A DNA stretch of 64,000 bases from a virus: IMG/VR virus record IMGVR_UViG_3300017917_001910, positions 51,253-115,252 of that record. One strand, written 5' to 3'. Below, one piece after another: positions 1-64,000 of the stretch. Both the position numbers and the translations under genes were made by a program. How positions within the stretch are numbered: the stretch's first letter is position 1; every line of letters starts with the position of its first letter. The notes beneath the pieces were generated by a model. The model searched no databases, had not been told where the DNA came from, and worked only from the letters and a program-made list of their open reading frames with translations.

Positions 1-114
1 TTCTTTTTCTTTAGCGCTTTTACGATCATTATCAATAATCGTTTGTTGTCTGTCAATTTCTAAACGAGTTTCTTCTAATCTATCTTTTACGATATCTTCA
101 CGAGATCTAGCCAT
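1..114 (-). CDS. Partial hypothetical protein (N-terminus only)
   Basis: An ATG at position 114 opens a frame that runs without a stop to the window edge, giving 38 codons beginning MARSREDIVKDRLEET. The visible part is highly charged (Lys/Arg/Glu/Asp) and looks like a long helix or coiled coil. It starts 4 bases after the stop of the preceding 86-residue gene, so the two are probably co-transcribed. In T4-like phages the region after the gp26-type gene often holds tape-measure or hub genes, but 38 residues are too few to name this one. Confidence 0.6.
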   Translation of the reverse strand, partial: MARSREDIVKDRLEETRLEIDRQQTIIDNDRKSAKEKE

Positions 115-118
115 ATTT

Positions 119-379
119 TTATTTAACTCTTAATTCTTTTTTATGAATAGCAATTTTATTTTTATGAGTTTCTATCGCTTTCTTATATTTCTCAGTTTTT
201 TTAGATGCGCCGTATTTCTTTTCATATGAATCAACAGTTGCCTGGGCTTTTCTACGTTGCTTATCAGCAGCTTTAAGAGCCTTTAACACTTCTGGATCTT
301 TTTTCCATTTATTTTTAGCGTCATGATAATTAGGGCCAAATAATGTTCCTAATACAGTTGCAAATAATCCTCCTAACAT
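119..379 (-). CDS. Small protein with hydrophobic N-terminus and basic coiled coil
   Basis: 86 residues. The first 15 (MLGGLFATVLGTLFG) are apolar and glycine-rich. The remaining 70 are lysine-rich and predicted helical (KKAIETHKNKIAIHKKEL). This could be a membrane-associated or hydrophobic-tip helical protein, possibly structural given its place after the hub/chaperone gene. A terminator separates it from that gene, and the A/T-rich segment between terminator and ATG resembles the window's promoter motif, so it probably begins a new transcript. I do not recognise a family. Confidence 0.6.
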   Translation of the reverse strand: MLGGLFATVLGTLFGPNYHDAKNKWKKDPEVLKALKAADKQRRKAQATVDSYEKKYGASKKTEKYKKAIETHKNKIAIHKKELRVK

Positions 380-415
380 ACTTTATAGTCTTTTATATTA
401 TTAATTATCGTTATA

Positions 416-447
416 CAGTAAAAAAGCCCTTTTTATTAGGGCTTTCT
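416..447 (-). terminator. Intrinsic terminator after the gp26-type gene
   Basis: Read on the minus strand, AAAGCCC and GGGCTTT flank a 9-base loop and are followed by a T run ending TTTTTTACTG. The stem overlaps the last codons of the frameshift extension. The ACTG suffix recurs at four other terminators in this window. Confidence 0.85.
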
Positions 448-684
448 TTTATTGAAGTTTGGTTTAGAAATCTTCGGCATTTTACTTTTTGCTTCTGAAG
501 TTTGTTTTTCAATTTCTTCATTTTCTTTATTAATAAAGTCATTGATTTGTTTAATATAGAATCTTCGAAGCCACACGGGAAAGGAATACACGCTCTCCCA
601 CGTAAATCCTCCTTTGCCATGATATACCAAGTTAAATATCTCGGTATGCAGAATGGGCCTATAGTTAGGCCCCAGGCCAAAAAA
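436..684 (-). CDS. C-terminal extension of the gp26-type protein, reached by +1/-2 frameshift
   Basis: This frame is open for 82 codons but has no ATG near its beginning (only a TTG at 630). It joins the upstream gene exactly at a run of seven T bases. The product reads on from D278 as FFGLGPNYRPI, then IFNLVYHGKGGFTW, ESVYSFPVWLRRFYI and a charged helix ending KRKP. The aromatic/arginine pattern (FTW..VY..PVWLRRFY) and sensible composition mark it as the coding frame here, whereas the frame containing the ATG at 620 gives a cysteine-rich, unconvincing peptide. The fused product would be about 360 residues. The arrangement resembles tail-assembly chaperone pairs of other long-tailed phages. 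The main alternative is a homopolymer indel in the assembly. Confidence 0.72.
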   Translation of the reverse strand, partial: FFGLGPNYRPILHTEIFNLVYHGKGGFTWESVYSFPVWLRRFYIKQINDFINKENEEIEKQTSEAKSKMPKISKPNFNKRKP

Positions 685-686
685 AG
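655..686 (-). promoter_or_regulatory. Programmed ribosomal frameshift signal (slippery T7 run plus hairpin)
   Basis: On the minus strand the zero-frame codons are GAC TTT TTT TGG. Moving one base forward lets both TTT-paired tRNAs re-pair perfectly and enters the open downstream frame. Six bases after the run, GGGCCT and AGGCCC form a perfect 6-bp stem with loop AACTAT. That is the usual spacing for a stimulatory structure. The zero-frame stop TAA (665-667) lies in this hairpin. Confidence 0.7.
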
Positions 687-1519
687 TCCACTCCCACAGG
701 TAAATTTACTTTCCCTTCGTAGAAGCACTCTTGACATAAAAAATCAACATTAAAATCTACACCTGGAGATATAGTTTTAATATGTTCTCTTAAAGCCCTT
801 GAATCCTGAGCAAATAATTCACTATCAACAAAATCACTAATATATTTTCTATCGTCATTACCATCAACTGCAATAATAATATATTTTAATCTTGTAGTAA
901 GGTCTTTACTAATACCTGATTTATTTGTCTTTTTAAGATTTTCAAGTTCTAATTGTATTTTCTTTTCATCTCCGTGAGTAAGTAATTTAAATATTACTTC
1001 TCTGTTTGAAGCTGGAAGAATAAATTTGAATTCATTTGCATTAATCATTTCGGCTTTTTCAATATCAAATTCCTTTTCTTTTAATGTATTTAAATCAAAC
1101 GATACTTTAGATTCTTTATCACATTCAGGGCAAGTGCAAGTAGCATCATACATTTTTCCGTATCCTAAAATTCTCGCAGCAATCATAATAGCATCTTTAT
1201 CAGCGCCAATTAAATCATTATACTTAATAGGAGTTACGATTAATGCTTGAAATAATTTGTCTAATACAACACCTTGTTTAATTAATGATTGTGTTGTAAG
1301 AATATCTTCTTCAGCAGCAGTCATATATTTTAATTCAATAGTGCCACTTCTTAATGGAGAATCTTCTGGATATAATAATCCTTTAGATGGTAATGAAATT
1401 ACTTCTGTTGGGAAATTATGTGTTCTAACTTCTTTTTGCTTGTATTCTTGAATAATACTGTTTTTTAAATCTTGGATAGATGATTTATCCATTGGATAAT
1501 TGTCGTTTACTATACTCAT
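665..1519 (-). CDS. gp26: Baseplate hub / tail assembly chaperone, gp26-like (zero-frame product)
   Basis: 284 residues, matching the T4 gp26-type baseplate family (T4_baseplate). Recognisable parts are the LPSKGLLYP segment near residue 45, IELKYMTAAEEDIL near 62 and a helical core. A CTCPEC pair near 150 and CQEC near 265 could form a zinc site. In T4 the family acts in assembly of the central baseplate hub. In related phages it is the first member of a tail chaperone pair. It is followed without a gap by a second frame that appears to be reached by frameshifting. A promoter-like motif lies 11 bases upstream of the ATG. Confidence 0.82.
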   Translation of the reverse strand: MSIVNDNYPMDKSSIQDLKNSIIQEYKQKEVRTHNFPTEVISLPSKGLLYPEDSPLRSGTIELKYMTAAEEDILTTQSLIKQGVVLDKLFQALIVTPIKYNDLIGADKDAIMIAARILGYGKMYDATCTCPECDKESKVSFDLNTLKEKEFDIEKAEMINANEFKFILPASNREVIFKLLTHGDEKKIQLELENLKKTNKSGISKDLTTRLKYIIIAVDGNDDRKYISDFVDSELFAQDSRALREHIKTISPGVDFNVDFLCQECFYEGKVNLPVGVDFFWPGA

Positions 1520-1530
1520 AACGTATTTAT

Positions 1531-1544
1531 TTTATTATAATTAT
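1531..1544 (-). promoter_or_regulatory. Candidate late promoter (perfect ATAATTATAATAAA)
   Basis: One of six identical 14-base copies on the minus strand. It lies 11 bases upstream of the gp26-type start codon. The inner TATAATAA resembles the T4 late promoter TATAAATA, and a gp55-like sigma factor is encoded in this window. Confidence 0.55.
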
Positions 1545-1563
1545 TTAAGATGAAAGATAGTAA

Positions 1564-2160
1564 TTATACTATTTTTTGTGCCATAGCTTGAATTTCTGAT
1601 GCCTTTATACCTAACAATCCGCCTTCACCTGCTAATGTAGCTAATGAATGTATATCTGGTAAGCCAGAAACAGTTGCAATTGCACAGGCAGATAAGATAG
1701 TTAAATATAATCCATGCGCATGTTTGTATAAAAGAGAACTTTTATCCTCCCAATTTTGAAGGCGGTATTTATCTGGAAATGCGGCTTGTAATAATGAAGC
1801 TAATCCAGATATATATGCATCATGTAATTCATGTCCCCATTTTTTAAGCGTATTACCAAACTTAGTCTCTGCATAAGGATCATTTTTTATATATTTTACT
1901 AGATTATTAGTAGCATTTCCTAAAGCTTCTAATATACCTGGTGCGCTAGCAATTGCCCCGAATGTTAATGCTAATCCTTCTTGTAATTCTTCTTCTTGAG
2001 GTTCAATTGTTTTAGCATCTTGTTTAATTGATTGTATAGATTGTTTAAAGGCTTGAATTAAATCTTCAGATTCGCCTTCCATTAATCTATTATATTCACT
2101 TAATGTAATAATTCCAGCTTGTTTTTGAAATCTTAATTTTTCTTTTAATGTTAAGCTCAT
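1564..2160 (-). CDS. Putative internal head protein with cleavable N-terminal targeting peptide
   Basis: 198 residues, not assignable to a named family. The N-terminus (MSLTLKEKLRFQKQAGIIT) closely matches that of the next protein upstream (MNLTLKERLDLQRTARIIT). Near residue 60 the sequence ELQE-G fits the gp21-type cleavage rule [L/I]-x-E-[A/G/S]. It is followed at once by an apolar, Ala/Gly-rich stretch (LALTFGAIASAPGILEALG), and a second hydrophobic segment lies near residue 155 (LYLTILSACAIATVSG). I infer a prohead-processed internal protein whose mature form may be membrane-active. It forms a pair with the metallopeptidase-like gene, 15 bases apart. Confidence 0.6.
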   Translation of the reverse strand: MSLTLKEKLRFQKQAGIITLSEYNRLMEGESEDLIQAFKQSIQSIKQDAKTIEPQEEELQEGLALTFGAIASAPGILEALGNATNNLVKYIKNDPYAETKFGNTLKKWGHELHDAYISGLASLLQAAFPDKYRLQNWEDKSSLLYKHAHGLYLTILSACAIATVSGLPDIHSLATLAGEGGLLGIKASEIQAMAQKIV

Positions 2161-2175
2161 GTTAATATTTATATT

Positions 2176-3594
2176 TTATGCTATATTAGATATGTCTTGT
2201 TGGGTTGGTACTTTTATATTATTTGATGCAATCGTATTCATAAGATCTATAAAATTTTTCTTTTTTTGCTGTTCATTACCTTTTAAAGAATTCATAATAT
2301 CTTGAAAATGTGTATTATCTTTAATTTTATCACTATTCATCATTTTATTATAATCTTTTTCAGTAAAATCACTTTTTCTAGCATCATATATATTTAACTT
2401 TTGTAACAAATATCTTACAGGCTGTAGTCTATTAATAAATTCAGTCGGAGTAGTAACATAATCAAATTCCCTACCACCAGATCTATATTCTTTAGATTGA
2501 TTACCGCCATTAGTATATTTATAAATTTTTTCTTTAGTAGAAGCGGGTATTCTATAACCCCCATCGTCGACTGCATGTCCTAATTCATGCGCTGGTATAG
2601 TCTCATATCCAGGAGTATTAAATCCTTTTTCAATATAAATATTCCCTTGTTTATCGTATTTTTTTTTATTTGAACTTGGCTCGTATTTATTCTTAACCCA
2701 TTTTTGTTGTACATAATCCCATCTTTCTCCTTCATATTTTTTACCTATATACATTCCACTGAAATATCCTGGTTCTTTTCCTATTGCATTAACAAACTGC
2801 GTTTTATTTTTTACGCTTTGTAAATTATTAAGTCTAACATCTCTCTCATTTTCAATCCATTTTTTATCTTTACCAGGAAATTCTTTTTGTAGTCTTTGTA
2901 AATATTGTGGAGATTGAAGATAGGAAAGCCACCAATTATATTGACTTGCTAATTCTTCTTTAGCATTTGGGCTTGTTTTTATTACAGTTTCAATTGCAGG
3001 TTCTTTACGTAAAACGTCTCTCTGCGCAGCGGTTAATGAAGGGCTACCTAATACTGCAGATATAATACCTAAAGTTAACATTCCTTGTTTAGCATATGAT
3101 TTTAATTTATCTAATAAAGTGTTAAATGCTCCTTCATTTAAAGTGCTTAATAAATCATCTACAATTTTTTGTTCTTTATCAGATAATTCATTAGATTTTT
3201 CTTTTTCAAATTCTTTTAAATCTTGTGTTACTGGCATATCATTAATTATTAGATCTGTACCACTCTCAAATCCAACAATATTACCTATCTTTAATATCTT
3301 ACCACGAGAGTCTCTTAACATTAATTTAAGATTACCTTTAGGTTTAACATAATTATCTTGAAAAATTTCTATTATATCATCAACATCCCATTTACCTGTT
3401 ATGGTAGTTGGTTTAGAATCTATATCAAAAGTAACTTCTTTTTTTGTGTTGTTATCAGTAACGGTCAATTGGTAGTCTTTATATGACTTATGTTGACCTT
3501 GTTTGAATTCTTCTAACTTTTGTTTATATTGAGATTCTGTAATGATTCTTGCTGTTCTTTGCAAGTCTAATCGTTCTTTTAAAGTTAAGTTCAT
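2176..3594 (-). CDS. Putative virion zinc metallopeptidase, anthrax-lethal-factor-like active site
   Basis: 472 residues. HELGHAVDD at 336-344 contains the HExxH zinc-peptidase motif and closely resembles the lethal factor active site (HEFGHAVDDY). Further on, TPTEFINRL (E385) sits where that family supplies its glutamate ligand, so this is probably a gluzincin of the ATLF type. Residues 1-20 match the N-terminus of the neighbouring 198-residue protein. LNE-G at 152-155 fits a gp21-type cleavage site, followed by an apolar helix (171-183). Residues 40-120 look beta-rich. I infer a protein packaged in the head, trimmed by the prohead protease and possibly delivered to the host. Substrate unknown. 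Confidence 0.68.
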   Translation of the reverse strand: MNLTLKERLDLQRTARIITESQYKQKLEEFKQGQHKSYKDYQLTVTDNNTKKEVTFDIDSKPTTITGKWDVDDIIEIFQDNYVKPKGNLKLMLRDSRGKILKIGNIVGFESGTDLIINDMPVTQDLKEFEKEKSNELSDKEQKIVDDLLSTLNEGAFNTLLDKLKSYAKQGMLTLGIISAVLGSPSLTAAQRDVLRKEPAIETVIKTSPNAKEELASQYNWWLSYLQSPQYLQRLQKEFPGKDKKWIENERDVRLNNLQSVKNKTQFVNAIGKEPGYFSGMYIGKKYEGERWDYVQQKWVKNKYEPSSNKKKYDKQGNIYIEKGFNTPGYETIPAHELGHAVDDGGYRIPASTKEKIYKYTNGGNQSKEYRSGGREFDYVTTPTEFINRLQPVRYLLQKLNIYDARKSDFTEKDYNKMMNSDKIKDNTHFQDIMNSLKGNEQQKKKNFIDLMNTIASNNIKVPTQQDISNIA

Positions 3595-3603
3595 ATTAAA
3601 TGA

Positions 3604-3617
3604 TTTATTATAATTAT
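3604..3617 (-). promoter_or_regulatory. Candidate late promoter (perfect ATAATTATAATAAA)
   Basis: Perfect copy of the 14-base motif, 9 bases upstream of the metallopeptidase-like gene and immediately after a terminator. That is where a new transcript would be expected to start. Confidence 0.55.
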
Positions 3618-3628
3618 CTTAAATCATG

Positions 3629-3654
3629 AAAAAAGCCCGCATTTTATTGCGAGC
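3629..3654 (-). terminator. Intrinsic terminator
   Basis: Minus strand GCTCGCA / TGCGGGC stem (one G-T pair) with a short A/T loop, followed by TTTTTT. It ends the transcript coming from the gp19-side genes. Confidence 0.85.
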
Positions 3655-3699
3655 TAATTTCGGGGTAACTTCGGGAAAAGTTAATATTGTTATTATTTA

Positions 3700-4041
3700 T
3701 TATAATTCATTATTAGATTGGACTAATCCAGATTTAGCTAACAATCGTATGATATCCTGACCGTTATTAAAAAATCCATTTAAATACTCAGCATTAAAAG
3801 ATTCTGTTGTATCAAAGTCAGGTGCTTGACACCATTCTTGCATACCTAAAAAGAATTCTCTACCCTTCGGAGTAAATATTACATCATTTAAAGTTATTGA
3901 TTCTTTAACTGGTTCTTCTTTTTCTTGTTTAGATTCGTACTCATCCATTACTTCTTGAATAGTAGGTAATGGTTTGCCAGGTTTACGTTCCCATGCATAT
4001 CCTTCTTTAAGAAGTGATTTTAGTTTTATTTGTTTTGACAT
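3700..4041 (-). CDS. Putative head-associated protein with gp21-type cleavage site
   Basis: 113 residues, family not recognised. The N-terminus (MSKQIKLKSLLKEGYAW) has the K-L-x-x-L-L-x-E pattern also seen at the start of the 153-residue protein at 22.1-22.5 kb, and LKE-G fits the prohead protease rule. The middle is acidic and linker-like (YESKQEKEEPVKES), and the C-terminal half is a small compact domain. This organisation suggests a short capsid-targeting propeptide removed during head maturation. It follows the 123-residue gene by 7 bases. Confidence 0.5.
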   Translation of the reverse strand: MSKQIKLKSLLKEGYAWERKPGKPLPTIQEVMDEYESKQEKEEPVKESITLNDVIFTPKGREFFLGMQEWCQAPDFDTTESFNAEYLNGFFNNGQDIIRLLAKSGLVQSNNEL

Positions 4042-4048
4042 TTTTAGT

Positions 4049-4420
4049 TTAACTTAAAAATCTTAATTTATATAATGTGCTTGTTATCAACGTAACAATA
4101 TTATCTATTTCATTTTGAAGGTTTGAATCTTCTTTAACAGAGCCCCTTAAATCTTCAACGGTTTTTAATAATGCTTTAAAATATTTTATAGTATTAGCAG
4201 TATTTTCATAATTATTAAGAGCATAATTTTCATAGCTATTTATAATATCATACTTACCTTGAAACGATTCTACTAACGTATCTACTAATCCAACTATTAA
4301 ATCATAATATTCATTTAATGCTTTATGTTCAGCATATGATTTAGTTTGTAAATGAAATATATGTACCTGCGTAGAAGAATGTAACAGATATGAAATTAAT
4401 TTTATAAATTCTTTGTTCAT
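4049..4420 (-). CDS. Helical ferritin/Dps-like phage protein of unknown function
   Basis: 123 residues, almost entirely helical. The N-terminal half (LLHSSTQVHIFHLQTKSYAEHKAL) has the spaced His/Glu pattern of ferritin-like four-helix proteins and resembles the small Dps-like unknown family found in many large myoviruses. The second half (YENYALNNYENTANTIKYF onward) supplies two more helices. It lies directly downstream of the tail tube gene. Metal binding is possible from the residues but not shown. Confidence 0.5.
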   Translation of the reverse strand: MNKEFIKLISYLLHSSTQVHIFHLQTKSYAEHKALNEYYDLIVGLVDTLVESFQGKYDIINSYENYALNNYENTANTIKYFKALLKTVEDLRGSVKEDSNLQNEIDNIVTLITSTLYKLRFLS

Positions 4421-4491
4421 CGTTTATTGTAAATATAAATGAAAAATCTCAAAATGCCTAATGATTTTGTTATTTTTAAATTAAGTAAAAA

Positions 4492-4983
4492 TCAATAGTT
4501 AAGTATAGCATAATCATAGGTAACGGTAACTGTAATAGTAACAGCTTCTCCGTCATTCGCCCAATCCATTTCATTGAAGTTAGCATCTGAACACCAAGCA
4601 CCTTTTAATACCCATTCTTCTACTTTATCACCTACAGGACCTAACATGTTAAATGTAACGTCTTTTTTATAGAAGTCACTATAACCATCACGACCTGTTA
4701 CGCTTTCATGTCCTAGACGAATCCATTCCATTACTGCTTGAGCTCCTGAAGGAACAATTGGGTCATATAAAGTAATAGTGAGATCTTGCCAACGAGACTT
4801 ACCTTTTACTTTTCTGTCTACGTTAATATGATCTAACGTTGTAACAGTTGATGTTAATTGAGGTCTTCCTGCTGCTTTAATAATAAAAGAAGGAATTCCT
4901 TCAATATACATGAAGAATCTATTTGTTTGTTTTGGTTCCCAACTCTGGAACATTATTTCAGCTGGGTCTAAAATTTCTGGCAT
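4492..4983 (-). CDS. gp19: Tail tube protein gp19
   Basis: 163 residues, the same length as T4 gp19. Conserved features of the family include an N-terminal FMYIEGIPSFIIKAA strand pair, WQDLTITLYDPI in the middle, EEWVLKGAWCSDANF near the C-terminus and a final beta strand (VTVTYDYAIL). Hexamers of this protein stack to form the inner tube through which DNA passes. A perfect copy of the late-promoter-like motif lies 24 bases upstream, consistent with strong late expression of a major structural protein. Confidence 0.92.
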   Translation of the reverse strand: MPEILDPAEIMFQSWEPKQTNRFFMYIEGIPSFIIKAAGRPQLTSTVTTLDHINVDRKVKGKSRWQDLTITLYDPIVPSGAQAVMEWIRLGHESVTGRDGYSDFYKKDVTFNMLGPVGDKVEEWVLKGAWCSDANFNEMDWANDGEAVTITVTVTYDYAILNY

Positions 4984-5007
4984 AGTATTATATGTTTAAA
5001 TTTGTTA

Positions 5008-5021
5008 TTTATTATAATTAT
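5008..5021 (-). promoter_or_regulatory. Candidate late promoter upstream of gp19
   Basis: Perfect ATAATTATAATAAA on the minus strand, 24 bases before the tail tube start. This is the longest spacing among the six perfect copies and would leave a leader of roughly 15-20 bases. Confidence 0.55.
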
Positions 5022-5045
5022 TGTTAAGTGTTAAAAACTAATGTA

Positions 5046-5672
5046 TTATTTCTTACGTAAGAACGTATCTAATAAAACGCCTATTTGAGCTGCATGAGTC
5101 TTTAAACTATCATATGCTTCGTCACTTAATTCTTTTTTACGTTTTATTGATTCTGCTGAAAGAACTCCGATCATTTTGCCGTCAATATTCTTAAGAGCAA
5201 ACATATATGAAGATTTACAGTTTGTTTCTTCTGCTAAATATCGTAGTCCGTAAGTAGCTGTTTCTTCATTTTTATAATCAGTGATAGTAATTTTATCATG
5301 ATCTAAAAGTCTATTAATAGATTTACTAAATAAGTTTATTGGTATATTTTGAAAGTTATGTCTTATTGATTCTGCTTCAGCAGTTACTGCTTCGTAAATC
5401 ATTGAAAACTTTTGAATAGATTTACCTGTAGGATAAAAATGTCCTCCATTATGGAATTGAGTTATCCATACACGATCTAAACCCGTTTCATCTAAGATTT
5501 GATCTAATACTTTACAAATAATTTCTCCGTTTGCTGCCGCATCTTTAATAGGGTCTTTAGTTTTTTTATGTTCTTGAAGATAATGCCTTACTATTAATAT
5601 TAATATAGGCCCTAGAACACCGGTTAAGAACGCCGGTAATGAACTAGATATGATATTTAATATACTTTCCAT
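5046..5672 (-). CDS. Membrane-anchored protein with GAF-like domain
   Basis: 208 residues. Residues 1-30 form one membrane-spanning helix (LPAFLTGVLGPILILIV), followed by a charged linker. The body (WITQFHNGGHFYPTG, then KSSYMFALKNIDGKMIGVLSAES and a final helix) has the alternating strand/helix layout of a GAF sensor domain. Related proteins occur in other tailed phages, but I know of no assigned role. It might sit in the host inner membrane and sense a small ligand. No enzyme motif is visible. It lies between tail tube and small head genes. Confidence 0.55.
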   Translation of the reverse strand: MESILNIISSSLPAFLTGVLGPILILIVRHYLQEHKKTKDPIKDAAANGEIICKVLDQILDETGLDRVWITQFHNGGHFYPTGKSIQKFSMIYEAVTAEAESIRHNFQNIPINLFSKSINRLLDHDKITITDYKNEETATYGLRYLAEETNCKSSYMFALKNIDGKMIGVLSAESIKRKKELSDEAYDSLKTHAAQIGVLLDTFLRKK

Positions 5673-5697
5673 TGATTAATAATACAGTTCGTTAGAC

Positions 5698-6363
5698 TTA
5701 AGATATTTTAGTTAGTTGTGGAGTATATTTTGAGATCTTAACTCCTTTTAATTCAGGACGAGCTTTAATATCTTTAGACATTGAAAATGCTCCAGGCCCA
5801 TTTAATTTAAGTATAAGATCATTTGGATTTCCTTTTGATGGAAGCATAGTTACTTTTACTTCTGGAAATTTTTTGCTTTTACCCGTTGTTAAGTTATCTA
5901 ATAAAGCTTTAATGTTTATCATAGCTTCATCTCTATTTCCAGGAACTGTTAAACGATAAGCTACTGCTGTATCATAATCTACTGATTCAGATATTTTTGG
6001 CACTTTACCTTCTTCAGATGCCATTTTTGATATACGATTAAATACATCATGATCTTTTTCATCCCATGTATTTTCTGGCTTCTTAGATAAAAAGAAGTCA
6101 GGCCCCATTAACTGAGCTATAATTTTATGTTTTGGAGTGGTATTAGTTTGTTCTGATATTACTTCTTTAATGACTTCTTGAATCATTTTAGTTAGCTCTG
6201 ATTTTTTCATAGTATTAGTTTTACCTTCATTAGCATTTGCATATAATGCTTTTAGTTGAGCCTCTGCTTTTTTATGAGACATTGGTTCTTTTGAAAATTC
6301 TTTAGATGTTCCTTTTTTGAACACTTTATATCCTTCTCCGGATTTTTTTATTTCGTATGGCAT
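5698..6363 (-). CDS. Conserved phage protein, putative internal/head-associated
   Basis: I take the ATG at 6363 (MPYEIKKSGEGYKVFKKG), giving 221 residues. A longer reading from 6447 would overlap the upstream gene by 58 bases and adds an unconvincing leader. Residues 1-45 form a small module of a type seen in other phage proteins (KV...SKEPMSHKKAEAQLKAL). A lysine/glutamate helix then ends at EVISEQ, a possible gp21-type site, and a C-terminal alpha/beta domain follows (about 80-221). Function unknown. Confidence 0.55.
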   Translation of the reverse strand: MPYEIKKSGEGYKVFKKGTSKEFSKEPMSHKKAEAQLKALYANANEGKTNTMKKSELTKMIQEVIKEVISEQTNTTPKHKIIAQLMGPDFFLSKKPENTWDEKDHDVFNRISKMASEEGKVPKISESVDYDTAVAYRLTVPGNRDEAMINIKALLDNLTTGKSKKFPEVKVTMLPSKGNPNDLILKLNGPGAFSMSKDIKARPELKGVKISKYTPQLTKIS

Positions 6364-6389
6364 ATTAATTATTTTTATGTTTATTTTTA

Positions 6390-6761
6390 TTACCAAGCTT
6401 TGCAACTCCAGTAGCGTGCTTTCCAACGAGGTCCGGGAGTATCGCACTTATGACGTGCTCTGAATGATTTTCTTCTCGCAGGAATGTTTTTCTTTATTCT
6501 CATATTTGGGTCGCCAAAGTTTACTTTAACAACATTACCTTTATCGTTCTTAACATATACACTACGCTTTTTAGGGCCGCCTGGAGTTAAGAATGGCTTT
6601 CCTAATGATACCTTTCTTCCTTGATATTCAGCTTCTCCAATTATTGGATTGGCTTTAAGCTCTTGAAGAAATTTAATGGCACATGAATTGCACATTGTTT
6701 GCTCAGATTCCATTTCTTCTAAGCATTCTCTTATTAATGATTCAAGTAATAGTTTTTTCAT
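6390..6761 (-). CDS. Conserved small phage protein with basic cysteine-containing C-terminus
   Basis: 123 residues. It starts with a short amphipathic helix (MKKLLLESLIRECLEEM). A CNSC pair near residue 23 follows, then IIGE-A (possible prohead protease site). The C-terminal half is highly basic: KRSVYVKND, VNFGDPNMRIKK, RRKSFRARHKC and YWSCKAW. This last block is very conserved among T4-like phages of aquatic bacteria, usually without a function. The Cys/His pattern may bind zinc and the charge suggests nucleic acid contact. Its start overlaps the stop of the 51-residue gene (ATGA), indicating translational coupling. Confidence 0.65.
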   Translation of the reverse strand: MKKLLLESLIRECLEEMESEQTMCNSCAIKFLQELKANPIIGEAEYQGRKVSLGKPFLTPGGPKKRSVYVKNDKGNVVKVNFGDPNMRIKKNIPARRKSFRARHKCDTPGPRWKARYWSCKAW

Positions 6762-6913
6762 CTTCCTTGACCTCTATATGGTTTTTTATAATATTTTGAT
6801 TTTTTATTATTGCTCGTTCTTTTTTTAGAAACAATACCCGAGCGCTTTTTCTTAGCTTTTTTATGAAACGCTTTAATATTAGTTGAAGATTTTTTATCTG
6901 GTTTCTTTGCCAT
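6758..6913 (-). CDS. 51-residue lysine/arginine-rich protein
   Basis: An ATG at 6913 opens 51 codons ending TGA at 6758, overlapping the next start codon by four bases. The product is extremely basic (AFHKKAKKKRSG, KKRTSNNKKSKYYKK) and ends PYRGQGR. Short basic proteins ending this way accompany the downstream gene in related phages. It may bind DNA inside the head or act in assembly, but no role is known. Coding is supported by the stop-start overlap and by amino acid composition. Confidence 0.68.
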   Translation of the reverse strand: MAKKPDKKSSTNIKAFHKKAKKKRSGIVSKKRTSNNKKSKYYKKPYRGQGR

Positions 6914-6941
6914 TGATTTTTATAATAAATATCGTATGTAC

Positions 6942-6977
6942 AAAAAAACAGCCCTATATTTTTTAGATATAGAGCTG
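6942..6977 (-). terminator. Strong intrinsic terminator after the sheath gene
   Basis: Minus strand CAGCTCTATAT pairs with ATATAGGGCTG (11 bp, one G-T pair) around a short A-rich loop, followed by seven T bases. It lies 30 bases beyond the sheath stop codon and insulates the basic-protein operon. Confidence 0.9.
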
Positions 6978-7006
6978 CTCTTGTTAAGTTAGATTTATGT
7001 TATAAA

Positions 7007-9928
7007 TTAAGCAGGAAATTCAGCACCGGTTGGGGTTAGATTAAAGTTAATTACTATAAACTCCGCAGTTTTTGCCGGTTGTAAGTAAATATCACCTACT
7101 AATAAATTTCTGTCAATTACGGCAGGAGTATTATTAGTGTCATCCATTACAACTTTAAATGCATATAATCCTTGTCTTTGTTGGATTGATTCTAAGTAAG
7201 GATTAACGATGCTTAAGAATCTATTTCTTGTTGCTGCGGTATTTTGTTCAAATACTAAGTATCTAGAAGTAGATGCGATATATTTCTTAACAGTTATTAA
7301 TAATCTTCTTACGTTGATTCTATCTAATGCACTAGGCTTTTGTTGTAAGGTTTTTTGACCCCATGCACAAATTCCTTGACTAGGGAAAGAAGCAATTGGA
7401 TTTACTTGATTTTCATATAATGTATCACGCTCTGAATGATTTAATTTTGTTTCAATATTAATAGCATCTGTAATACCACCTCTATTTAAACCTGCAGGTG
7501 CATACCACTCTGCTGCTACTGAATCATTATAAGCTAATACTCCTGGCATTAATACGCTTGGCGGAACCCAAATAGGCTTATTAATAGAAGTATCTAATAC
7601 TTGCATCCAAGGATAATATGTCGCAGCATAATTACTATCCATATTAGCTGTTTGATTTGCTGCTGTTGCAATACTATCTCCTTTAGCTGTATTATCAACG
7701 ATTACAAATGTATCTTGACGTCCTTCTGCTGTTGATATCATATAATTTGCTACATATGGATGTAATCTTCTAATAACACCTGGAGCTAATAACATATTAA
7801 TATCATATTCGTCTTGATTTGAAAGCATATCAAATGCATCTGTATATTTAATACTTCCGTTTGATGTTGCGGTTGATAAGTCATATCCGAATGAATTTGC
7901 GGCAGTAATATCACCACTAGATAATTTAACTCTAGCAGGACTCATACCATCTGAACCACCTTGCATTGGAACTGTAAACTGAACGTTATTAGCAGTTGGG
8001 CCAGTAACACCAGTGATATCAACTCTTGCTTTTAAATCACCTGTATATGTAAATCCTGAATTAATTGGCATTACTAAATTATCAACAACAAAATCTGAAT
8101 TAATTGCTGATACTTCAATTGATGCTGATGTAGGAATTGCTTTTAAATAATTAACATTATCTACTGCTCCAAAATCCCATCCTAAGAATCTATTAGATAC
8201 ATATGATTGATCAGAATCATTTTGAGATACTATATAAGATGCAGGAGGCATATTAGCATTTGTAAATCCAATAAACGTTTGTTTTAGTTTTCTAAATCCT
8301 CTAGGAGATAAAGTTTCGCTTACAGCTTTTGAATCTACTGCAGGATCCATTTCTATTCTTACGTATTTAGAAACGTTATTGTAATTACCATACTCGACAA
8401 CTTTATTTGTTGAAGTAACAAATTCTTTATACTTATCTCCAATTACACGAGCAATATATTGAGGACTATCTGGGTCTAAATTAACGCCTCTATATTGTTC
8501 TAATATACTAGGTCTGTTATCAGTATCGCTATAGCTTCTAACTAATAAATCAAATGTAGAATAACTACCAGAGCTAAATTCTCTTAAGTTAGTAATGCTA
8601 ATTTTAACATCTGTATTAGTATCATTACCGTCACTTAAATGATGAACTTTAAATAAGTTTTGTGTTGTTTTAACACTAAAACCATTAAGACCTGATGTAA
8701 TCCATGGAGTAGAAGCATGATTATAATCAGGGAATGTTACATTATATGATGACGTTAAAACTGTTACTGTTGGTATAAATGATGTAGGCGTGCTACTTCC
8801 AGAAATTACAGGGTATACTACTTTTGTAGGAGTTATTGTTCCTAGGAAAGGTAAGCTAGTTGTATTAATGTTATATGTAGTATTAGAATAACTAGACCAT
8901 ACTATATCACCATTTAAATACATAGTAAATGTACCTGAGCCTGAATTATAAGTAGTTAATGTTGGAATATAATCATAATATGATTCATTTAATATAGCTG
9001 GGTTGGATGTTGTTTCTAATCCAATATTTAAATATTGAGGAGAACCTGTTATAAAGTTAAACGACTCTATTGGCATTGCTGCTTTTATAGATGCTGTTGT
9101 TAACGTAGCTATAAATATTTCAGAATTTAATGCCCAATTTTGAGTAGCAGTCGGAGTAGATGACCATCCGCTTGATGCTGTTAAAAAACTATTACTAGTA
9201 GAGCTAGTTACTGAAAATGCGGTAGTATAGTTATTATTAGCTGTTCCTAATAAAGTAAAGCTACTTGAACCATTACTTACAGATACGCCATATCCATTTG
9301 CTATATTAGTACTAAAATCTTCAAACGTCACATATGAATAAATTCCATTATTATAATTTGTATTACTTATTTTAGTAGAATCTGGAGTGCTTCCAATTAC
9401 TTTACTAATAAAGGTAGTGTTTTGACGATTGATAGATACGGTATAAGTTTTAGCAGTTAAATTACTTCCTGATGCTACTAATGTGAAGTTATTGGAAATA
9501 TTACCGCTTATTGCTGTTGATGCTCTTAAGTCAAAATTAGTACTGGTATTGTTTTTTGCTGGATGTAATCCCGAAACAATTTGATATGTAATTGTTGACC
9601 CCGTTGAAGCAACTGCCACAGCAGCTAATTTATTTGTGTCTGTTGTAAATGTCCAACCGCCATTACCTAAAATACGAACTACCATAGCAGAACTAGCATT
9701 CTTAAGATAATTTTTGATTGCATAAGGTATGTAAGTTTGAGTTGAATCTTCGCCTCCGAACATTACTTGATAGTCTTGAAAGCTTGTTACCTGCATTGGT
9801 ACTAAAGCTGGCCCTTTTAACGTAGGTCCTACGAAGGCTGCTCCTATCTGAGCTATACCAGCGGGAAGAAACGATAGGTCGTTCTCGTTGGTAAATACGC
9901 CTGGGCTAATAATTCTTTCTGTTGCCAT
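7007..9928 (-). CDS. gp18: Tail sheath protein gp18
   Basis: 973 residues, much longer than T4 gp18 (about 659). The N-terminus (ISPGVFTNENDLSFLPAG) and a C-terminal block (ALDRINVRRLLITVKKYI, then FEQNTAATRNRFLSIVNPYL) are typical of contractile sheath subunits. The C-terminus supplies the strands that interlock neighbouring subunits. The segment from roughly 110 to 480 is Ser/Thr/Asn-rich and beta-like, and looks like one or more inserted surface domains. A TTTG/TATATTTG promoter candidate lies about 50 bases upstream and a strong terminator lies downstream, so it may have a monocistronic transcript. Confidence 0.93.
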   Translation of the reverse strand: MATERIISPGVFTNENDLSFLPAGIAQIGAAFVGPTLKGPALVPMQVTSFQDYQVMFGGEDSTQTYIPYAIKNYLKNASSAMVVRILGNGGWTFTTDTNKLAAVAVASTGSTITYQIVSGLHPAKNNTSTNFDLRASTAISGNISNNFTLVASGSNLTAKTYTVSINRQNTTFISKVIGSTPDSTKISNTNYNNGIYSYVTFEDFSTNIANGYGVSVSNGSSSFTLLGTANNNYTTAFSVTSSTSNSFLTASSGWSSTPTATQNWALNSEIFIATLTTASIKAAMPIESFNFITGSPQYLNIGLETTSNPAILNESYYDYIPTLTTYNSGSGTFTMYLNGDIVWSSYSNTTYNINTTSLPFLGTITPTKVVYPVISGSSTPTSFIPTVTVLTSSYNVTFPDYNHASTPWITSGLNGFSVKTTQNLFKVHHLSDGNDTNTDVKISITNLREFSSGSYSTFDLLVRSYSDTDNRPSILEQYRGVNLDPDSPQYIARVIGDKYKEFVTSTNKVVEYGNYNNVSKYVRIEMDPAVDSKAVSETLSPRGFRKLKQTFIGFTNANMPPASYIVSQNDSDQSYVSNRFLGWDFGAVDNVNYLKAIPTSASIEVSAINSDFVVDNLVMPINSGFTYTGDLKARVDITGVTGPTANNVQFTVPMQGGSDGMSPARVKLSSGDITAANSFGYDLSTATSNGSIKYTDAFDMLSNQDEYDINMLLAPGVIRRLHPYVANYMISTAEGRQDTFVIVDNTAKGDSIATAANQTANMDSNYAATYYPWMQVLDTSINKPIWVPPSVLMPGVLAYNDSVAAEWYAPAGLNRGGITDAINIETKLNHSERDTLYENQVNPIASFPSQGICAWGQKTLQQKPSALDRINVRRLLITVKKYIASTSRYLVFEQNTAATRNRFLSIVNPYLESIQQRQGLYAFKVVMDDTNNTPAVIDRNLLVGDIYLQPAKTAEFIVINFNLTPTGAEFPA

Positions 9929-9980
9929 TATTTGTTAAAGTTTATAAATTTTGTTGGTTTGTGTAGAGAGAATCTTTCTA

Positions 9981-10010
9981 CAAATATAATTATAGTATCT
10001 TAAGATCAAA
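9981..10010 (-). promoter_or_regulatory. Candidate Bacteroidota-type promoter upstream of gp18
   Basis: Minus strand TTTG, an 18-base spacer, then TATATTTG. This fits the Bacteroidota -33/-7 pattern (TTTG and TAnnTTTG). The predicted start would be near 9974, leaving a 45-base leader before the sheath ATG. Confidence 0.4.
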
Positions 10011-10281
10011 CCTCCGAAATAAATTCACCTGACTCTAAATTTACAGTACCTAGACCATATTTTTTAGTAAATGCTTCCTGAACTTTAGATTCTTGCTCTT
10101 TTAATTCTAAAAACACGCCTTGTAATTTAGAAAGCTCATCATCCATACCAGATAATGCTAATGTTAAATTAATCTTCTCTAAGTGTATTTGACCTAGTTG
10201 AGCTGTTAATTCTAAATACTTGTTTTGAATGCTTTTTAATTCATCTAACTCTTCTTGTGTTAGTTTTTTTGTTGTTGTCAT
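10006..10281 (-). CDS. Small coiled-coil protein of the neck/sheath region
   Basis: 91 residues. Most of the length is heptad-like helix (LDELKSIQNKYLELTAQLG, then LSGMDDELSKLQGVFLELKE), ending in KKYGLGTVNLESGEFI, a small beta end. The 132-residue neighbour has the same layout (helices, then a TYGTPNADGN turn), so the two could be diverged duplicates. Its position between tail-completion gp15 and the sheath suggests a minor tail or assembly protein. Unnamed. Confidence 0.6.
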   Translation of the reverse strand: MTTTKKLTQEELDELKSIQNKYLELTAQLGQIHLEKINLTLALSGMDDELSKLQGVFLELKEQESKVQEAFTKKYGLGTVNLESGEFISEV

Positions 10282-10282
10282 T

Positions 10283-10681
10283 TTATTGTTTTTCTATTAA
10301 GTTTTGTAATATAAATATATAAGCTTCTTCCGTTTCTATTTTTTCTAGTACTGAAAATGGAATTGGTTTATATTGAAGTTCTTTTTCTTGAGTAAGTAAA
10401 GTACTAAATTCTTGTTGGAATTGCTCAAATTTAGGATTGATGATTTCTTTTTCAGTATCTATATAATATGGTATAATAATATTACCATCTGCATTAGGAG
10501 TGCCGTATGTTTTAATAAGCTCATCTCGTAAAGATTCGATAATAGGTTTAATTTCTTGAACTTGTTTATTAAGTTCTAATAGCCAAAATTTTGTTGATAA
10601 TGAAATCTTTTCATTAAGCAGTTTTGTTAACTCTTCTTCTAGTACGAAGATGTTTGTAAGTTGAATTTTTAATGTTTCCAT
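10283..10681 (-). CDS. Helical protein of the neck/sheath region
   Basis: 132 residues. The N-terminal helical part carries several leucine heptads (VLEEELTKLLNEKISL), a RDELIKTYGTPNADGN turn follows near residue 70, then a short strand and another helix. It lies directly before the 91-residue coiled-coil gene with a one-base gap. Layout and context suggest an assembly or scaffold role, but I recognise no named family. Confidence 0.55.
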   Translation of the reverse strand: METLKIQLTNIFVLEEELTKLLNEKISLSTKFWLLELNKQVQEIKPIIESLRDELIKTYGTPNADGNIIIPYYIDTEKEIINPKFEQFQQEFSTLLTQEKELQYKPIPFSVLEKIETEEAYIFILQNLIEKQ

Positions 10682-10736
10682 ACGTTATAACTTCTTGTAA
10701 TATAATAAATTAAAGTAGTAAGTCCTAATTAATTAT

Positions 10737-11561
10737 TTAGTAATTAGAAGAACCGCTAGTGTTTTGAAGTTTTACAGGTTGCAACGGAATAGTTGTTTCA
10801 TTAAAACTAACTACTACTTTATTAGCAGGTATTAATTTTTGAATTGTAGGTCTATTTCTTTCATCTTCATTAATTAAATAAGCTTTAGTAGTAAATTGAA
10901 ACTTTGCTTTTACGAATCTATCACTTCCAATATCATTACTTAATTCAAATGACGGAGATGAAATCATTGTTGGAAATTTTTGAGTATCTCCAAATGCTGT
11001 ACCATTAAAAAACATAATTTGTTCTACTAACTCATTCATTTGTTCTAAGAATTCTGTCCAACAAATTATATCGTATGTTATATGGATATATCTCGGAATA
11101 TCCATTGCATAATATTCTTTAATAGGTTTAGTGTTTGTTAAAACATCAAAGGGAGTATATTTATTTTTTGAAGAATATGTTCTTTCAAATATCCATTGAT
11201 TTCCTTCATTCTTTAATACTTCATTCTTCATGTAATCTTGACGCTGTTCAAATCCAGTTCTGTTAAGAACAATTACAGGTGCCATGATCTTATCATTATT
11301 ATCTCTTAAATATCCTTGAGTTTGAACTCCGCTCCATTTTTCTGGTGTAGCAAATAATACAGGTACTTTTTTAGTTCCTTGATTAGTGTTTATTTGAACT
11401 TGAATAACGTTCTCTAAATGCCATTTAATTGCAGCATCAACATCATACAATCCAATTTTAACTGCACGCAAATTTTCGTTGTTAGCAACTTGATTTACAC
11501 GTACACCCGGATTAATATTATCTCTGTATTGATTTTGTTTTTTTGTAATTTGCTTAGCCAT
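10737..11561 (-). CDS. gp15: Tail sheath stabilizer / completion protein gp15
   Basis: 274 residues, the same size as T4 gp15 (272). Family-like features are QVQINTNQGTKKVPVLFATPEKW near residue 55 (the strand leading into VPV.YA.PE.W), APVIVLNRTGFEQR, and YIHITYDIICWTEFLEQMNELVEQIM (conserved central helix). In T4 it forms the ring that caps the sheath and joins tail to neck. Gene order 13, (unknown), 14-like, 15 agrees. The C-terminal tail is low-complexity. Confidence 0.75.
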   Translation of the reverse strand: MAKQITKKQNQYRDNINPGVRVNQVANNENLRAVKIGLYDVDAAIKWHLENVIQVQINTNQGTKKVPVLFATPEKWSGVQTQGYLRDNNDKIMAPVIVLNRTGFEQRQDYMKNEVLKNEGNQWIFERTYSSKNKYTPFDVLTNTKPIKEYYAMDIPRYIHITYDIICWTEFLEQMNELVEQIMFFNGTAFGDTQKFPTMISSPSFELSNDIGSDRFVKAKFQFTTKAYLINEDERNRPTIQKLIPANKVVVSFNETTIPLQPVKLQNTSGSSNY

Positions 11562-11565
11562 TTAG

Positions 11566-12090
11566 TTAAATATTTAAAGGTAAATCATAATCTTGATTAT
11601 TGATACCATAGTTTAAATCTAATAATTGAAGTTGCGATTCTCTTACTTGATGCCCATTACACATAAATGATAAACTTCCACCGAAGTTATTACCTTTTAT
11701 CCATGTATCAGGATTTTTTCCAGCAAAGTATTGGTTTTCTGTAGTATTGTCAATCTCGTAATATTTATCGTCCCAATTAATAATGTCGCCAATTTCCGGT
11801 ACGATATTTAATGTTAACATTGTATCTCTTAAAATATAAAACTCAATAGCTACCATTGCATCAATACCGGCATCCGTTTGAACGGCATCATTAGGACTTC
11901 TGCTAATATAAATAGGTGTTCTTACTGGTTGATAATATACTTTAGAAATTCCTTCTCCGTATAAATTAACACGAGATTGATCTAAGACGAATTTATAATA
12001 TCCGACTTCTGTATCTACTAGTTTATAAACAAGCTCTCTGTTAAATTTTGTTACTAAAGAATAATCACGAGCTGAACCAAATAATGACAT
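11566..12090 (-). CDS. gp14: Neck protein, gp14-like
   Basis: 174 residues, shorter than T4 gp14 (256). Segments such as GISKVYYQPVRTPIYISR, FYILRDTMLTLNIVPEIGD and IINWDDKYYEIDNTTENQY form a beta-rich domain of the kind seen in phage neck proteins. The call rests largely on synteny between gp13 and gp15. The product would join the portal-proximal collar to the tail. A head-tail connector of another family cannot be excluded. Confidence 0.6.
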   Translation of the reverse strand: MSLFGSARDYSLVTKFNRELVYKLVDTEVGYYKFVLDQSRVNLYGEGISKVYYQPVRTPIYISRSPNDAVQTDAGIDAMVAIEFYILRDTMLTLNIVPEIGDIINWDDKYYEIDNTTENQYFAGKNPDTWIKGNNFGGSLSFMCNGHQVRESQLQLLDLNYGINNQDYDLPLNI

Positions 12091-12091
12091 T

Positions 12092-12454
12092 TTATTTTCT
12101 TTCTATTAATTGTATTGTATCTTCTCTTGCAATAAGACCGACTAGACCATGTACTTTATACTTGCCAGTATCTCCTAATCCTTTTGTTGCCGTTTCTCTA
12201 ATATCATTTAAAGAATCTAAAGGCGTTTCTTTATATGATAAAAACTTTATTTTTAATTGAGCATAATCATATAACTCATTACTTCGTTTCTCAATAAAAT
12301 CAGAATGCTTTGGCTGTGCAGTAACAATATATGGTATTGCTCTTATTTCATCGTATGCATCTGATAATTTAGTTCTTTCCTTTTTTATTTTTACAATTGC
12401 CATACATTCGTAAAAATCTAAAGTTTCTTCTTTAAGTATAATTTTGTGTTTCAT
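12092..12454 (-). CDS. Conserved neck-region protein
   Basis: I choose the ATG at 12454 (MKHKIILKEETLDFYE), one base past the gp13 stop, over an ATG four codons earlier that would overlap gp13. This gives 120 residues. The product is a compact alpha/beta protein with AIPYIVTAQPKHSDFIEKRSNELYDYAQLKIKF in the middle. Similar proteins occur in the same neck position in related phages. Function unknown, presumably structural. Confidence 0.6.
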   Translation of the reverse strand: MKHKIILKEETLDFYECMAIVKIKKERTKLSDAYDEIRAIPYIVTAQPKHSDFIEKRSNELYDYAQLKIKFLSYKETPLDSLNDIRETATKGLGDTGKYKVHGLVGLIAREDTIQLIERK

Positions 12455-12455
12455 T

Positions 12456-13619
12456 TTACCCCACATAAATTTTTAATGGTATCTTATTTAATGTTGTTTG
12501 CACAGCATCATTCTCTGCTTGTTGCTTTTCAAGTTGAGCTTGACGCGATACTTTATCTAATGCTCCACGTAAATCAGTAACTAATGTAGTTTGGTTTTCA
12601 CGTCCTTGAGTTACTAAATCAGCTCCGTTCATACGAATCTCTGCATTTGGAATAGGAATTGAATCGTACTTATTACGAACATTACCTAATGTTTCCGTTG
12701 CTAATGCTAACGTATATTTTAAAATCCATTGCTTTCCTACATCATTAACATCTCCGTATTGTATTTTATTAAATGGAGCATTACTCATATCAGAAACTAC
12801 TCCCGATGTAGTAATATTGTCTATAGCATTTCTATCTGATTCTACTATATATTCAAAGTATAGTATAAAATTATAAGTAGGAATAGGAAATAGTTTTAAT
12901 TGATTATTGATTAATTCAAATGAATAAGAAGATCTTCTTATCATATCATTAAATTCAATTGCTTGTAATCTTAATAAATCAGAATACATTGGCATCATTA
13001 AAAATGATACTCCTGGAGAATAACTGCCCCAACCAAAAGATTGAAGCATTTGTTGCGTACCCATACCAGTTCCTACAAACGGGTCAAAGTATCTTACAAT
13101 AGCAGGAGGCCCATCATGAAATATTCTTTTAATCTCAATATCTTCATTAGGATGGACTAAATCTCTAAATAATGTATTAATGTTATAATTTTGTTGCCCT
13201 GAATAACAAGATAAACTTCCTGTTCTCCATGTTATTCTTCCTCCAACGCCAGCTTCGCTTCCATATTCTTTAGATAATTGAAGTGTACGTCCTAAGTTTG
13301 GAGCAATATTCTTTTGAGATAAATTTGAATTAGAATTATAAGCACTTCCTTGAAGATTAATAAAATTATCTACGATATTATATTCGTTAATAATATTTCC
13401 AAATTCCGACGTAGCTTGTTCGAAACAAGCAAAGAAAGACCCAGATTGAAGTTCTACGTCCATCATAGGATATCCTAATCGTCTTGCACAAAAATCTGCT
13501 ACTTTTGGAGCATCAAGTTGAAACTGAAAGTCATAATCAAAATACCCGAAAGGAGTATCTCCGGGAGAAAATGTACAATTACCTGTCCAAATTGGAATAT
13601 CTATTGTTAATCCGTTCAT
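12456..13619 (-). CDS. gp13: Neck protein gp13
   Basis: 387 residues, longer than T4 gp13 (309). Characteristic C-terminal features are FNKIQYGDVNDVGKQWI, LALATETLGNVRNKYDSIPIPNAEIRMNG and LVTQGRENQTTL. These match the gp13 pattern of a conserved helical stretch followed by the NG..L..QGRE motif. The middle (AIEFNDMIRRSSYSFELINNQLKLFPIP) is the common beta segment. It contributes to the ring between head and tail. A perfect copy of the late-promoter-like motif lies 11 bases upstream, so the gp13-gp14-gp15 set probably forms one transcript. Confidence 0.8.
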   Translation of the reverse strand: MNGLTIDIPIWTGNCTFSPGDTPFGYFDYDFQFQLDAPKVADFCARRLGYPMMDVELQSGSFFACFEQATSEFGNIINEYNIVDNFINLQGSAYNSNSNLSQKNIAPNLGRTLQLSKEYGSEAGVGGRITWRTGSLSCYSGQQNYNINTLFRDLVHPNEDIEIKRIFHDGPPAIVRYFDPFVGTGMGTQQMLQSFGWGSYSPGVSFLMMPMYSDLLRLQAIEFNDMIRRSSYSFELINNQLKLFPIPTYNFILYFEYIVESDRNAIDNITTSGVVSDMSNAPFNKIQYGDVNDVGKQWILKYTLALATETLGNVRNKYDSIPIPNAEIRMNGADLVTQGRENQTTLVTDLRGALDKVSRQAQLEKQQAENDAVQTTLNKIPLKIYVG

Positions 13620-13630
13620 TATTATTCGTC

Positions 13631-13644
13631 TTTATTATAATTAT
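13631..13644 (-). promoter_or_regulatory. Candidate late promoter upstream of gp13
   Basis: Perfect ATAATTATAATAAA on the minus strand, 11 bases from the gp13 ATG and downstream of the fibre operon. Confidence 0.55.
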
Positions 13645-13677
13645 GTAGGATCACAAGTTGATACTATAATTACGTAC

Positions 13678-13965
13678 TTATATATGTTCGTACGTAGCCT
13701 TTAAATTAAATTCATTAGAATTTTGTAATTCGTTAATCACATATGTTTCTAATGCATCTATTAATTTAGAGTATGGGTCTGTAATTTCTTCTTTGTATAT
13801 TAATGTATTTTTATCAATATCATATCGAAGAATTGTGTGATTACCAATAACCACTTCTAAATTAATTGCTCCTTTATATTCTAAACGAGGAATTAATGTT
13901 ACTGAAGGTGATTCACAAATTAATTCTGATGGGAGTTTATAATATCCCGTTACTTGTATTGCCAT
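13678..13965 (-). CDS. Small beta-rich hypothetical protein
   Basis: 95 residues. It consists of short strands (AIQVTGYYKLP, VTLIPRLEYKGAINLEVVIG) and a C-terminal helix (YSKLIDALETYVINELQN). It is the last gene of the fibre operon, 15 bases after the large fibre gene, so a fibre-associated or attachment role is plausible. No family recognised. Confidence 0.5.
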   Translation of the reverse strand: MAIQVTGYYKLPSELICESPSVTLIPRLEYKGAINLEVVIGNHTILRYDIDKNTLIYKEEITDPYSKLIDALETYVINELQNSNEFNLKATYEHI

Positions 13966-13980
13966 GTTATTTATTATTTA

Positions 13981-15867
13981 TTAAATTAGTCTTTCTATAA
14001 CTACAGACCCACTAGCAGGACCTGCTGTTTGTATAAATGTTGCTCTGTATAATCTTCCTCTATCTTGATCTTGGATATGAGATGTTATTGTATCTCCACC
14101 GCTACCTAACGTTGCTGATGTTAATACTGACCAGCTTCCTGTTGTAAATATAGCGCCTGTATTAACACTACTTGATATAGCAGAACCAGCTACGGAAGAT
14201 ATTGCACTATAAAATACATTTACACTTCCACTTACTGAACTTGCTACCGGATTACCACTAGATGATATTGCTACACGAATATTGTCAAATGATGCTGAGT
14301 TAGTAAATCTTCCTACATTATATCCTGTTGCATTTCTAGTTACTGGTATTGCTCCGTTAATTGTTACAACACCACTTCCGCTTACCTCAAATATACTAGC
14401 AGAACCAGGTGCATCAATTTTAAATAATGAACTACTAGCAACTGTACCGGATATATGTAACCAAGCGCTCGGAGCATTTGTATTTAAACCAAAAAATCCT
14501 TGAGTTGAAAATCTAGCTATTTCACCCGTGCCCCAATTTCCTAAAGCAAATATAATAGGTCTTGTATTTGTTCCTTGAAAACGAATACCAGTTGCAGCTT
14601 CAAATCCAAATTTTCCTCTGTTACCTGCAAAGTCAATATAAGCGTCTGTAGATGTTCCATTACCCATGTTTATTATTTGTCCTGTGCCAAATACATCTAA
14701 TTTTACAGCAGGTGTTGATGTTCCTATACCTACATTTCCACTACTGCTAGCATGTAAAATGTTATTCGATCCAGACATCACAAATAATGAGCCAGTTATT
14801 GTTTGACTACCAACAAATATATTACTTCCTGTAGTTGCAAATGATCTAGTTATATTATTTATTGAGCTTGTAAAGTTATTAATTGAACTAGTAAATGAAT
14901 TAAATGAGCTAGTAGTTGTAAAACTTGATGTACTAGAGTTTAACACATAAGGAGCTAACATTGAACCCGTATTACTTAATAATAAATAATTGGGAGCAAA
15001 TGAAGCTGTTAAAGCATTTTGAGCCCAAGAAGATGTACCAAATAATGATCCTGTAAATTGTCCTGTAAATGAACCACTAAATGATCCTGTATTACTTAGG
15101 AATTGATCTACTCTATTAGCCGTTACTATTACTGAAGGAATCCCTGGAGTACTATTTATAGGTTCAGCATATAATCTCATACCCGTATCAGCTGATACCC
15201 ATATGATCTGATAATAATCATTTGCAGCTGAAGAAACAAACCAGTTCCAAGCTGCTACTACTTTAGTACTATTTCCAGATAATGTTAATTTTGTGGCTGA
15301 ATCTGTAAGATCAATACCATTTTTTCTTAACCAAATTACTATTTCATCAGTACCAGAATCTGTTTTTTCTACTTGTGCAGAAAATTGAATATTATATATA
15401 CCTGCATTTTGTGTCTTAATATAAGTATTAAATGGGCTTGTTGATCCTGATATTGATACTCCATTTGTAATATCTGTTGAATCAAAGGACATTGATCTAG
15501 GTATATTTGCTACTGGGTTTGTTTGAATAGTTGTATCGTAAAACGATCCGTATGATCCTGTCGCAGTATTAAAACTTGTACTCCCGCTTAATGTAGCACT
15601 AACTGTTACTTGCCCTAATCCATTTGTTGGTGATAATGTTACATTTGGTCCTGCTAATAATTGCGTTACTCCACCGTTTAAAGCAAATGATGCACTTACA
15701 GCCCTTGAACTTGATACTGCATTTAATACATAAGATGCGCTTGTTGCTGTTCCATTTAAATTTCCGTATATACTTCCCGTAACAGATAAACTTCCACTAA
15801 TATTAGCATTTAATCCAATATTTAAATTATCTTGTACATCTAAAGTTGTTCGTATATTATATGACAT
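13981..15867 (-). CDS. Large tail fibre / virion structural protein with C1q-like domain
   Basis: 628 residues, Ser/Thr/Gly/Asn-rich. It is built of short repeats such as NISGSLSVTGSIYGN and ATGSNIFVGSQTITGS. Residues about 150-255 (YNIQFSAQVEKTDSG, EIVIWLRKNG, DYYQIIWVSADTGMRL) have the strand pattern of a C1q/TNF-type trimer domain. GNVGIGTSTPAVKLDV near residue 375 is a motif common in phage fibres just before receptor-binding regions. The C-terminus is a further beta domain. The PNYLLLSNTGS and TTGSN.F.G.QTI.GS modules also occur in the 191-residue protein nearby, indicating shared modules. Likely role: host surface recognition. Confidence 0.75.
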   Translation of the reverse strand: MSYNIRTTLDVQDNLNIGLNANISGSLSVTGSIYGNLNGTATSASYVLNAVSSSRAVSASFALNGGVTQLLAGPNVTLSPTNGLGQVTVSATLSGSTSFNTATGSYGSFYDTTIQTNPVANIPRSMSFDSTDITNGVSISGSTSPFNTYIKTQNAGIYNIQFSAQVEKTDSGTDEIVIWLRKNGIDLTDSATKLTLSGNSTKVVAAWNWFVSSAANDYYQIIWVSADTGMRLYAEPINSTPGIPSVIVTANRVDQFLSNTGSFSGSFTGQFTGSLFGTSSWAQNALTASFAPNYLLLSNTGSMLAPYVLNSSTSSFTTTSSFNSFTSSINNFTSSINNITRSFATTGSNIFVGSQTITGSLFVMSGSNNILHASSSGNVGIGTSTPAVKLDVFGTGQIINMGNGTSTDAYIDFAGNRGKFGFEAATGIRFQGTNTRPIIFALGNWGTGEIARFSTQGFFGLNTNAPSAWLHISGTVASSSLFKIDAPGSASIFEVSGSGVVTINGAIPVTRNATGYNVGRFTNSASFDNIRVAISSSGNPVASSVSGSVNVFYSAISSVAGSAISSSVNTGAIFTTGSWSVLTSATLGSGGDTITSHIQDQDRGRLYRATFIQTAGPASGSVVIERLI

Positions 15868-15885
15868 ATTATTTGTTTTCTTTTA

Positions 15886-16353
15886 TTATTTTGTAAATCC
15901 ACGTATTATAGTATCTACTGTGTAGCTATCGACGGTGCTTGTATTTCTAGCAACTACTTTTATAATGGGAGATTCTACTTCAGATACTTCTGCAGGGCCA
16001 ATTACTACATTATCTCGTATTTCAGTATTATTATCTGGAAATACTACGTTATCTGTTAATGTAAATGTTGATTGAACACTATTTCCGTCATAATACCCAA
16101 CTACATATGAAGTTAGTATAGAAAATACTTCAGAACTATTATTTTTTACATATACATCTGCTATTACTCCAAAATATTTTGTAGTATCAAATTCAAATAG
16201 TAAAGCTTCATATAGTAGTTCGACATTTGGATTAAACGGATCAGGAATTGATGCAGTCGGTAACGTAACAAACGAGCCAGATTGTGTTTGTAATACGGGA
16301 GAACTAACTATAGGTGTTTTTATTGATGCTGCTGATATAATTGTTTGTGCCAT
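15886..16353 (-). CDS. Fibre-associated structural protein
   Basis: 155 residues, predominantly beta. It starts MAQTIISAASIKTP, continues with repeated polar strands and ends with a compact strand pattern (IIKVVARNTSTVDSYTV). It sits between two fibre genes with gaps of 14-18 bases and the same low-complexity composition, so it is probably a fibre or fibre-hinge subunit. No specific family is recognised. Confidence 0.5.
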   Translation of the reverse strand: MAQTIISAASIKTPIVSSPVLQTQSGSFVTLPTASIPDPFNPNVELLYEALLFEFDTTKYFGVIADVYVKNNSSEVFSILTSYVVGYYDGNSVQSTFTLTDNVVFPDNNTEIRDNVVIGPAEVSEVESPIIKVVARNTSTVDSYTVDTIIRGFTK

Positions 16354-16367
16354 TATTGTTATTATTT

Positions 16368-16943
16368 TTAAGAGTTTATAGTTATTTCAGTAGAGGATAT
16401 TACTGTTTCTGCTCCTGATACAGAATCCATAAGTACAAAATCTCCATTTGTCGCTATAGTTATTGTTTTATTGCCTCTAACAATTTGAAATGTTCCGTCA
16501 TTTCCTATGTTAATATATACAGAGCCAGATATAGTTTGATTTCCAATAAATACATTACTTCCTGTAGTTGCAAATGAACCAGTATTACTCAATAATAAAT
16601 AATTAGGAGCAAAAGATGCTGTATTTGCAAATGATGCTGTTCCTTGTAAAGAGCCCGTAAATCCTAATGTTGATATTACAGAACCAGTTATAGTTTGATT
16701 TCCAATGAATACATTACTACCTGTAGTTGCAAATGAACCCGTATCAATTGAAGAACCTCCCCCGCCAGTACCTACCGGACCAACAGGACCTTGAGGACCA
16801 GGTGTATTTACTTGAATTACATTGGTATTTGTTTGAGGAATAGATACAGTAGTATTTTTATTATTATCCGTTACAGATATTTCTTGATTTATATCTTGAA
16901 TTGATACTGTATTGTTTTCTGTATTAATATTTACTGTAGACAT
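16368..16943 (-). CDS. Collagen-like fibre protein with TGSFATTGSN modules
   Basis: 191 residues. The N-terminus is Asn/Thr-rich. A short collagen-like stretch (GPQGPVGPVG) then leads through a glycine hinge to two near-identical copies of the module GSFATTGSNVFIGNQTI, separated by ASFAPNYLLLSNTGS. The C-terminal 50 residues form a small beta end domain. The same module occurs in the 628-residue fibre. Collagen triplets and end domain suggest a trimer. The start overlaps the stop of the 131-residue gene by one base. Confidence 0.68.
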   Translation of the reverse strand: MSTVNINTENNTVSIQDINQEISVTDNNKNTTVSIPQTNTNVIQVNTPGPQGPVGPVGTGGGGSSIDTGSFATTGSNVFIGNQTITGSVISTLGFTGSLQGTASFANTASFAPNYLLLSNTGSFATTGSNVFIGNQTISGSVYINIGNDGTFQIVRGNKTITIATNGDFVLMDSVSGAETVISSTEITINS

Positions 16944-17338
16944 TATACTGTTACTTGTTTACTTAAGTTAACTTGACCCTCTAATAATCTTACCGTGTAC
17001 GGGCAATTACTTCCCGAATAAATTTCTAAATCATATCTTGCTGTTACAAATGTAAGGGCAGAAGAAGTACATGATGCAATATAAATTCCAATAGAACCGC
17101 TTGTAGGTGGTTTAGTGCTTCTGCTGCCACTAAAATTTAAGCCAGTCCCGTCAGAATTTAACGAGCTAGATAGAGTTAAGTATGTAGTAGGAGTATTATC
17201 AGCAAAGTTAGATCTAATCATCATTCTCCCAGAATATCCCGTTAAATCTACGGGTTTATTATTAGAGTCTTTATATTGAATTTCAAAATCTACTGTTGCT
17301 CCTTGTTCTATTGTAAAGTTATATTTACCGGCTGCCAT
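16943..17338 (-). CDS. Ig-like baseplate/fibre adaptor protein
   Basis: 131 residues. The pattern FTIEQGATVDFEIQYKDSNN, PVDLTGYSGRMMIRS, then ARYDLEIYSGS and RLLEGQVNLS is the widespread BppU-N-like/Ig fold found at the base of phage receptor-binding proteins. It begins the fibre operon and overlaps the next gene by one base. A promoter-like motif lies 12 bases upstream. Probable role: attaches the collagen-like fibre to the baseplate. Confidence 0.65.
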   Translation of the reverse strand: MAAGKYNFTIEQGATVDFEIQYKDSNNKPVDLTGYSGRMMIRSNFADNTPTTYLTLSSSLNSDGTGLNFSGSRSTKPPTSGSIGIYIASCTSSALTFVTARYDLEIYSGSNCPYTVRLLEGQVNLSKQVTV

Positions 17339-17350
17339 AATTATAGTTTC

Positions 17351-17364
17351 TTTAATATAATTAT
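17351..17364 (-). promoter_or_regulatory. Candidate late promoter (variant ATAATTATATTAAA) for the fibre operon
   Basis: A one-base variant of the 14-base motif on the minus strand. It lies 12 bases before the 131-residue gene and immediately after a terminator, consistent with the start of a new transcript. Confidence 0.5.
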
Positions 17365-17373
17365 GTATATACA

Positions 17374-17407
17374 GTAAAATAGTCCCAATATCACTACTGA
17401 GACTATT
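17374..17407 (-). terminator. Intrinsic terminator after the PhoH operon
   Basis: Minus strand AATAGTC and GACTATT form a 7-bp stem with a 16-base interior that can pair partly, ending TTTTACTG. The T run is short, so efficiency is uncertain. Confidence 0.6.
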
Positions 17408-17409
17408 CT

Positions 17410-17553
17410 TTATTTTTTAATTAATTCTATTGAAGCTGTCGTTTGCGGTATAAATGCTCGTGCATATGGATTAGAATAGACTCTGCCCAACTCAAATCCT
17501 TGACTTTTCATTTCATCTAAAGCTTTTTGAAGCTTTTCATCTGTTATAAACAT
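17410..17553 (-). CDS. 47-residue hypothetical protein
   Basis: An ATG at 17553 opens 47 codons to TAA at 17410: an amphipathic helix (ITDEKLQKALDEMKSQG), then FELGRVYSNPYARAF and ASIELIKK. It overlaps the end of the 56-residue gene by ten bases and is followed directly by a terminator. Position and codon use support a real gene. Function unknown. Confidence 0.6.
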   Translation of the reverse strand: MFITDEKLQKALDEMKSQGFELGRVYSNPYARAFIPQTTASIELIKK

Positions 17554-17714
17554 TCTACTTCTTTTATATAGTTAATGATATATTCTTTATTTTCTCCGGC
17601 AAGATTTTGAAAATACTCATTAATATATTCTAATCCAGGCCTTTGAATCTTTAACATAATTAATCTTCCGTCTATTGTTAGACTAATCTCATACTTTTTA
17701 ATTACCGTACTCAT
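17544..17714 (-). CDS. 56-residue hypothetical protein overlapping phoH
   Basis: An ATG at 17714 (inside the last codons of phoH) opens 56 codons to TAA at 17544. The product starts MSTVIKKYEISLTIDGRL, continues MLKIQRPGLEYINEYFQ and ends in a charged helix (EYIINYIKEVECL). Overlaps of 17 bases upstream and 10 bases downstream give a tight three-gene cluster (phoH, this gene, the 47-residue gene) suggesting translational coupling. No family recognised. Confidence 0.6.
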   Translation of the reverse strand: MSTVIKKYEISLTIDGRLIMLKIQRPGLEYINEYFQNLAGENKEYIINYIKEVECL

Positions 17715-18366
17715 AATCTAATATCTTACCAACTAAATCACTACGATGATTTTCTTTTAACTTTATCCACTTAATTTCTTCTATTTTTTTAGATAATTCA
17801 ATTGCATAAGTAAGCCCGTTTACTTGACCGTCTGGAGTTCTAATATCGCTTTGCTCATTATCGCCATTTATAACAATTTTACCTGTTTTTCCTAATCTAG
17901 TTAAAAGAGCTAACATTTCTCCTTTAGTTAAGTTTTGAGCTTCTTCAACTATAAGAATATCATCCATTGTTTTGCCTCTTACAAATTGCACAGGCATTGC
18001 TTTTATTTTTTCCTGCTCAATTAATTTTGCTACCTCTGTTTTATCAACGCAACATTTATTTAAGTTTTCTATTAAAGCTTCTAAATACGGGTCAAATTTA
18101 TCTTTTAAATCTCCAGGTAAATATCCAAAAGTTCTTCCAACTTCCACGGCTGCTCTAGTGTTATAAATACATTCGATTTGTTTTTTCTTTAAGAAGTCTA
18201 AAGCAGCTTGAGCACATACTAAACTTTTACCACTACCAGCTCTTCCGGTAACAACTACTATTTGATTTTCTACAATTAATCTTTTAGCTTCTTTTTGCTC
18301 TTCGTTTAATTGAACAGCACTAATTGCTTTAATTTCCGTTTTACGTTGACGATTTGGATCTTTCAT
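17698..18366 (-). CDS. phoH: PhoH-like ATPase
   Basis: I use the ATG at 18366 (MKDPNRQRKTEIKAI), giving 222 residues. An ATG ten codons earlier would place hydrophobic residues before the fold. Walker A is GRAGSGKS near residue 45. The PhoH-specific block is AAVEVGRTFGYLPGDLKDKF near 75, Walker B is DDILIVEEAQNLT and the sensor region is IVINGDNEQSDIR. PhoH proteins are RNA/nucleotide-linked ATPases found in many phages of marine and freshwater bacteria, with an uncertain role. It heads a cluster with two tiny genes. Confidence 0.88.
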   Translation of the reverse strand: MKDPNRQRKTEIKAISAVQLNEEQKEAKRLIVENQIVVVTGRAGSGKSLVCAQAALDFLKKKQIECIYNTRAAVEVGRTFGYLPGDLKDKFDPYLEALIENLNKCCVDKTEVAKLIEQEKIKAMPVQFVRGKTMDDILIVEEAQNLTKGEMLALLTRLGKTGKIVINGDNEQSDIRTPDGQVNGLTYAIELSKKIEEIKWIKLKENHRSDLVGKILDYEYGN

Positions 18367-18396
18367 ATTTATAACTAAATTTAATATAAATATCAT

Positions 18397-18510
18397 TCGT
18401 TGTTAAAAAGTATAAGCACACTTATACACTAATATTTTTCGTACTCTATATAAGAATATTACTTTTAAATAAAAGTTCGTATACGATAAGATTTTGGGGC
18501 GTATGAACAT
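18397..18510. other. phoH upstream region with inverted repeats
   Basis: This gap between the gp23 terminator and phoH contains a perfect GTATAAG-CACA-CTTATAC hairpin (18410-18427) and an ACTTTTA/TAAAAGT inverted repeat about 40 bases further upstream. I see no copy of the late-promoter-like motif, so phoH may use a different class of promoter. The palindromes could be operators or mRNA hairpins. Confidence 0.4.
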
Positions 18511-18538
18511 AAAAAAAGACGGAATTTCTTCCGTCTTC
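18511..18538 (-). terminator. Intrinsic terminator of the capsid gene
   Basis: Minus strand AGACGGAA and TTCCGTCT form a perfect 8-bp stem with a four-base loop, followed by TTTTTTT, 22 bases after the gp23 stop. Confidence 0.92.
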
Positions 18539-18560
18539 TTCTATTTTATTTTATTTAGAA

Positions 18561-20321
18561 TTAGATTCTATTTAAATCCATTATTCTAATTACTCCGTAA
18601 AATTCTGGGCGGACGATCTTCTTAGCGTAACGTGTCATTACACCTTTTCTTGGAGTGAAGTTATTCGGATCGTAAACTAAAGGAGTCATAATCAATGGAA
18701 CATATGGACTATAAACCGCACCTGTTTCTAAGAATTGATTTCCTCTGTAACCCATTAAAATGGTACTTTCTAACATATAAGGGTTTTTGTAAACTTGGAA
18801 ACGATTATTCATCATACCTGTTTTTTGAACACCCATTGCAAATTGCATTTTATCACCATTAGTATCTGCTGCATATCCTGGAATAGATTCTAAGATAGTA
18901 GCAACGTCTGGAGAACAAACTAAGAAGTTCGCACCACCACGCATTGTTTTTTGATGAATTTTGTTAGATACTTTTTGGATTTTAGTTCCTAAAGTTTGGA
19001 ACCAAGTTTGTTGATTGTAGAATGCTCCTGTTGCCGCATCAACGATACCAGCATTTGCACTAGTAGGTAATACTGAAGTAGTAGTTAAGTTAGTATCTAC
19101 TGTACGACCAATTACTGCTGACCATCCCTCAACTGTCACTGCGTTTTGAATTAACATATCTAAAATCTCTAAATCAATTTCTTGAGAGATATACTCAGAT
19201 AACATTGAAGTTAATTCTGCTTCAGCATCAATTGCGTGGTATGCATTTAAATCTTGAGCAAATTCTGGAGTCCAAATAGCTTTTAATTTACGAGTCTTAG
19301 CAACGATTGGCTCAGAACGTAATTCAACGTTTATTTCTGGAATGTTAACGTTAGTATCGATTGATGTAGCATTTGTAGAACTATATCCACCACCATTACC
19401 ATATCCACCAGCTTCAAAATCACCACGACCTGCTGCTGTAGGTTGTAATTCATAGAATATTGTCATACCACCTGTTGCACCTTGATTAAATACTGTTGCA
19501 GCTGACGCAGAAACAACAAATGTAATTTGTGAATTATCTGAATTTACTCTAGTAAACTGCGGGAATGCAGTTATAGTACCAGTTGATGAAGAAATATTAA
19601 ATGCTCTTACGCCTTCTGTGTCAAAGTTAGGAATTGAACTAGATGCAATTATAATAGTTCTCATACAAGTATTTGTAGATGCTGCTAATGAAGCAGAATA
19701 AGTATTAAAGAATCTTGTATCATAATTGTAATCAGATGCTACAATCGAACCGGTTGTATATACACCAGTTGCAGGTGCTGAACCTGACACTAAAGCCGCA
19801 CTAGCTGTAGTAGCAATTGAATAACCAAATCTACCAGCACCATAAAGACCACCTGACGGATCACCAGTTGTACTAGTTACACCAAATACTGAATTAGTTT
19901 GGTAACCTGGCTGACTAGGTAATGCACCAGCAGTATTAGTCGTGCTAAAACCTGCTTGGTTTGTAGTACCATATTTAAAATCTAAATAAAATACTAGACC
20001 TGAAGGTAAAGACATTGGTTGAACTGAAACGAAATCTTTTGCAGCAATTTCACTGAAAATACGTCTTACTAACGGAAGCGCAACACCTGACCATTCTTCT
20101 GATCCTGCTGCTGTACCTGTTCTGCTAGATTCTGTGATTAATTGCTTAGCTTGGTTTTCTAATAAAATTGAGATGCTAGCTCTGTCATATTCGCTATCAA
20201 CTCCTTCTAACAAACCGGTCTTAGACCATTTGTTAACTAAACCTTTAGATTCTTCTAAAAGTTGAAAAGATCTATCTTGTGTAGATGAAACGATCTTTTG
20301 AATTGCATTTAAATTACTCAT
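18561..20321 (-). CDS. gp23: Major capsid protein gp23
   Basis: 586 residues. The N-terminal 65 residues are a helical propeptide. LITE-S at 61-65 fits the gp21 cleavage rule almost exactly where T4 gp23 is cut (E65). GSEEWSGVALPLVRRIFSEI follows, the typical start of the mature capsid. A Ser/Gly/Thr-rich insertion (about 110-300) corresponds to the surface insertion domain. The conserved C-terminal half includes TRKLKAIWTPEFAQDL, ANFLVCSPDVATILE, GYRGNQFLETGAVYSPYVPL and FTPRKGVMTRYAKK. It assembles around the gp22 core. A strong terminator lies downstream. Confidence 0.95.
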   Translation of the reverse strand: MSNLNAIQKIVSSTQDRSFQLLEESKGLVNKWSKTGLLEGVDSEYDRASISILLENQAKQLITESSRTGTAAGSEEWSGVALPLVRRIFSEIAAKDFVSVQPMSLPSGLVFYLDFKYGTTNQAGFSTTNTAGALPSQPGYQTNSVFGVTSTTGDPSGGLYGAGRFGYSIATTASAALVSGSAPATGVYTTGSIVASDYNYDTRFFNTYSASLAASTNTCMRTIIIASSSIPNFDTEGVRAFNISSSTGTITAFPQFTRVNSDNSQITFVVSASAATVFNQGATGGMTIFYELQPTAAGRGDFEAGGYGNGGGYSSTNATSIDTNVNIPEINVELRSEPIVAKTRKLKAIWTPEFAQDLNAYHAIDAEAELTSMLSEYISQEIDLEILDMLIQNAVTVEGWSAVIGRTVDTNLTTTSVLPTSANAGIVDAATGAFYNQQTWFQTLGTKIQKVSNKIHQKTMRGGANFLVCSPDVATILESIPGYAADTNGDKMQFAMGVQKTGMMNNRFQVYKNPYMLESTILMGYRGNQFLETGAVYSPYVPLIMTPLVYDPNNFTPRKGVMTRYAKKIVRPEFYGVIRIMDLNRI

Positions 20322-20364
20322 AGTAATGTTTATGTTTTTTTGTTTTTAATTGTTAATTATTTAA

Positions 20365-21306
20365 TTATTTTAAACCTGCTAATTTCTTAAATCTGTTCGC
20401 AATTTGTTCGCCTTCAGATAAAATAGTTTGTTTAGGTTTTGTTGATGCAACTGGTTTAGATGCAACTGATTCTTTTACTAATGTTTTTCTGCTTGAGAAA
20501 GATTCAGATAAAGTAGCATATACTAATTTAACTTCTCTAATTGTTCTAGCACGATCGAAAGTATCAATTACTTTAACTTTTTGCGATTCATTTAAAGTAT
20601 GAGCTTTAAATAATTTGTTTGTGAATAAAAGTTTTGCATTAAGCATATTAACTTCATTTAAACTATCTTTCATAGTTTTAATTGCGCTATAAGCTTCTTC
20701 TAACTCTTTTTTCATTTTAGCATTTTCTTTAGCTAATAAAGTATCTTTTGCATCAACTTTACCATCGCCATCGTAATCCATATCGTTATGCTCCATACCA
20801 TATTCATCCATTTCTTCTTCATCGCCCATTAATTCTTCTAATAAAGCATCAATGTCTACTTCTTCTTCAATAGCATCTGGATCTTCGCCTGGGTTTAAAT
20901 CAAACTCGTCCATCTTGTCCATTTCATCTTCTTCGTCTAACTGACGTAAGATTTCTGATAAATCATACTCATCTAATTCTTCTTCTGCTGGCATTTCTTC
21001 TGCTGGCATTTCTTCTGCTTCTACGCCTCTTGACATAATGTCGAATTCATCGAATTGTCCATCACCATCAGTGTCAATTGATAAATCTCCTACGTCCATT
21101 CCGTCATCTTCCATTCCTGGAGTTTCCATTGGCATTTCATCTTCCATTCCTTCTTCATCTTCCATTCCTTCTTCTGCTAAACGAGAAGAAATCATAGATT
21201 GAATTCTTGGGGTGAATGCTTCTTCCAAAGCTAACTTAGCATTAGCAATGGCTGTTTCTTTAACTGCTTTTGCATCAGCAATAGCTTCTTTTAATAAGTC
21301 TTGCAT
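20365..21306 (-). CDS. gp22: Prohead core scaffold gp22 with dockerin-like calcium loops
   Basis: 313 residues, extremely acidic in the middle. Residues 1-35 form an amphipathic helix with gp21-type sites (DLLKE-A and LALEE-A). Residues 78-89 (DTDGDGQFDEFD) and 177-188 (DYDGDGKVDAKD) are EF-hand/dockerin-type calcium loops. A long charged coiled coil follows (about 195-290), and the C-terminus is NRFKKLAGLK. Place before gp23, composition and C-terminal helix fit the T4 scaffold core, which is degraded after shell assembly. The calcium loops and the terminal peptide recur in the neighbouring 181-residue protein. Confidence 0.8.
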   Translation of the reverse strand: MQDLLKEAIADAKAVKETAIANAKLALEEAFTPRIQSMISSRLAEEGMEDEEGMEDEMPMETPGMEDDGMDVGDLSIDTDGDGQFDEFDIMSRGVEAEEMPAEEMPAEEELDEYDLSEILRQLDEEDEMDKMDEFDLNPGEDPDAIEEEVDIDALLEELMGDEEEMDEYGMEHNDMDYDGDGKVDAKDTLLAKENAKMKKELEEAYSAIKTMKDSLNEVNMLNAKLLFTNKLFKAHTLNESQKVKVIDTFDRARTIREVKLVYATLSESFSSRKTLVKESVASKPVASTKPKQTILSEGEQIANRFKKLAGLK

Positions 21307-21349
21307 TTTTATCTTTATGTGATTTTTTTATCCGCACGAAATAAATCGG

Positions 21350-21414
21350 TATAGTTATTAGTGAACTATAAAAGCGGTTTAGATATTTTTGTAATCGTAT
21401 ATTAGAAATACGAT
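21350..21414 (-). promoter_or_regulatory. Two 7-7-7 hairpins in the gp22-gp23 mRNA leader
   Basis: Two 21-base inverted repeats occur 23 bases apart: TATAGTT-ATTAGTG-AACTATA (21350-21370) and ATCGTAT-ATTAGAA-ATACGAT (21394-21414). Both have perfect 7-bp arms and 7-base loops sharing CTAAT on the minus strand. They lie between the candidate promoter at 21422 and the gp22 start, so they would be in the untranslated leader. Confidence 0.6.
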
Positions 21415-21421
21415 ATTGGAA

Positions 21422-21435
21422 TTTATTATATATAT
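21422..21435 (-). promoter_or_regulatory. Candidate late promoter for gp22-gp23 (variant)
   Basis: Minus strand ATATATATAATAAA, two bases from the perfect motif. It lies after a terminator and 115 bases before the gp22 ATG, giving the longest leader in the window. Confidence 0.45.
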
Positions 21436-21487
21436 TACCGATGTTACAAAAACATTATACTTTTTGATACTTTTTTGTATATTCAGT

Positions 21488-21516
21488 AAAAAAGCCCCAA
21501 TTTCTTAGAGCTTTTT
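21488..21516 (-). terminator. Intrinsic terminator before the gp22 transcript
   Basis: Minus strand AAAAGCTC and GGGCTTTT (one G-T pair) around a 10-base loop, then a T run ending TTTTTTACTG. It closes the gp20-gp21-core operon and isolates the gp22-gp23 transcript. Confidence 0.85.
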
Positions 21517-21525
21517 AAGATTTAA

Positions 21526-22071
21526 TTATTTAATACCTGCTAATCTTTTAAATTTATTAATTTCTCTTTCATTTATTTCATGAGCAATAACACTTCTTCT
21601 ATTCTTTAAATATGAATCTTGTTTGTCTACTTTACCATCATTATTAATATCACTATCTTCATGACCTACTGCATCTAATTCATTTTCGTTTATCTTGTAA
21701 TATTTATTTAATACACTTCCGATATCTTCATAAACGCTTTCTAATCTTTGTTGTAAAGTATTAATTTCACCAGCTGTCTTTTCAAATAATTGCATAGAAC
21801 TTTCTAATGTTTTCATATGACGTCCTACTGTAATACTATCAAAGCTTCCTTCTGTTTCTTGTAAAGTCATATCTTTAGCTTTTTGAATTACATCTTTCAT
21901 TTCATTAGTAATGTTACGTAATTCGTCTGCTCTGTATATATGATTGCCATATTCATTAAACTTGCCAATCATCTCCATGATTTCTTTTTTATCTTTAGGA
22001 GATAATTTTATTTTTTCTGATGCTTCATTTTGCATCCACTTTTCGCTTATAATTCTTTTTAAACTAGTCAT
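21526..22071 (-). CDS. Second prohead core protein with dockerin-like loop and FKxLAG tail
   Basis: I use the ATG at 22071 ([12 protein letters not shown]), just past the upstream stop, giving 181 residues. An ATG 12 codons earlier would overlap that gene. Most of the protein is helical and charged. Residues 141-152 ([12 protein letters not shown]) form a dockerin-type calcium loop preceded by GHEDS. The protein ends [10 protein letters not shown], almost the same as the end of gp22 (NRFKKLAGLK). IISE near residue 8 resembles a gp21-type site. I infer a minor core/scaffold protein that binds the same shell or portal site as gp22. Confidence 0.65.
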
Positions 22072-22075
22072 TGTA

Positions 22076-22537
22076 TTATTCTTTATTAAATGGTTTACCT
22101 TTTTCATCAGAATTAATTTTTTCTACACTTACTCCGATAAATTGTACTGGCTTTCCTATTTTGTCATTAACTACTAAAAAATTAGTCATTGAAGTATTCA
22201 TGATTCTAATAATATAATATTGGCCGGGCTTCCCGTTAAATTCTACTTTAAATCCAGGCTGCACTTTAAAGTTAAGATTTTCTGTTGGCGGAGGAGTAGG
22301 TTTTGGTTCTTCCGGTACATCATTAACAGCAGGTCTTTGCTGTGGTTTTGTAGGTACTGGCGGCTTTGGTTGTGTTCTAGCTGGTTGAGGTGCAGGTCTT
22401 GCAGGAGCTGCTCCGGGTACTCCAGGTTCTTGTTCTTGAAGTCTTTTACGATTCGGATGAGCGTGCGTAACAACTCCCCAAGTACCAAAGGCTTCATTTA
22501 AAAGACCTCTAAGTTTTATTTTATTATCTTTTGCCAT
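22076..22537 (-). CDS. Proline-rich head protein with N-terminal LLNE-A site
   Basis: 153 residues. The basic N-terminus [15 protein letters not shown] contains an LNE-A gp21-type site. A long proline/alanine linker (about 45-90) follows, then a small beta domain ([35 protein letters not shown]). It sits between the prohead protease and core genes. I infer an internal head or decoration protein. The KLxxLLxE start is shared with the 113-residue protein at 3.7-4.0 kb, suggesting a common capsid-targeting peptide. Confidence 0.55.
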
Positions 22538-22544
22538 TTTCTTA

Positions 22545-23150
22545 TTATTTAAAGTCTGTTATTATATCTGTGATAATTTTTTCTACAGAATAATATTTGT
22601 TTGTTATGTTTATTTGACCAGAACCTTCATTAATAGGTCTTAAGTAAGCTCCTTGGGTTGATGGACTAGAAACAAAGTCAAAGCATAATAAATTAAAATC
22701 ATCTTGAACTTGTACATGTCCTTGCTCGTCAATTTGCTTAACTGAACCTAAACCTCTTGAACTAATACCTAATTTAATACCGGCTTGAAATAATGCTTTT
22801 AAAATATTTCCGCTAGGTGTAGGTAATACTTCAACAGTTCCTACTAAATCATCACCGTCCCAATGCATCTCTAAAATATTATGAGAAACATTATTTAAGT
22901 TAATAACTGAAGAATCTGGATGATCTAATTCTCCCAATGCTCTTCTTTCTTTAACTTCTTGTCCAAGATATCTAGAAGCTTCACGCTCTAATATAGGTCT
23001 AGGATAAGTTCTTCCGTTATGATTAAAAGCATCTGCTCGTTGTAAAGTACCTTTAACAATTAAACGACCGCCATTTTGTTCTAGCGATTCATTAATCATT
23101 TGAGGCGTTACTTCAAACGGAAGATAATCTATAAGTAAATTAGTATTCAT
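22545..23150 (-). CDS. gp21: Prohead core protease gp21
   Basis: 201 residues. Serine protease of the herpes/T4 prohead type: ALGELDHP supplies the catalytic His (H77) and LGISSRGLGS the nucleophile Ser (S130 or S131). NGRTYPRPILERE, VEVLPTPSGNILKALFQAG and CFDFVSSPST are standard family segments. It digests the core and trims capsid proteins at [L/I]-x-E sites before DNA packaging. MINE-S near the N-terminus and PINE-G near the C-terminus may be self-processing sites. Located between portal and gp22 as in T4. Confidence 0.93.
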   Translation of the reverse strand: MNTNLLIDYLPFEVTPQMINESLEQNGGRLIVKGTLQRADAFNHNGRTYPRPILEREASRYLGQEVKERRALGELDHPDSSVINLNNVSHNILEMHWDGDDLVGTVEVLPTPSGNILKALFQAGIKLGISSRGLGSVKQIDEQGHVQVQDDFNLLCFDFVSSPSTQGAYLRPINEGSGQINITNKYYSVEKIITDIITDFK

Positions 23151-23159
23151 TTTATATAA

Positions 23160-24446
23160 TTATCTTAAGATGTTCTTTTTAAATGCATCCCAAAGATTAA
23201 AACTTTCTTTTAAGTTAGTTTTCTTTTCTTTACCAGGGACTGACATAGATTTCATTCCTTTAGAAGCTTTAGGTTTCATTGTCATTTCTTTAACGCCTTT
23301 AGGTTTTCCAGAAGCTTTTTCTTTTTTATTTAAAGAATCATTAGCATTTTTCTTAGCAGCATCTTTTTTAGATACTGACATTTCATTTGCTTTATCTTTT
23401 AACTTATCAGATACTTTATTAAGCTTCTTATCTTTTACTTCGGTAGGTACATCTGATCTTTTGCCTTTTGTTTCTTTAACATTAGCAATTAGATTACTGT
23501 AAAACATTGGATCTTTCTTTAATTTCTTAACTGCTTTATCCATTGCTTTTTCGTAATCGTCAGTATCTACCATTTCTATTCTAATTCCTTTTCTTAATTC
23601 GTAAGGATTAACCATATCTACATCAGCAATATCTTTATTGCCGTAGTTAGTTTTATCAGCTTTCTTTTTATCTTTAGGATCGGTTTTAGCTTTTTTAGCT
23701 TCGTTAATAGATTTAACCATTTCAATAGTACTATCATCCCATTCATCTACATCTCCATGTGTTGTACTTCCTTCGCATGTATACTCATTACCATCTTCGT
23801 CTGACCCCATTAATATTATAGCATCAGTATAACCACCGCCATCAACATTTTTCTCTACAACTTCATAATCATCCCAAGTAATAGTTTTTCCATTATACTT
23901 TGATGTTACTGGCTTATTATTGTATGTGCTAAGCTCATTAACAGCATTACTTTCCATAGTTACTGTAACTGGTTCTTTTGTAGTAGGATAAGCTTCATTT
24001 AAATTAGTTTTAAGGTAATCTAAATTAATATCAATAGGTAAACTAATATTTCTATCTTTAGCTAATTGATTATGGGGTGCGATAGTAATTTCATCAGGTT
24101 TAACTCTGCTATCAGAAGCTCTCATACCTGCTTTAACTACTTTCCATTCTTCACCGTCTTTAAATTTAAGAATGTCGCCTACTTTATAATTTTCGATTGA
24201 CATATTAGCTTCATTCATTTCTAAATCTGCAAGATTATTTATCATTACAGCTACTTCATTTCGCTCTTCATCATCCATAATGCCCATTCCTTTCATCATT
24301 TCATCTCTTTCATTAGCATCTGAATTGCCAGAGTTATTATAAATCTCTTTAGCTATTTGTTCTAACTCTCTTCTTCTTTCTGGAGTTACTGCTTCGAAGA
24401 TTTGTAATGTATCACCTTTGATACGAATTTTATTTTTAAGTCTCAT
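23160..24446 (-). CDS. Large lysine-rich internal head precursor with multiple cleavage sites
   Basis: 428 residues. Four or more gp21-type sites are visible: IFE-A (about 17-19), LNE-A (147-150), INE-A (248-251) and LKE-S (413-416), with a weaker MNE-A near 78. These divide the protein into small globular parts: a KVGDILKFKDGEEWKVV domain, then an EDGNEYTCEGSTTHGDVDEW domain. A very lysine-rich C-terminal third ends SFNLWDAFKKNILR. I infer a packaged precursor cut into several internal peptides, similar in principle to T4 internal proteins. No enzyme motif is seen. Confidence 0.55.
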   Translation of the reverse strand: MRLKNKIRIKGDTLQIFEAVTPERRRELEQIAKEIYNNSGNSDANERDEMMKGMGIMDDEERNEVAVMINNLADLEMNEANMSIENYKVGDILKFKDGEEWKVVKAGMRASDSRVKPDEITIAPHNQLAKDRNISLPIDINLDYLKTNLNEAYPTTKEPVTVTMESNAVNELSTYNNKPVTSKYNGKTITWDDYEVVEKNVDGGGYTDAIILMGSDEDGNEYTCEGSTTHGDVDEWDDSTIEMVKSINEAKKAKTDPKDKKKADKTNYGNKDIADVDMVNPYELRKGIRIEMVDTDDYEKAMDKAVKKLKKDPMFYSNLIANVKETKGKRSDVPTEVKDKKLNKVSDKLKDKANEMSVSKKDAAKKNANDSLNKKEKASGKPKGVKEMTMKPKASKGMKSMSVPGKEKKTNLKESFNLWDAFKKNILR

Positions 24447-24464
24447 GTTATTTTTATTTTATTA

Positions 24465-25196
24465 TTATGCGCTTAGGTTTTTTAAGTAACTCGAAACTCT
24501 ATTTAATCTTTCAGAAAGCTTAGATAATTTTTCTTTTGTTGATTTCCAATACATTCTATTATCAATATTCATTTCATTTTTAAGTTTCATGTTTCTTGAA
24601 ATAATCTTTTCAATTTCATATAACTTAGTATATACTTCAGCAATTGCGTAGTTTACTTTTTTTTTAGGAGAAACGGCAGGATCATTTTTAATATCATTAT
24701 ACTTACCTTCTTCTATTATACTATACATTTCAGACATCATTGTCTTGTAGTTTGATTCTTTTAATGATTTAGTATTTTTATTGGGCGCGCCTACTTTTTT
24801 CATTCCATATGCCGTGATAGCACTTTCCGGGGCTTCATGACCAAAAGCATTAGGTGTTAAATATCCAGGAACTCCGGCTGATGTAGAAGCTTCTGCTAAT
24901 TCTCCAACATTAGAATCGATAATCTCAATTCCATATTCGTTAAAGATATTAATTAATTCTTCAATAATATTTTCGTCTTTAGATTTATATACATTAGAAC
25001 CATCCATATTTAAAAATGAATCTCTTAAAGCTCTTCTAATGAAAATATTATCATGAGCAACATCCATTGCTTTTTTAGCATCTCTAATAGATATTTCTAG
25101 ATAATATGGTTCTTTAACAATAAAATCATCTTCGACGATATTGTTTATTTCATTAAATTTATCTTCGATTTCTTGTAAAAGTCTTTTGAATGCCAT
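24465..25196 (-). CDS. Prohead core / internal protein
   Basis: 243 residues. The start MAFKRLLQEIEDKF is amphipathic with LQE. Near residue 102, GELAEASTSAGVPGYLTP is a segment found in head proteins of many T4-like aquatic phages, and its LAE-A is the same cleavage sequence as in T4 gp23. A LKE-S site occurs near 146, followed by a helical C-terminal half (YAIAEVYTKLYEIEKII). It follows the 284-residue protein by two bases, inside the portal-to-protease operon. Likely a prohead core component that is cleaved during maturation. Confidence 0.6.
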   Translation of the reverse strand: MAFKRLLQEIEDKFNEINNIVEDDFIVKEPYYLEISIRDAKKAMDVAHDNIFIRRALRDSFLNMDGSNVYKSKDENIIEELINIFNEYGIEIIDSNVGELAEASTSAGVPGYLTPNAFGHEAPESAITAYGMKKVGAPNKNTKSLKESNYKTMMSEMYSIIEEGKYNDIKNDPAVSPKKKVNYAIAEVYTKLYEIEKIISRNMKLKNEMNIDNRMYWKSTKEKLSKLSERLNRVSSYLKNLSA

Positions 25197-25197
25197 A

Positions 25198-26052
25198 TTA
25201 ATTAATTTTTTTAAGTTCTTTTACTAATTCAAAGTATCTTAATAAAGACAATACATGATTATCTTTAATTACTCTAGACTCAGTAATAGTAGTTAATAAA
25301 TTATTTACTTCTGATAGTTTAATTTGAACTACTTGATTATCACATTTTTTAATGTTTTTATCTAAGTCCGTTTTAATTGTTTTAACAGAGCTAATTACAA
25401 ATTCAAATAATTCATTTTGGTTATTTGGAGAATTCGTGATATAGAGCTTTAATAATTGTTTTTGATTAGGATTTAGCTTCTTATACTTATCATTAAATTT
25501 CTCTAATAAAATTTTATATGATAATAATCTAATATCTTTATCTTCTTTGCCAAACTGCGTTTCAATTAAACTTTCTACACTAGGAGTATCTTCTGGTTTT
25601 CTGATTAAGTGTTCAAAAATACAAGATTTAGAATCTACAACATCAACAGGATTATCTGCTTCAGCATATTCAAATAATTTATATACGCTAGCTAATACTT
25701 TGTAATTATTTACTTTATGTTGAAAGAAATCTTCTAATTTATAGCTTTCACGAATTCTTTTAATTAAACGATATTTTAGTTTTTCTAAAGACTGTTCGTC
25801 TAATTTTTTCCTTGATTTAACTACGGCTTCTAATAATTGCTCAGCTTTCCATTCGCTAGAAAGTTTTTCATTAGTTAAAGTTTGATATAGTTTTAGTTCA
25901 TGAGCTAAGCCATTTTTCTTAGAGAAGAATTCCTTTACAATTTGAATTGCTTGTGAGTCTTTATTATTTAAAATATCAGAAGTTATTTGTCTTACTAATA
26001 ATTCAAATATTATACCTGTGTTGCGAAGCTTATTATGCTTAATTTTTTTCAT
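25198..26052 (-). CDS. Conserved helical head-operon protein
   Basis: 284 residues, mainly helical. The N-terminus KIKHNKLRNTGIIFELLVRQ is characteristic of a protein always found between portal and protease in related phages. The rest consists of charged helices with leucine repeats. No catalytic motif or gp21-type site is evident. I infer a role in prohead initiation or portal assembly from position alone. Confidence 0.6.
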   Translation of the reverse strand: MKKIKHNKLRNTGIIFELLVRQITSDILNNKDSQAIQIVKEFFSKKNGLAHELKLYQTLTNEKLSSEWKAEQLLEAVVKSRKKLDEQSLEKLKYRLIKRIRESYKLEDFFQHKVNNYKVLASVYKLFEYAEADNPVDVVDSKSCIFEHLIRKPEDTPSVESLIETQFGKEDKDIRLLSYKILLEKFNDKYKKLNPNQKQLLKLYITNSPNNQNELFEFVISSVKTIKTDLDKNIKKCDNQVVQIKLSEVNNLLTTITESRVIKDNHVLSLLRYFELVKELKKIN

Positions 26053-26107
26053 ACAGTATTGATACTATGTATATATTACATTAATAATTATTTACGATGT
26101 TAATAAA

Positions 26108-27931
26108 TCATTCCGAAATGTTAGATTCATCTAGATAAGTCCCTGCATCAGCGTCTTGTTTTTTACTTGGCTGAATACTTTCCAAAATTAATTTTTTAGA
26201 TGTATTTTTCTTTACATGAACTAATCCTAATCTTTTTGCAGCATCTTTACTTGATGACGTATTTACACCTTCTTTAACAGATAAGTCTATACCTGGTTTA
26301 AATCCTTTAGAACCAATCGGATCTCTTCCTAATGAATGAGCATCAGTTCCATATATAGAACCACCTTTTTTAGGTCTTCCGTTATTTTCTATTTCTGTAT
26401 CACCTCCAGCATTTCTTTTACTTACATGTAAACTAGCAATATCATGAGGCGTACCAAAAGATTCTCCAGTTAATAATGGATCATTCCCTTCTTCCTCGAT
26501 TTGAGTTTGACGGAAATTATTTTTCATGTCATCTAATACTTTATCTCTTTCATTTTGCCATTCATTATCAGATAGTTTAAATATATTTTTATAAATCCAT
26601 TCTTCTGATAATAATTTTGCTTCTTTAATTTCTTTTGCTAATTCAATCTTCTCTTTCCAAAGCGCAATTAATTCTTGCTCGTAAACAATTGATGGAGTAG
26701 TTAATCCAATTTCAAAATTTACTAAATCTTCGTCTTTATATCCTTGAGCGAATAAATGAATAACAGCAATTTTAGTAAGCTCTGAAACTATAATACGTTG
26801 TACACGTTCTATTGTTCTAGCAAAACGAACATCCTCAGCAGCTAATAATGCTTTACCAGCAATACCTTCATCAAATGTTAAAAATGCTTTAGGTATTTTA
26901 AGACCCGCTAACATTCTATTTTTTAAGTATTCGATATCTTCAATGCCTGTAAATTCCATTCCAGATAAAGTATCAATTTCAGTACCAGAAGCACCTCCAC
27001 GAACTGGAAGATAAAAGTCTTCAAGCATATTCATTAAATTGAACTTTAAATCATAGTCTCCCGTTTGTTGGTCAATATATGGCTGCTTTTTCATTTTATT
27101 CATGATTTGCTGCATATAGTTATCGACTTCGTTTGGCGGTATATTACCTACGTCTATTTTAAAAATACGACGCTCCGGGGCTCTCATTACACGATGAATT
27201 AACATCGCATCTTCCATCATTGTTAATTGTTTCCAAACTTTACGAGCTGGTTCTAATATTGATTTACCGTAAGGTAAGAAGTTTGAATCTGTTAATAAAC
27301 GGAAATGAGCAACTTCGTAATTTTTATATTTAATCTTATTATTGCCCATAATAGAAAATTGTACATGATAAGGATTGTTTGGATCTGTTCCTTCTTCTCT
27401 AATTACTTCATAAGCAGAAAGTGGAGTAACATTAACAATACCAATATCTTCTCTAATATCTAAGTATAAATAAAAATCTCCATATTTATTCATACTTCTA
27501 ATCCAAGGCCATAAGTTAAATTCTACATTTAAAATATCGTAAAATAAATTCTCTAATACTTTTTTAATTGTTTCGTCTGAACTTTTAATGGTTAAGATTT
27601 CATCATATTCATTTTTACGGGTTGATTCGTCAGAGTAAATATCTAATGCTGCTGCGATAATAGAATCCATATCCATGATTTCATAATCAGTGTATAGTTC
27701 TGTTCTTGAGCTTTGATAATTGTAGTTATTATTATAAGTAGATATACTCGGCTTAATACCATGTAATCTAGTAAATCTATCTACATATTTTGATTGTTCA
27801 AGATTACCTGCTGATTGTAATCTATCAGTATCAATTACTCTTAATTTTTTACCGCCGACTCTACGTACGATAACGTTATTAGAAAATAATCGACCTAATC
27901 TTGCTCCTAATGATTTATCTATTAATGACAT
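26108..27931 (-). CDS. gp20: Portal protein gp20
   Basis: 607 residues. Typical portal features are YELYTDYEIMDMDSIIAAALDIY-type text near residue 75, then INVGNIPPNEVDNYMQQIMNKMKK-type wing, stem and crown elements (FKIDVGNIPPNEVDNYMQQ), and GKALLAAEDVRFARTIERVQ near 365. The C-terminal 120 residues are basic and flexible. Twelve copies form the dodecameric DNA gate and start prohead assembly. The gene follows terminase by 45 bases, and a perfect late-promoter-like motif lies 7 bases upstream of its start. Confidence 0.93.
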   Translation of the reverse strand: MSLIDKSLGARLGRLFSNNVIVRRVGGKKLRVIDTDRLQSAGNLEQSKYVDRFTRLHGIKPSISTYNNNYNYQSSRTELYTDYEIMDMDSIIAAALDIYSDESTRKNEYDEILTIKSSDETIKKVLENLFYDILNVEFNLWPWIRSMNKYGDFYLYLDIREDIGIVNVTPLSAYEVIREEGTDPNNPYHVQFSIMGNNKIKYKNYEVAHFRLLTDSNFLPYGKSILEPARKVWKQLTMMEDAMLIHRVMRAPERRIFKIDVGNIPPNEVDNYMQQIMNKMKKQPYIDQQTGDYDLKFNLMNMLEDFYLPVRGGASGTEIDTLSGMEFTGIEDIEYLKNRMLAGLKIPKAFLTFDEGIAGKALLAAEDVRFARTIERVQRIIVSELTKIAVIHLFAQGYKDEDLVNFEIGLTTPSIVYEQELIALWKEKIELAKEIKEAKLLSEEWIYKNIFKLSDNEWQNERDKVLDDMKNNFRQTQIEEEGNDPLLTGESFGTPHDIASLHVSKRNAGGDTEIENNGRPKKGGSIYGTDAHSLGRDPIGSKGFKPGIDLSVKEGVNTSSSKDAAKRLGLVHVKKNTSKKLILESIQPSKKQDADAGTYLDESNISE

Positions 27932-27938
27932 TTATATC

Positions 27939-27952
27939 TTTATTATAATTAT
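27939..27952 (-). promoter_or_regulatory. Candidate late promoter for the portal operon
   Basis: Perfect ATAATTATAATAAA on the minus strand, 7 bases from the gp20 ATG in the gap after the terminase gene. Confidence 0.55.
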
Positions 27953-27976
27953 ATGTTTTATGGAATAATGATGATT

Positions 27977-29611
27977 TTATAACAACCATGAAATATTTTC
28001 ATCTTGCTTTCCAACTTTCATTGTCCATGGATTTTGTTGTGGTGAATGTGATGATCTAGAATATACAGGTGCAGATTTTCCTATTAAGCCTACTGTCTTT
28101 CTGTGAAGATCTAATCCTTGTTGACGTAATCTTAAAGCAGTATCTCTAACCCAAAGTGCAATAGATAATGACATTACTAAGTCATCATTATATCCATATT
28201 GAGCTTCTGGTCTAGACCCATTCCAAATAAAGTTTTGAAGTTCGTTAATTGTTCGTTTACAATGAATAATAGGAGCTTTATCTCTCATATACTCTACTAG
28301 TTTAGATATGATTAATGGTCTATTTTTTACTGTTTGAGAAAATCCTGGAGTCATTTTAGATTTAGTTGCTAAATCATACCCAGATGCCATTTGTTGTTGA
28401 ATATCTACTACTGTTAAATCTGCACTGCTATAAAATAAATTTCCATATCCTCTATCAATAGCCGGTTGTATTGCGGCCCATCCAATATTCGAATTTTCTA
28501 TTACTAATAAAGCATCGTTATATTCAGTTGCAACTGCTACTAATAAATTTCCATAATCTCTAGGATCTAATTTTCCTTTATATGTAGCGCATTGCTCAAC
28601 GGTTTCAATATCAATAATATGAAATGAAGAATAGTCAGATGCATCACCACGAGAAACGTCAGCTACAACCATATATGATTTAGTTACGTCAGGATATTTC
28701 CATACCCACATATTTCCGTCAAATCCGCGTCTTTCTATAGGATCATATAATAATCCAGATTCTTCCCAATACCATTTTAAAATTGTAGGCTCGATAACTG
28801 TATTACCAGATGTCGTAAAGTCGCAATCACACTCCTGAGCTGCTAATTTTTCTCCTAATTCTGCTGATTGAGCATCTCTCCAGGTTTGATCTCTGTCTGG
28901 GTGTACTGTCCAATGTAATTTAATAGTATGAAAGTTATTATCTCCTTCTTCTGCTCTTTGCCACATTCTGTGGAAAAAGTTACCCATACCATTAGGAGTA
29001 GATAACATAATACATTTACCACCCGTCGCCATCGTTTGTTGCAAACCACCCCAAAGTTCTTCAATTGTATTAGAATCAATAAACGCAGCCTCATCTATAA
29101 TAAGTAATGATACTGCTTCAGAACGACCTGCAGATACTGATGTAGAAGACGCTTTTACTTGAGACCCGTTAGATAATCGTAATGATAATTTATTATCTTC
29201 TGTTGATTGAGCATTTTGCTTTAACCAACTAGGTAAATTATCATACATAACTCTTACCTTAGTTACTAAGTTTCTAGCTACTTCTTGACGCGTTGCAATA
29301 GTTAAGCAGTTTTTATCTTCATGAAAGACCATTAACCATAATGTATATCCTGCAGATAAAGTAGAAATACCTAACTGACGAGACTTTAAAATAATATTTC
29401 TATCATTATCTCTAAAATCATATAAGCACTGCTCTTGAAAAGGATAAAGATCAAAAAGCATTTTGCCTTTCATTGGATGTTGAATATAACAATACTTACG
29501 CATAAAGTATACGGGGTCTTTTGCGCATTTTTTATATTCCTCCCTTATAATATCCTTTACATTTTGTGGAGTTTGAACAACTTTATTTTGATAATCGCTT
29601 ACATCAACCAT
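27977..29611 (-). CDS. gp17: Terminase large subunit gp17
   Basis: 544 residues. The ATPase domain carries the SRQLGIST variant of Walker A (near 77), Walker B LLIIDEAAFID (near 170) and coupling motif MLSTPNG. The C-terminal nuclease domain has VVADVSRGD (first acidic residue), LLVIENSNIG and NDDLVMSLSIALW (last acidic pair). It pumps DNA into the prohead through the portal and cuts concatemers. No small subunit (gp16) is clearly recognisable nearby. Confidence 0.95.
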   Translation of the reverse strand: MVDVSDYQNKVVQTPQNVKDIIREEYKKCAKDPVYFMRKYCYIQHPMKGKMLFDLYPFQEQCLYDFRDNDRNIILKSRQLGISTLSAGYTLWLMVFHEDKNCLTIATRQEVARNLVTKVRVMYDNLPSWLKQNAQSTEDNKLSLRLSNGSQVKASSTSVSAGRSEAVSLLIIDEAAFIDSNTIEELWGGLQQTMATGGKCIMLSTPNGMGNFFHRMWQRAEEGDNNFHTIKLHWTVHPDRDQTWRDAQSAELGEKLAAQECDCDFTTSGNTVIEPTILKWYWEESGLLYDPIERRGFDGNMWVWKYPDVTKSYMVVADVSRGDASDYSSFHIIDIETVEQCATYKGKLDPRDYGNLLVAVATEYNDALLVIENSNIGWAAIQPAIDRGYGNLFYSSADLTVVDIQQQMASGYDLATKSKMTPGFSQTVKNRPLIISKLVEYMRDKAPIIHCKRTINELQNFIWNGSRPEAQYGYNDDLVMSLSIALWVRDTALRLRQQGLDLHRKTVGLIGKSAPVYSRSSHSPQQNPWTMKVGKQDENISWLL

Positions 29612-29612
29612 A

Positions 29613-29987
29613 TTAGAATAATTTAAATAATAACATTGTTAATATTGCGCCAGAAGAAAACATTATCGGTGGCTTTTCATACCACTTTGGTTTTACTGAT
29701 TCGTAAATCTTTTTCCAATCTTTTACATTTTCTTCTAAGTTGGTAATTTGAGCCTTTTGGCTAATAATAGTAATACTATCTAACTCTAATGCTGTTTTAA
29801 AATCTATACATTGAGCTTTGTATTCTTCCATTAATTGGGTATGAATAGAGTCTTTATGTTCTAATACTCTAATATTATTGTAAATATTTATAATCTTTCT
29901 TTTAGAAAAGCATGTATCTGGTACTTGCGCGTTTGCATTTATAGCTAAACCCATACATAAGATTATAAAAAATATTAATTTTTTCAT
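29613..29987 (-). CDS. Exported protein with C-terminal membrane segment, possible spanin
   Basis: 124 residues. A classical signal peptide (MKKLIFFIILCMGLAINANAQ) is followed by a helical, charged periplasmic part (ITIISQKAQITNLEENVKDW) and a C-terminal apolar segment (PPIMFSSGAILTMLLFKLF). Two membrane anchors with a coiled coil between them recall unimolecular spanins, though the expected lipobox is not convincing. Just upstream lies a second protein with an N-terminal anchor and coiled coil, as in Rz-type pairs. Lysis role inferred only. Confidence 0.45.
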   Translation of the reverse strand: MKKLIFFIILCMGLAINANAQVPDTCFSKRKIINIYNNIRVLEHKDSIHTQLMEEYKAQCIDFKTALELDSITIISQKAQITNLEENVKDWKKIYESVKPKWYEKPPIMFSSGAILTMLLFKLF

Positions 29988-29989
29988 TG

Positions 29990-30313
29990 TTAATTTAATT
30001 GTTTATTTCCAAATGCTCGTAAAAATATTACTGCATTTGCTAAACTTGTATCGTATGTCGGTACTGAGTTTAATGATTCTTGTAAATTATTAATAGTTGT
30101 AGTTCTATTGTCAATTCTATTTGTTACTTCTACTTTCTTAACTGCAATACTATCTAATTTTTTTGAGATGCTATCGTTTTGAGCTTCTCTCAATTCAATA
30201 TTATGCTGTAATTGAATTACATTTGTATTTAAGTTTGTTATGTAATACTTAATATAAAAGAAAATTACAATAAAAACAAGTATATAAATAATATTAAGTA
30301 TTGATGATTTCAT
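29990..30313 (-). CDS. N-terminally anchored coiled-coil protein, Rz/i-spanin-like
   Basis: 107 residues. A single membrane helix at residues 9-30 (IYILVFIVIFFYIKYYI) is followed by a long coiled coil (VIQLQHNIELREAQNDSISKKL) that would lie in the periplasm. This is the usual layout of inner-membrane spanins and of many phage membrane proteins of unknown role. It overlaps the zinc protein upstream by 20 bases and is 2 bases from the exported protein downstream. Confidence 0.45.
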   Translation of the reverse strand: MKSSILNIIYILVFIVIFFYIKYYITNLNTNVIQLQHNIELREAQNDSISKKLDSIAVKKVEVTNRIDNRTTTINNLQESLNSVPTYDTSLANAVIFLRAFGNKQLN

Positions 30314-30902
30314 TTATTGGTTCTCCTAATAATTGAGACTTTACTTTTTGAAAATCTTTTTCTAATAATTCTTCTAATTCTTGTTCCTTACCTTTCCAAG
30401 GCGAGTCCCATTTTTCAACAGTGCCATCGGAATTAACAAATTCTGCTTTAGTTAAAAGCTCTTTAATAGCACCCATTTCTGCTCTTGCATCTATTAACCA
30501 AGCTTCGATGTTTTTTCTCATTAAATCCTTTTCATATTGTTCATATGTACCATTAAGTCTATGATCATGTTCCATATCAATAACACAATCAAAGCACATT
30601 TTATGAACTTTCCACATTTTCTTGTTATATTGATTATCTTTCATTTCATTATTACATTTAGGGCATGTATTAGGCATCTTTAATGCTTTAATTGCTGCCA
30701 TAACTGCTTCTAATGCCTTTGCTGAACTAACCTTATAACCGTCCTTTTGTTCCCATTGAACTCCGTTATTATCAATCCACTTATCTCCAACATTTCTATC
30801 TTCTTCTTTAGATTGATATCCAACTGTTGTTTTGTTTTGAGACTTATGCGTTCCCGAGAGCATTTGATTTATCGCTCTAATGTTTTGTAATTTTTTTGCC
30901 AT
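30294..30902 (-). CDS. Zinc-ribbon protein upstream of terminase
   Basis: 202 residues. The N-terminus (MAKKLQNIRAINQMLSGTH) is basic. WIDNNGVQWEQKDGYKV resembles a small beta module. TCPKCNNEM and HKMCFDC (about 100-130) provide four cysteines for a zinc ribbon. The C-terminal half is a helical, charged stretch. The family occurs next to terminase in related phages, so a packaging or small-terminase-like role is conceivable, but no HTH of the gp16 type is seen. Confidence 0.5.
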   Translation of the reverse strand: MAKKLQNIRAINQMLSGTHKSQNKTTVGYQSKEEDRNVGDKWIDNNGVQWEQKDGYKVSSAKALEAVMAAIKALKMPNTCPKCNNEMKDNQYNKKMWKVHKMCFDCVIDMEHDHRLNGTYEQYEKDLMRKNIEAWLIDARAEMGAIKELLTKAEFVNSDGTVEKWDSPWKGKEQELEELLEKDFQKVKSQLLGEPINEIINT

Positions 30903-30916
30903 AACCTTTTATATAA

Positions 30917-32674
30917 TTATTTTCTAAATTGACTTTCCATGCCTTTTATAATAAATGAGCCAGTTATCTTAAATACATCTGGATATAATCCTCTTACTAC
31001 AATACCCTCTTGATCTTTACTATCTCCCAGATCTGAAGTAATTGATTCTAATACCTCATCACCTAAAAGCATTGTAGATAAGTAAATAAAATATCCATCA
31101 ATTGCTGCTTTATAATCTGCAGGATCTTTTACTATTTCATTAATATTATTATTTCCTGATAACCTCATTAATATTTCTTTAGATACTGCACCAACTGTTT
31201 TATCATCTATTAAAGTTACTTTTTGACCACTAGGTATTGTTTGAATTTCATCTAACCATTGTTTTAATGATTTAGATTCTTTTTTACCATTAATGATAAT
31301 AGTATGTTTTTGATTTAATACTGAACTTAAATTTGCTGGTTTAGATGGTCTAGTAGTAAATTCATGTACCACTTCAAATCCAGATTTTTCTGCAATTGGA
31401 TTCATTTTTGCTACTAAAGATTCTAAAGCTTTTTTATTATATGAAATTTCTTTTGATTCTCTTCTTTTTGGTGTAGCTTGAAATAATTCTAATAATCCAT
31501 GAATAGCTAAAAAGTTTTTAGCATATGATAATACGTTAGTACTTCCAGCAACATATTCGACATTAAACATTATATTTGGATTATCCCACATACCTAATGC
31601 TTTTAATTCTTGTTGAATGCTAGGTAATGAATCATTAAAAATATCTAATACTTTACCACCTGTTTGAATAAACCCATGTCCTTCTCCGAATCTATCTAAT
31701 AAATCTGCTTTAGTAATTCCTTTAACATCTAAAGGTTTCATTGAGCCTCTATCTAAAACAAATTGTCTTTGACCATCTAAAGTAACTAATCTAACAGATG
31801 CATTTACTCCGTCAATTTTTATTGCTGCTGGGTTTGTAGTTAGGTATGTAGCAGAGTCTTCAAAAACATTAATTAAATCTTTACCAGAATTTACTTGAGG
31901 TAAATCAAAAGGGTGTTTCATATGACCGGCTGCACCTCCTTCATTAATAGGTACGCAATTAGGAACTTGCTTCTTTCCCTTTTTCTTCATACCTATCTGC
32001 TTATATCCATCCCAACAATCTTCTTGAAGTAGTTTATTTAACCACCAATCTTTACTAAATTTTTCGGTCATTTTATTTTCTAATTTATCAAATATATAGT
32101 TAGCCATTTTTTCTGAATACCAACCAAATATTGCTTGAAATAATTCTTTTTTCTCTTCTCTTGTTTTTGTAGTATCTCCTAATACCTTTCTTATTTCTGT
32201 CCCAGACATTTCTCCATATCCAGGAACCTTTAAAGAAATATGCGGAGCAGTAATTAAATATCCATGTTTAGATAATGGCTCTAAGTTATTTTCATTTCCT
32301 TTATAGTTTTGAAAAAAGCTAGGACTTCCGTCTTTTTTAGGACCTATTTTAAATCTAGGGTCTTCTCCCATATCTTTTTCTCCAACCATAAATACTACCG
32401 AGGTAGTTTCCGGGTCAAATTGGCTATATAGTTCTGCGGGACTGTACGGATTCTTTACTTCAATAATATGTGATGGGTCAATACCATATAGTTCAATAAT
32501 GGCTTTCTTTTCGTTAAAATTAAAAGGAGATTTTTCTGGGTCTACTTTATTTGATGTTACGATATAAGAGTTATCTTTCCCGAATTTATTTTGAAGCCAC
32601 ATAAATGCAGCTGCATGATGTTTTCCGAAAGGCTGAAATCTCCCGGGGTATATTGCTATTACTTTATTTTTCAT
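30917..32674 (-). CDS. Bifunctional NMN-type adenylyltransferase and ligase-fold nucleotidyltransferase
   Basis: 585 residues in three parts. Residues 1-200 form a cytidylyltransferase-like/NMNAT domain: YPGRFQPFGKHH (9-20, HxxH-type) and MSGTEIRKV (156-164). Residues about 215-260 form a basic linker with a WDGYKQIGMKKKG segment, bounded by LLQE-D (215-219) and PINE-G (242-246), both like gp21-type sites. Residues 265-585 carry ligase/capping-enzyme motifs: KIDG (286-289), FNVEYV, EGIVVRG (556-562) and FKI (568-570). The N-domain may make NAD from NMN. The C-domain should form a lysine-AMP intermediate, but its substrate is unknown. The bounding sites suggest release of two enzymes in the head. 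Confidence 0.72.
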   Translation of the reverse strand: MKNKVIAIYPGRFQPFGKHHAAAFMWLQNKFGKDNSYIVTSNKVDPEKSPFNFNEKKAIIELYGIDPSHIIEVKNPYSPAELYSQFDPETTSVVFMVGEKDMGEDPRFKIGPKKDGSPSFFQNYKGNENNLEPLSKHGYLITAPHISLKVPGYGEMSGTEIRKVLGDTTKTREEKKELFQAIFGWYSEKMANYIFDKLENKMTEKFSKDWWLNKLLQEDCWDGYKQIGMKKKGKKQVPNCVPINEGGAAGHMKHPFDLPQVNSGKDLINVFEDSATYLTTNPAAIKIDGVNASVRLVTLDGQRQFVLDRGSMKPLDVKGITKADLLDRFGEGHGFIQTGGKVLDIFNDSLPSIQQELKALGMWDNPNIMFNVEYVAGSTNVLSYAKNFLAIHGLLELFQATPKRRESKEISYNKKALESLVAKMNPIAEKSGFEVVHEFTTRPSKPANLSSVLNQKHTIIINGKKESKSLKQWLDEIQTIPSGQKVTLIDDKTVGAVSKEILMRLSGNNNINEIVKDPADYKAAIDGYFIYLSTMLLGDEVLESITSDLGDSKDQEGIVVRGLYPDVFKITGSFIIKGMESQFRK

Positions 32675-32686
32675 ATATTATAAATA

Positions 32687-35644
32687 TTAATTTGCTAAAA
32701 GATGCACATTAGATACTCTAACCGTATATACATTCCCGCTAGTAACAGTTGCTACTATTTTTACAGCCGTTATTGAGCTTATATCTGTAGAGAATGTTAT
32801 ATCAGATGGATCTCCTAAGGATGTAATAACGCTGTATGAATCTAAAACACCGCTACTATCAGTTTTTAGTGCTATACTAAAACGAACAAGTTCTAAACGT
32901 GTAGGATCGCCTTCATCTGTTATCATCATATCTCCAAATGCTCCTATATACTTATCTCCATTAAATTGATATAGTGTAGACGGGCTGCCATTTTGAATAC
33001 CAGTAATTTTAATATTACTAATAATAGCAGGATTTTCACCTGTAAATTCTAAAGAACCGCTTATTGTTTGATTTCCACTAAATGTATTACCACCAACAAG
33101 ATTTGCTTTACCTGCTATACTATCAATAGCTGATTGTACACTAGATGTATATGTATTAAATGACGATGTAGTTGTAAATGAGCCTGTTTTATTGTTTATG
33201 CTACTCGTAAAACTATTAAATGATGATGTTGTTACAAATGATCCTGTTTTATTATTAATGGAACTTGTAAAACTATTAAATGATGAAGTAGTTGTGAAAG
33301 AACTTGATATTGCATTAAATGCATCAACAGTTTGAATTTTAGTCCAAGTAGGATAATTAGTTTCAAATAAATTATAAGTAAACCACATATTACTTTCATC
33401 AGATAGTGTAGCAAAATATCCACCATCTATATCTCGTCTACCTATAACATTATAAGCTAAATATCCACTAGCTTCAGACGGAATTCCCGTAGAGCCAGCT
33501 TTAACTACAAATTCTTGATATCCAGAAGGTTTTGAATACGCTAATGAAGATGTAAAAGCTTTACCTCCTGGGTAACCGCTAGTCGTTCCTAAATTAGTAT
33601 CTCTAATAGAAGATGTAAATGTATTAATGCTATTTATAGTACTATTAATACTAGAAGTATATGTATTAAATGAACTAGTTGTTACAAATGAGCCAGTATC
33701 TACAGACGTACCTCCCGTTGCGCCAGATACACTCCCGCTTATTTGTATTTGACCTCCTACTGTTGCCTTTATATAATGATTATATGGTGCGCCTGTTTCA
33801 AAATAAAATCCAGACCCTGGTTGGCTACTTCCACTTATTGTTTGACTTCCAGACCACATTACCCATCCAGTGCTATTATTATAAGTCGTAACTTGATTAT
33901 TTTGCCCGTCTAAATGAATACCTTGTTGTAATGAATTTCCTAGACGCATACATCCAGGTATTAAATTATCACAACCACTTATAAATTGATTACTTCCAGA
34001 TACTTGTATATTTGAAGACCCCGCATTATCAAATTCATAACTATTGATTTGATTGTTATCATCAATAAAATCTACTTTAAAATCATATACATCGTTACGA
34101 TTTTTTACGTTAATTGGAAAATATGAATTAAAGTTTGAAGGATTAAATCCTTGATCAACTCCAGATTTTAAAGAAATATCGCTTATATAAAAACTGCCCG
34201 TTATTATTTTAAACTGCAATCTTCCAGTACCTGTTTGCGGAGCTAAAAAATCAATAGGAAAGTTTAAATATGAAGGGCCAAAGTTTGAAGAATCTAAATA
34301 AAATACTCTTTGACCGTTACCCTCTTTATTTATAAAGGCAGAGCCAGACATATATACTTCTAATATAAAGTTTGTATCCTTTACATAGTTAAAATATAAT
34401 CTGTATGAAGATCCTTTTTGGAAATTAATATCTACATTACTTGTAAATAACACATTATTTAATGTAGTATCTACTAAAGGAGTTAAGTATAATGAATTAA
34501 ATAAACTAGATGTATTAAATGAAGCAGATAAGTATGTATTATTATAGTTCCAGAAACTTTGAAATGAAGATGTATTTAAAAAATATCCTACATTACTTCT
34601 ATCAAATTGTGTATATGAAGCACTATTAATTAATAATTCATTATCTATTGTTTGTGATTCTCCTAATAATTCATATTGGTCTAAACTACCTTGGCTCTTT
34701 CCGTATAATTTTATATATTTTAAGTAACCTGATGCTGGGTCTAAATTAGATATCTTTAAATTTATAAATGATTTAAAGTTATTTATAGGAGTATAATTCG
34801 GTGTTGGATTATATGTTAATGTATAATTTACATTTGCATTATTAACTAATCCAAACGAAGGAGATGAACCTTGACCAAGTATAGATGCTGTCCATGGAAT
34901 ATTTAAAATAGCTACTTGTGAATTATAAATATTAGATATTCTAGAATTAAATATATTAAAACTAGATGTTGTATATCCACTAAAATCAGGTAAAATTGAT
35001 GACCCAGTTAATATTAATGTTCCATTAAGCATATCATTTGTAAATGATTGAGCTTGAGGTAATTCTAATAATGGATAAGATTGTTGATAACGATAAATTC
35101 CACTGCCTGATACTGTTATTGTATCTAATGGACTTAAACTTCTGCTAACATAAGCCGTTCTTGCTTCTGATATTGAAATAGAAGGGTATTGAGAAAATAA
35201 TATTCTGCTTGTATTTTTTTGGAATCGATTAAAATCTACTATCGTAGTATAACGAACGTTATATTTATTTTGAAATTCGCTAGGAATAGGTTCTCCATTT
35301 AATCCTGTCTTTGCATGGCCTATAAAGGTTATTCGTAAAGGCCCATTAGAAATATTATCATAAAGAAATACAGTTAATACTCTAATATTTTCTTCATCTC
35401 TTTGAAAATATTCTGGGGCTTCATGATATACAGTATTTCCATATGAATCAATAATCTCAACATCTACGTTATTGTAAATGTCAAGATTATTTTCGTTTAA
35501 ATTAAATCTAATTGAGTTTTTACCAGGCCCAAATACTTTAGGTATATCTACAATATTAAAATAGTAAGGAGAATTTTGTAAAGTATCTTCAATATATACT
35601 GGAAGCTGGTCTAAACCTCTATAAAACAGTTCTTTTCTGTACAT
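32687..35644 (-). CDS. Large fibre / virion structural protein with tandem TSSFNSFTSSIN repeats
   Basis: 985 residues. The N-terminal 150 residues (MYRKELFYRGLDQLPVYIED, NSIRFNLNENNLDIYNN) form a conserved attachment region seen in large virion proteins of related phages. The long middle is beta-rich and Ser/Asn-rich. Near residues 650-840 the sequence repeats TGSFVTTSSFNSFTSSINNK in near-identical 20-residue units. The C-terminus is a small beta domain after NQTISGSLEFTG. It is probably a trimeric fibre or whisker. It lies between recombination genes and the nucleotidyltransferase, away from the other fibres. Confidence 0.65.
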   Translation of the reverse strand: MYRKELFYRGLDQLPVYIEDTLQNSPYYFNIVDIPKVFGPGKNSIRFNLNENNLDIYNNVDVEIIDSYGNTVYHEAPEYFQRDEENIRVLTVFLYDNISNGPLRITFIGHAKTGLNGEPIPSEFQNKYNVRYTTIVDFNRFQKNTSRILFSQYPSISISEARTAYVSRSLSPLDTITVSGSGIYRYQQSYPLLELPQAQSFTNDMLNGTLILTGSSILPDFSGYTTSSFNIFNSRISNIYNSQVAILNIPWTASILGQGSSPSFGLVNNANVNYTLTYNPTPNYTPINNFKSFINLKISNLDPASGYLKYIKLYGKSQGSLDQYELLGESQTIDNELLINSASYTQFDRSNVGYFLNTSSFQSFWNYNNTYLSASFNTSSLFNSLYLTPLVDTTLNNVLFTSNVDINFQKGSSYRLYFNYVKDTNFILEVYMSGSAFINKEGNGQRVFYLDSSNFGPSYLNFPIDFLAPQTGTGRLQFKIITGSFYISDISLKSGVDQGFNPSNFNSYFPINVKNRNDVYDFKVDFIDDNNQINSYEFDNAGSSNIQVSGSNQFISGCDNLIPGCMRLGNSLQQGIHLDGQNNQVTTYNNSTGWVMWSGSQTISGSSQPGSGFYFETGAPYNHYIKATVGGQIQISGSVSGATGGTSVDTGSFVTTSSFNTYTSSINSTINSINTFTSSIRDTNLGTTSGYPGGKAFTSSLAYSKPSGYQEFVVKAGSTGIPSEASGYLAYNVIGRRDIDGGYFATLSDESNMWFTYNLFETNYPTWTKIQTVDAFNAISSSFTTTSSFNSFTSSINNKTGSFVTTSSFNSFTSSINNKTGSFTTTSSFNTYTSSVQSAIDSIAGKANLVGGNTFSGNQTISGSLEFTGENPAIISNIKITGIQNGSPSTLYQFNGDKYIGAFGDMMITDEGDPTRLELVRFSIALKTDSSGVLDSYSVITSLGDPSDITFSTDISSITAVKIVATVTSGNVYTVRVSNVHLLAN
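33120..33310 (-). repeat. Tandem ~60-bp repeats in the fibre gene
   Basis: Three consecutive units of about 60 bases encode near-identical 20-residue copies of the SSFNSFTSSINN module. A further divergent unit lies near 33600-33690. DNA-level similarity is high enough for slippage or recombination. Confidence 0.7.
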
Positions 35645-35673
35645 TATATGATATTTCTATACATATAATTATG

Positions 35674-38600
35674 TTACATAATGGAAACTTTAGAAAATCC
35701 TTGCTCTTTTTTAATATCTATAAAATGTTCCACCATATCTCTCATAACATCTATATGAGAAATAATCATCATAAAATCAAATTGTGTCTTAAGATAATTA
35801 AACAATAAATATACTTGATTCATATTTTCCGAATCTAGTTGCGTAAATCCTTCATCAATAGCAATAAAATTTGGCTTAGGTAAATTAGTGATACTAATTA
35901 ATGAATTTCTTATTGCTAATGAACTAATAAATCTTTCCATTCCAGATGTTAATTCTAATGGCCAATAATTGTCATCGTCATAAACAATATATGCATTAAT
36001 ATTTTTTTCATCTGTTTGAAGCATAATATTAAAATCTACTAATTGCCCTAATACATTATTAATTTCCGTTTCAATTTGAGGCATTACCTTACAAATTAAA
36101 TCATATGGAATTCCGTTACGATTCGTTGCAGATAAATACAATTCATAAAATTTATATTCACGTTCTAATGATCTAAGTTTTTCAATACTATTTAAAGCAT
36201 TAGTTTTATTTTGTTTTTGTAATTCAATGCCAGTTATTAATTTAGACATTTGAGAATTAATAATACTTAGTTCAGATTTATATTGACCTAACTCTTCTTT
36301 AATACGATTAATTTCTTCCGTAAATGATAAGTTATATTCAATAGCTTCTTTATTTTCATTATACTTTGCAATGCTATCAACAGATTCTTTCTTTAAACTT
36401 TCCGCTGCTGCATATCCAACTTTCTTTTGACTTGAAGTTAATTCTAAAGAAGATTTTTTATTTTTAATTTCTTGAATTTCTTTCTTAATATCATTAACTT
36501 CTAAATTTTGAAGAGTATATTGTTCTAAACCACTTATTGCAATTTCAAGAGATTCTTGTTTCTTTAATAAATCTTTAATTTCATTTTCATGAAAAGACAA
36601 CGTTTCTTTAGTTTGAATAGCATCTTTTACAAATACATTATTCATACAAAATGTACAATTTTGGTCATATTCTAAATCTTCTAGTTTTTTCATTTTGTCT
36701 AGAATATGAGAATGTTGTACTTCTTTAACTTTTATATCAGATAGCAGTTTTTTATGTTGCTCGTCATACGATTTTAATTGATCTAACGCACTTTCAATCG
36801 CATCCATATTAAAAGTATTTAATCTATCTGTTAGGGGCTGTATACGCTCATCTAAATTGCTAATTTCATTAGATATATCGGTTATCTCAGATAAAAGTCT
36901 TTCAGATTTTTGGGTTGCTACATCTAAATCAATTTGCAGTTTATTTAAGTCATAACTTACACCTGATAATGGAATAATTTGCTGAGCAATATCTAATAAA
37001 GAAGCTTCATTCTTTGTTATACTTTCTTCTAATATCAAACGTTTACCATCTAATTCTTTATGAGATTTTTCGTTTTCTTTTATAATAGATTCTGCTTCAG
37101 AAATACGACTACCAAAGTCTTGTTTTTGTAAATCTTTTAAAAGAGCATGTACATCTTTAATTTCTTCTGCTGCAATTTTTTGTAAATCATCAAAAATGTT
37201 AATATCCAAAAACTGCGATAATAAATCTTTACGTTCTTTTTGAGTCATTTCAATAAAGCCAGTATTATTATTTTGAGCAATTACTGAGGTTAAGATAAAG
37301 TCCTTATATGTCCCTAAATATGTTCTAATAATAGCATTTGTTTCATCACGCTCTTGCCCGTTTAATGAAACTACTTGACCAGCATCATCTAATGTATAAA
37401 AACTAACAGTTACTCTAACATGTCCAGATTTTTGTTTTGCTCCGGAACGTTCAATAAAGTATTTTTTATTGTTAATTTCTATTTCTAATTTACAAGAAAA
37501 TGAATCTTTTTTATTATTTAAAACATAAGCTGCTTTATCTGTTTTTGTAGACTTATCAAAAATACAATATAATAATGAATCTAATAACGAACTTTTACCA
37601 CTTCTGTTAGAAGCGAATAGTCCATAAATTCCGTTCATTTGACTAAAATCTATAACATTATTTTCTCCGTAACTAAACATATTTGAAAATTCAAATTTCA
37701 TAAGATTATATGTTATATTTTTAGGAATATCCGCACTTTGTAGTTTAGAGTTAATTATCCTGTTAATATGACGTACACCATCTAAAATTTCATCTTCATC
37801 AATATCTAAACGATTTGTTAAATAATCTGTTAGTATTGTATTTTGATATTCTACATCTCTAACATTACCTAAAGATATTTTTGTTGTATTAGAATTATCT
37901 TTATGAAAGTCCTTTACCTTTTGCGTTACGATATCTTGAACATTATATTTAGATTTTAAATCTACTATAATTGTTTTTATTTGAGAAGATGTCGTATTTT
38001 GTATTTTTAATTTAATTCTAGGTTTTTTTGGAAATTTTGCTGGGTATGATGTTATTATACCATTACTAACTTCTAAAGTAACATATCCATAATCATTTTC
38101 TATTTCTACAAACTTTGATTCTTTAGTATTAACATCCCATATCATTAAGCCGTGAAAATCTAAAGTCTCTCCAAAATTTTGTTGAATAAGACTAGAAGCA
38201 TACGCAATAGTTTTGTCAGAGTTTAAGTATTGAAATTTATGTATATCTCCTAATAATGTAATTGCATGGTTTGCAAATGTCTCAGTATTTACGTGGTCAT
38301 TTGTTAATTGAAATCCAACAGCCGTAGAAGCTTGATTTACTGCACCATGATGAAGAGCAATTTTAATTTTGTCATTTGGTATATCTATTCCTTTAATAAA
38401 TGTTACTGGTCTATCAGCTACACCCATTACATTAAAGTATACATTACCTAATTCATAAACACCGGTATTTTTTAAATAAAATAAATTAGGGTGATTAAGA
38501 GCATTAATAATAGGCTCTAACGCATCTAATCTAGTTTTATTGTTTAAATTCATATCATGGTTACCGGTAATTACAATTGTATCTGTAATATCTGCTAATG

Positions 38601-38850
38601 ATCTGAAAAAGTCTTGAATCAAATTAATTTGCTCCGGAGACATATCTGTCTTAGAATGAGCAATATCGCCAGCTACATAAATAATTGTATTTGGATTATT
38701 AGATTTAAAGTTTTTACAATAATCATATAATCTAGAAAATACTGTACGATATTCTTCATGTCGCTTTTGTAAACGAATATGAATATCTGCAATATGAATA
38801 ATATATTGAATATTACTTATTTTATTATTTATTTTATGAATTTTAATCAT
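35674..38850 (-). CDS. Fused gp47-gp46 recombination nuclease (Mre11-Rad50 / SbcD-SbcC)
   Basis: 1058 residues combining two T4 genes. The nuclease half has ADIHIR (21-26), GDIAHSK (61-67), TGNHDMN (95-101), HHGA and LLGDIHK, the full set of metallophosphoesterase motifs. The SMC-like half has Walker A NRSGKSS (near 415), a long coiled coil with zinc hook CTFC (near 732), signature LTSGMERF, and Walker B NFIAIDEGF (near 995). T4 keeps these as separate subunits that resect DNA ends for recombination-dependent replication. Here both active parts are in one frame with no internal stop. Confidence 0.92.
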   Translation of the reverse strand: MIKIHKINNKISNIQYIIHIADIHIRLQKRHEEYRTVFSRLYDYCKNFKSNNPNTIIYVAGDIAHSKTDMSPEQINLIQDFFRSLADITDTIVITGNHDMNLNNKTRLDALEPIINALNHPNLFYLKNTGVYELGNVYFNVMGVADRPVTFIKGIDIPNDKIKIALHHGAVNQASTAVGFQLTNDHVNTETFANHAITLLGDIHKFQYLNSDKTIAYASSLIQQNFGETLDFHGLMIWDVNTKESKFVEIENDYGYVTLEVSNGIITSYPAKFPKKPRIKLKIQNTTSSQIKTIIVDLKSKYNVQDIVTQKVKDFHKDNSNTTKISLGNVRDVEYQNTILTDYLTNRLDIDEDEILDGVRHINRIINSKLQSADIPKNITYNLMKFEFSNMFSYGENNVIDFSQMNGIYGLFASNRSGKSSLLDSLLYCIFDKSTKTDKAAYVLNNKKDSFSCKLEIEINNKKYFIERSGAKQKSGHVRVTVSFYTLDDAGQVVSLNGQERDETNAIIRTYLGTYKDFILTSVIAQNNNTGFIEMTQKERKDLLSQFLDINIFDDLQKIAAEEIKDVHALLKDLQKQDFGSRISEAESIIKENEKSHKELDGKRLILEESITKNEASLLDIAQQIIPLSGVSYDLNKLQIDLDVATQKSERLLSEITDISNEISNLDERIQPLTDRLNTFNMDAIESALDQLKSYDEQHKKLLSDIKVKEVQHSHILDKMKKLEDLEYDQNCTFCMNNVFVKDAIQTKETLSFHENEIKDLLKKQESLEIAISGLEQYTLQNLEVNDIKKEIQEIKNKKSSLELTSSQKKVGYAAAESLKKESVDSIAKYNENKEAIEYNLSFTEEINRIKEELGQYKSELSIINSQMSKLITGIELQKQNKTNALNSIEKLRSLEREYKFYELYLSATNRNGIPYDLICKVMPQIETEINNVLGQLVDFNIMLQTDEKNINAYIVYDDDNYWPLELTSGMERFISSLAIRNSLISITNLPKPNFIAIDEGFTQLDSENMNQVYLLFNYLKTQFDFMMIISHIDVMRDMVEHFIDIKKEQGFSKVSIM

Positions 38851-39794
38851 ATATTTAATTTATACTTTATCAAATCTGCAAATGATAAAGGTTTTGTTTC
38901 TTTAATAATTTTAATCATTCGTTCAAATCCAATTTCATTCGGATCTTTTTCTTGAAGGTCTACAAAATAAACTATAATACCTTCATCCATAAATTCATTT
39001 GCTACATTTAATGCTTGTTTTTGAGCATCTTTATCTAAACAAATATAAATTTCTTTTACTTTCTTTTCCACTAACCTTTTTCTAAGTTCATCTGGAATGG
39101 TCTTTCCAAATAATGGAATAGCATTTCTTTTAATTGTCATTGCATCAATCGCGCCTTCGACTAATACTACGGGCAAATTCCAGTTGATATATAATTCAAA
39201 CCCAACTATATCTTTACTTACATTTGGATTTTTATGTTTAAAGTTAGACCCGTAAAAATCTCGACCAACAAAGAAATTTAAACTTCCGGATAAATTATAA
39301 CTAGGAATAATAATTTTATGTCTGTATTGTCCTGTTTCGCAAAATCCTAGATGATATTTTATAATATCAAAATTTGTAAATCCGCGATCTTCTCTTAAAT
39401 ATTTTAAAGCATTTCTATAATCTGGAGTATTATCTGCTTCTAAAAAAGACTTATATTCAGTTGGTAATGATAAATGGGTTGATGTATAGTTTGAATATTC
39501 CGTAAATAAACTATTAATATCTTTAGTAACAACTCCTAATGCCTTATTTAGTTCTACAATTTTATCATAACCAGCATTTAATTGTTTATAAAGATTAACT
39601 AATTTTTTTCCCTTTTTTTGACATACCCAACAATTCCAAGGATTTTCTCCTTTAGTATTTGTAATCATTTGTATTTCTAATTTACGTTTATGATGATTAC
39701 AAAATGGACAGTGATATGCTACGTTACCATTAGAGGTTTTTCTGCCTTTACCTAATATTGACTCTACAGAAGAAACTAATTTAGTATTATCCAT
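38847..39794 (-). CDS. DnaG-type DNA primase
   Basis: 315 residues. The N-terminal zinc finger is CPFCNHHKRKLEI with a second pair WNCWVCQKKG (about 29-60). The TOPRIM segment is PVVLVEGAIDAMTIKR (near 210), followed by EIYICLDKDAQKQALNVANE with the acidic metal-binding pair. T4-like phages use such a primase with their helicase for lagging-strand priming. The last codons overlap the start of the fused gp47-gp46 gene by four bases, suggesting coupled expression. Confidence 0.88.
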   Translation of the reverse strand: MDNTKLVSSVESILGKGRKTSNGNVAYHCPFCNHHKRKLEIQMITNTKGENPWNCWVCQKKGKKLVNLYKQLNAGYDKIVELNKALGVVTKDINSLFTEYSNYTSTHLSLPTEYKSFLEADNTPDYRNALKYLREDRGFTNFDIIKYHLGFCETGQYRHKIIIPSYNLSGSLNFFVGRDFYGSNFKHKNPNVSKDIVGFELYINWNLPVVLVEGAIDAMTIKRNAIPLFGKTIPDELRKRLVEKKVKEIYICLDKDAQKQALNVANEFMDEGIIVYFVDLQEKDPNEIGFERMIKIIKETKPLSFADLIKYKLNI

Positions 39795-39818
39795 CTAAGA
39801 TAATATAATAAAAATTTT

Positions 39819-40235
39819 CTATTCTTCTAGCCATTTGATAGGAATTTCTTTAGCTGCCCAAAGATATCCATGTTTATCTGCCCAATCTGCATAGGTAGTT
39901 TTAGATGTTTTAATGATTTTGTTGTTTGGAGTTTGAAATAAAAGACGTATATCTAATTCTGGATTAGCTTCTTTTACTAACTTCATCTTTTTTCTATCTG
40001 CCGTGGTAAATCTACCTTTTGTTTCAATATACATTTTACTTCCATCTTTTTTTATTAAAATAAAATCAGGAGTATATGTTGCTATTCTTTCTGGTACAGT
40101 ATATTTTAATTTTTCGGATTCATAACTCCAAGTTTTTCCTGTGAACTTAAGTTGCTCTGATATTTGATCTTCTAATCCAGAACGATATCCATGTTTACGA
40201 GCTAATGCTCTTATTGAAAATTTCTTTTTTGCCAT
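39819..40235 (-). CDS. T7 endonuclease I-like Holliday junction resolvase
   Basis: 138 residues. Similar in length and motif order to T7 gp3: YRSGLEDQISEQL with the catalytic Glu (near 21), TYTPDFILIKKDG (catalytic Asp near 56), YIETKGRF (Glu-x-Lys near 70), and a basic C-terminal part including ELDIRLLFQTPNN. It should cut four-way junctions during recombination and packaging. T4 uses the unrelated endonuclease VII for this job, so the resolvase has been exchanged here. It lies directly upstream of primase and fused gp47-gp46. Confidence 0.88.
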   Translation of the reverse strand: MAKKKFSIRALARKHGYRSGLEDQISEQLKFTGKTWSYESEKLKYTVPERIATYTPDFILIKKDGSKMYIETKGRFTTADRKKMKLVKEANPELDIRLLFQTPNNKIIKTSKTTYADWADKHGYLWAAKEIPIKWLEE

Positions 40236-40251
40236 AACTTATATTTTATTT

Positions 40252-41748
40252 TTATGATCTATCAAATCTTACTTCAAAATTTAGATCAATGTCGTTTCTT
40301 TTTGGTATTGGTGATCCTAATTTTGCAACTGCTACTAAATTATAATTTATATCATATAATCCAATTGTTGTTATATATGGATTAAAATCAGACCCAGTTG
40401 CGAATGAAAGAAGTGACCCTGTAGAATCATATAATGAAGGATTGGTACTTGTATTAAAATCATTCATAGGAACATTGATATAGTATTTTGATTGTTCTAT
40501 ATCTAAACTACTTTTATATGATAAAGTAAAGTCTCTTGTGAATGATGATGAAATTAATTCGTTTTGATAAGGAGAATAAACTGTCATTCCTTGATCATAA
40601 AATATATTTCCAACTTTATTAGTTTGAAGCGCTGAATAATTTGTATCAGTTATTGTAGATAATGATGTTATTTCACTTTGAGTCAATGCTTTACTATAAA
40701 ATCTCACTTCATCTAAACTTCCACTAAATGGTGTTATACCTGCTGTATTTGCTGCTCCTAAATATATACTACTTTTGTTTGATACTTTACCAGTTGTAGT
40801 AGTTATCTCACTAGTGAATAGTACACCATCAGCATAACATTCAATTGAATTACCATTCTTTTGAAAGATAATATGACCCGTGGTTATTCCCGGTATATTA
40901 ACTATATCTGTTTTTACCCCGTCTGTTCTTGTAAATACAAGTTCACTCGATAATCCATCAAATCTTATATCAAATGGATATGCTTGTAATAATGTACCAT
41001 TAAGCCATTTTTTAGATATTACTGATTGGTTATTTATACTATAATTTTGTGCATTTATCCAAAATGATATTGCAAAGTCATTATCAAAAGTATTAAACCA
41101 ATTATCTAAATTATCTTTAACTTGTATATATGATGAAGACCCATTAAAATTAGCTTGATATCCATGAGTGTAATTACTACTACTAATACCCGTAGTATAA
41201 TTTATATCTTTAGAGTAATAGTTATCTGGAATATAACTAGAATCAAATCCATTATTAAATCCTAGATAAATAATGCTATTTGATGCAAAGCTAGATGTAT
41301 TAATTCTAGTATCTATTAATTCGTAATTACCATTATCTTGTAAAGTAATTGTTTCATTAGCTTTTCCAGTTACTGTTAAAGATAAACTACCAGGTTTTAT
41401 TTCATCACCCGTTTTAATTCTCGGAACAGAATATGTTACTAATTCTTTATTTAAATTTCTAGTAAAGCTGCTAACAGGATAACTAATATATCCAAAGTTT
41501 GGATAATAAGAATAGTATAAATGATTAATACCTATATATGTATTTTTCATATAACTTCCGTCAGAATTTTGAAGTTCTCCGATTGCAGATGATGCACTTA
41601 TAGTTACGTAGTTATTTGAATAAATGCCACGCAAATATTTAAATCTTGAGTCAGTAAAAGATTGAGATGTAAAATTCCAGTTCTTATGAGCAGTATATGT
41701 AGTTACATTTGAATCTTGTATTGAACTTATTATTTTATATTCTGCCAT
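40252..41748 (-). CDS. Virion structural protein with LamG/concanavalin-like domain
   Basis: 498 residues. Residues about 190-365 match a LamG-type jelly roll: HGYQANFNGSSSYIQV, FAISFWINAQ, IIFQKNGNSIECYADG and FSGSLDEVRFYSKALTQSEI. This fold usually binds sugars or acts as an adhesive domain. The C-terminus (TTIGLYDINYNLVAVAKLGSP) is shared with the next structural protein. I infer a baseplate-associated or fibre protein. A promoter-like motif lies 11 bases upstream and a terminator further upstream, so it begins a transcript. Confidence 0.72.
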   Translation of the reverse strand: MAEYKIISSIQDSNVTTYTAHKNWNFTSQSFTDSRFKYLRGIYSNNYVTISASSAIGELQNSDGSYMKNTYIGINHLYYSYYPNFGYISYPVSSFTRNLNKELVTYSVPRIKTGDEIKPGSLSLTVTGKANETITLQDNGNYELIDTRINTSSFASNSIIYLGFNNGFDSSYIPDNYYSKDINYTTGISSSNYTHGYQANFNGSSSYIQVKDNLDNWFNTFDNDFAISFWINAQNYSINNQSVISKKWLNGTLLQAYPFDIRFDGLSSELVFTRTDGVKTDIVNIPGITTGHIIFQKNGNSIECYADGVLFTSEITTTTGKVSNKSSIYLGAANTAGITPFSGSLDEVRFYSKALTQSEITSLSTITDTNYSALQTNKVGNIFYDQGMTVYSPYQNELISSSFTRDFTLSYKSSLDIEQSKYYINVPMNDFNTSTNPSLYDSTGSLLSFATGSDFNPYITTIGLYDINYNLVAVAKLGSPIPKRNDIDLNFEVRFDRS

Positions 41749-41759
41749 TAATTCTTACC

Positions 41760-41773
41760 TTTATTATAAATAT
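41760..41773 (-). promoter_or_regulatory. Candidate late promoter (variant ATATTTATAATAAA)
   Basis: Two-base variant of the 14-base motif on the minus strand, 11 bases before the LamG protein gene and 21 bases after a terminator. Confidence 0.5.
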
Positions 41774-41794
41774 CGATAAGATAATATATTCAGT

Positions 41795-41819
41795 AAAAAA
41801 GCTCCAATAAAGGAGCTTT
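41795..41819 (-). terminator. Strong intrinsic terminator after the 366-residue structural gene
   Basis: Minus strand AAAGCTCC and GGAGCTTT form a perfect stem with a five-base loop followed by a T run ending TTTTTTACTG. Confidence 0.92.
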
Positions 41820-41830
41820 CTTCGTATTTC

Positions 41831-42931
41831 TTAGAAATCTAATTTAACTTTAATTAATAATTCTTTATCAAAAGATTTTTGTAAAGGCCTACTCAATTTT
41901 GCTACAGCAACTAAATTATAATTTGAATCATACAATCCAACTGAGGTAATATAAACTTTAGGATCTAGATACATTGTAGGTTGAGCTAATGTATTATTTG
42001 ATCCAGTTACAAATGTCGGATTATTTGAAAAATTATATTCATTATTAAATGCTCTTACAAATACTATTTGTGATTTAATAGATTCTTGGTTTCTAGCAGT
42101 AAATCCGTTCGCTGCACTAATTGCAGCTGCGCCTGAAATAGATGTATATAATTTCCAAGCATTATCTCCGCCCGGTACTGCAGATGAACCAGTTACTGTA
42201 TAAGAAGCCGTTACTGTATTAAATGAAAGTTGAGAATTTAACATATCTCCATTTAATACTAATAATCCTAAATCTGGGTAAACTAAACCATATGCTGATG
42301 CTGAATTTATACTTCCACCAAATATACCATTATTTACTGAACCAGATACTATATTGTATACTTTACCACCATTTCCTGAAGTTAATGTAGATGATGTATT
42401 ACTGTCATCAATTAAATTAATTACTTTATTTGAACTAGATACTTGAACATTACTTCCGGTATATGCTGCATTAGCAAAGCTTCTTCCATTTAATTCTGCT
42501 AAATTTAGTTGCCATGTACCTGCATTTAATCTTTCTTTTAATCTTGCTCTGTTAACGGCAATTACATAAATGTTATTAGAATTAACTCCTCCATAAAATG
42601 TAAATTGTGTATCTGTAGGAGATAATAAAATATTTTTATATTGTGAATAAATAGCTCTTGTAGGAGAATCATTTAATGAACCGCCTCCAGAATAACTTCC
42701 ACTTCCTAATCTATTTCCGTATGTAACTGCAAATTGCCCACTTGCACTAGTACTAGTATCACTAACAACATCATAATAATATTGTTTTTGTGTAGAAGTC
42801 ATTAATGAGCTAGTATAATATGTAGTTAATGTAGCTACATTGTTTGCCCATAATGGTGATGTAACTACTTGATTATTATTAGTTACTATATCATCTGGTG
42901 TATTTAATGGTTTAAATGTTTGATTTATCAT
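41831..42931 (-). CDS. Virion structural protein sharing a C-terminal module with the LamG protein
   Basis: 366 residues, beta-rich. The N-terminus (FKPLNTPDDIVTNNNQVV) is polar. The middle includes FYGGVNSNNIYVIAVNRARLKER and GGSINSASAYGLVYPDLGLLVLNG. The C-terminus TSVGLYDSNYNLVAVAKLSRP matches the end of the adjacent LamG protein (TIGLYDINYNLVAVAKLG). The shared end suggests both dock at the same baseplate site or are related by duplication with exchange of N-terminal parts. Confidence 0.62.
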   Translation of the reverse strand: MINQTFKPLNTPDDIVTNNNQVVTSPLWANNVATLTTYYTSSLMTSTQKQYYYDVVSDTSTSASGQFAVTYGNRLGSGSYSGGGSLNDSPTRAIYSQYKNILLSPTDTQFTFYGGVNSNNIYVIAVNRARLKERLNAGTWQLNLAELNGRSFANAAYTGSNVQVSSSNKVINLIDDSNTSSTLTSGNGGKVYNIVSGSVNNGIFGGSINSASAYGLVYPDLGLLVLNGDMLNSQLSFNTVTASYTVTGSSAVPGGDNAWKLYTSISGAAAISAANGFTARNQESIKSQIVFVRAFNNEYNFSNNPTFVTGSNNTLAQPTMYLDPKVYITSVGLYDSNYNLVAVAKLSRPLQKSFDKELLIKVKLDF

Positions 42932-42943
42932 TTATATTTTTAA

Positions 42944-43615
42944 TTATGCCCCTTGAGTTGCTACTGTATAAGTTATATTTACTGGTACTGATGATCTTCC
43001 ACCTAATTCATTACCCTCAACAATTATTTGGGTATTAACTGTTGTAGTACTTGTATATGCTACGTCCTTTACTGAAAAAACAAAACTTATTCCTGTTACT
43101 GTTGTAATATTTGGGTTAGAAGTAGATACTTGTGAGTCTCCAATTGCTGACCCTACAATGGTTTGTTTCGATGATGCCGGAGTAGTTGTAACTAGTATAA
43201 GATATCTGTTATCGTATGAAACATTATAACCTAATGTATTATTATTAGCACCATTAGACACACCTGGTGTAAGAGTAAATTGTTTATTTCCTGAATTATT
43301 TAAAATTGCAGGTGGTATATTAGTAATAGATGCTAAAGTTTTAGTATCTTTCGCTAACGTTAATAATTTACTTTTTAAATTTTGCTCCGGAATTGGAGAA
43401 GCTTCTAATATTGGCATATTCTCTATAATAATACCATAGTAATCACTTCCTAATGGATTAGCCGGATTCCATAAATCATAATTTACTTCATCATCTCCTA
43501 ATGCAAAGTATTTAATATCTAAACCGTTAGTATTACCGCCCTGTGATAATAATTCACGGCCTTTTGTAGTTAATATTGCGTCTACAGTTACGCTAGCATT
43601 ATTTAAATATCCCAT
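42944..43615 (-). CDS. Conserved baseplate-region structural protein
   Basis: 223 residues. The N-terminus MGYLNNASVTVDAILTTKG is characteristic of a family found in this place in related phages. KYFALGDDEVNYDLWNP and IENMPILEASP follow. The C-terminal 100 residues are a Thr/Val-rich beta domain (VTGISFVFSVKDVAYTST). No enzyme motif is present. Probably a baseplate or tail accessory protein. Confidence 0.62.
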   Translation of the reverse strand: MGYLNNASVTVDAILTTKGRELLSQGGNTNGLDIKYFALGDDEVNYDLWNPANPLGSDYYGIIIENMPILEASPIPEQNLKSKLLTLAKDTKTLASITNIPPAILNNSGNKQFTLTPGVSNGANNNTLGYNVSYDNRYLILVTTTPASSKQTIVGSAIGDSQVSTSNPNITTVTGISFVFSVKDVAYTSTTTVNTQIIVEGNELGGRSSVPVNITYTVATQGA

Positions 43616-43663
43616 AATGTGTTATCTTCTTATTTTAAATAATTATATGTTAAGACTAATTTT

Positions 43664-46600
43664 TTATCCAATATTAAATCCTTGTGATGAATATCCAACA
43701 CTATTTCTATTATTTGAATTTGGATTTGTTACTGAAATATTACCAGTTTGTCTTGGTATTGGTGATGTTACTACTGATGGATTATTTCTTATCGTGCCTG
43801 GATTAACTATTTTTATAGAAATTACTGGAGAATTATCAGGTAAGTCCGCACTACTAACACCATACCCTGCAGCAGATATTTTTGTTCCTTCAAATGAACT
43901 TCTTCTAAATGCAGTTAATGCATAATTATAATCTTGAACCTCCGCAGCTCTATAATAACTACTTGAATTATATCTTCCGATACTTGCACTTTCCGCAGTT
44001 GAATATATAGGATAAAATGTTTGTCTTGTTAATGATAATGTATTTTGTAATACAATTGTACCTGTAGGTTCAAATCTTACCATCATATCAACAACTCCAG
44101 AACCTGTAAGATATTTACTAGAACTATAGTTATATAATCCTGCTTTTTCTAATTGCTCTGTATAGTCAATGCTTGCGCTATATACTGGATATTCTCCTGT
44201 AAGAATTACATAATCATTAATATTAATTGTCTTATCATACATTGGAGTTGTAGCAACAACATCATCTAAAATAGTAAATTTACTACGCTCCAATACATTT
44301 GGTCTAATCTTAATACTATTATCTAAAGATACACGAGCTGGTAATAATTGCTTTAATTGATCAAAGAAAGAATAATCATATACCGATAAAAGTCTTAATA
44401 GTTCCGGCATATTATTTTTATCTTTATACTTTTTCCAATACTGATATTGTACTGTTCTTAAATCAGTATAATAAGATAAGTTTTGATCTGCTGGGTCTCC
44501 AATATAATCGTCAATATCAAAATATCCTAACTGATTGTAAATATCAGAATCTATCATGTCTTGTGGAGATAAATAAATACCTACTACATTAGTATCTTTT
44601 GGTGTTTGGTCTGATGTAGGAATTTCCGCAGTATATTCTGGATTTAATGAACTAGTTAAAGAATTTGATACTACTCTTATTTTTGTAGAATATAAATTAT
44701 CGCTCCCTAAACTAGGAGTAACTACATATGTTGTATAATCTTCTCCTCCTAAATCTCCATCTTGAAATCCGTTAAATGTTGCTGCTGAAGCTGCACTTGT
44801 AAAACTTGAAATACTTTGATTAGGATGAACTGATGGATAACTTCCTGTTGTAGTTATTAAATACGATAATGGTAATCTAAAACTTAAATAATCATAAGCA
44901 TCTTGATCTGCATTACCTCCGTAAAATAATGGATTCTTAGAATATTGAACCATCGAATCATTATTTAATAAATACGACCAATACCTAAACTCATTTAAAT
45001 TACCATCAAATGCTTTATTAGACGTGCCAAAACTAGCAGACCCTATTATGATATTCGAGGTTAGATTATAGTACAAATTAGACCCGGTTACGGAGCTATA
45101 AGAATTATAAATTATGTTATCATAATTCTTAACAACAGCACCAATTGTAAATGATGATGTAGAATCTAAAGTTATTAAACTACTTATTGTAGATGTTAAA
45201 CAACTTTCTGCTTCTAATGTCCCACCACTACTTGCAACACTTGTTTTAAATGCAGACACATATGATGTTGATGATGTCGGTAAATAAGTTCGTTGAATAC
45301 TAACCGACGTCCAATCTCCATTAAACATTGGTATGTTATTAAGAGATGCACTTACATATGTAGAATCTGGTTGAAGTATATAATATGTTAATTGTCCTTC
45401 TTTAGAATTATAACTACTTGGCTGATCATATGTTATATAAAAATATGGATTACCAGAGTTATTTGTTCTTAATAATGTACGAGGATATAATGCAACGCTA
45501 GTGTCTGGTTTAAATCTAAACTGAACTGTATCTGGTGTTCTATTTGTCGTTGTTAATGTATCCCAAGGAATTGTTATAGACCCTGTATTATTTCCAAATT
45601 CTAAAGAATAAATAAACTTATCTATTTGCCAATCTGGTTGTATATTATTTTTTGTAGGGCCCCCAAATTCTTTAATATTAATAACAGTAGAAGGAATTCC
45701 ATAACAAGACATTAAGGCTTGAATAGAGCGTTTTGTTCCTTTTGTTTTTAATAAGTAAGGTAAGTTATTTACAATACGATTCCAAATTTCTAAGGTATAT
45801 TGTTCCGTAGAAATCGTCGGAGTTAAACTTCCTGTTTGAAGATAATTCCCATCAGAATTTAATCCGGTTACATATCTCCAAAGACTATCTTTCTTTTTAG
45901 AATTAACTAATTTCCATCCAAAAGAGTCTGCAACATCAGTTAATAAACTTTTACTAATACCATCTAAGGGATGTTCTTCTCTAGAATGTATTGAACTTAA
46001 ATGATTAATATATGTATAGATAATATCAAAATGATGACCTATCATATTTACAAATACAAAATATTCTGAGTTACTTTCGTCTAACGTAAGACTCGCCGGT
46101 ATTGTTTTTAATAAAGAACTGATATTATTTTTATCATATTCTCGTAATATTGCTATTGTATCTTCTGCGTATGTTTTTACAATTGTAGATGTAGTACTTT
46201 GTAAGTTATATCCAATATTGGTATTTAATGAACCAGTAGAATAAGTATCGACCCAATAGTTATATGCTTCTAACCAATTTAAACTACCCGTAGTTGTTTT
46301 AGGCCAAGTAGCTATACTTCCGGTATAAAATGTATATAAACTTCCAGATTCAGTACCAAAATATAAATACTTTTCAAAATCATCAAAACCTGTAATTATT
46401 TTATTACGCTTTTTAGTAACGTCAATAATATTTGAAGATTTTATAGATTGATTAATATTGTTAAGAGCAATTAATTGCTTATTATAATCTTCTATTAACT
46501 GTATCTTATAATAAAAGTTATTAAATCTTTCTTCTGCAGAACTATAAAATACAAATTGCTCTGGTTTACTATAATCAATATTTAACTTAATACCTTGTAA

Positions 46601-47506
46601 TGACTCTCCAAAATATGAATCAATAATTTGTTGTGATGTAGATAAATTTACATCTAATAAATCATTCCATGTTTGAAAGCCCGTAGTTGAATTTTTATAA
46701 AAATCTACATCAATATTAAAATTAGGACCTTTAATTTGTATTGTAGGGTCTACAATTTCTACATTTTGAATATATTCTGCTACATCTCCATAACTAAAAT
46801 AAACCTCATCTATTTCACATATTTGTCGAACATCAATATCAATTGGTAGTGGTTCATATAGTTTTACTAATATTTCAAAAGATGGAGATTTACCATATTC
46901 AATATTAATAATTCTAAATAATCTGTTTTGTCCAAAATTAAGAAAGAAATTTCTAAATTGTGATAATCGTGAATCTTTATAATTATAAAGTAAATATTTA
47001 TCAAAATCAGTACGTATTGTATTTGTTTCTTCAACATCTTGCGTCGAACTAGTAACAGCAAAAAGAGCAGCAGTTGGTATTTCTTGTTTACTGTCTAGGG
47101 CTACTGAGGGTTTAGAATTTAAAGATTTTTCCTTATCTCTTATTCTTAATAATCTAATCTCTGTTCTTGTAGACGAAATTTCTTCGACCGCTAAATCAAT
47201 TTCAAATTGATTGTAAGAATTAACTATATAATAATACTTACCAGAATTTAAATTGCTTTGATCAAAATATGTAGATAAGTTAATATCTAAATATTTTCCT
47301 GTTGATGTATCTCTAAATGGATTTTTTGTTTCATTTACATAGCTATCAAGTAATATACCATTAAAAGAATATATATTTACTTCATATTTGCTACTTGAGG
47401 CAGTAGTTATTTTAGTGTTTACTTGACCTGCTATTAATAAATCAGTATTATTAAATCCAGGGTCGTAAATTGGTTTATCTGTTTGAAGTAAATTATCTAT
47501 AAGCAT
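43664..47506 (-). CDS. Giant baseplate structural protein
   Basis: 1280 residues, the largest protein in the window. A central helical part (FVFVNMIGHHFDIIYTYINHL, EHPLDGISKSLLTDVADSFGW, then RIVNNLPYLLKTKGTKRSIQ and LMSCYGIPSTVINIKEFGG) is conserved among baseplate wedge-type proteins and resembles the tail-protein-I logic of a wedge arm. A LamG-like beta segment follows (about 660-860) and the C-terminus is Ser/Asn-rich. Position next to gp6 and gp25 supports a role like T4 gp7. The exact correspondence is not certain. Confidence 0.65.
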   Translation of the reverse strand: MLIDNLLQTDKPIYDPGFNNTDLLIAGQVNTKITTASSSKYEVNIYSFNGILLDSYVNETKNPFRDTSTGKYLDINLSTYFDQSNLNSGKYYYIVNSYNQFEIDLAVEEISSTRTEIRLLRIRDKEKSLNSKPSVALDSKQEIPTAALFAVTSSTQDVEETNTIRTDFDKYLLYNYKDSRLSQFRNFFLNFGQNRLFRIINIEYGKSPSFEILVKLYEPLPIDIDVRQICEIDEVYFSYGDVAEYIQNVEIVDPTIQIKGPNFNIDVDFYKNSTTGFQTWNDLLDVNLSTSQQIIDSYFGESLQGIKLNIDYSKPEQFVFYSSAEERFNNFYYKIQLIEDYNKQLIALNNINQSIKSSNIIDVTKKRNKIITGFDDFEKYLYFGTESGSLYTFYTGSIATWPKTTTGSLNWLEAYNYWVDTYSTGSLNTNIGYNLQSTTSTIVKTYAEDTIAILREYDKNNISSLLKTIPASLTLDESNSEYFVFVNMIGHHFDIIYTYINHLSSIHSREEHPLDGISKSLLTDVADSFGWKLVNSKKKDSLWRYVTGLNSDGNYLQTGSLTPTISTEQYTLEIWNRIVNNLPYLLKTKGTKRSIQALMSCYGIPSTVINIKEFGGPTKNNIQPDWQIDKFIYSLEFGNNTGSITIPWDTLTTTNRTPDTVQFRFKPDTSVALYPRTLLRTNNSGNPYFYITYDQPSSYNSKEGQLTYYILQPDSTYVSASLNNIPMFNGDWTSVSIQRTYLPTSSTSYVSAFKTSVASSGGTLEAESCLTSTISSLITLDSTSSFTIGAVVKNYDNIIYNSYSSVTGSNLYYNLTSNIIIGSASFGTSNKAFDGNLNEFRYWSYLLNNDSMVQYSKNPLFYGGNADQDAYDYLSFRLPLSYLITTTGSYPSVHPNQSISSFTSAASAATFNGFQDGDLGGEDYTTYVVTPSLGSDNLYSTKIRVVSNSLTSSLNPEYTAEIPTSDQTPKDTNVVGIYLSPQDMIDSDIYNQLGYFDIDDYIGDPADQNLSYYTDLRTVQYQYWKKYKDKNNMPELLRLLSVYDYSFFDQLKQLLPARVSLDNSIKIRPNVLERSKFTILDDVVATTPMYDKTININDYVILTGEYPVYSASIDYTEQLEKAGLYNYSSSKYLTGSGVVDMMVRFEPTGTIVLQNTLSLTRQTFYPIYSTAESASIGRYNSSSYYRAAEVQDYNYALTAFRRSSFEGTKISAAGYGVSSADLPDNSPVISIKIVNPGTIRNNPSVVTSPIPRQTGNISVTNPNSNNRNSVGYSSQGFNIG

Positions 47507-47515
47507 TTAATATAA

Positions 47516-48343
47516 TTATTGAGATAGCATAGAGAATGTAGATCCTGGTAATATTTCCATTATAAAATTTTCAAACCTAATATTAGAAAAACTATATTCA
47601 ACTGGAAGATATATTATATCTGTAAAAATTCCTAATTCTTGATCAGACTTATTTAAATTAATTTCGTATGTGTTCGTAACATCACCTTGTGAGTATGATG
47701 TTTTAATATTACCATCTGGTCCTGTTAATCTTCGATTTAAAGTTACACCATTACCTAAAGTTATAATATTAGATTTACCATCAGTTAACTTAGTTAACTT
47801 CCAAAACTGTAACTTTGTTTGCATATCCGTTACATTAGTAATAGTATTATTTCCAATATATTTAAATCTAAACTTAATATAGGCATTTAAATTATAAAAT
47901 CCTCGAGAATTTGCATCTTGATATACTGTAGCTTCTTTATTAGGTATGCTCCAAAACTTTAATCCGTTTGATTGTACACTATTTAATGTATTATCATCAT
48001 CAAAACCTATATTTTTATATACTGTTTGATTGTTATATGTAATAGCATCAGTTTGATTAACAGGGTATGAATATTGAGGATTAGTTACAGAAACTACAAA
48101 TCCTCCGCTAGCATTTGTAGCTAGTCTATTATTAATTTGATTATTTAATGCGGTAATTTCATTTGTTAATGAATTAATTAAAGCATCTTTATCAATTGTA
48201 GGTGTTAATTCTGTAAATTCTTTATTATCTAATAAAAAAAGATCATACTGAGTTTTTGTGATATATAATTCATCACATTTAATGCTAACAACACTACTAC
48301 CACTTTCTTGAACTATAAACTGCCCTAAACTATTTCTTGCCAT
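47516..48343 (-). CDS. Baseplate-region structural protein
   Basis: 275 residues. Short basic start (MARNSLGQFIVQESGSS), then a coiled-coil segment (INSLTNEITALNNQINNRL) and a beta-rich C-terminal half (AYIKFRFKYIGNNTITNVTD, then EIILPG-like strands). This coiled coil plus beta-domain layout suits a small trimeric adaptor. It lies 9 bases after the 1280-residue gene start region and 1 base from the DNRLRE-like protein. Unnamed. Confidence 0.5.
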   Translation of the reverse strand: MARNSLGQFIVQESGSSVVSIKCDELYITKTQYDLFLLDNKEFTELTPTIDKDALINSLTNEITALNNQINNRLATNASGGFVVSVTNPQYSYPVNQTDAITYNNQTVYKNIGFDDDNTLNSVQSNGLKFWSIPNKEATVYQDANSRGFYNLNAYIKFRFKYIGNNTITNVTDMQTKLQFWKLTKLTDGKSNIITLGNGVTLNRRLTGPDGNIKTSYSQGDVTNTYEINLNKSDQELGIFTDIIYLPVEYSFSNIRFENFIMEILPGSTFSMLSQ

Positions 48344-48344
48344 A

Positions 48345-49424
48345 TTATATTACACTAAAAACCTCATCGGTTTTAAAATACTTTGTTAACCCATTATTAT
48401 TTACTTTATAAACAAATCTGTAAAATCTATTTTTTTGAAGTATATTAAAATTAAATTTAAAATAATTGCCTACGCTATCACAGCTTACTTTAGTATAGTC
48501 ACTAAACGGAACTAAAGATTCTCCCGTATAAAAATCTTCTACGCCATAATATGTGGTTCTTGGAAGATATTGCACAATATTATATGCACTTCCCGTTGCA
48601 AATGTTCTAACAGGAAATAATGGTCTTGATATTAATCTTACTATATCAACTGAATTTTCATCATATTGTTTATTAAGATTTTTTGTTATGATTGTATATC
48701 TATCAGTTGATAATGCAGGCAATGAACCCGTTACAAATAAAGAATCGTCCCATGCTAATTCTAATCTAGGAGGATAAACTGTATTTGTTTCATTACTAAA
48801 AAACTGAATAGGCCCGTAAGTTTGAGTATCATATTCTAATGAACCAGATATTTTAATTATAAATCCTTGTTCTTTAATAGAACCACTTAACCAAGAATTT
48901 ACAATATTAGATACATCTAAATTTAGATCTTGTCTTAAAGGAGAATAAGTAAATGTTTGTTTAGATTCTGATACTGTGTACCAATTTCCTCCCATTTTAT
49001 TTACTAAATACGAACCCGTAACACCCGCAGCAAACGAACCAGTTACCCATGGAGTTGACTCTGTTGCATATTGCCAAGAAACTCCATCAGTTAAAAATGG
49101 TATATAACCTACTTTTCCTGTTCCTCTCGTATATGATTGAGATACTGGGTAACAAGCAACGGTATAATCTACTGGTACATCAATAGCTTCTAAACTATAT
49201 AATTTTAATGTAGAAACTAAACTTCCGGTAGAAATCAATCCTTGACTTCTTAAACTAGCAATTGATTGACTAGCATTAAAGTTTATTAAGATTCTAGATA
49301 CTTCAATAATACTAGTACTAGTAACAACTTTTTCTAACTCCAATACTTCGTCTAAACCAGCATTTAATGTTGGTTCTTTTTCGTATATCGTTGCGTCTTG
49401 ATCTGAATATAAATGATAAATCAT
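48345..49424 (-). CDS. Structural protein with DNRLRE-like domain
   Basis: 359 residues. The pattern DATIYEKEPTLNAGLDEVL near the N-terminus, VSRILINFNAS, LKLYSLEAIDVPVDYTVACYP, LDVSNIVNSWLSG and SNETNTVYPPRLELAW is that of the DNRLRE/CBM-type jelly roll found in adhesins and secreted proteins. Residues about 250-359 form a second beta domain. It sits between gp6 and other baseplate genes, so it is probably a surface-exposed baseplate component that touches the host cell. Confidence 0.68.
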   Translation of the reverse strand: MIYHLYSDQDATIYEKEPTLNAGLDEVLELEKVVTSTSIIEVSRILINFNASQSIASLRSQGLISTGSLVSTLKLYSLEAIDVPVDYTVACYPVSQSYTRGTGKVGYIPFLTDGVSWQYATESTPWVTGSFAAGVTGSYLVNKMGGNWYTVSESKQTFTYSPLRQDLNLDVSNIVNSWLSGSIKEQGFIIKISGSLEYDTQTYGPIQFFSNETNTVYPPRLELAWDDSLFVTGSLPALSTDRYTIITKNLNKQYDENSVDIVRLISRPLFPVRTFATGSAYNIVQYLPRTTYYGVEDFYTGESLVPFSDYTKVSCDSVGNYFKFNFNILQKNRFYRFVYKVNNNGLTKYFKTDEVFSVI

Positions 49425-49435
49425 TATTTAATTAT

Positions 49436-51307
49436 TTAACTAGTTATTTTACCTTTAATGTCTTTATTTGGATATTTGATTTCAAAAATACAAGGGTCAA
49501 ATGAAGGATAAATTACTCCGTTTCTTGTAGCAGCTGCAATATCATACTTATTATTTGAATATCCTATATCATTACCGGTTAAATTACTAATCGTAATATT
49601 TGACACTGTTTGAACCCCATCAACTCTATCTAATTCTGCATATAATTTTGATAATACGATAGGCTGATTAATTTGCCATTTATTAATATCAAAAATATCT
49701 TTTAATTTAGAAATACATTTTAATAATACTTCATTACTGTTATATCCTGGTAATACTACTATACTAAACTCTAATCCGATATTTACAATATACGCATCTT
49801 TAATATTAATAGCATCTGTAATCATTCTATATTGTTCTAAATATGTAGATAAGTTAGATTTAACAATCATATTTAATGGTGTTAAATTTTTATTTAAATC
49901 ATACCCTAATACATATAAATCCATTGCTAATTGATTAGATGTTACAACACCTTTATCAGTTACCTTATCTTTAGATTGTAAAATGTATGCTTTTGCTGCA
50001 GCTCCAAATCTTTGTGGCATTGCATATACTCTCACAATATAATCTTCAACTGTTACTGCTCTATTTTGAGAAGCAAAATTTGCAATTGCATTAAATCTAA
50101 TTTCATCAATACTTTCTAAGCTCTTTCCGCCAACTGCTGGTATTGGATTATTTACAGCTACTGAATTTTTTATTCTAGTAAATAAAGCTTGATTTAAACC
50201 CGAACCGTCAGAATCAAATGTAACACCAGCAATAGTAGTTAATGTATCTGCTTGAACATTTGATTCAATTCCTCCGCCTGTTGTATATCTTACTGTTAAT
50301 GTAGTATTTGCAGGTGCTAAACCATATGTTTTAGAATATAAGAAATTACTAGGATCAATTGAATAATCAAAATTTGGAGAATATAACGAACTTCCAACTA
50401 ACTCTGGGTTAGGTATTAATTCTTCATCTGCTGATGTGGATACACCTGCTCCAAATTGAATTGTAATTGTATTATCTCCATTAACTCTCGTTTCAAATCT
50501 TCTAGATACTTTTTTAAGTTTTAATAAGTATGGAGCAACGCCATTAGATGATGTATAATTTACATTTGCATATTGGTCATTCTTAACTTCATCAAAAATA
50601 GTATCTTGCGCTAAATAAGGAACTTCATACCAAGTATTTCCATCAGAATCTATAATATCTAAAACTTCAATTATATTAGTATCAGTTAAAATAATTTTAT
50701 CGTATCTTTTTGGAGCTCCAAATGTAAATGTTTGAGTTGTAATTGTCCCAGCAACAGCTTTTACTTGTTTTTTTAGTAAGTAATAAATCGGATTATTGCT
50801 AGAATCTACTTGATATACTGATAAAGAATCTCCACCGGTACTAGTAATCGATGCAGAAGTAAAAACTACTGGTTCAATTGTTCTAAATTGTATATTTGAG
50901 TTTGTAGCTTTAACGATCATTTCTTGATTTATCGATAAAGAATAATTCCAATCAGGATAGTATATAGAACCAGATTGTATTGCTGGTAATAATTGAAATA
51001 CATCTAAATTTACAGTTGCTGGTACAGAATTCTTTGGTTTATATCCACGTTCTTGAGCTAACTGTAATAAGTTCGATCTTTCTTGAGAATATGATAATAA
51101 ACTTTCTTTTAGTTGATTATCTGTATAATAAGAAAGCACATCTCCTACATATGCAGCCATTTCAATAAACATCATACCTGGAGATGTTTCATTAAAATCA
51201 TTATATGTATTTGGAAAGTAGCTTTTTGCAAACTCTATTAGAGATTGTCTAAAGTTACTAAAGTCTTTATTAATATACTTTATATCTTTTCTTGTATTAT
51301 TTGACAT
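49436..51307 (-). CDS. gp6: Baseplate wedge protein gp6
   Basis: 623 residues (T4 gp6 has 660). The N-terminal block KDFSNFRQSLIEFAKSYFPN, then NETSPGMMFIEMAAYVGDVLSYY and QLAQERGYKP is diagnostic of the gp6/gpJ baseplate family. The C-terminal half includes VTVEDYIVRVYAMPQRFG and the repeated beta module ending NDIGYSNNKYDI. Gp6 dimers build the inner baseplate ring around the hub. It overlaps gp25 by one base, a pairing conserved from T4 to simple contractile systems. Confidence 0.92.
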   Translation of the reverse strand: MSNNTRKDIKYINKDFSNFRQSLIEFAKSYFPNTYNDFNETSPGMMFIEMAAYVGDVLSYYTDNQLKESLLSYSQERSNLLQLAQERGYKPKNSVPATVNLDVFQLLPAIQSGSIYYPDWNYSLSINQEMIVKATNSNIQFRTIEPVVFTSASITSTGGDSLSVYQVDSSNNPIYYLLKKQVKAVAGTITTQTFTFGAPKRYDKIILTDTNIIEVLDIIDSDGNTWYEVPYLAQDTIFDEVKNDQYANVNYTSSNGVAPYLLKLKKVSRRFETRVNGDNTITIQFGAGVSTSADEELIPNPELVGSSLYSPNFDYSIDPSNFLYSKTYGLAPANTTLTVRYTTGGGIESNVQADTLTTIAGVTFDSDGSGLNQALFTRIKNSVAVNNPIPAVGGKSLESIDEIRFNAIANFASQNRAVTVEDYIVRVYAMPQRFGAAAKAYILQSKDKVTDKGVVTSNQLAMDLYVLGYDLNKNLTPLNMIVKSNLSTYLEQYRMITDAINIKDAYIVNIGLEFSIVVLPGYNSNEVLLKCISKLKDIFDINKWQINQPIVLSKLYAELDRVDGVQTVSNITISNLTGNDIGYSNNKYDIAAATRNGVIYPSFDPCIFEIKYPNKDIKGKITS

Positions 51308-51762
51308 TATAGTATAGCTATTGTTCCTGATTGATTAATATCGATAATTATAGTTTGATTTGCTCCGTTATTTGTTACACGAAAATTAAGGGTAATTGAT
51401 AACCCATGTTCAGCTTCTGGTCCTAACGAATCTATTTTTTGTTTTATATCAATACTATTTATTATAATATATGGCATCCAAAAAGAAATAGCAGAAGAAA
51501 TTTCATCTTTTAAATTTTCTCCTATTTCTGTTGTATTTGGATCAAATAGTAAGTTTATAATACCTGTTCCAAAATTTGGCAAATATCTACGCTCTCCTTT
51601 ACTAGTTAATAAAAGATTCTTTAAGTTAGATATTGCTTGTTCTTGAGTACTGTATGATGACTGAAATACTCCTTTTGAAGCGTTATTTAATGGAAGCAAA
51701 ACTCCCACTGCTACATCCGGCTCAGTATCAATTACAGGTATTTTACTTAATATTCTTGCCAT
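51307..51762 (-). CDS. gp25: Baseplate wedge protein gp25
   Basis: 151 residues, close to T4 gp25 (132). NLKNLLLTSKGERRYLPNFG is the GPW_gp25 signature with the conserved ER.Y.P.FG. The rest (NLLFDPNTTEIGENLKDEI, ISFWMPYI) is standard. This small domain joins sheath and baseplate ring and is universal in contractile tails. Overlap with gp6 (TAATG type) implies translational coupling. Confidence 0.92.
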   Translation of the reverse strand: MARILSKIPVIDTEPDVAVGVLLPLNNASKGVFQSSYSTQEQAISNLKNLLLTSKGERRYLPNFGTGIINLLFDPNTTEIGENLKDEISSAISFWMPYIIINSIDIKQKIDSLGPEAEHGLSITLNFRVTNNGANQTIIIDINQSGTIAIL

Positions 51763-51765
51763 TTA

Positions 51766-52278
51766 TTAAGCTCCTTTTTTCTTGTTAATTGCTTTCATTA
51801 ACGCAGAATAATCTCTTGTTAATGCTTGTTCAACTTCCGGTGCTAATTCCGTTACTGGTCTACCATCAATATCCGTTCTAGGGGCTACCGATGCAGCACT
51901 AGGTGCAGAACTCATTCCGATATTAGACATATTTCTCATGGTAGGCCATTCATTAAAATCATCATGTCCTAATTGAACGGGGTTATAATCTTCTTCTAAA
52001 ATACCATGAAAATCTTTGTTAGAAAATCCGCTATTAGCAGTTTCATTTAAAATATCATTAATAAGAGGATTGCTAGAAAATGTTGTTGCTTTTTTAGTAT
52101 TTGCTTTTTTAAATACAGGTTTTGATTCTACTTCGGTAACTACTCTTTGATTAGTAGATGCTCTTTTAGATACTTTATCTAGACTTTCATAGAGATAGTT
52201 CATTTCTTTATGAACTGCCATTTCAACTTCTTCTCTAATGATTTGTCTTAGTTGCTTAAAAAATTTATTATTGTCCAT
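51766..52278 (-). CDS. Conserved tail-region protein with helical N-terminus
   Basis: 170 residues. Two helical ends flank a disordered Ser/Lys-rich middle. The start FKQLRQIIREEVEMAVHKEM is amphipathic and the end EQALTRDYSALMKAINKKKG is a short terminal helix. NPLINDILNETANSG lies between them. Its place next to gp25 and gp5 suggests a baseplate-assembly chaperone or linker. No named family is recognised. A perfect late-promoter-like motif is 8 bases upstream. Confidence 0.55.
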   Translation of the reverse strand: MDNNKFFKQLRQIIREEVEMAVHKEMNYLYESLDKVSKRASTNQRVVTEVESKPVFKKANTKKATTFSSNPLINDILNETANSGFSNKDFHGILEEDYNPVQLGHDDFNEWPTMRNMSNIGMSSAPSAASVAPRTDIDGRPVTELAPEVEQALTRDYSALMKAINKKKGA

Positions 52279-52286
52279 ATTGACTC

Positions 52287-52300
52287 TTTATTATAATTAT
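52287..52300 (-). promoter_or_regulatory. Candidate late promoter for the gp25-gp6 group
   Basis: Perfect ATAATTATAATAAA on the minus strand, 8 bases from the 170-residue gene start, in the gap after the spike gene. Confidence 0.55.
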
Positions 52301-52327
52301 CTAAGTCAATAAAAGATACAGTATTTT

Positions 52328-53377
52328 TTAAAGTTTAACTTTTTTGGATTTATGAAGACCTGAATTAAGTAAGGTTTGTGCAAATGTTGCGAGGCCCGGG
52401 GCGGCAGGGTTAGCATTAACAGCTGATATAATTACTGTTAAAATGTTATCTAATGGTTCTGCATTAACTCCAGAGTATATCGCAGGATATCCTAGATTAA
52501 TTGTCGGGGCATTTAATGTAATTTCATTTGAAGATTCTAATACAATATCTCCTTTACTTGTAATTGAAATACCATTTTTAGATGAAAGAGCTAATTCTTT
52601 TTCTTTTGCATTTAATACAATTCTATCTGAACTCATTATAATTTGTTTTCCAGATAAATTTTGTGTAAATGTTCCTATATTAATATTAGTTACTGTTGTA
52701 GGCCCTGCTAATTTTAATGGTATTCTTTGAGTTGATGTTAAATAAATAGATGAATCGTCTTTATTAATATCTTCAATTCTAAAGCCTTTAGATGAACTAT
52801 TCTTTTTTGTATTAGTTATAATCATTATCGGGTCTCCAGGGTTTCCTAATGTCCATGTAGGTTGTTTAGTAATGCCCGTTAATCCATTAATAGTAGAACT
52901 TAATCTTACTGAGTTGCCACTTCTTCCTTCAATAACTACATCTCCTTCAAATAATTGTAAAGTATTTTGACCATCTAATAGTTTAAATGTTTTCTTTACT
53001 CTGTTTGGTTGAGATTGATTAGGCGAACTTACAACTCCACGTGATGCATCTTGGTAACTTGTAGTATTTGATATTGGTACTTTACCTGATGTTGGTACTC
53101 CATTATAATTTATATTTGACTGAACATTAACATCATTCATATAATAAAATGTGCCTTCGTTTAGTCTAAAATTACCTGCAAATGAAGAAGCTGCATTTAC
53201 AATTAATACTATTTCTCCAGGTACTGGAATTGATTTAACATGAGCATTTAAAGGAAATGCTGTAAGTGTATTTTCGTCGTTGTTGCCGGGACGATTTAAA
53301 AACTTAAATCGTATAGTATAATAATTTGCAATGTCATCTGTTAAAAAAACTTCTATTACTTCTGCAGACTGTAACAT
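52328..53377 (-). CDS. gp5: Baseplate spike protein, gp5/gpV-like
   Basis: 349 residues. The N-terminal domain (EVFLTDDIANYYTIRFKF, PVPGEIVLIV) looks like the OB-fold of T4 gp5. The C-terminal part has short beta repeats typical of the triple-stranded spike helix: SSDRIVLNAKEKELALSSK, GISITSKGDIVLESS, NEITLNAPTINLG. T4's lysozyme domain is absent. It is expected to trimerise and pierce the outer envelope. It overlaps the coiled-coil gene upstream by one base. Confidence 0.8.
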   Translation of the reverse strand: MLQSAEVIEVFLTDDIANYYTIRFKFLNRPGNNDENTLTAFPLNAHVKSIPVPGEIVLIVNAASSFAGNFRLNEGTFYYMNDVNVQSNINYNGVPTSGKVPISNTTSYQDASRGVVSSPNQSQPNRVKKTFKLLDGQNTLQLFEGDVVIEGRSGNSVRLSSTINGLTGITKQPTWTLGNPGDPIMIITNTKKNSSSKGFRIEDINKDDSSIYLTSTQRIPLKLAGPTTVTNINIGTFTQNLSGKQIIMSSDRIVLNAKEKELALSSKNGISITSKGDIVLESSNEITLNAPTINLGYPAIYSGVNAEPLDNILTVIISAVNANPAAPGLATFAQTLLNSGLHKSKKVKL

Positions 53378-53766
53378 TATTTAATTGGTTTAACTAATGA
53401 TTCTTCGATATCTTTATTAATTTGATTAATATCTTTTAAATCACTTTGTATTTGTTTTAATTCTTCGGCAGATAATTGCCAGTCACTAATACCAGAATCA
53501 GCCTTTTGTTTTGCTTCAGACGCTAACAGTCGTTGAACGACGGAAGTCATTTTAATTAACTGCTCGTCGTTCTTAACACCCACATCTAAATATTCTTTTA
53601 TTAGTGGTACTACTACAGCAGCATCATTAATACTTTTTACTAATGGAGATAACTGCTGTATTAAATTATCTATTTGTTTATTTTTTTCCTTTTGATTTAC
53701 ATGTATTTCTTTAAATACATCTGCTAAAGAAGTCTTACCGTAAATGGAATCATTTATAGTTGGCAT
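53377..53766 (-). CDS. Coiled-coil structural/assembly protein
   Basis: 129 residues, entirely helical. Segments such as KEIHVNQKEKNKQIDNLIQQL and SAEELKQIQSDLKDINQINKDIEESL have heptad spacing. It precedes the spike gene with a one-base overlap, so it may act as its chaperone or as a hub component. Not recognised as a named family. Confidence 0.55.
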   Translation of the reverse strand: MPTINDSIYGKTSLADVFKEIHVNQKEKNKQIDNLIQQLSPLVKSINDAAVVVPLIKEYLDVGVKNDEQLIKMTSVVQRLLASEAKQKADSGISDWQLSAEELKQIQSDLKDINQINKDIEESLVKPIK

Positions 53767-53784
53767 AATTATCTTTTAAAATAA

Positions 53785-54537
53785 TTATCTCTTAGCCTTA
53801 ATCTTTTGCATTCTAATTAATTCTTGCAATTTATAAGGCTCTAATCTTATACTATCATTTAATCTAAAATTTTTATACAAGAGCTCATATATTAACTTAA
53901 TATCATTTACTGTTTTAGTTATAATTTGAGTTTTTAAGCCAGTACGCTCTCGTATTAAAATATATAAAGCTTTTTTATTAAAGTTTTCTATATTATCACG
54001 TGTTCTAAATAATTCTAAAACAGAATCAGCAACTGACATTTCTTTTTGAGAATCAAATAAAATAGGCAAATTAGAATCTACATAATTTACAAACTCCTCA
54101 ACAAAATCAAATGTATCTTCTACGAATTCTTTATAAGATTCTTCATTCATTAAATTACGTTCAATATCAATATTTTCGGTATCAACGTTATTTTTTATCT
54201 TTTGATGACTTTTTTTAATGAATAAAATAAGATAATTTCTTGCAATAACAGAAAAATATGAAAATGCTTTTCCATTAGCATGAACGTATTTATTTAAACG
54301 CTCACAAAGAAATGTAATAGTATCATTAGATAAATCTGTATATGAATCTGTATATTTCCAAGCTTGTAATTTAAAAATCCAATTTTCTACTATTTTTTCA
54401 AATGGCTTTTTGATACTAGCATTATAAATTTTATTTTTTTCTGTATAATCTGTAGATTCAATATATCTGCAAATTGCATTTTCTGTTTCCTGAGTAAAAT
54501 ATTGTTTTTTATCTACTACCGCTACTGTCTCTGTCAT
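53785..54537 (-). CDS. gp55: Late transcription sigma factor gp55
   Basis: 250 residues (T4 gp55 has 185). The core GKAFSYFSVIARNYLILFIKK near residue 88 is the sigma region-2-type helix conserved in gp55 homologues, preceded by DTITFLCERLNKYV. The C-terminal part (YILIRERTGLKTQIITKTVNDI) resembles a helix-turn-helix. With host RNA polymerase and the clamp it would recognise a short AT-rich late promoter. The recurring ATAATTATAATAAA motif in this window is the likely target. Overlap with the membrane protein gene is 29 bases. Confidence 0.82.
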   Translation of the reverse strand: MTETVAVVDKKQYFTQETENAICRYIESTDYTEKNKIYNASIKKPFEKIVENWIFKLQAWKYTDSYTDLSNDTITFLCERLNKYVHANGKAFSYFSVIARNYLILFIKKSHQKIKNNVDTENIDIERNLMNEESYKEFVEDTFDFVEEFVNYVDSNLPILFDSQKEMSVADSVLELFRTRDNIENFNKKALYILIRERTGLKTQIITKTVNDIKLIYELLYKNFRLNDSIRLEPYKLQELIRMQKIKAKR

Positions 54538-54811
54538 CTTCTTTTATATAATAGTCTAATAAAAATTCGTTATCTTGAATTAAATTCTTTAACATCTCAA
54601 ATGTAACGCCAACTTCATCATCAGATTCAAATATTTTTTTATTATCAATCTCCTTCATTTTATTAGAAATTTCTTGGAATTTAGATAATAATAATTCAAT
54701 ATCTTCTGTTTTTCTTAAAATACGTTCTTCATGTATTTCAACTTTATTAAGTAAATTATATATTATATAACATAATGCTATAATTACTATAATTAATAAT
54801 GTATATATCAT
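54509..54811 (-). CDS. Membrane-anchored coiled-coil protein
   Basis: 100 residues. An N-terminal membrane helix (IYTLLIIVIIALCYIIYNLL) is followed by a charged coiled coil (EDIELLLSKFQEISNKMKEI) and an acidic C-terminus (YYIKEDDRDSSGSR). The tail of the frame overlaps the sigma gene by 29 bases. Small anchored proteins of this kind are common in large phages and may reshape the host inner membrane, but no function is assigned. Confidence 0.55.
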   Translation of the reverse strand: MIYTLLIIVIIALCYIIYNLLNKVEIHEERILRKTEDIELLLSKFQEISNKMKEIDNKKIFESDDEVGVTFEMLKNLIQDNEFLLDYYIKEDDRDSSGSR

Positions 54812-54814
54812 ATC

Positions 54815-55570
54815 TTATTTCTTAAAAAAGTCACTAAATAAATCATCGATTGAAGTGTCATTTGAAGTTAATGTATCTGCAATCGATGGTTTTGTTGATT
54901 TAACAACTGTAACTGGTATAGAAGCATTTTTAGGTTCTTTATGACCATGCTCAATTCTAGAAGCTAAATGATCTGCATGATGTAATATAAACGTAAGGTT
55001 TGTTTTTAAACCCATTTCTGGTTTAAATGCCATATAATAACTTTTATTAGCATCTGTATACATTCCATCATGTAGTTTAATTCCTAAATATTCGTTTTCT
55101 GATACAGGAATATTAAACTTTTGTAATGTAAATAAACTTCTATCCGGTACTTTCATGAAATGAAGCTTATCATTTAATTCATATAAAGCTCCTTGATTTT
55201 TTCTATGCCAATCTGAAGGATTAGGAATATAATAAGGTTGTTTAATATCTCCAGCTTTTCCTAAATCATGATTTATAGCTGAAAATATTAATTCTTCTTT
55301 TGTAAATCCTGTAATATCTGCTCCTAACTCACCCCATACATCATATAATTTTATTGAGCAATTAACAACACGTATTACGTGATCAATATAACCTCCGATA
55401 AAACAATTATGATAATTTTCATTTCCTGATGCAGGTGCTAACATCAAATCTTCTTGAAATTCTTCATACATTTTAATTAATGAAGTTTTTCTTGGTTCTG
55501 AAATATGATCTTTAATAAGATTAATGAACGTATCCCAATTTTTTAATAATTCTTCTTCTGTAAATTTCAT
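54815..55570 (-). CDS. HD-domain phosphohydrolase
   Basis: I use the ATG at 55570 (MKFTEEELLKNWD), three bases from the ClpP stop, giving 251 residues. An upstream start would overlap that gene. HD-type metal motifs are NYHNCFIGGYIDHVIRV (near 55), INHDLGKAGD (near 98) and ILHHADHLASRIE (near 200). This pattern is found in nucleotide phosphohydrolases, including (p)ppGpp- or dNTP-related enzymes. Substrate cannot be told from the motifs. The C-terminal 40 residues are acidic. It forms a tight group with ClpP and sigma. Confidence 0.72.
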   Translation of the reverse strand: MKFTEEELLKNWDTFINLIKDHISEPRKTSLIKMYEEFQEDLMLAPASGNENYHNCFIGGYIDHVIRVVNCSIKLYDVWGELGADITGFTKEELIFSAINHDLGKAGDIKQPYYIPNPSDWHRKNQGALYELNDKLHFMKVPDRSLFTLQKFNIPVSENEYLGIKLHDGMYTDANKSYYMAFKPEMGLKTNLTFILHHADHLASRIEHGHKEPKNASIPVTVVKSTKPSIADTLTSNDTSIDDLFSDFFKK

Positions 55571-55572
55571 AC

Positions 55573-56247
55573 CTATATTATTTTGTCTATTAATTTTAAT
55601 TTTAATGCTTCTTCTGCAGTTATATACCAATCTAGTTTACATTTATCTTTCCAGAAACTAGCTTCGATGCCTGTTTTATCAGCTAACATTTGATAACCTA
55701 ATACTTCTAAATGATTAAAATAATCTAATGAAGATTTCATATTATGAAATTTATCTTGCATTTCATATGTTCCTTCATGAAGCATTAATGTAGAATATTT
55801 ACTCATAGCTCTTACTCCAGTACCACAAGCTAAAATCCAAGCCGCGGCTGAAATTGCTTGACCTCTACAAACTATATTTACTTTAAATGGTAATGAATTA
55901 ATGTAATCTATAATTCCATTCATTTCATATATGTCTCCTCCTGGAGAATTTAATGAAATAGTTATAGGTCTATTTACATCTTCTTCTGTACGATAATGTA
56001 AAAATACATTAATGGCAGTCATTATGCTATATAACGTTTCACCATCTTTAATAGGAGAATGTAAATAAATTATTTCCTGGTTAACATTAAAACCATATTC
56101 AATTTGTTTAAATAAATACTCCGCGGAGTTTATGTCATATTCATATGAATCATCATAAACTGTTTCAGTTTCTTTTTGAATATTTTCTGTTTTAGAATTA
56201 TCTATAGCCTCGCCATAAATATTTTTTCCTGATTTTCTAGGTATCAT
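55573..56247 (-). CDS. ClpP-like serine protease
   Basis: 224 residues. SLNSPGGDIYEMNGIIDYI (oxyanion/handle, near 99), GQAISAAAWILACGTG with the nucleophile Ser (S133), and MLHEGTYEM with the His (H157) match ClpP. A late Asp is likely in TGIEASFWKDKCKLD. The YITAEEAL..KLID end is typical of the family. The first 55 residues are an extra charged extension. T4-like phages usually lack ClpP. It could regulate host or phage protein turnover, or form mixed rings with host Clp ATPases. Confidence 0.85.
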   Translation of the reverse strand: MIPRKSGKNIYGEAIDNSKTENIQKETETVYDDSYEYDINSAEYLFKQIEYGFNVNQEIIYLHSPIKDGETLYSIMTAINVFLHYRTEEDVNRPITISLNSPGGDIYEMNGIIDYINSLPFKVNIVCRGQAISAAAWILACGTGVRAMSKYSTLMLHEGTYEMQDKFHNMKSSLDYFNHLEVLGYQMLADKTGIEASFWKDKCKLDWYITAEEALKLKLIDKII

Positions 56248-56406
56248 AACTAAATATAAAGAAAAATTTGTATATAAACAAATAAATCTCCACTGCTATT
56301 AACAATGAAGATTTAACGTTTTTAATTGATTTAAAATAAGAAAAATTAAATATGGTATTCTTTTATTAAGGTATATTAATCTTTTGTGTACGCCCCTTAA
56401 AAACGT

Positions 56407-56595
56407 CTAATAACCATAATCTAGCGGCTCAAGCTCTATTAAAGAAATAATATTTTCTACTTTACTTCTTACTTGTTGAATTTCAGCAGCAACTTGTGTA
56501 GCAGATAATGTGTGAGTATCTAATCCTTTTACGATTGATAATAATTGATTGTTAACTGCTTCCAGTTTTGTTTGTGTTTGTGCTTTGTATCTCAT
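56407..56595 (-). CDS. 62-residue helical protein
   Basis: Two helices (QTKLEAVNNQLLSIVKGL and AAEIQQVRSKVENIISLIEL) with a short turn, ending EPLDYGY. Similar small helical proteins occur in large phages, but the function is unknown. It is flanked by 125-160 base AT-rich gaps that contain no other convincing gene. Confidence 0.5.
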   Translation of the reverse strand: MRYKAQTQTKLEAVNNQLLSIVKGLDTHTLSATQVAAEIQQVRSKVENIISLIELEPLDYGY

Positions 56596-56720
56596 GACTG
56601 ATTTATATTTAATATATTTAATATAATTATATAAATATTATTTATTTAATAATAATATATATTGTGGTTCCAATTCTTATTTTATCCCACTATTATTATA
56701 ATTAGATTTTATCATATTTC

Positions 56721-57641
56721 CTAATCTTTTATAAAATATTTTTTTCTAAACTCTAATAATGCTAACTCTTTAGACTTAGCTTCAATCATTACATCAATGT
56801 TTAAGTCATAACAATTAATAGGACCATTAATTAAGTCACTATGAGCTTGCAGTTTAATTTTCGGGTCATTTAAATGTAATGATTTACTTTCAGAATAATG
56901 AGTTGCTGGAATTACATCTAATGGCCATGTGCTAGAAGCTAATTTAAGAGCATCAAATTCGGATAAGCCGCCTGTACAAAATTGATGATGATGATAATCA
57001 AATACAATAGGGACTCCGCATTCAGAATAAACCATATCATATAAATCTTTAACAGAAAACATCGATGCTTTATCATCATTTTCTACTGTTAATCGAGATC
57101 TAGTATGCATACTTAATCGTTTTTCATTCTTTACCCAAGTCTGCGCTGCAACTTCTTTATTGTTATACGTAGCTCCTATATGTATATTAATCTTGTTATA
57201 TGGAGAATCGGATAAGTTTAATAAATCAAATACTTTGGAGTGATTTTCAAGCTCAATAAGAGTTTTTTTAACTACAGCTTCATTAGGTGATGCTAATAAA
57301 TTAAAAGGACCAGGATGAGCAGTTATTCGGTGTTTATGAGTATGTATATACTTACCAATGCGCTCCATAACTTCTTTAATCTGCGGAAAGTCCGGTAATT
57401 GATTAAATTCATACTCACTACACCATGGAAAAATGTCGCTGCTAATACGAAAAAATTTAATGTCATTAGCTTCATTCCAATGAATAACTTTTTCTAAATC
57501 AATAACATTTTTAAGTGCTAATTCAGACGCATACGGAAGGCCTTTAGCCTTAAACGTAGCTTGTTTCATACCTCGATTAGTAGTAATCTTACTTTTTTGT
57601 AAAGTAGTATTAATACATGCATAACCTAAATTTCTTATCAT
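56721..57641 (-). CDS. uvdE: UV-damage endonuclease UvdE
   Basis: I start at the ATG at 57641 (MIRNLGYACINTTLQ), which aligns with the usual start of the family and gives 306 residues. An earlier TTG start is less likely. TIM-barrel metal-binding segments are FFRISSDIFPW, HPGPFNLLASP, INIHIGATYNNKE, LTVENDD, VFDYHHHQF, THYSESKS and QAHSDLI. The enzyme nicks DNA 5' of UV photoproducts and other lesions without a lyase step. T4 uses endonuclease V (DenV) instead, so this is a functional replacement, useful for phage in sunlit water. Confidence 0.9.
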   Translation of the reverse strand: MIRNLGYACINTTLQKSKITTNRGMKQATFKAKGLPYASELALKNVIDLEKVIHWNEANDIKFFRISSDIFPWCSEYEFNQLPDFPQIKEVMERIGKYIHTHKHRITAHPGPFNLLASPNEAVVKKTLIELENHSKVFDLLNLSDSPYNKINIHIGATYNNKEVAAQTWVKNEKRLSMHTRSRLTVENDDKASMFSVKDLYDMVYSECGVPIVFDYHHHQFCTGGLSEFDALKLASSTWPLDVIPATHYSESKSLHLNDPKIKLQAHSDLINGPINCYDLNIDVMIEAKSKELALLEFRKKYFIKD

Positions 57642-57688
57642 ATCATAAAGATAAGGAAAACAATTCAAAAAACCTAATTTATTTACAT

Positions 57689-57713
57689 AAAAAAGCCCAT
57701 ACGTTGGGCTTAA
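57689..57713 (-). terminator. Intrinsic terminator upstream of uvdE
   Basis: Minus strand AAGCCCA and TGGGCTT form a perfect 7-bp stem with a five-base loop and a TTTTTT run. It overlaps the stop codon of the 152-residue gene and separates it from uvdE. Confidence 0.85.
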
Positions 57714-58168
57714 TTTAAACTGGTAGGATAAATGATAGAAAGTAATTTATGTACTTCTACATACTTAAAATATGCTTGAAGCTGTTTTACTTCTTTATCT
57801 AATAAATGTTGTACTTCATTATCAATCGTAAAAATATAACCATCATTAAATAAATATTTTTTGGTAGATTCTAATGCAGTTTCTAAATTTCCGGAAATAA
57901 CTAATGCATCAGGTAACATTAATATATGAACATAGTTTTGGTCATAGGAAGCTTGCTCGAGAAATTTTAAAAGTTTATTAGGTAGAAAAACACCATCTTC
58001 TTCATTAATAGTTTCATATTCATCTTCAAATTCTTCATTAAAATTTTCTACTTCTAAACAAAGATCATATAAAAAAATAAGCTTCTCTCTTACCGGTAAG
58101 CCTTGAAAAAACTTATAATCAACTTCATTTAAAAAAATGTTGTCATAAACATAAGATGGTGCTGTCAT
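57710..58168 (-). CDS. Hypothetical protein, helical
   Basis: 152 residues. Acidic middle (VENFNEEFEDEYETINEED) between an N-terminal helix pair and a C-terminal helix pair (LLDKEVKQLQAYFKYVEVHK). No motif or family is recognised. It overlaps the next gene upstream by four bases (ATGA type). The gene group 57.7-59.1 kb seems to be one operon of small unknown proteins. Confidence 0.5.
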   Translation of the reverse strand: MTAPSYVYDNIFLNEVDYKFFQGLPVREKLIFLYDLCLEVENFNEEFEDEYETINEEDGVFLPNKLLKFLEQASYDQNYVHILMLPDALVISGNLETALESTKKYLFNDGYIFTIDNEVQHLLDKEVKQLQAYFKYVEVHKLLSIIYPTSLN

Positions 58169-58440
58169 TTAAATTTAGTTTTTAGTGCTATTTCATTAAG
58201 AATATTTTTAGTATCTTCTGATAATGATTTATCATGTACTTCTATATACTCAATTACAAGATCTATTATAGATACATTTGTAATGTCATTTAAATTTTCT
58301 AAGTGAGCTTGTAAGTTATATAACTTATCTAATGTAGATTTTTTTAAAGTATCGCCATTAGGTGATAGTTTATTATAAGATTCGCCCATTTTAGTTTTAA
58401 TATTCAAATCATTAAATACTACCGATAAGTCTATTGCCAT
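58165..58440 (-). CDS. Hypothetical protein, helical
   Basis: 91 residues, helical, starting MAIDLSVVFNDLNIKTKMG and containing STLDKLYNLQAHLENLND and VIEYIEVHDKSLSED. No catalytic or binding motif is evident. It overlaps the 152-residue gene by four bases, so translation is probably coupled. Not recognised. Confidence 0.5.
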   Translation of the reverse strand: MAIDLSVVFNDLNIKTKMGESYNKLSPNGDTLKKSTLDKLYNLQAHLENLNDITNVSIIDLVIEYIEVHDKSLSEDTKNILNEIALKTKFK

Positions 58441-58451
58441 TAATAATTCAA

Positions 58452-58793
58452 TTAATCATTAATAAATATCTTTGACTTTAGTTTATTTTGAGCTCGACTC
58501 GTATGTATTTTACTTGCTCTAGTTTTAAGAAGATTATGTTTCCTTTCATCTATTTCATCAAGTCTATCCGGGTGTGTTCTATTAAAGTTTTGAGTAGTCT
58601 TACAACAAAGAAGAGCTTTATTCCATGCTTCTTCTTCTGTTTCGGTAGATTGGATAAAATATTCATCAAATAAATTTATAATAATATCATCCATTGTATC
58701 CGGAATGCCTATGTAATATAATCCTAATTCTTTATAAGATTTCGCCTCCGGGTAGTATTTTTTTACTCGCTTTTTAACTGTTTCTAATTTCAT
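58452..58793 (-). CDS. Hypothetical protein with basic C-terminus
   Basis: 113 residues. The N-terminal half (YYPEAKSYKELGLYYIG, IINLFDEYFIQSTETEEEAW) is a small alpha/beta region. The C-terminal part (DERKHNLLKTRASKIHTSR) is basic and might bind nucleic acid. It is one base from the preceding gene. No family recognised. Confidence 0.5.
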   Translation of the reverse strand: MKLETVKKRVKKYYPEAKSYKELGLYYIGIPDTMDDIIINLFDEYFIQSTETEEEAWNKALLCCKTTQNFNRTHPDRLDEIDERKHNLLKTRASKIHTSRAQNKLKSKIFIND

Positions 58794-58794
58794 A

Positions 58795-59064
58795 CTATTT
58801 TAATGAATTAATAATATCAGCCATTACTCTCAAATCCACGTGACGATTAACTGCATTATTAACTGCTTCCATTAAATCATCATAACGTTGGGTATTTTCA
58901 ATACCTGAATTAATAGATGATTGAGTCATACCTAATTCATCGCATACTGTTTCGAAAATTTCTTGTAAGTCTTTTTCACCGGCACCGCCCGTAATAAAGT
59001 CAATTACATCTTCTAATTCTAGTTCTACATCAACATCGACTTCAACTGTTTTATATGTTCTCAT
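58795..59064 (-). CDS. Small acidic hypothetical protein
   Basis: 89 residues. The start TYKTVEVDVDVELELEDVI gives two acidic strands and a helix, followed by AGEKDLQEIFETVCDEL and a helical end. The net charge is strongly negative. It opens the operon of small unknowns after a terminator at 59110-59149. No family recognised. Confidence 0.5.
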   Translation of the reverse strand: MRTYKTVEVDVDVELELEDVIDFITGGAGEKDLQEIFETVCDELGMTQSSINSGIENTQRYDDLMEAVNNAVNRHVDLRVMADIINSLK

Positions 59065-59109
59065 AATTTTTATTTATTTTTTATTAAATATAAGATGCAC
59101 TTTTCAAAT

Positions 59110-59149
59110 AAAAAAGAAAAAAGGTATAAAATTATAAAAATTCTATACC
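59110..59149 (-). terminator. Intrinsic terminator after the metallophosphoesterase gene
   Basis: Minus strand GGTATAGAATT pairs with AATTTTATACC (one mismatch) around a short loop, followed by TTTTTTCTTTTTT. It overlaps the last codons of the phosphoesterase gene. Confidence 0.75.
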
Positions 59150-59800
59150 ATTCTCTCTATCATACTTAATCTCAATAGGTTTATTTTTTAAATCATAACG
59201 ATATGTTACACTACTAGCATTTACAAACGTAATCCCTTCATGCTCCTTTACTCCATACCCTTCATGAATATGTCCGAATACGTGAAGTTTAGGTCTTACT
59301 TGTAATACTCTATTGTATAAGTTTAAGCATCCCACGTTCCACATATCCCTCATAGTATAATCTAACATATACATTGGAGGGCCGTGAGTAATAAGTACAT
59401 CAGTGTTATTTGGAATCATTTCCCACTTTTCTTCTAACGCCTTTCCTCTTGGTAAGTTAAACGCCCAATTAAAAAATTCAGGCTGCCATGGCGCACCATA
59501 AAATTTAACTCCATCAACTATTATTTCAGAATCTTCTAAGTAATGTACATTTGTTGGTAATGATTTTATTGCATTTACAACCCATGTACTTTTATATTCA
59601 AAGCACATATCATGATTACCGGCAATAAAAATAACATGCTTGAAATTTTTTGATTGACGTTCTAACCAACCAAAGAACTCTTCTACCTCGTAAGGTTTAC
59701 CTCTTCCAGTAAAATCTCCTGAATGAATTAAAATATCACCTTGAGGTAATACTAAATCTTCATGCATTGTATGTGTATCGCTAATTAATACTAGTTTCAT
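59132..59800 (-). CDS. Calcineurin-like metallophosphoesterase
   Basis: 222 residues with the full motif set: LISDTHTMHED (6-16), LIHSGDFTGRG (25-35), AGNHDMCFEY (60-69), LITHGPPMYM (near 137) and HVFGHIHEGYG (near 174). The compact size and PPMYMLD segment resemble the MPPED/YfcE-like branch. The substrate could be a cyclic nucleotide or phosphoprotein. It overlaps the glycosyltransferase-like gene by 20 bases. Confidence 0.85.
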   Translation of the reverse strand: MKLVLISDTHTMHEDLVLPQGDILIHSGDFTGRGKPYEVEEFFGWLERQSKNFKHVIFIAGNHDMCFEYKSTWVVNAIKSLPTNVHYLEDSEIIVDGVKFYGAPWQPEFFNWAFNLPRGKALEEKWEMIPNNTDVLITHGPPMYMLDYTMRDMWNVGCLNLYNRVLQVRPKLHVFGHIHEGYGVKEHEGITFVNASSVTYRYDLKNKPIEIKYDRENGIEFL

Positions 59801-60686
59801 TTTGAATTATCATTAATCGTTTTAAATAAAGTTCTGGAAAATTTATCTCTAAAAATCCAAACTCCGAATGTATATCATTGTATATCGTATCTAATAATTT
59901 TAAAGTTATTGAATCGTAAAATTTTTTAAGCCCCCATATATGTTTAATATATTTTTGTGGCGCTTCTAAAAGATTTAATTCTGGTTTCCATAAATCTTCA
60001 TTAATATTTAAACCAGAGATAAATATATTAGGTATAAATGTCCCGTAATTTAACTTTAATTTTTCGCAAATATATGTAATAGCTCGTTGTTCTATAAACA
60101 AAGTATATACATCTTTTTTATTTTTTGTTTTTACTATTTTATTTAATTTTATAACATTATCTGCATATTTAAACCAATCAAATACCATTTGTTGATTATT
60201 AATATACATAAATGCGCAATTCATTGCCATTAAGTTCCAATCTTTTTCTTTATAATCATCTATAAATGCAGATGGTATAAGATATGGATTATTTTTATTT
60301 TTTAAATCAAAGTTTTCGTAATGAAATGCTAAAAAATCTTTTGAAGTATCCCATTCGAAATAATTTGTAATCCATAAATCAGTATCTAATATACAATATG
60401 TAGTTTCTGATTTCGAAATTTCATTAGCAGCATAAAGTTTAGGTATGCTCCAATATTTAGAAAGTATTTTTGGGCTATATGTAATATTATCTAATATATC
60501 TACATTTATTTCATCATATAATGAATCTAACTTATATAAAGATATTGTTTCTAAAAATTTAGAATTACAGTATAAACGAATCGGCCCAAAATATTTTTTC
60601 CAAAACAATGCAGATGCAAATTGTGAAGAAATATCTACAAAGTTTATTTCATTATTTTTTTGGTAATATATATGATATCCAATCAT
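59781..60686 (-). CDS. Glycosyltransferase-like protein (GT-A type)
   Basis: 301 residues. The central segment CILDTDLWITNYF (DxD near 99) resembles the metal/nucleotide-sugar site of GT-A glycosyltransferases. IPKLYAANEISKSE before it and LMAMNCAFMYINN after it fit the fold. HIWGLKKFYD near 250 resembles the C-terminal His-containing end of the family. It might glycosylate a virion protein, DNA or host surface. Donor and acceptor are unknown. Overlap with both neighbours suggests one transcript. Confidence 0.55.
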   Translation of the reverse strand: MIGYHIYYQKNNEINFVDISSQFASALFWKKYFGPIRLYCNSKFLETISLYKLDSLYDEINVDILDNITYSPKILSKYWSIPKLYAANEISKSETTYCILDTDLWITNYFEWDTSKDFLAFHYENFDLKNKNNPYLIPSAFIDDYKEKDWNLMAMNCAFMYINNQQMVFDWFKYADNVIKLNKIVKTKNKKDVYTLFIEQRAITYICEKLKLNYGTFIPNIFISGLNINEDLWKPELNLLEAPQKYIKHIWGLKKFYDSITLKLLDTIYNDIHSEFGFLEINFPELYLKRLMIIQNETSIN

Positions 60687-60958
60687 TAAAATGCATATAA
60701 GAAAGTACCATCTGCTTTTGATACTCTCGTTATCATAACTCTTGTTATCTCAAAATGATTTTTAGCAATTTCTACAGCTTGCTGAAGCATTTGTGCTGCA
60801 AATGGATTTGCTTGATTAATTATATACTGTAATACTTGTTGATTTACAGAACCTTTTTTCTCTATCATATATTCTGTAATTAAATCTACGGCATCTTGCA
60901 TATTTACTTGACCAGTATACATTTCTAAAATAATCTTTTTTATTCTTTCGTTATCCAT
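60686..60958 (-). CDS. Small helical hypothetical protein
   Basis: I use the ATG at 60958 (MDNERIKKIILEMYTG), giving 90 residues. A start seven codons earlier would overlap the phosphoribosyltransferase gene. Helical composition with IINQANPFAAQMLQQAVEIA near the middle. No recognised motif. Its stop and the next start share a base (TAATG), so translation is coupled. Confidence 0.5.
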   Translation of the reverse strand: MDNERIKKIILEMYTGQVNMQDAVDLITEYMIEKKGSVNQQVLQYIINQANPFAAQMLQQAVEIAKNHFEITRVMITRVSKADGTFLYAF

Positions 60959-60959
60959 A

Positions 60960-61472
60960 TTAATCGATGTTTTGTTCAATATATTTAATATCTAATAAAG
61001 TTCTTTTTTTGCCTTGTAAATCTAATCCATATCCATAAATCCATTCATCTCCAATTACAAATCCATAATAATCTACAAAATCTTTACTCTCAGGTCGACA
61101 TACCAACGCTACCGTTTTAACATCTGAGGCGCCTAAATCTTTATAAATAGAAGATAAGCTTTTTAAAGTATTACCGGTATCTACAATATCATCTATAAGA
61201 AATACTGTTTTGTTTTTTACATTATTACTTAGTATTGATTTAATAGTTAATCCTTGACTCTCCGTTCCGTTTTCGTAACTTGATACTTGAATAAATTCAA
61301 TATCAACATCAGAATTAAGTTTGCGGACTAAGTCAGAGAAAAATAAAAAAGCGCCACGTAATACGCACACAAACACAAGATTATTATTATTTGAATAGTC
61401 TTTGTTAATTTCATTTGCTAAAGTGTTAATTCTTGATTGAATTTTTTCCTTAGATATAAGTGTTAGCTCCAT
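60960..61472 (-). CDS. hpt: Hypoxanthine(-guanine) phosphoribosyltransferase
   Basis: 170 residues, the usual length for bacterial HPRT. VFVCVLRGAFLFFSDL (substrate loop), SYENGTESQG and the PRPP-binding VFLIDDIVDTGNTLKSL (near 93) are diagnostic. GDEWIYGYGLDLQGK near the C-terminus is the purine-binding end. It salvages hypoxanthine/guanine for nucleotide supply during phage replication. Overlaps the thioredoxin gene by ten bases. Confidence 0.9.
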   Translation of the reverse strand: MELTLISKEKIQSRINTLANEINKDYSNNNNLVFVCVLRGAFLFFSDLVRKLNSDVDIEFIQVSSYENGTESQGLTIKSILSNNVKNKTVFLIDDIVDTGNTLKSLSSIYKDLGASDVKTVALVCRPESKDFVDYYGFVIGDEWIYGYGLDLQGKKRTLLDIKYIEQNID

Positions 61473-61729
61473 TTTTCTACGATAGTTTGAATATCCTTAA
61501 TAGGTTTAATTCCTGTAAACGATTCTACTTTATTAAAATCTTTAACAAATACAAATGTAGGAACGGACTGAACATTGTATAAAGATACTAAGTCAGAGTC
61601 TTGATCAACATCAACTCGTATAATTTTTACTTTAGTAGTGTCTAAAGTTTCTTCAAATTTATCAATTGCTGGCTTCATAGCCCTGCAAGGTCCACACCAC
61701 GGTGCAGAAAAATATAATATATCTAACAT
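61463..61729 (-). CDS. Thioredoxin
   Basis: 88 residues. SAPWCGPCRAMKP holds the CGPC redox site. KIIRVDVDQDSDLVSLYNV and the cis-proline segment VPTFVFVKD complete the fold. It could reduce phage ribonucleotide reductase or act as a processivity or oxidative-stress factor. A terminator lies upstream of its start. Confidence 0.9.
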   Translation of the reverse strand: MLDILYFSAPWCGPCRAMKPAIDKFEETLDTTKVKIIRVDVDQDSDLVSLYNVQSVPTFVFVKDFNKVESFTGIKPIKDIQTIVEKWS

Positions 61730-61772
61730 ACTTAAAGATAAAGAAAATATTTCAAATTTCCTAATAAAAAAT

Positions 61773-61803
61773 AAAAAAACAGCGATTTTTTAGGTCGCTG
61801 TTT
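61773..61803 (-). terminator. Intrinsic terminator after the transpeptidase-like gene
   Basis: Minus strand AAACAGCGA and TCGCTGTTT form a perfect 9-bp stem with a nine-base loop and a T run, just past the stop at 61828. Confidence 0.92.
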
Positions 61804-61827
61804 GATTATCAATTAGTTTAAGTTATT

Positions 61828-62418
61828 TTACTTAATATCTGCGCTTTCAATTAATGTATAAGTAAAAGAAGCTCCATGTATTTTTGCTGCTTCTTTTGCA
61901 ATTACCATAAACGAATCGAAATCAGCCGATTTTTTAAATACCTGACAACCTTCTGACCAATTCTCAACATAAGTAGAATCAGCGCCAGCTTTATGAATAT
62001 TAATTCCAAAAACGCCTGTTTCAGTTTTACTTTCATCATAAGTCATATCTTTGTTAGCGTCTCTATATACTTTAACTGGTTTAGCTTGTTTTAAAGCTTC
62101 GTATTTACCTTGGTGTAATCCAATAGTATGTGAGCCTCTGTATTGTCCTTCTACTAAACGAGCAACCCCATTTGCATTATGAAATTCTTTTACTCCTTTT
62201 GTGCCCGGGTCGGTTGTGCAAGGCCATTGTTTAAATACCCATTGACCATTAACTTTGTAAGATACTGTCATAGTATCATCAAAAACGTTAGTAACTTTGT
62301 TACCTGTCGCAGAATTTCTAATTCCTACGATGTTTAAATCATAATCTTTTGCGCCTTCAAACCAAACATATCCTTTTGATTTAACTGCGGCTTCGATTTG
62401 TTCTTTTGTGTATGCCAT
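61828..62418 (-). CDS. L,D-transpeptidase-like cell-wall protein, possible endolysin
   Basis: 196 residues. FGINIHKAGADSTYVENWSEGCQVF (split as GINIHKAG and ENWSEGCQ) is the H...SxGC catalytic pattern of L,D-transpeptidase/YkuD-type proteins, with H142 and C158. The N-terminal half (AVKSKGYVWFEGAKDYDL, VSYKVNGQWVFKQWP) is beta-rich. Phages of Gram-negative hosts use related domains to cut or reshape peptidoglycan, so a lysis role is plausible. No signal peptide is evident. A terminator and a promoter-like motif flank the gene. Confidence 0.68.
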   Translation of the reverse strand: MAYTKEQIEAAVKSKGYVWFEGAKDYDLNIVGIRNSATGNKVTNVFDDTMTVSYKVNGQWVFKQWPCTTDPGTKGVKEFHNANGVARLVEGQYRGSHTIGLHQGKYEALKQAKPVKVYRDANKDMTYDESKTETGVFGINIHKAGADSTYVENWSEGCQVFKKSADFDSFMVIAKEAAKIHGASFTYTLIESADIK

Positions 62419-62431
62419 ATTGTTAAATAAA

Positions 62432-62445
62432 TTTAATATAATTAT
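62432..62445 (-). promoter_or_regulatory. Candidate late promoter (variant ATAATTATATTAAA)
   Basis: One-base variant of the 14-base motif on the minus strand, 13 bases before the transpeptidase-like gene and directly after a terminator. Confidence 0.5.
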
Positions 62446-62466
62446 CTAACAACGTACATTTAAACA

Positions 62467-62495
62467 GTAAAAAAGCCCGAAATAAATCGAGCTTT
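62467..62495 (-). terminator. Intrinsic terminator after the 64-residue gene
   Basis: Minus strand AAAGCTCGA and TTCGGGCTTT pair with one G-T pair, followed by TTTTTTACTG, the same suffix as several other terminators here. Confidence 0.88.
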
Positions 62496-62502
62496 ATTAT
62501 TT

Positions 62503-62697
62503 TTAATTAACTAAAAAGATAATGTCTATTAGACTATCTAAATCATCAGCTTTTGCATATCCTCCTTCAGGAATTGATTCACGATAATCACCGCCAGCAA
62601 AATATGCCGTTATATGTTCGCGCTTAATAGCATACCACATACCTTCATACGTATTATTCCATAATACATAATCATATAAAATATTATTTGTTTCCAT
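62503..62697 (-). CDS. 64-residue hypothetical protein
   Basis: Starts METNNILYDYVLWNNTYEG and ends IDIIFLVN. Aromatic residues are frequent in the first half and the end is hydrophobic. It is coupled to the RNase H-like gene with a one-base gap and followed by a terminator. No family recognised. Confidence 0.5.
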   Translation of the reverse strand: METNNILYDYVLWNNTYEGMWYAIKREHITAYFAGGDYRESIPEGGYAKADDLDSLIDIIFLVN

Positions 62698-62698
62698 A

Positions 62699-63169
62699 TT
62701 ATTTACAAATTTGATCTGCTACTCTAACACTATACGCATCATGTGGCTTCCATCTAGCTTCATATCCAGAAGCTTCAACATAACCAACTGCTGAACGTAA
62801 AATCGTATTTGATTGGTATTTTGGATCTTCATTAAAATCTAAATCAATATTTTTAATAAATAATCCGCCATCTCTTAACATATTTGAAACTTCAACAGAA
62901 CGTTCAACTTCACCCCATAATCTAGTATATTTATCTTTAATCTTAGGTAAAATTTCTTTTGCGAAGATTACATGAGCACCTTTACCAGAATCATTTTCAT
63001 TAAAGTGCATAACAACAACCGTAGCATATATAGTGCAGCGTTTACCATTTTGCGAGTCAGTACCAACATACAGTTTAGTGTCTGGCTTAAAACGTAATAT
63101 GTTATTGATATATTCTAATATATCCGTTACATTTTCATGCGTACTTAAAGATTTAAATTGTAGGTTCAT
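62699..63169 (-). CDS. RNase H-fold protein (YkuK/DUF458-like)
   Basis: I use the ATG at 63169 with an AGGAG ribosome binding site six bases upstream, unusual for this window. A TTG two codons earlier is less likely. 156 residues. KLYVGTDSQN (first acidic), IYATVVVMHFNEN and FIKNIDLDFNEDPKYQSN, then YVEASGYEARWKPHDAYSVRVAD, follow the YkuK/DUF458 pattern with an RNase H-like fold. It may be a nuclease or RNA-binding protein. Function not known in phages. Confidence 0.7.
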   Translation of the reverse strand: MNLQFKSLSTHENVTDILEYINNILRFKPDTKLYVGTDSQNGKRCTIYATVVVMHFNENDSGKGAHVIFAKEILPKIKDKYTRLWGEVERSVEVSNMLRDGGLFIKNIDLDFNEDPKYQSNTILRSAVGYVEASGYEARWKPHDAYSVRVADQICK

Positions 63170-63180
63170 AACCAATCTCC

Positions 63181-63194
63181 TTTCTTATAATTAT
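63181..63194 (-). promoter_or_regulatory. Promoter-like motif and Shine-Dalgarno upstream of the YkuK-like gene
   Basis: Minus strand ATAATTATAAGAAA, a two-base variant of the recurrent motif, sits just after the tRNA-His gene. It is followed by AGGAG six bases before the ATG at 63169, the only clear Shine-Dalgarno sequence I noticed. Confidence 0.45.
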
Positions 63195-63202
63195 TGTTAT
63201 AG

Positions 63203-63276
63203 TGTGTTTAGTCGGATTCGAACCGATCGCTTTATGTACCACAAACATACGTGCTAACCGCTAACACTATAAACAC
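63203..63276 (-). tRNA. tRNA-His (GTG)
   Basis: 74 bases. The acceptor GTGTTTA/TAAACAC is perfect. The D arm is GTGT/GCAC. The anticodon arm TATGT-TTGTGGT-ACATA gives anticodon GTG. The T arm has TTCGAAT with one A-C mismatch at its base. The discriminator base is A rather than the C typical of bacterial tRNA-His. A G lies just before the 5' end where the extra G-1 would come from. No CCA encoded. Confidence 0.88.
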
Positions 63277-63295
63277 CATGTTAATCAACTTAATG

Positions 63296-63368
63296 TGCTC
63301 TCTAAGAGATTCGAACTCCTATCTCTCGGTCCGTAGCCGAGTACTCTAATCCATTGAGCTAAGAAAGC
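63296..63368 (-). tRNA. tRNA-Arg (ACG)
   Basis: 73 bases. Acceptor GCTTTCT/AGAGAGC, D arm GCTC/GAGT, anticodon arm CTCGG-CTACGGA-CCGAG with anticodon ACG, T arm AGGAG-TTCGAAT-CTCTT. All arms pair well. CCA not encoded. Reads CGN arginine codons after A34 deamination. Confidence 0.92.
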
Positions 63369-63484
63369 AAATTATTAGGTCACCGATAACACCTAATGTG
63401 AAGGGTAAAGTTTTGTCTAATTTATCTTACGATACATAGTCGCAGGTTCCCTCTTATTCTTTAACCCGAGTCGGTTTTAAGTTG
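63369..63484 (-). other. Non-coding spacer in the tRNA cluster, element A
   Basis: 116 bases without a gene. Contains a perfect hairpin ATTAGGT/ACCTAAT and a GGGAAC..TGCGAC block related to elements B and C. Could be part of the tRNA precursor or a separate small RNA. Confidence 0.4.
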
Positions 63485-63557
63485 TAATCCTAACAAGATT
63501 CAAACTTGTATCAAACCCTTAGAAGGGGCGTATGCTATTCCGTTGCACCATAGGATT
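63485..63557 (-). tRNA. tRNA-Arg (TCT)
   Basis: 73 bases. Acceptor AATCCTA/TAGGATT, D arm GTGC/GCAT, anticodon loop CTTCTAA (anticodon TCT) on a stem with three G-C pairs and weaker outer pairs, T arm ACAAG-TTTGAAT-CTTGT. It decodes AGA, which fits the AT-rich codon use of the phage. Confidence 0.88.
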
Positions 63558-63764
63558 AATTTAAATAAGTTAATAGCCGCGATTTTGTATCTCTTCTATC
63601 ATTTATCTTTGCCACAACCCGATCATTATTAAGAAACCGACACTCTAGATCTGTTTGTGTTGCTGCTTGTGCGGTTATAACGATGGAATTTAATCAACAT
63701 CTCCCGCAGTAGGTTTTGCAGTCGCGAACTTCCTCTGTTCCCAGCGATAGACTCACTTATTTCG
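63558..63764 (-). other. Non-coding spacer in the tRNA cluster, element B
   Basis: 207 bases, noticeably richer in G+C than the genome average. Begins (minus strand) with CTGGGAACAGAGGAAG and GCGACTGC, then TGTTGATT, a block also present in element C. An AACCG/CGGTT inverted repeat lies in the second half. No protein frame fits. Possible structured RNA. Confidence 0.45.
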
Positions 63765-63851
63765 TACCCCAAGAGAGATTTGAACTCTCACGCTACTATT
63801 ACTTCGCACCCGCTTCTAAGGCGGGCATGACTACCATTCCATCATTGGGGC
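63765..63851 (-). tRNA. tRNA-Leu (TAG)
   Basis: 87 bases with the long variable arm expected for a leucine tRNA. Acceptor GCCCCAA/TTGGGGT (G-T at the end), D arm ATGG/TCAT, anticodon arm CCCGC-CTTAGAA-GCGGG (anticodon TAG), T arm GAGAG-TTCAAAT-CTCTC. Reads CUN codons. CCA not encoded. Confidence 0.92.
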
Positions 63852-64000
63852 ATAATTCCCACCCTGAGACTCCAGATGAGTAGATTTTAACGGTTTAGTT
63901 TTCTTAAAAACAAACACATTAGTGTCTTACCACATGAAAATATAAATCAACACTACTGGGAGAGGGTGTGTCGCTCCTCTTTGTTCCCACGATGTCCCAC
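63852..64000 (-). other. Non-coding spacer at the window edge, element C
   Basis: 149 bases to the end of the window. Contains (minus strand) CGTGGGAACAAAGAGGAGCG, then CCCAGTAGTGTTGATTTA, similar to element B. No tRNA is complete here. The element may continue beyond the window. Confidence 0.4.

Follow-up and report, generated by a model that had tools for sequence, protein, structure and literature searches.

A T4-type tail assembly chaperone gene with a conserved, predicted +1 frameshift site in a large, mostly uncultured group of tailed phages

We analyzed a 64,000-nucleotide stretch of phage DNA (hereafter, the window), which comes from a 115-kb virus record in IMG/VR. We found a gp26-type gene that very probably gives rise to two forms of a tail assembly chaperone, a short form and a 360-aa long form, the latter through a +1 slip of the P-site tRNA-Phe that would be hairpin-aided in most members. 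Two offset reading frames and the site at which they meet are conserved among relatives, and the second frame is related to the C-terminal part of known T4-like proteins; the frameshift itself and its +1 direction we infer from sequence variants. The features discussed below are listed in Table 1.

Table 1. Features of the window relevant to the gp26-type gene, in window coordinates
Feature	Position	Strand	Remarks
gp26-type gene, zero frame (predicted short tail assembly chaperone form)	665–1519	−	ORF, 284 aa, 32.2 kDa
+1-frame extension (predicted C-terminal domain of long form)	436–678	−	80 codons plus stop, open frame
Putative shift site TTT TTT TGG	677–685	−	P-site TTT 682–680, A-site TGG 679–677, T7 run 685–679
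Hairpin GGGCCT/AGGCCC, loop AACTAT	655–672	−	4 nt past the A-site codon, six bases past the T7 run
Terminator-like inverted repeat around the +1-frame stop	423–445		Found on the + strand by terminator scan; T-rich tail on the minus strand as well
Small gene just downstream, 86 aa	119–379	−	ORF
Tail tube protein, upstream	4492–4983	−	phrog_4542, E = 4e-23
Tail sheath protein, further upstream	7007–9928	−	phrog_23, E = 1e-74
tRNA cluster, four genes (His, Arg-ACG, Arg-TCT, Leu-TAG)	63202–63851	−	

The zero-frame gene matched Pfam PF12322 (T4_baseplate; E = 4e-13, 49.9 bits against a cut-off of 24.5) and phrog_150 (baseplate hub; E = 2e-16), in line with the gp26-type assignment made in an earlier note on this DNA. 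Its 3′ end reads GAC TTT TTT TGG CCT GGG GCC TAA, and the T7 run in it is the sole in-frame TTTTTTT among the 33 larger window genes tested. The +1 frame, already open ahead of the T run, continues to a stop at 438–436 and encodes 80 residues counted from the GGC at 678. The open second frame, the zero-frame ending, the T7 run, and the hairpin were all found where the earlier note had placed them; they lie on the minus strand. Fusion of the short form and the extension would yield a protein of 360 aa and 41.3 kDa. The junction peptide predicted for a +1 shift is VNLPVGVDFFGLGPNYR, with two Phe, whereas a −2 shift or slippage would give three (VDFFFGLG). For the window's phage, the predicted diagnostic tryptic peptide over the junction is VNLPVGVDFFGLGPNYRPILHTEIFNLVYHGK; three Phe there would mean −2.

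The second frame bears the signature of a coding sequence. A random GC-matched frame is open equally long with a probability of about 0.001 (25 of 20,000 shuffles). In 12 pairs of sequences, differences within the extension numbered 85, 55, and 231 at codon positions 1, 2, and 3, respectively; this concentration at the third position indicates purifying, protein-level selection. The earlier note had said that the second frame lacks an ATG. This needs qualification: one ATG is present near the C-terminus (the Met of KSKMPK), but in the window no start codon of any kind lies ahead of the conserved part of the 80 residues. The point matters for the alternative of two separate proteins, in which the second frame would have its own start or be reached by reinitiation after the TAA, as suggested by the depositors' annotation of such short ORFs in Flavobacterium phage immuto and in cyanophages. 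However, the strongly conserved first residues, GLGPNYRP, precede the usable starts in the window and in many relatives; an ATG ahead of the conserved start is lacking in 54 of 59 junctions, 36 of the 59 have no start codon whatever there, and the first ATG is scattered from residue 16 to residue 66 or absent. In T4, moreover, gp51 carries the extension in one polypeptide with a gp26-like domain. We therefore regard two separate proteins as extremely improbable.

Searches with the single extension sequence gave weak matches only in Pfam (DUF6760, E = 0.007) and PHROGs (phrog_634, E = 0.16) and no match in the PDB, so that profile–profile comparison was needed for a link to gp51. Against a profile of gp51 and −1-frame extensions, the window's extension scored an hhalign probability of 94.9 (E = 5e-8, 51 columns). 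Judged from these profiles, its homologs are the C-terminal part of T4 gp51 and the −1-frame extensions found in cyanophages, KVP40-like phages, and Ackermannviridae. T4 gp51 matches PHROG 150 over the full profile and T4 gp26 over its first part, indicating that the two are paralogous and that gp51 carries an added C-terminus; PHROG 634 (gp51) was matched by all eleven −1-type and T4 sequences, T4's included. Since the extension is homologous to the gp51 tail and gp26 and gp51 are paralogs, the gene can be read as a short/long chaperone pair of the lambda G/GT type, and the window gene is, by sequence relationship, a T4-type tail assembly chaperone gene with a short and a predicted long form. 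The earlier note had recognized neither this identity nor the link to the gp51 tail, nor the −1 shift of known T4-like relatives at the corresponding Phe-Phe codons. The predicted fold of the extension alone consists of three helices (pLDDT 83). A Foldseek search with it against viral models returned no significant match; annotated tail or tape-measure chaperones were among the weak ones (E of about 4). As a separate observation, DUF6760 was matched weakly but repeatedly by the extension (window 439–678, −), in 13 of 30 members with a best E of 0.007.

T4, whose gp26 and gp51 are known as hub assembly chaperones, has the gp26-type domain (PF12322, phrog_150), the homologous C-terminal extension (phrog_634), and a short and a long form in common with the window's phage, but it encodes them in two divergently oriented paralogous genes, where the window's phage has one gene and a proposed frameshift. 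We found −1-type gp26 genes in S-RIM8, Melnitz-1, a KVP40-like phage, Aeromonas 65.2, ZPAH1, PhiW-14, SRB7757, Cygsa01, and two Ackermannviridae. These genes (of cyanophages, Melnitz-1, KVP40-like and Aeromonas 65-like phages, PhiW-14, and Ackermannviridae) share with the window's family the same terminal Phe-Phe or similar site, T-rich and typically TTT TTC, and a homologous extension, about 60 residues in the −1 frame; their slip would be backward, at T TTT TTC or a comparable T-rich sequence, whereas that of the window's family would be forward, at TTT_TGG. The −1 extension is annotated, if at all, as a separate tiny gene. Small genes labeled 'baseplate hub assembly catalyst' (L103:6504–6641, L106:4309–4482, L107:3223–3366, and similar ones in cyanophage, Cygsa01, and Melnitz-1 genomes) look like fragments of the −1 extension of the upstream gp26, and their annotated starts skip its conserved first residues. 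The −1 type, with its X XXY YYZ heptamer and −1-frame extension, was not seen in the window, where the extension is in the +1 frame; it was found only in the outgroup and in the loci L098, L099, and L009.

We compared both parts of the gene with loci from IMG/VR and annotated phages using tblastn. In nearly every locus the second part was offset from the first by +1, and among relatives with both parts the only exceptions were L098, L099, and L009, which are −1. A census of 64 distinct junctions comprised TTT TTT TGG (57), TTC TTT TGG (3; loci L016, L018, and L026), TTT CTT TGG (1; immuto, a complete genome), TTT CTA (1; a 484-kb phage), and the −1 type (2), so that 61 of the 64 contain YTT TGG. 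All 15 GTDB MAG contigs with both parts also had the +1 offset, 14 at TTT TTT TGG and one at TTT TTT TTC. In more distant phages (Streptococcus GXN1, Bacillus SP-15, and Listeria LIS04), the second part is likewise +1 after a Phe-Phe pair; the site is TTC TTT CGT in GXN1. In LR756508 it reads AAC TTT CTA. The A-site codon is not universal, since TGG gives way to TTC in the MAG contig L156 and is lacking from LR756508 and the Firmicutes phages. In a set of 37 diverse members, the site Phe codons are almost always TTT (36 of 37 and 36 of 36 cases), whereas other conserved Phe codons of the gene mix TTT and TTC. Their synonymous homogeneity ranks highest, or nearly so, within the gene, other conserved codons varying freely. 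Nucleotide conservation past the TGG is partly due to two-frame coding, but the site Phe codons precede the overlap.

The alternative raised in the earlier note was an indel in the homopolymer. Homopolymers are error-prone, and gain or loss of a single base would join the two frames, so that the gene could in truth be single-frame, interrupted in the T7 run by a sequencing or assembly error or by a real indel. Yet the same offset occurs in the cultured phages immuto, Mel-JY01, SP-15, LIS04, and GXN1, in IMG/VR contigs, and in the 15 MAG contigs, which come from separate projects and include homopolymer-free sites. We also searched with a DNA pattern for the window's cassette that omitted the full T run, which matched 43 contigs (31 distinct matches); the T run was seven T or TTTCTTTT, and six or eight T occurred in 0 of the 31. 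No relative had both parts in one frame, and the relatives with TTC TTT TGG and TTT CTT TGG, which keep the offset frames, already refute this alternative, leaving it almost impossible. The programmed frameshift proposed in the earlier note is supported by these offset frames, which are kept across cultured phages, IMG/VR contigs, and MAG contigs, the −1 loci aside.

That note had left the direction as +1 or −2. The two lead to equivalent frames, and according to the same note Mu-type tail genes use −2. The site variants separate them: at TTC TTT TGG, TTC TTT CGT, and AAC TTT CTA (L016, L018, L026, GXN1, and LR756508), the P-site tRNA would have to pair with TCT or ACT after a −2 slip, but a +1 slip would take it from UUU to UUU or UUC. 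P-site re-pairing in the +1 frame is allowed by YTT TGG in 61 of 64 junctions and by TTT_C in others, the weakest fit being TTT_A in LIS04. A −2 shift at the T7 run thus appears very improbable, and of the two original options only +1 stands as the most likely direction. Transcriptional slippage at the T7 run, yielding mRNAs that lack one U or have gained two, is a further candidate. Poly-T runs can trigger RNA polymerase slippage, and TTT TTT TGG CCT with a seven-T run is present in 51 of 64 junctions. The offset is kept, however, where the run has only four or three T (L016, L018, L026, and L003) and at TTC TTT CGT (GXN1) and TTT CTA (LR756508), and we give slippage very little credence. Taken together, the T7-free variants TTC TTT TGG, TTT CTT TGG, TTT CTA, and TTC TTT CGT argue against both −2 and slippage and favor an RF2-like mechanism in which the P-site tRNA, for Phe or Leu, moves one base forward. 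The Firmicutes phage junctions L006, L007, and L008 have CC CGA TT in common a few bases past the Phe codons. In these phages the ribosome might instead slip at NCC_CGA, a sequence that is perfect in GXN1 alone.

The perfect 6-bp hairpin described in the earlier note lies at 672–655, and the zero-frame stop TAA (667–665) is at its stem–loop boundary. Across relatives, 81% of its cells are paired, and 4 of 6 pairs show changes on both sides; its covariation score was reached by 0 of 500 shuffles, and the local fold has a z of −2.8. The Arg codon AGG, found in the hairpin stem of 26 of 36 members, is rare elsewhere (1–4 of about 37 at other conserved Arg sites of the gp26-type part). These patterns make the hairpin a likely stimulator of the shift. 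It is not essential to the family, because a comparable hairpin is absent in several lineages (L004, L017, L031–L033, L040, L061, and L066), and in our view it probably serves one subgroup as an accessory stimulator. An upstream Shine-Dalgarno-like stimulator was considered and dropped; the GGAG of the window is not conserved in relatives. No phage tRNA gene for Phe or Trp was found in the 64-kb window. At the other end of the extension, the terminator-like repeat overlaps the +1-frame stop, as if the transcription unit ended with the extension, which would be expected if the extension were the true gene end.

The gene lies in a tail module. Beyond the 86-aa downstream gene, outside the window, are genes of 744 and 1019 aa in the usual tape-measure position; neither had a family match, and they are tape measure candidates by position alone. 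The window's order of sheath, tube, gp26-type gene, and two large genes resembles that of immuto and LIS04, where the sheath, tube (or tail completion), and gp26-type genes are followed by an annotated tape measure, placing the gp26-type gene between tail tube and tape measure. Other genes of the region include a DUF5856 protein (PHROGs: starvation-inducible transcriptional regulator) between the tail tube and chaperone genes (4049–4420, −). The upstream neighbors at 1564–2160 (198 aa) and 2176–3594 (472 aa), both on the minus strand, have a similar N-terminus, LTLKE-L--Q--A-IIT-S-Y; the 472-aa protein, which matches a tail-protein PHROG, also bears a metallopeptidase-like motif (HELGH).

In the tree, the −1 and two-gene phages split from the +1 branch with full support. 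Three −1 loci, L098/L099 and L009, are placed inside the +1 branch or next to it. In the IMG/VR contigs L098 (2288–3201) and L099 (2288–3177), the extension follows TTT TTT TTC in the −1 frame, whereas in the MAG contig L156 an identical TTT TTT TTC is followed by an extension in the +1 frame; such a site may work in either direction. The full tree implies four direction changes, but an AU test run without L009 and the T4 pair did not reject a tree that holds all +1 rows together (p-AU 0.21). Several independent switches were therefore set aside: there was at least one direction change, and repeated switching is not claimed.

T4-like tail assembly chaperones are the subject of Vladimirov, Gautam and Davidson (2022, Virology 566:9). 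Papers that cite it mention separate short and long genes in some T4-like phages and poly-T −1 signals in T4-like chaperone genes, so the chaperone identity and the −1 frameshift are, on their account, already known. G-T frameshifting has been described as conserved among long-tailed phages 'except T4' (Atkins et al. 2016). The literature searched, in which Vladimirov et al. (2022) figured through citing papers only, contained no description of a +1 branch; the new part looks to be the +1 version with its YTT_TGG–hairpin cassette. Lambda G/GT similarly pairs a short and a frameshift-extended long chaperone in the tail module, but through a −1 shift at a different site; the likeness drawn here is one of organization. 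The haloarchaeal myovirus HSTV-2, a contractile-tailed virus named as a likely +1 case in its tail chaperone gene (Atkins et al. 2016), is comparable in gene type and probable shift, and is an archaeal virus. The closest parallel in the site itself is RF2 (prfB), CUU_UGA C, with the same YUU_U P-site slip, slow A-site codon, and following C; immuto's TTT CTT TGG C is one base away, in the A codon. The A site is a stop in RF2 but a sense codon (Trp) in the window's family, which adds a downstream hairpin in most members and shows no conserved Shine-Dalgarno-like stimulator. Natural RF2 sites are chiefly CUU_U, with UUU_U as a minor variant that is reported to be the weaker +1 site (PMC5009743).

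For the hairpin's role, the ratio of short to long product, and the chaperone mechanism, we propose the following. Standard translation would give the short gp26-type form. At TTT TTT TGG C, with peptidyl-tRNA-Phe on UUU in the P site and a slowly filled UGG in the A site, a fraction of ribosomes would slip +1 onto the overlapping UUU, making GGC the next codon, and the hairpin 4 nt past the A site would aid this in most members. Slipped ribosomes would read on in the +1 frame to complete the long form, whose helical C-terminal domain would be the equivalent of the T4 gp51 tail. Lambda G/GT suggests a division of labor in which the short form would coat the tape measure protein while the long form, the less abundant one, would recruit the tail tube or hub.

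A large, mostly uncultured group of tailed phages thus appears to make both chaperone forms from one gene by a +1 skip at a conserved site, whereas the T4 relatives compared appear to use a backward shift at the matching site or two separate genes. We consider it fairly probable that the terminal Phe-Phe is an old two-way recoding site (backward on T TTT TTC, forward on YTT_TGG) whose direction flipped, T4 having duplicated the gene instead. Both proteins and the need for two forms would have been kept through the flip; the backward version would be that of classical T4-like phages, and the forward cassette, with a Trp codon as slow A-site codon and a dedicated hairpin, that of the large, mostly uncultured branch. 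For this T4-related branch, a tail assembly chaperone is identified where depositors had annotated a hub subunit and a stray small ORF. It also offers a natural +1 cassette, UUU_UGG C plus hairpin, tractable in reporters, together with a homologous −1 counterpart that has the same protein need, nearly the same codons, and the opposite slip. With this pair one can test whether tail-gene shifts owe their direction to historical accident or to the A-site codon and RNA structure.

Follow-up and report, generated by a model that had tools for sequence, protein, structure and literature searches.

The closest described counterparts of the gene analysed here are the internal proteins IPI-IPIII and Alt of phage T4, the nucleotidyltransferases detected in cyanomyovirus virions, and the polyvalent proteins. 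In T4, IPII and IPIII begin MKTYQEFIAE↓A (arrows mark a cut or predicted cut), and a review (PMC9026906) gives the first 10 residues of IPIII as enough for targeting, with positions 4 and 7 mattering most for targeting and positions 8 and 10 for processing. Among cyanophages, the core cytidylyltransferase T4-GC190 was found in S-SM1 virions (Sullivan et al. 2010, PMC3037559), and an NMNAT or cytidylyltransferase has been reported from virions of S-SCSM1 (PMC9602691) and, by 3 unique peptides, of S-CREM2 (PMC10665884); the latter paper cites virion detection in S-CBWM1 and S-SZBM1 as well, and its authors warn that strongly expressed proteins could be present through co-purification. The polyvalent proteins (Iyer et al. 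2017, PMC5512222) are injected multidomain proteins with exchangeable modules, and the text of that paper mentions no adenylyltransferase or cytidylyltransferase.

We analysed a window of 64,000 nucleotides at the end of a virus record of 115,252 bases; in this window, positions 30917-32674 (minus strand) form an open reading frame of 585 amino acids (P0001), with stops throughout the plus strand (Table 1). The likeness to IPI-IPIII and Alt lies in the [LI]xE cutting rule, the head-gene cluster, the T4-type protease and a 10-residue leader in relatives, with aromatic or hydrophobic residues at positions 4, 7 and 8 and E at position 10; P0001 differs from them in joining two unrelated predicted enzymes in one chain, in its internal candidate cut sites, and in having no N-terminal leader. 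With the cyanomyovirus virion protein (T4-GC190; S-SCSM1 ORF91) it shares a HIGH-type nucleotidyltransferase, and in several cyanomyoviruses a gene with K[WY]DG (DUF6267-type) adjoins the NMNAT-like gene. The cyanomyovirus protein, in contrast, bears a T4-like leader, is encoded by a separate gene, belongs to another sub-family, and is paired with DUF6267 in place of the GGHM ligase-like domain found here.

Table 1. Coordinates of the putative precursor, its parts and neighbouring head genes, in window positions.
Feature	Position	Strand	Remark
Whole precursor gene (putative), 585 aa	30917..32674	-	DNA matches record once
NMNAT/PPAT-fold domain, residues 1-201	32072..32674	-	pLDDT about 80-95; Z 11.7 to 2r5w
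Disordered linker, residues 202-250	31925..32071	-	pLDDT < 50 throughout
FSKDWWLNKLLQE218, proposed internal targeting and cutting motif, predicted cut after E218	32021..32059	-	WW...[LIV]xE pattern; LLQED
27-residue Cys module DCWDGYKQIGMKKKGKKQVPNCVPINE245, predicted cut after E245	31940..32020	-	module shared with relatives and cyanophage proteins
Ligase-fold domain, residues 246-585 (KIDG, NxE, EG, FKI)	30920..31939	-	alone pLDDT 93.4, pTM 0.88; RNA ligases top structural matches
Terminase large subunit	27977..29611	-	1.3 kb downstream of precursor
Prohead protease, own PINE175↓GSG	22545..23150	-	phrog_207 E 6e-53
Small head-cluster protein with leader	22076..22537	-	gene position in head cluster
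Acidic core/scaffold-like protein, start MQDLLKE↓A	20365..21306	-	no PHROG match; role by position
Major capsid protein, predicted cut LITE64↓S	18561..20321	-	phrog_138; parallels T4 gp23 FLTE65↓A

The gene product and its two predicted folds

Every motif on which the first-pass annotation had based its description of a fused nucleotidyltransferase and ligase-fold protein was recovered in P0001: GRFQPFGKHH (11-20) and SGTEIR (157-162) in the N domain, LLQE (215-218, then D) and PINE (242-245, then G) in the linker, and KIDG (286-289), EGIVVRG (556-562) and FKI (568-570) in the C domain. The structure prediction that it had called for, run with AlphaFold2 on a 34-sequence alignment, gave two confident domains with disorder at residues 202-250 (mean pLDDT 85 for the whole protein); the relative placement of the domains in this model is meaningless, because the pTM is only 0.56.

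The N domain matched the Francisella NMNAT-Nudix protein 2r5w (the best Z) and the archaeal NMNAT 1m8k (Z 11.2), and PPATs lie within 1 Z unit, so that the fold match does not single out a substrate. Searches of solved structures with the N domain returned weak NMNAT/PPAT matches (E 0.02), and NCBIfam returned none. The domain is predicted to adopt a HIGH-type Rossmann fold and carries an ISSTxxR-type motif (MSGTEIR). The N-terminal motif of NMNATs and PPATs usually reads HxGH; in P0001 it is GKHH (17-20), in which the last His is kept in all 34 aligned sequences and G and H replace the usual first and third residues. The identification as an NMNAT is thus supported at the level of fold and motif only; PPAT structures score about equally, and HxGH is altered.

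For the C domain, the best VIA row was T4 RNA ligase 1 (Z 9.2 over 177 residues, rmsd 3.9, 18% identity), followed by other RNA ligases and DNA ligases, with no NAD-dependent ligase among the best 50 rows; ligase matches by Foldseek were weak (E about 0.01). As in T4 RNA ligase 1 and the ATP-dependent ligase superfamily, the predicted ligase-type fold is accompanied by KxDG, E in motif III, EG in motif IV and K in motif V, to which P0001 adds an N-terminal GGxxGHMxHPFD element that T4 RNA ligase 1 lacks. At the level of fold and motif only, these matches support the proposal that the C domain is a second adenylating enzyme. No family in Pfam, PHROGs or NCBIfam was matched above threshold by the C domain, and neither phmmer nor profile searches against solved structures gave anything useful for it or for whole P0001. 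P0001 matched no peptidase family, and the NAD-dependent ligase domain PF01653 had no match in the record, which is possibly incomplete.

Half of the 72 open reading frames of 520-670 amino acids (36) were kept for alignment, one set comprising 34 of these 36 (the near-copies L002 and L004 being left out) plus the window protein and the other comprising 33 relatives plus the window protein; a C-domain set drew on 42 listed sequences, of which 41 were used (without L124) together with the window's C domain. In the 34-sequence alignment, H19, H20, S157, G158, R162, E245, K286, D288, G289 and E373 were identical in 34/34, although longer forms with an inserted endonuclease and no E at the 245 site are absent from it because of the length limits; E556, G557 and K569 were identical in 33/34, the remaining sequence having a gap. 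Conservation of the catalytic residues is complete or almost complete in both folds, which argues for live enzymes. It also makes it very improbable that the domains are enzyme-derived structural pieces of the core or scaffold that have lost catalysis, as could otherwise be suspected from the position of the gene among core proteins and from the altered HxGH motif.

Glutamate sites at the domain borders

P0001 contains exactly two [LI]xE[GASD] sites, E218 and E245, and both fall inside the disordered linker. At least two such sites in the 202-250 span were obtained in 29 of 20,000 shuffles of residues 202-250 and in 27 of 5,000 shuffles of the whole protein, so that the suggestion that LLQE-D and PINE-G fit the gp21-type rule is borne out beyond chance. 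The string PINEG occurs twice in the 133 open reading frames of the 115-kb record (shuffles average 0.015), once in P0001 and once towards the C-terminal end of the prohead protease (E175 in a protein of 201 residues), and the two sites, PINE↓GGA and PINE↓GSG, are identical from P4 to P1'. Against cutting at E218 counts its P1' residue, which is D rather than A, G or S.

To describe the border in relatives, we collected 139 C-domain open reading frames, of which 134 have a visible junction (5 truncated or motif-less ones were left out) and 64 remain without near-duplicates. We found the junctions by searching for GGx[AGS]GH[ML]; the positions in this pattern are thereby fixed in advance, and the E at -1 is not. 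E at -1 together with [LIV] at -3 was found in 59/64 junctions, and the exact [LI]xE in 55/64; the exceptions are 4/64 with C at -1, all of which have an inserted HNH-like stretch, and 1/64 that starts at the junction (M at -1). In the isolate Microcystis phage Mel-JY01, which has the fusion, the junction reads NNIIAE↓GGLGGHM. Position -1 has an entropy of 0.45 bits and position -3 one of 1.05 bits, and most positions over -20 to -5 have 3-4 bits, so the E is retained while the rest of the upstream linker turns over. The WW...[LIV]xE pattern of the linker is present in 47 of 114 unique N-domain open reading frames, and the 27-residue Cys module in 26 of 132 unique open reading frames; in cyanophage proteins this module comes after TYQEFQE or FQQFQE.

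The inserted stretch is, by eye, an HNH-endonuclease-like open reading frame placed in frame in L011 (10735-11431), L006, L121, L124 and L125, with a remnant in L009. In L006 and L011 it lies exactly at the E245-G246 codons, and the junction then reads LLxC↓GG, not LLxE↓GG. As a check for introns, these loci were compared with Rfam at the gathering score (L006, L009, L011) and at E up to 1 (L006, L011, L121, L124), and in neither comparison did a family attain its threshold.

Scans for related loci gave at least 600 candidate stretches, of which the best 80 loci were kept. Of 132 unique open reading frames with either domain (truncated ones included), 86 have both (N before C in 79, C before N in 7), 18 the C domain only and 28 the N domain only. 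Module borders are often at E sites, and sequence comparison indicates that related genes exchange modules there. Among selected architectures, L012-L017 and L019 have the NMNAT-like domain followed by GG-starting nucleotidyltransferase-like modules (the alternative partner in L013 matches Pol-beta, PF18765, at E 1e-4, below its cut-off), and L164 has it followed by DUF6267 (E 6e-100); PHROG 455 covers DUF6267 together with the NMNAT-like domain. Several unrelated effector-type domains per chain, exchanged among relatives, are thus found, a weak zincin match occurring in L079 only. Zincin-like and Pol-beta-type modules (both weak matches) are shared with the polyvalent proteins, whose release PMC5512222 attributes to embedded metallopeptidases, whereas the borders in P0001-type chains are predicted prohead-protease sites.

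When the profile of the GGHM ligase-like family was compared with that of DUF6267, the similarity was not significant (E 0.15), and the two are for this reason treated as separate partner families. Six aligned members of DUF6267, a Pfam family of unknown function, share an invariant KWDG. The family adjoins or is fused to NMNAT-like proteins (L164:7947-10229, L023:3342-4565), and it may be a second ligase-like partner; a literature search, outside which most subscription journals lay, found no paper treating DUF6267 with phages. Two further chains were observed. The 1483-residue open reading frame L079:7998-12449 starts directly with MGGAAGHM, without a leader, and continues with an NMNAT-like and a weak zincin-like module. 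The 915-residue chain L193:5584-8331, from the 484-kb uncultured phage LR756508, lies upstream of a terminase-like open reading frame and consists of an [LI]xE leader, a ParB-like stretch (by eye), an NMNAT-like domain and a ligase-like domain.

Head genes, leaders and virion relatives

The terminase large subunit gene follows that of P0001 at 1.3 kb downstream, and the genes for the portal, the prohead protease, the core proteins and the major capsid protein lie in the same direction. In 87 of 119 related loci with at least 4 kb of downstream sequence (some of these loci share one contig), the terminase large subunit gene is also found downstream in the same orientation. Capsid and terminase are of T4 type, with Microcystis phage Mel-JY01 (57% and 52%) and Flavobacterium phage immuto (53% and 55%) as the nearest isolates, and the virus is a T4-like phage of lake bacteria; a literature search found no paper naming Mel-JY01. 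The capsid site LITE64↓S is in register with LISE↓A of Mel-JY01 and IVSE↓A of immuto, and with FLTE65↓A of T4 by position. An EF-hand-like motif, DxVGxEDxDxNNDGKxDxxDxYLxNRR, is common to window positions 21526-22107, S-SCSM1 protein 92 (L178) and immuto_191 (L192), head-cluster proteins from different phages, one of which is annotated as a virion protein.

Standalone C-domain genes encode short leaders that end at the junction site (MISFKQFVLE, MITFKQFLLE, MNLIKILLSE and a 25-residue form ending SLLLE), of which the 10-residue form MISFKQFVLE↓GG is an example, and these leaders agree with the T4 capsid-targeting sequence at positions 4, 7, 8 and 10. Among selected N-domain genes, L162, L164, L165, L167 and L170 begin with a leader ending [LIM]xE. 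P0001 has no N-terminal capsid targeting sequence and begins MKNKVIAIYPGRFQP, and its targeting must therefore be internal or through partners; we infer that it would run through the linker helix FSKDWWLNKLLQE. Two adjoining small open reading frames in L176 (record positions 28416-28823 and 28849-29181) share the start MKISQLKSLIKE↓SIKEVL and are possibly head-targeted.

Among annotated cyanophage NMNAT-like proteins, 7/9 have a leader ending [LI]xE within 12 residues, 6 of them with T4 spacing, and MKSFLQFLKE↓A is a cyanophage leader of this kind; those of P-HM1 and S-RIM44 (2/9) have none as annotated, and in a tenth protein, from C48C1, the leader lies just upstream of the annotated start. 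Across the S-SCSM1 proteome, the strict leader pattern was found in 1/48 virion and 2/234 other proteins (3/282 in all, p = 0.43), and the bare T4 rule in 5/48 and 6/234 (p = 0.024, two patterns having been tried), where the virion set is the 48 proteins marked 'virion protein' in the sequence record (the paper gives 45). The strict pattern is thus no general marker of S-SCSM1 virion proteins, and its force is specific to the NMNAT-like family. A literature search that covered few subscription journals found no paper tying the capsid targeting sequence to NMNAT or cyanophages in this way.

With PHROG 395, S-SCSM1 ORF91 matched at 1e-104 and the P0001 N domain at 1e-5, and tblastn of P0001 did not reach the cyanomyovirus NMNAT/cytidylyltransferase sub-family; judged from these comparisons, the cyanophage virion NMNAT-like proteins are a sub-family related to, but distinct from, the P0001 N domain. 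In published proteomics we found no report of the ligase-like domain in virions.

Comparison therefore supports the proposal of the first-pass annotation that the chain is a packaged precursor cut at E218 and E245, through conserved sites at the disordered border, leaders on relatives, the head-gene neighbourhood and virion NMNAT-like relatives, and we consider head packaging and cutting of P0001 likely, with packaging, cutting, injection and activity all inferred for this phage. Because the floppy linker bears the cutting signals of the virus's own head maturation, P0001 is probably packed as one chain, cut in the head and delivered with the DNA. The precursor of this T4-like phage would be targeted to the head and assemble into the prohead core, where the prohead protease would cut it after both glutamates, yielding residues 1-218 as an NMNAT-fold enzyme, 219-245 as the 27-residue Cys module and 246-585 as an RNA-ligase-like enzyme; both enzymes would stay in the head alongside the DNA and be delivered into the cell together with it. 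Could P0001 instead be a bifunctional enzyme that acts in the infected cell and is never packaged or cut, its E sites being ordinary linker residues? The missing N-terminal leader would fit this, as would the NMNAT and NAPRTase that some phages encode together for NAD synthesis (PMC7824862). Set against it are the conservation of the E sites at the module border, the leaders on standalone relatives, the detection of NMNAT-like relatives in virions and the location in the head cluster, which together make it quite unlikely.

Possible purposes of the packaged enzymes

If the enzymes are packaged and cut as proposed, they could serve NAD supply at infection, perhaps against NAD-depleting defence, as the first-pass annotation had suggested. 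An NMNAT fold with its best Z to a bifunctional NMNAT speaks for this, and effects on NAD were proposed by the authors of PMC9602691 and PMC10665884. The fold specificity, however, is tied with PPAT, the ligase partner is left unexplained, and neither NAPRTase nor NAMPT has a match in the 115-kb record. What NADases release is nicotinamide rather than NMN, and NMNAT alone cannot rebuild NAD from nicotinamide. The NAMPT family PF04095 had no match in the 115,252 bases of the record, which is possibly a fragment, and on account of this absence an anti-NADase role was set aside as the main purpose. We regard the NAD reading as a whole as doubtful, and its defence component fares poorly.

The modelled ligase-like arm would point at least as much to RNA repair as to an NAD purpose. 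In this alternative, P0001 would likewise be packaged and cut, and would serve RNA (tRNA) end repair against RNA-cutting defences; this would be the work of the RNA-ligase-like arm, joined in relatives by nucleotidyltransferase modules of Pol-beta type. RNA ligases lead the structural matches of the C domain, a sub-threshold Pol-beta match is present in the alternative partner, and jumbo phages are described with repair sets of RNA ligase and Pol-beta nucleotidyltransferase (PMC7824862). The Foldseek values for ligases are, however, weak, and it is hard to see what part the NMNAT arm would play in RNA repair, so that we put RNA repair forward only tentatively. In the form that we favour, with the same reserve, the ligase-like arm would seal or modify RNA ends early in infection and the NMNAT-like arm would make or recycle a dinucleotide, both activities being predicted.

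More generally, and with somewhat less than even confidence, we suggest that head polyproteins occur in T4-like phages from lakes and seas, chains in which exchangeable enzymes are bordered by prohead-protease sites, each with a short targeting helix, and from which one maturation step would free a kit of enzymes for early infection. In this reading, cutting may also activate the ligase-like enzyme by freeing its conserved GGxxGHM N-terminus. If this is true, it would provide a sequence rule for recognising phage-injected proteins, as modules that follow a T4-like leader or are bounded by [LI]xE↓GG, and isolated phages would allow direct tests of their purpose at infection, in RNA repair or NAD metabolism.
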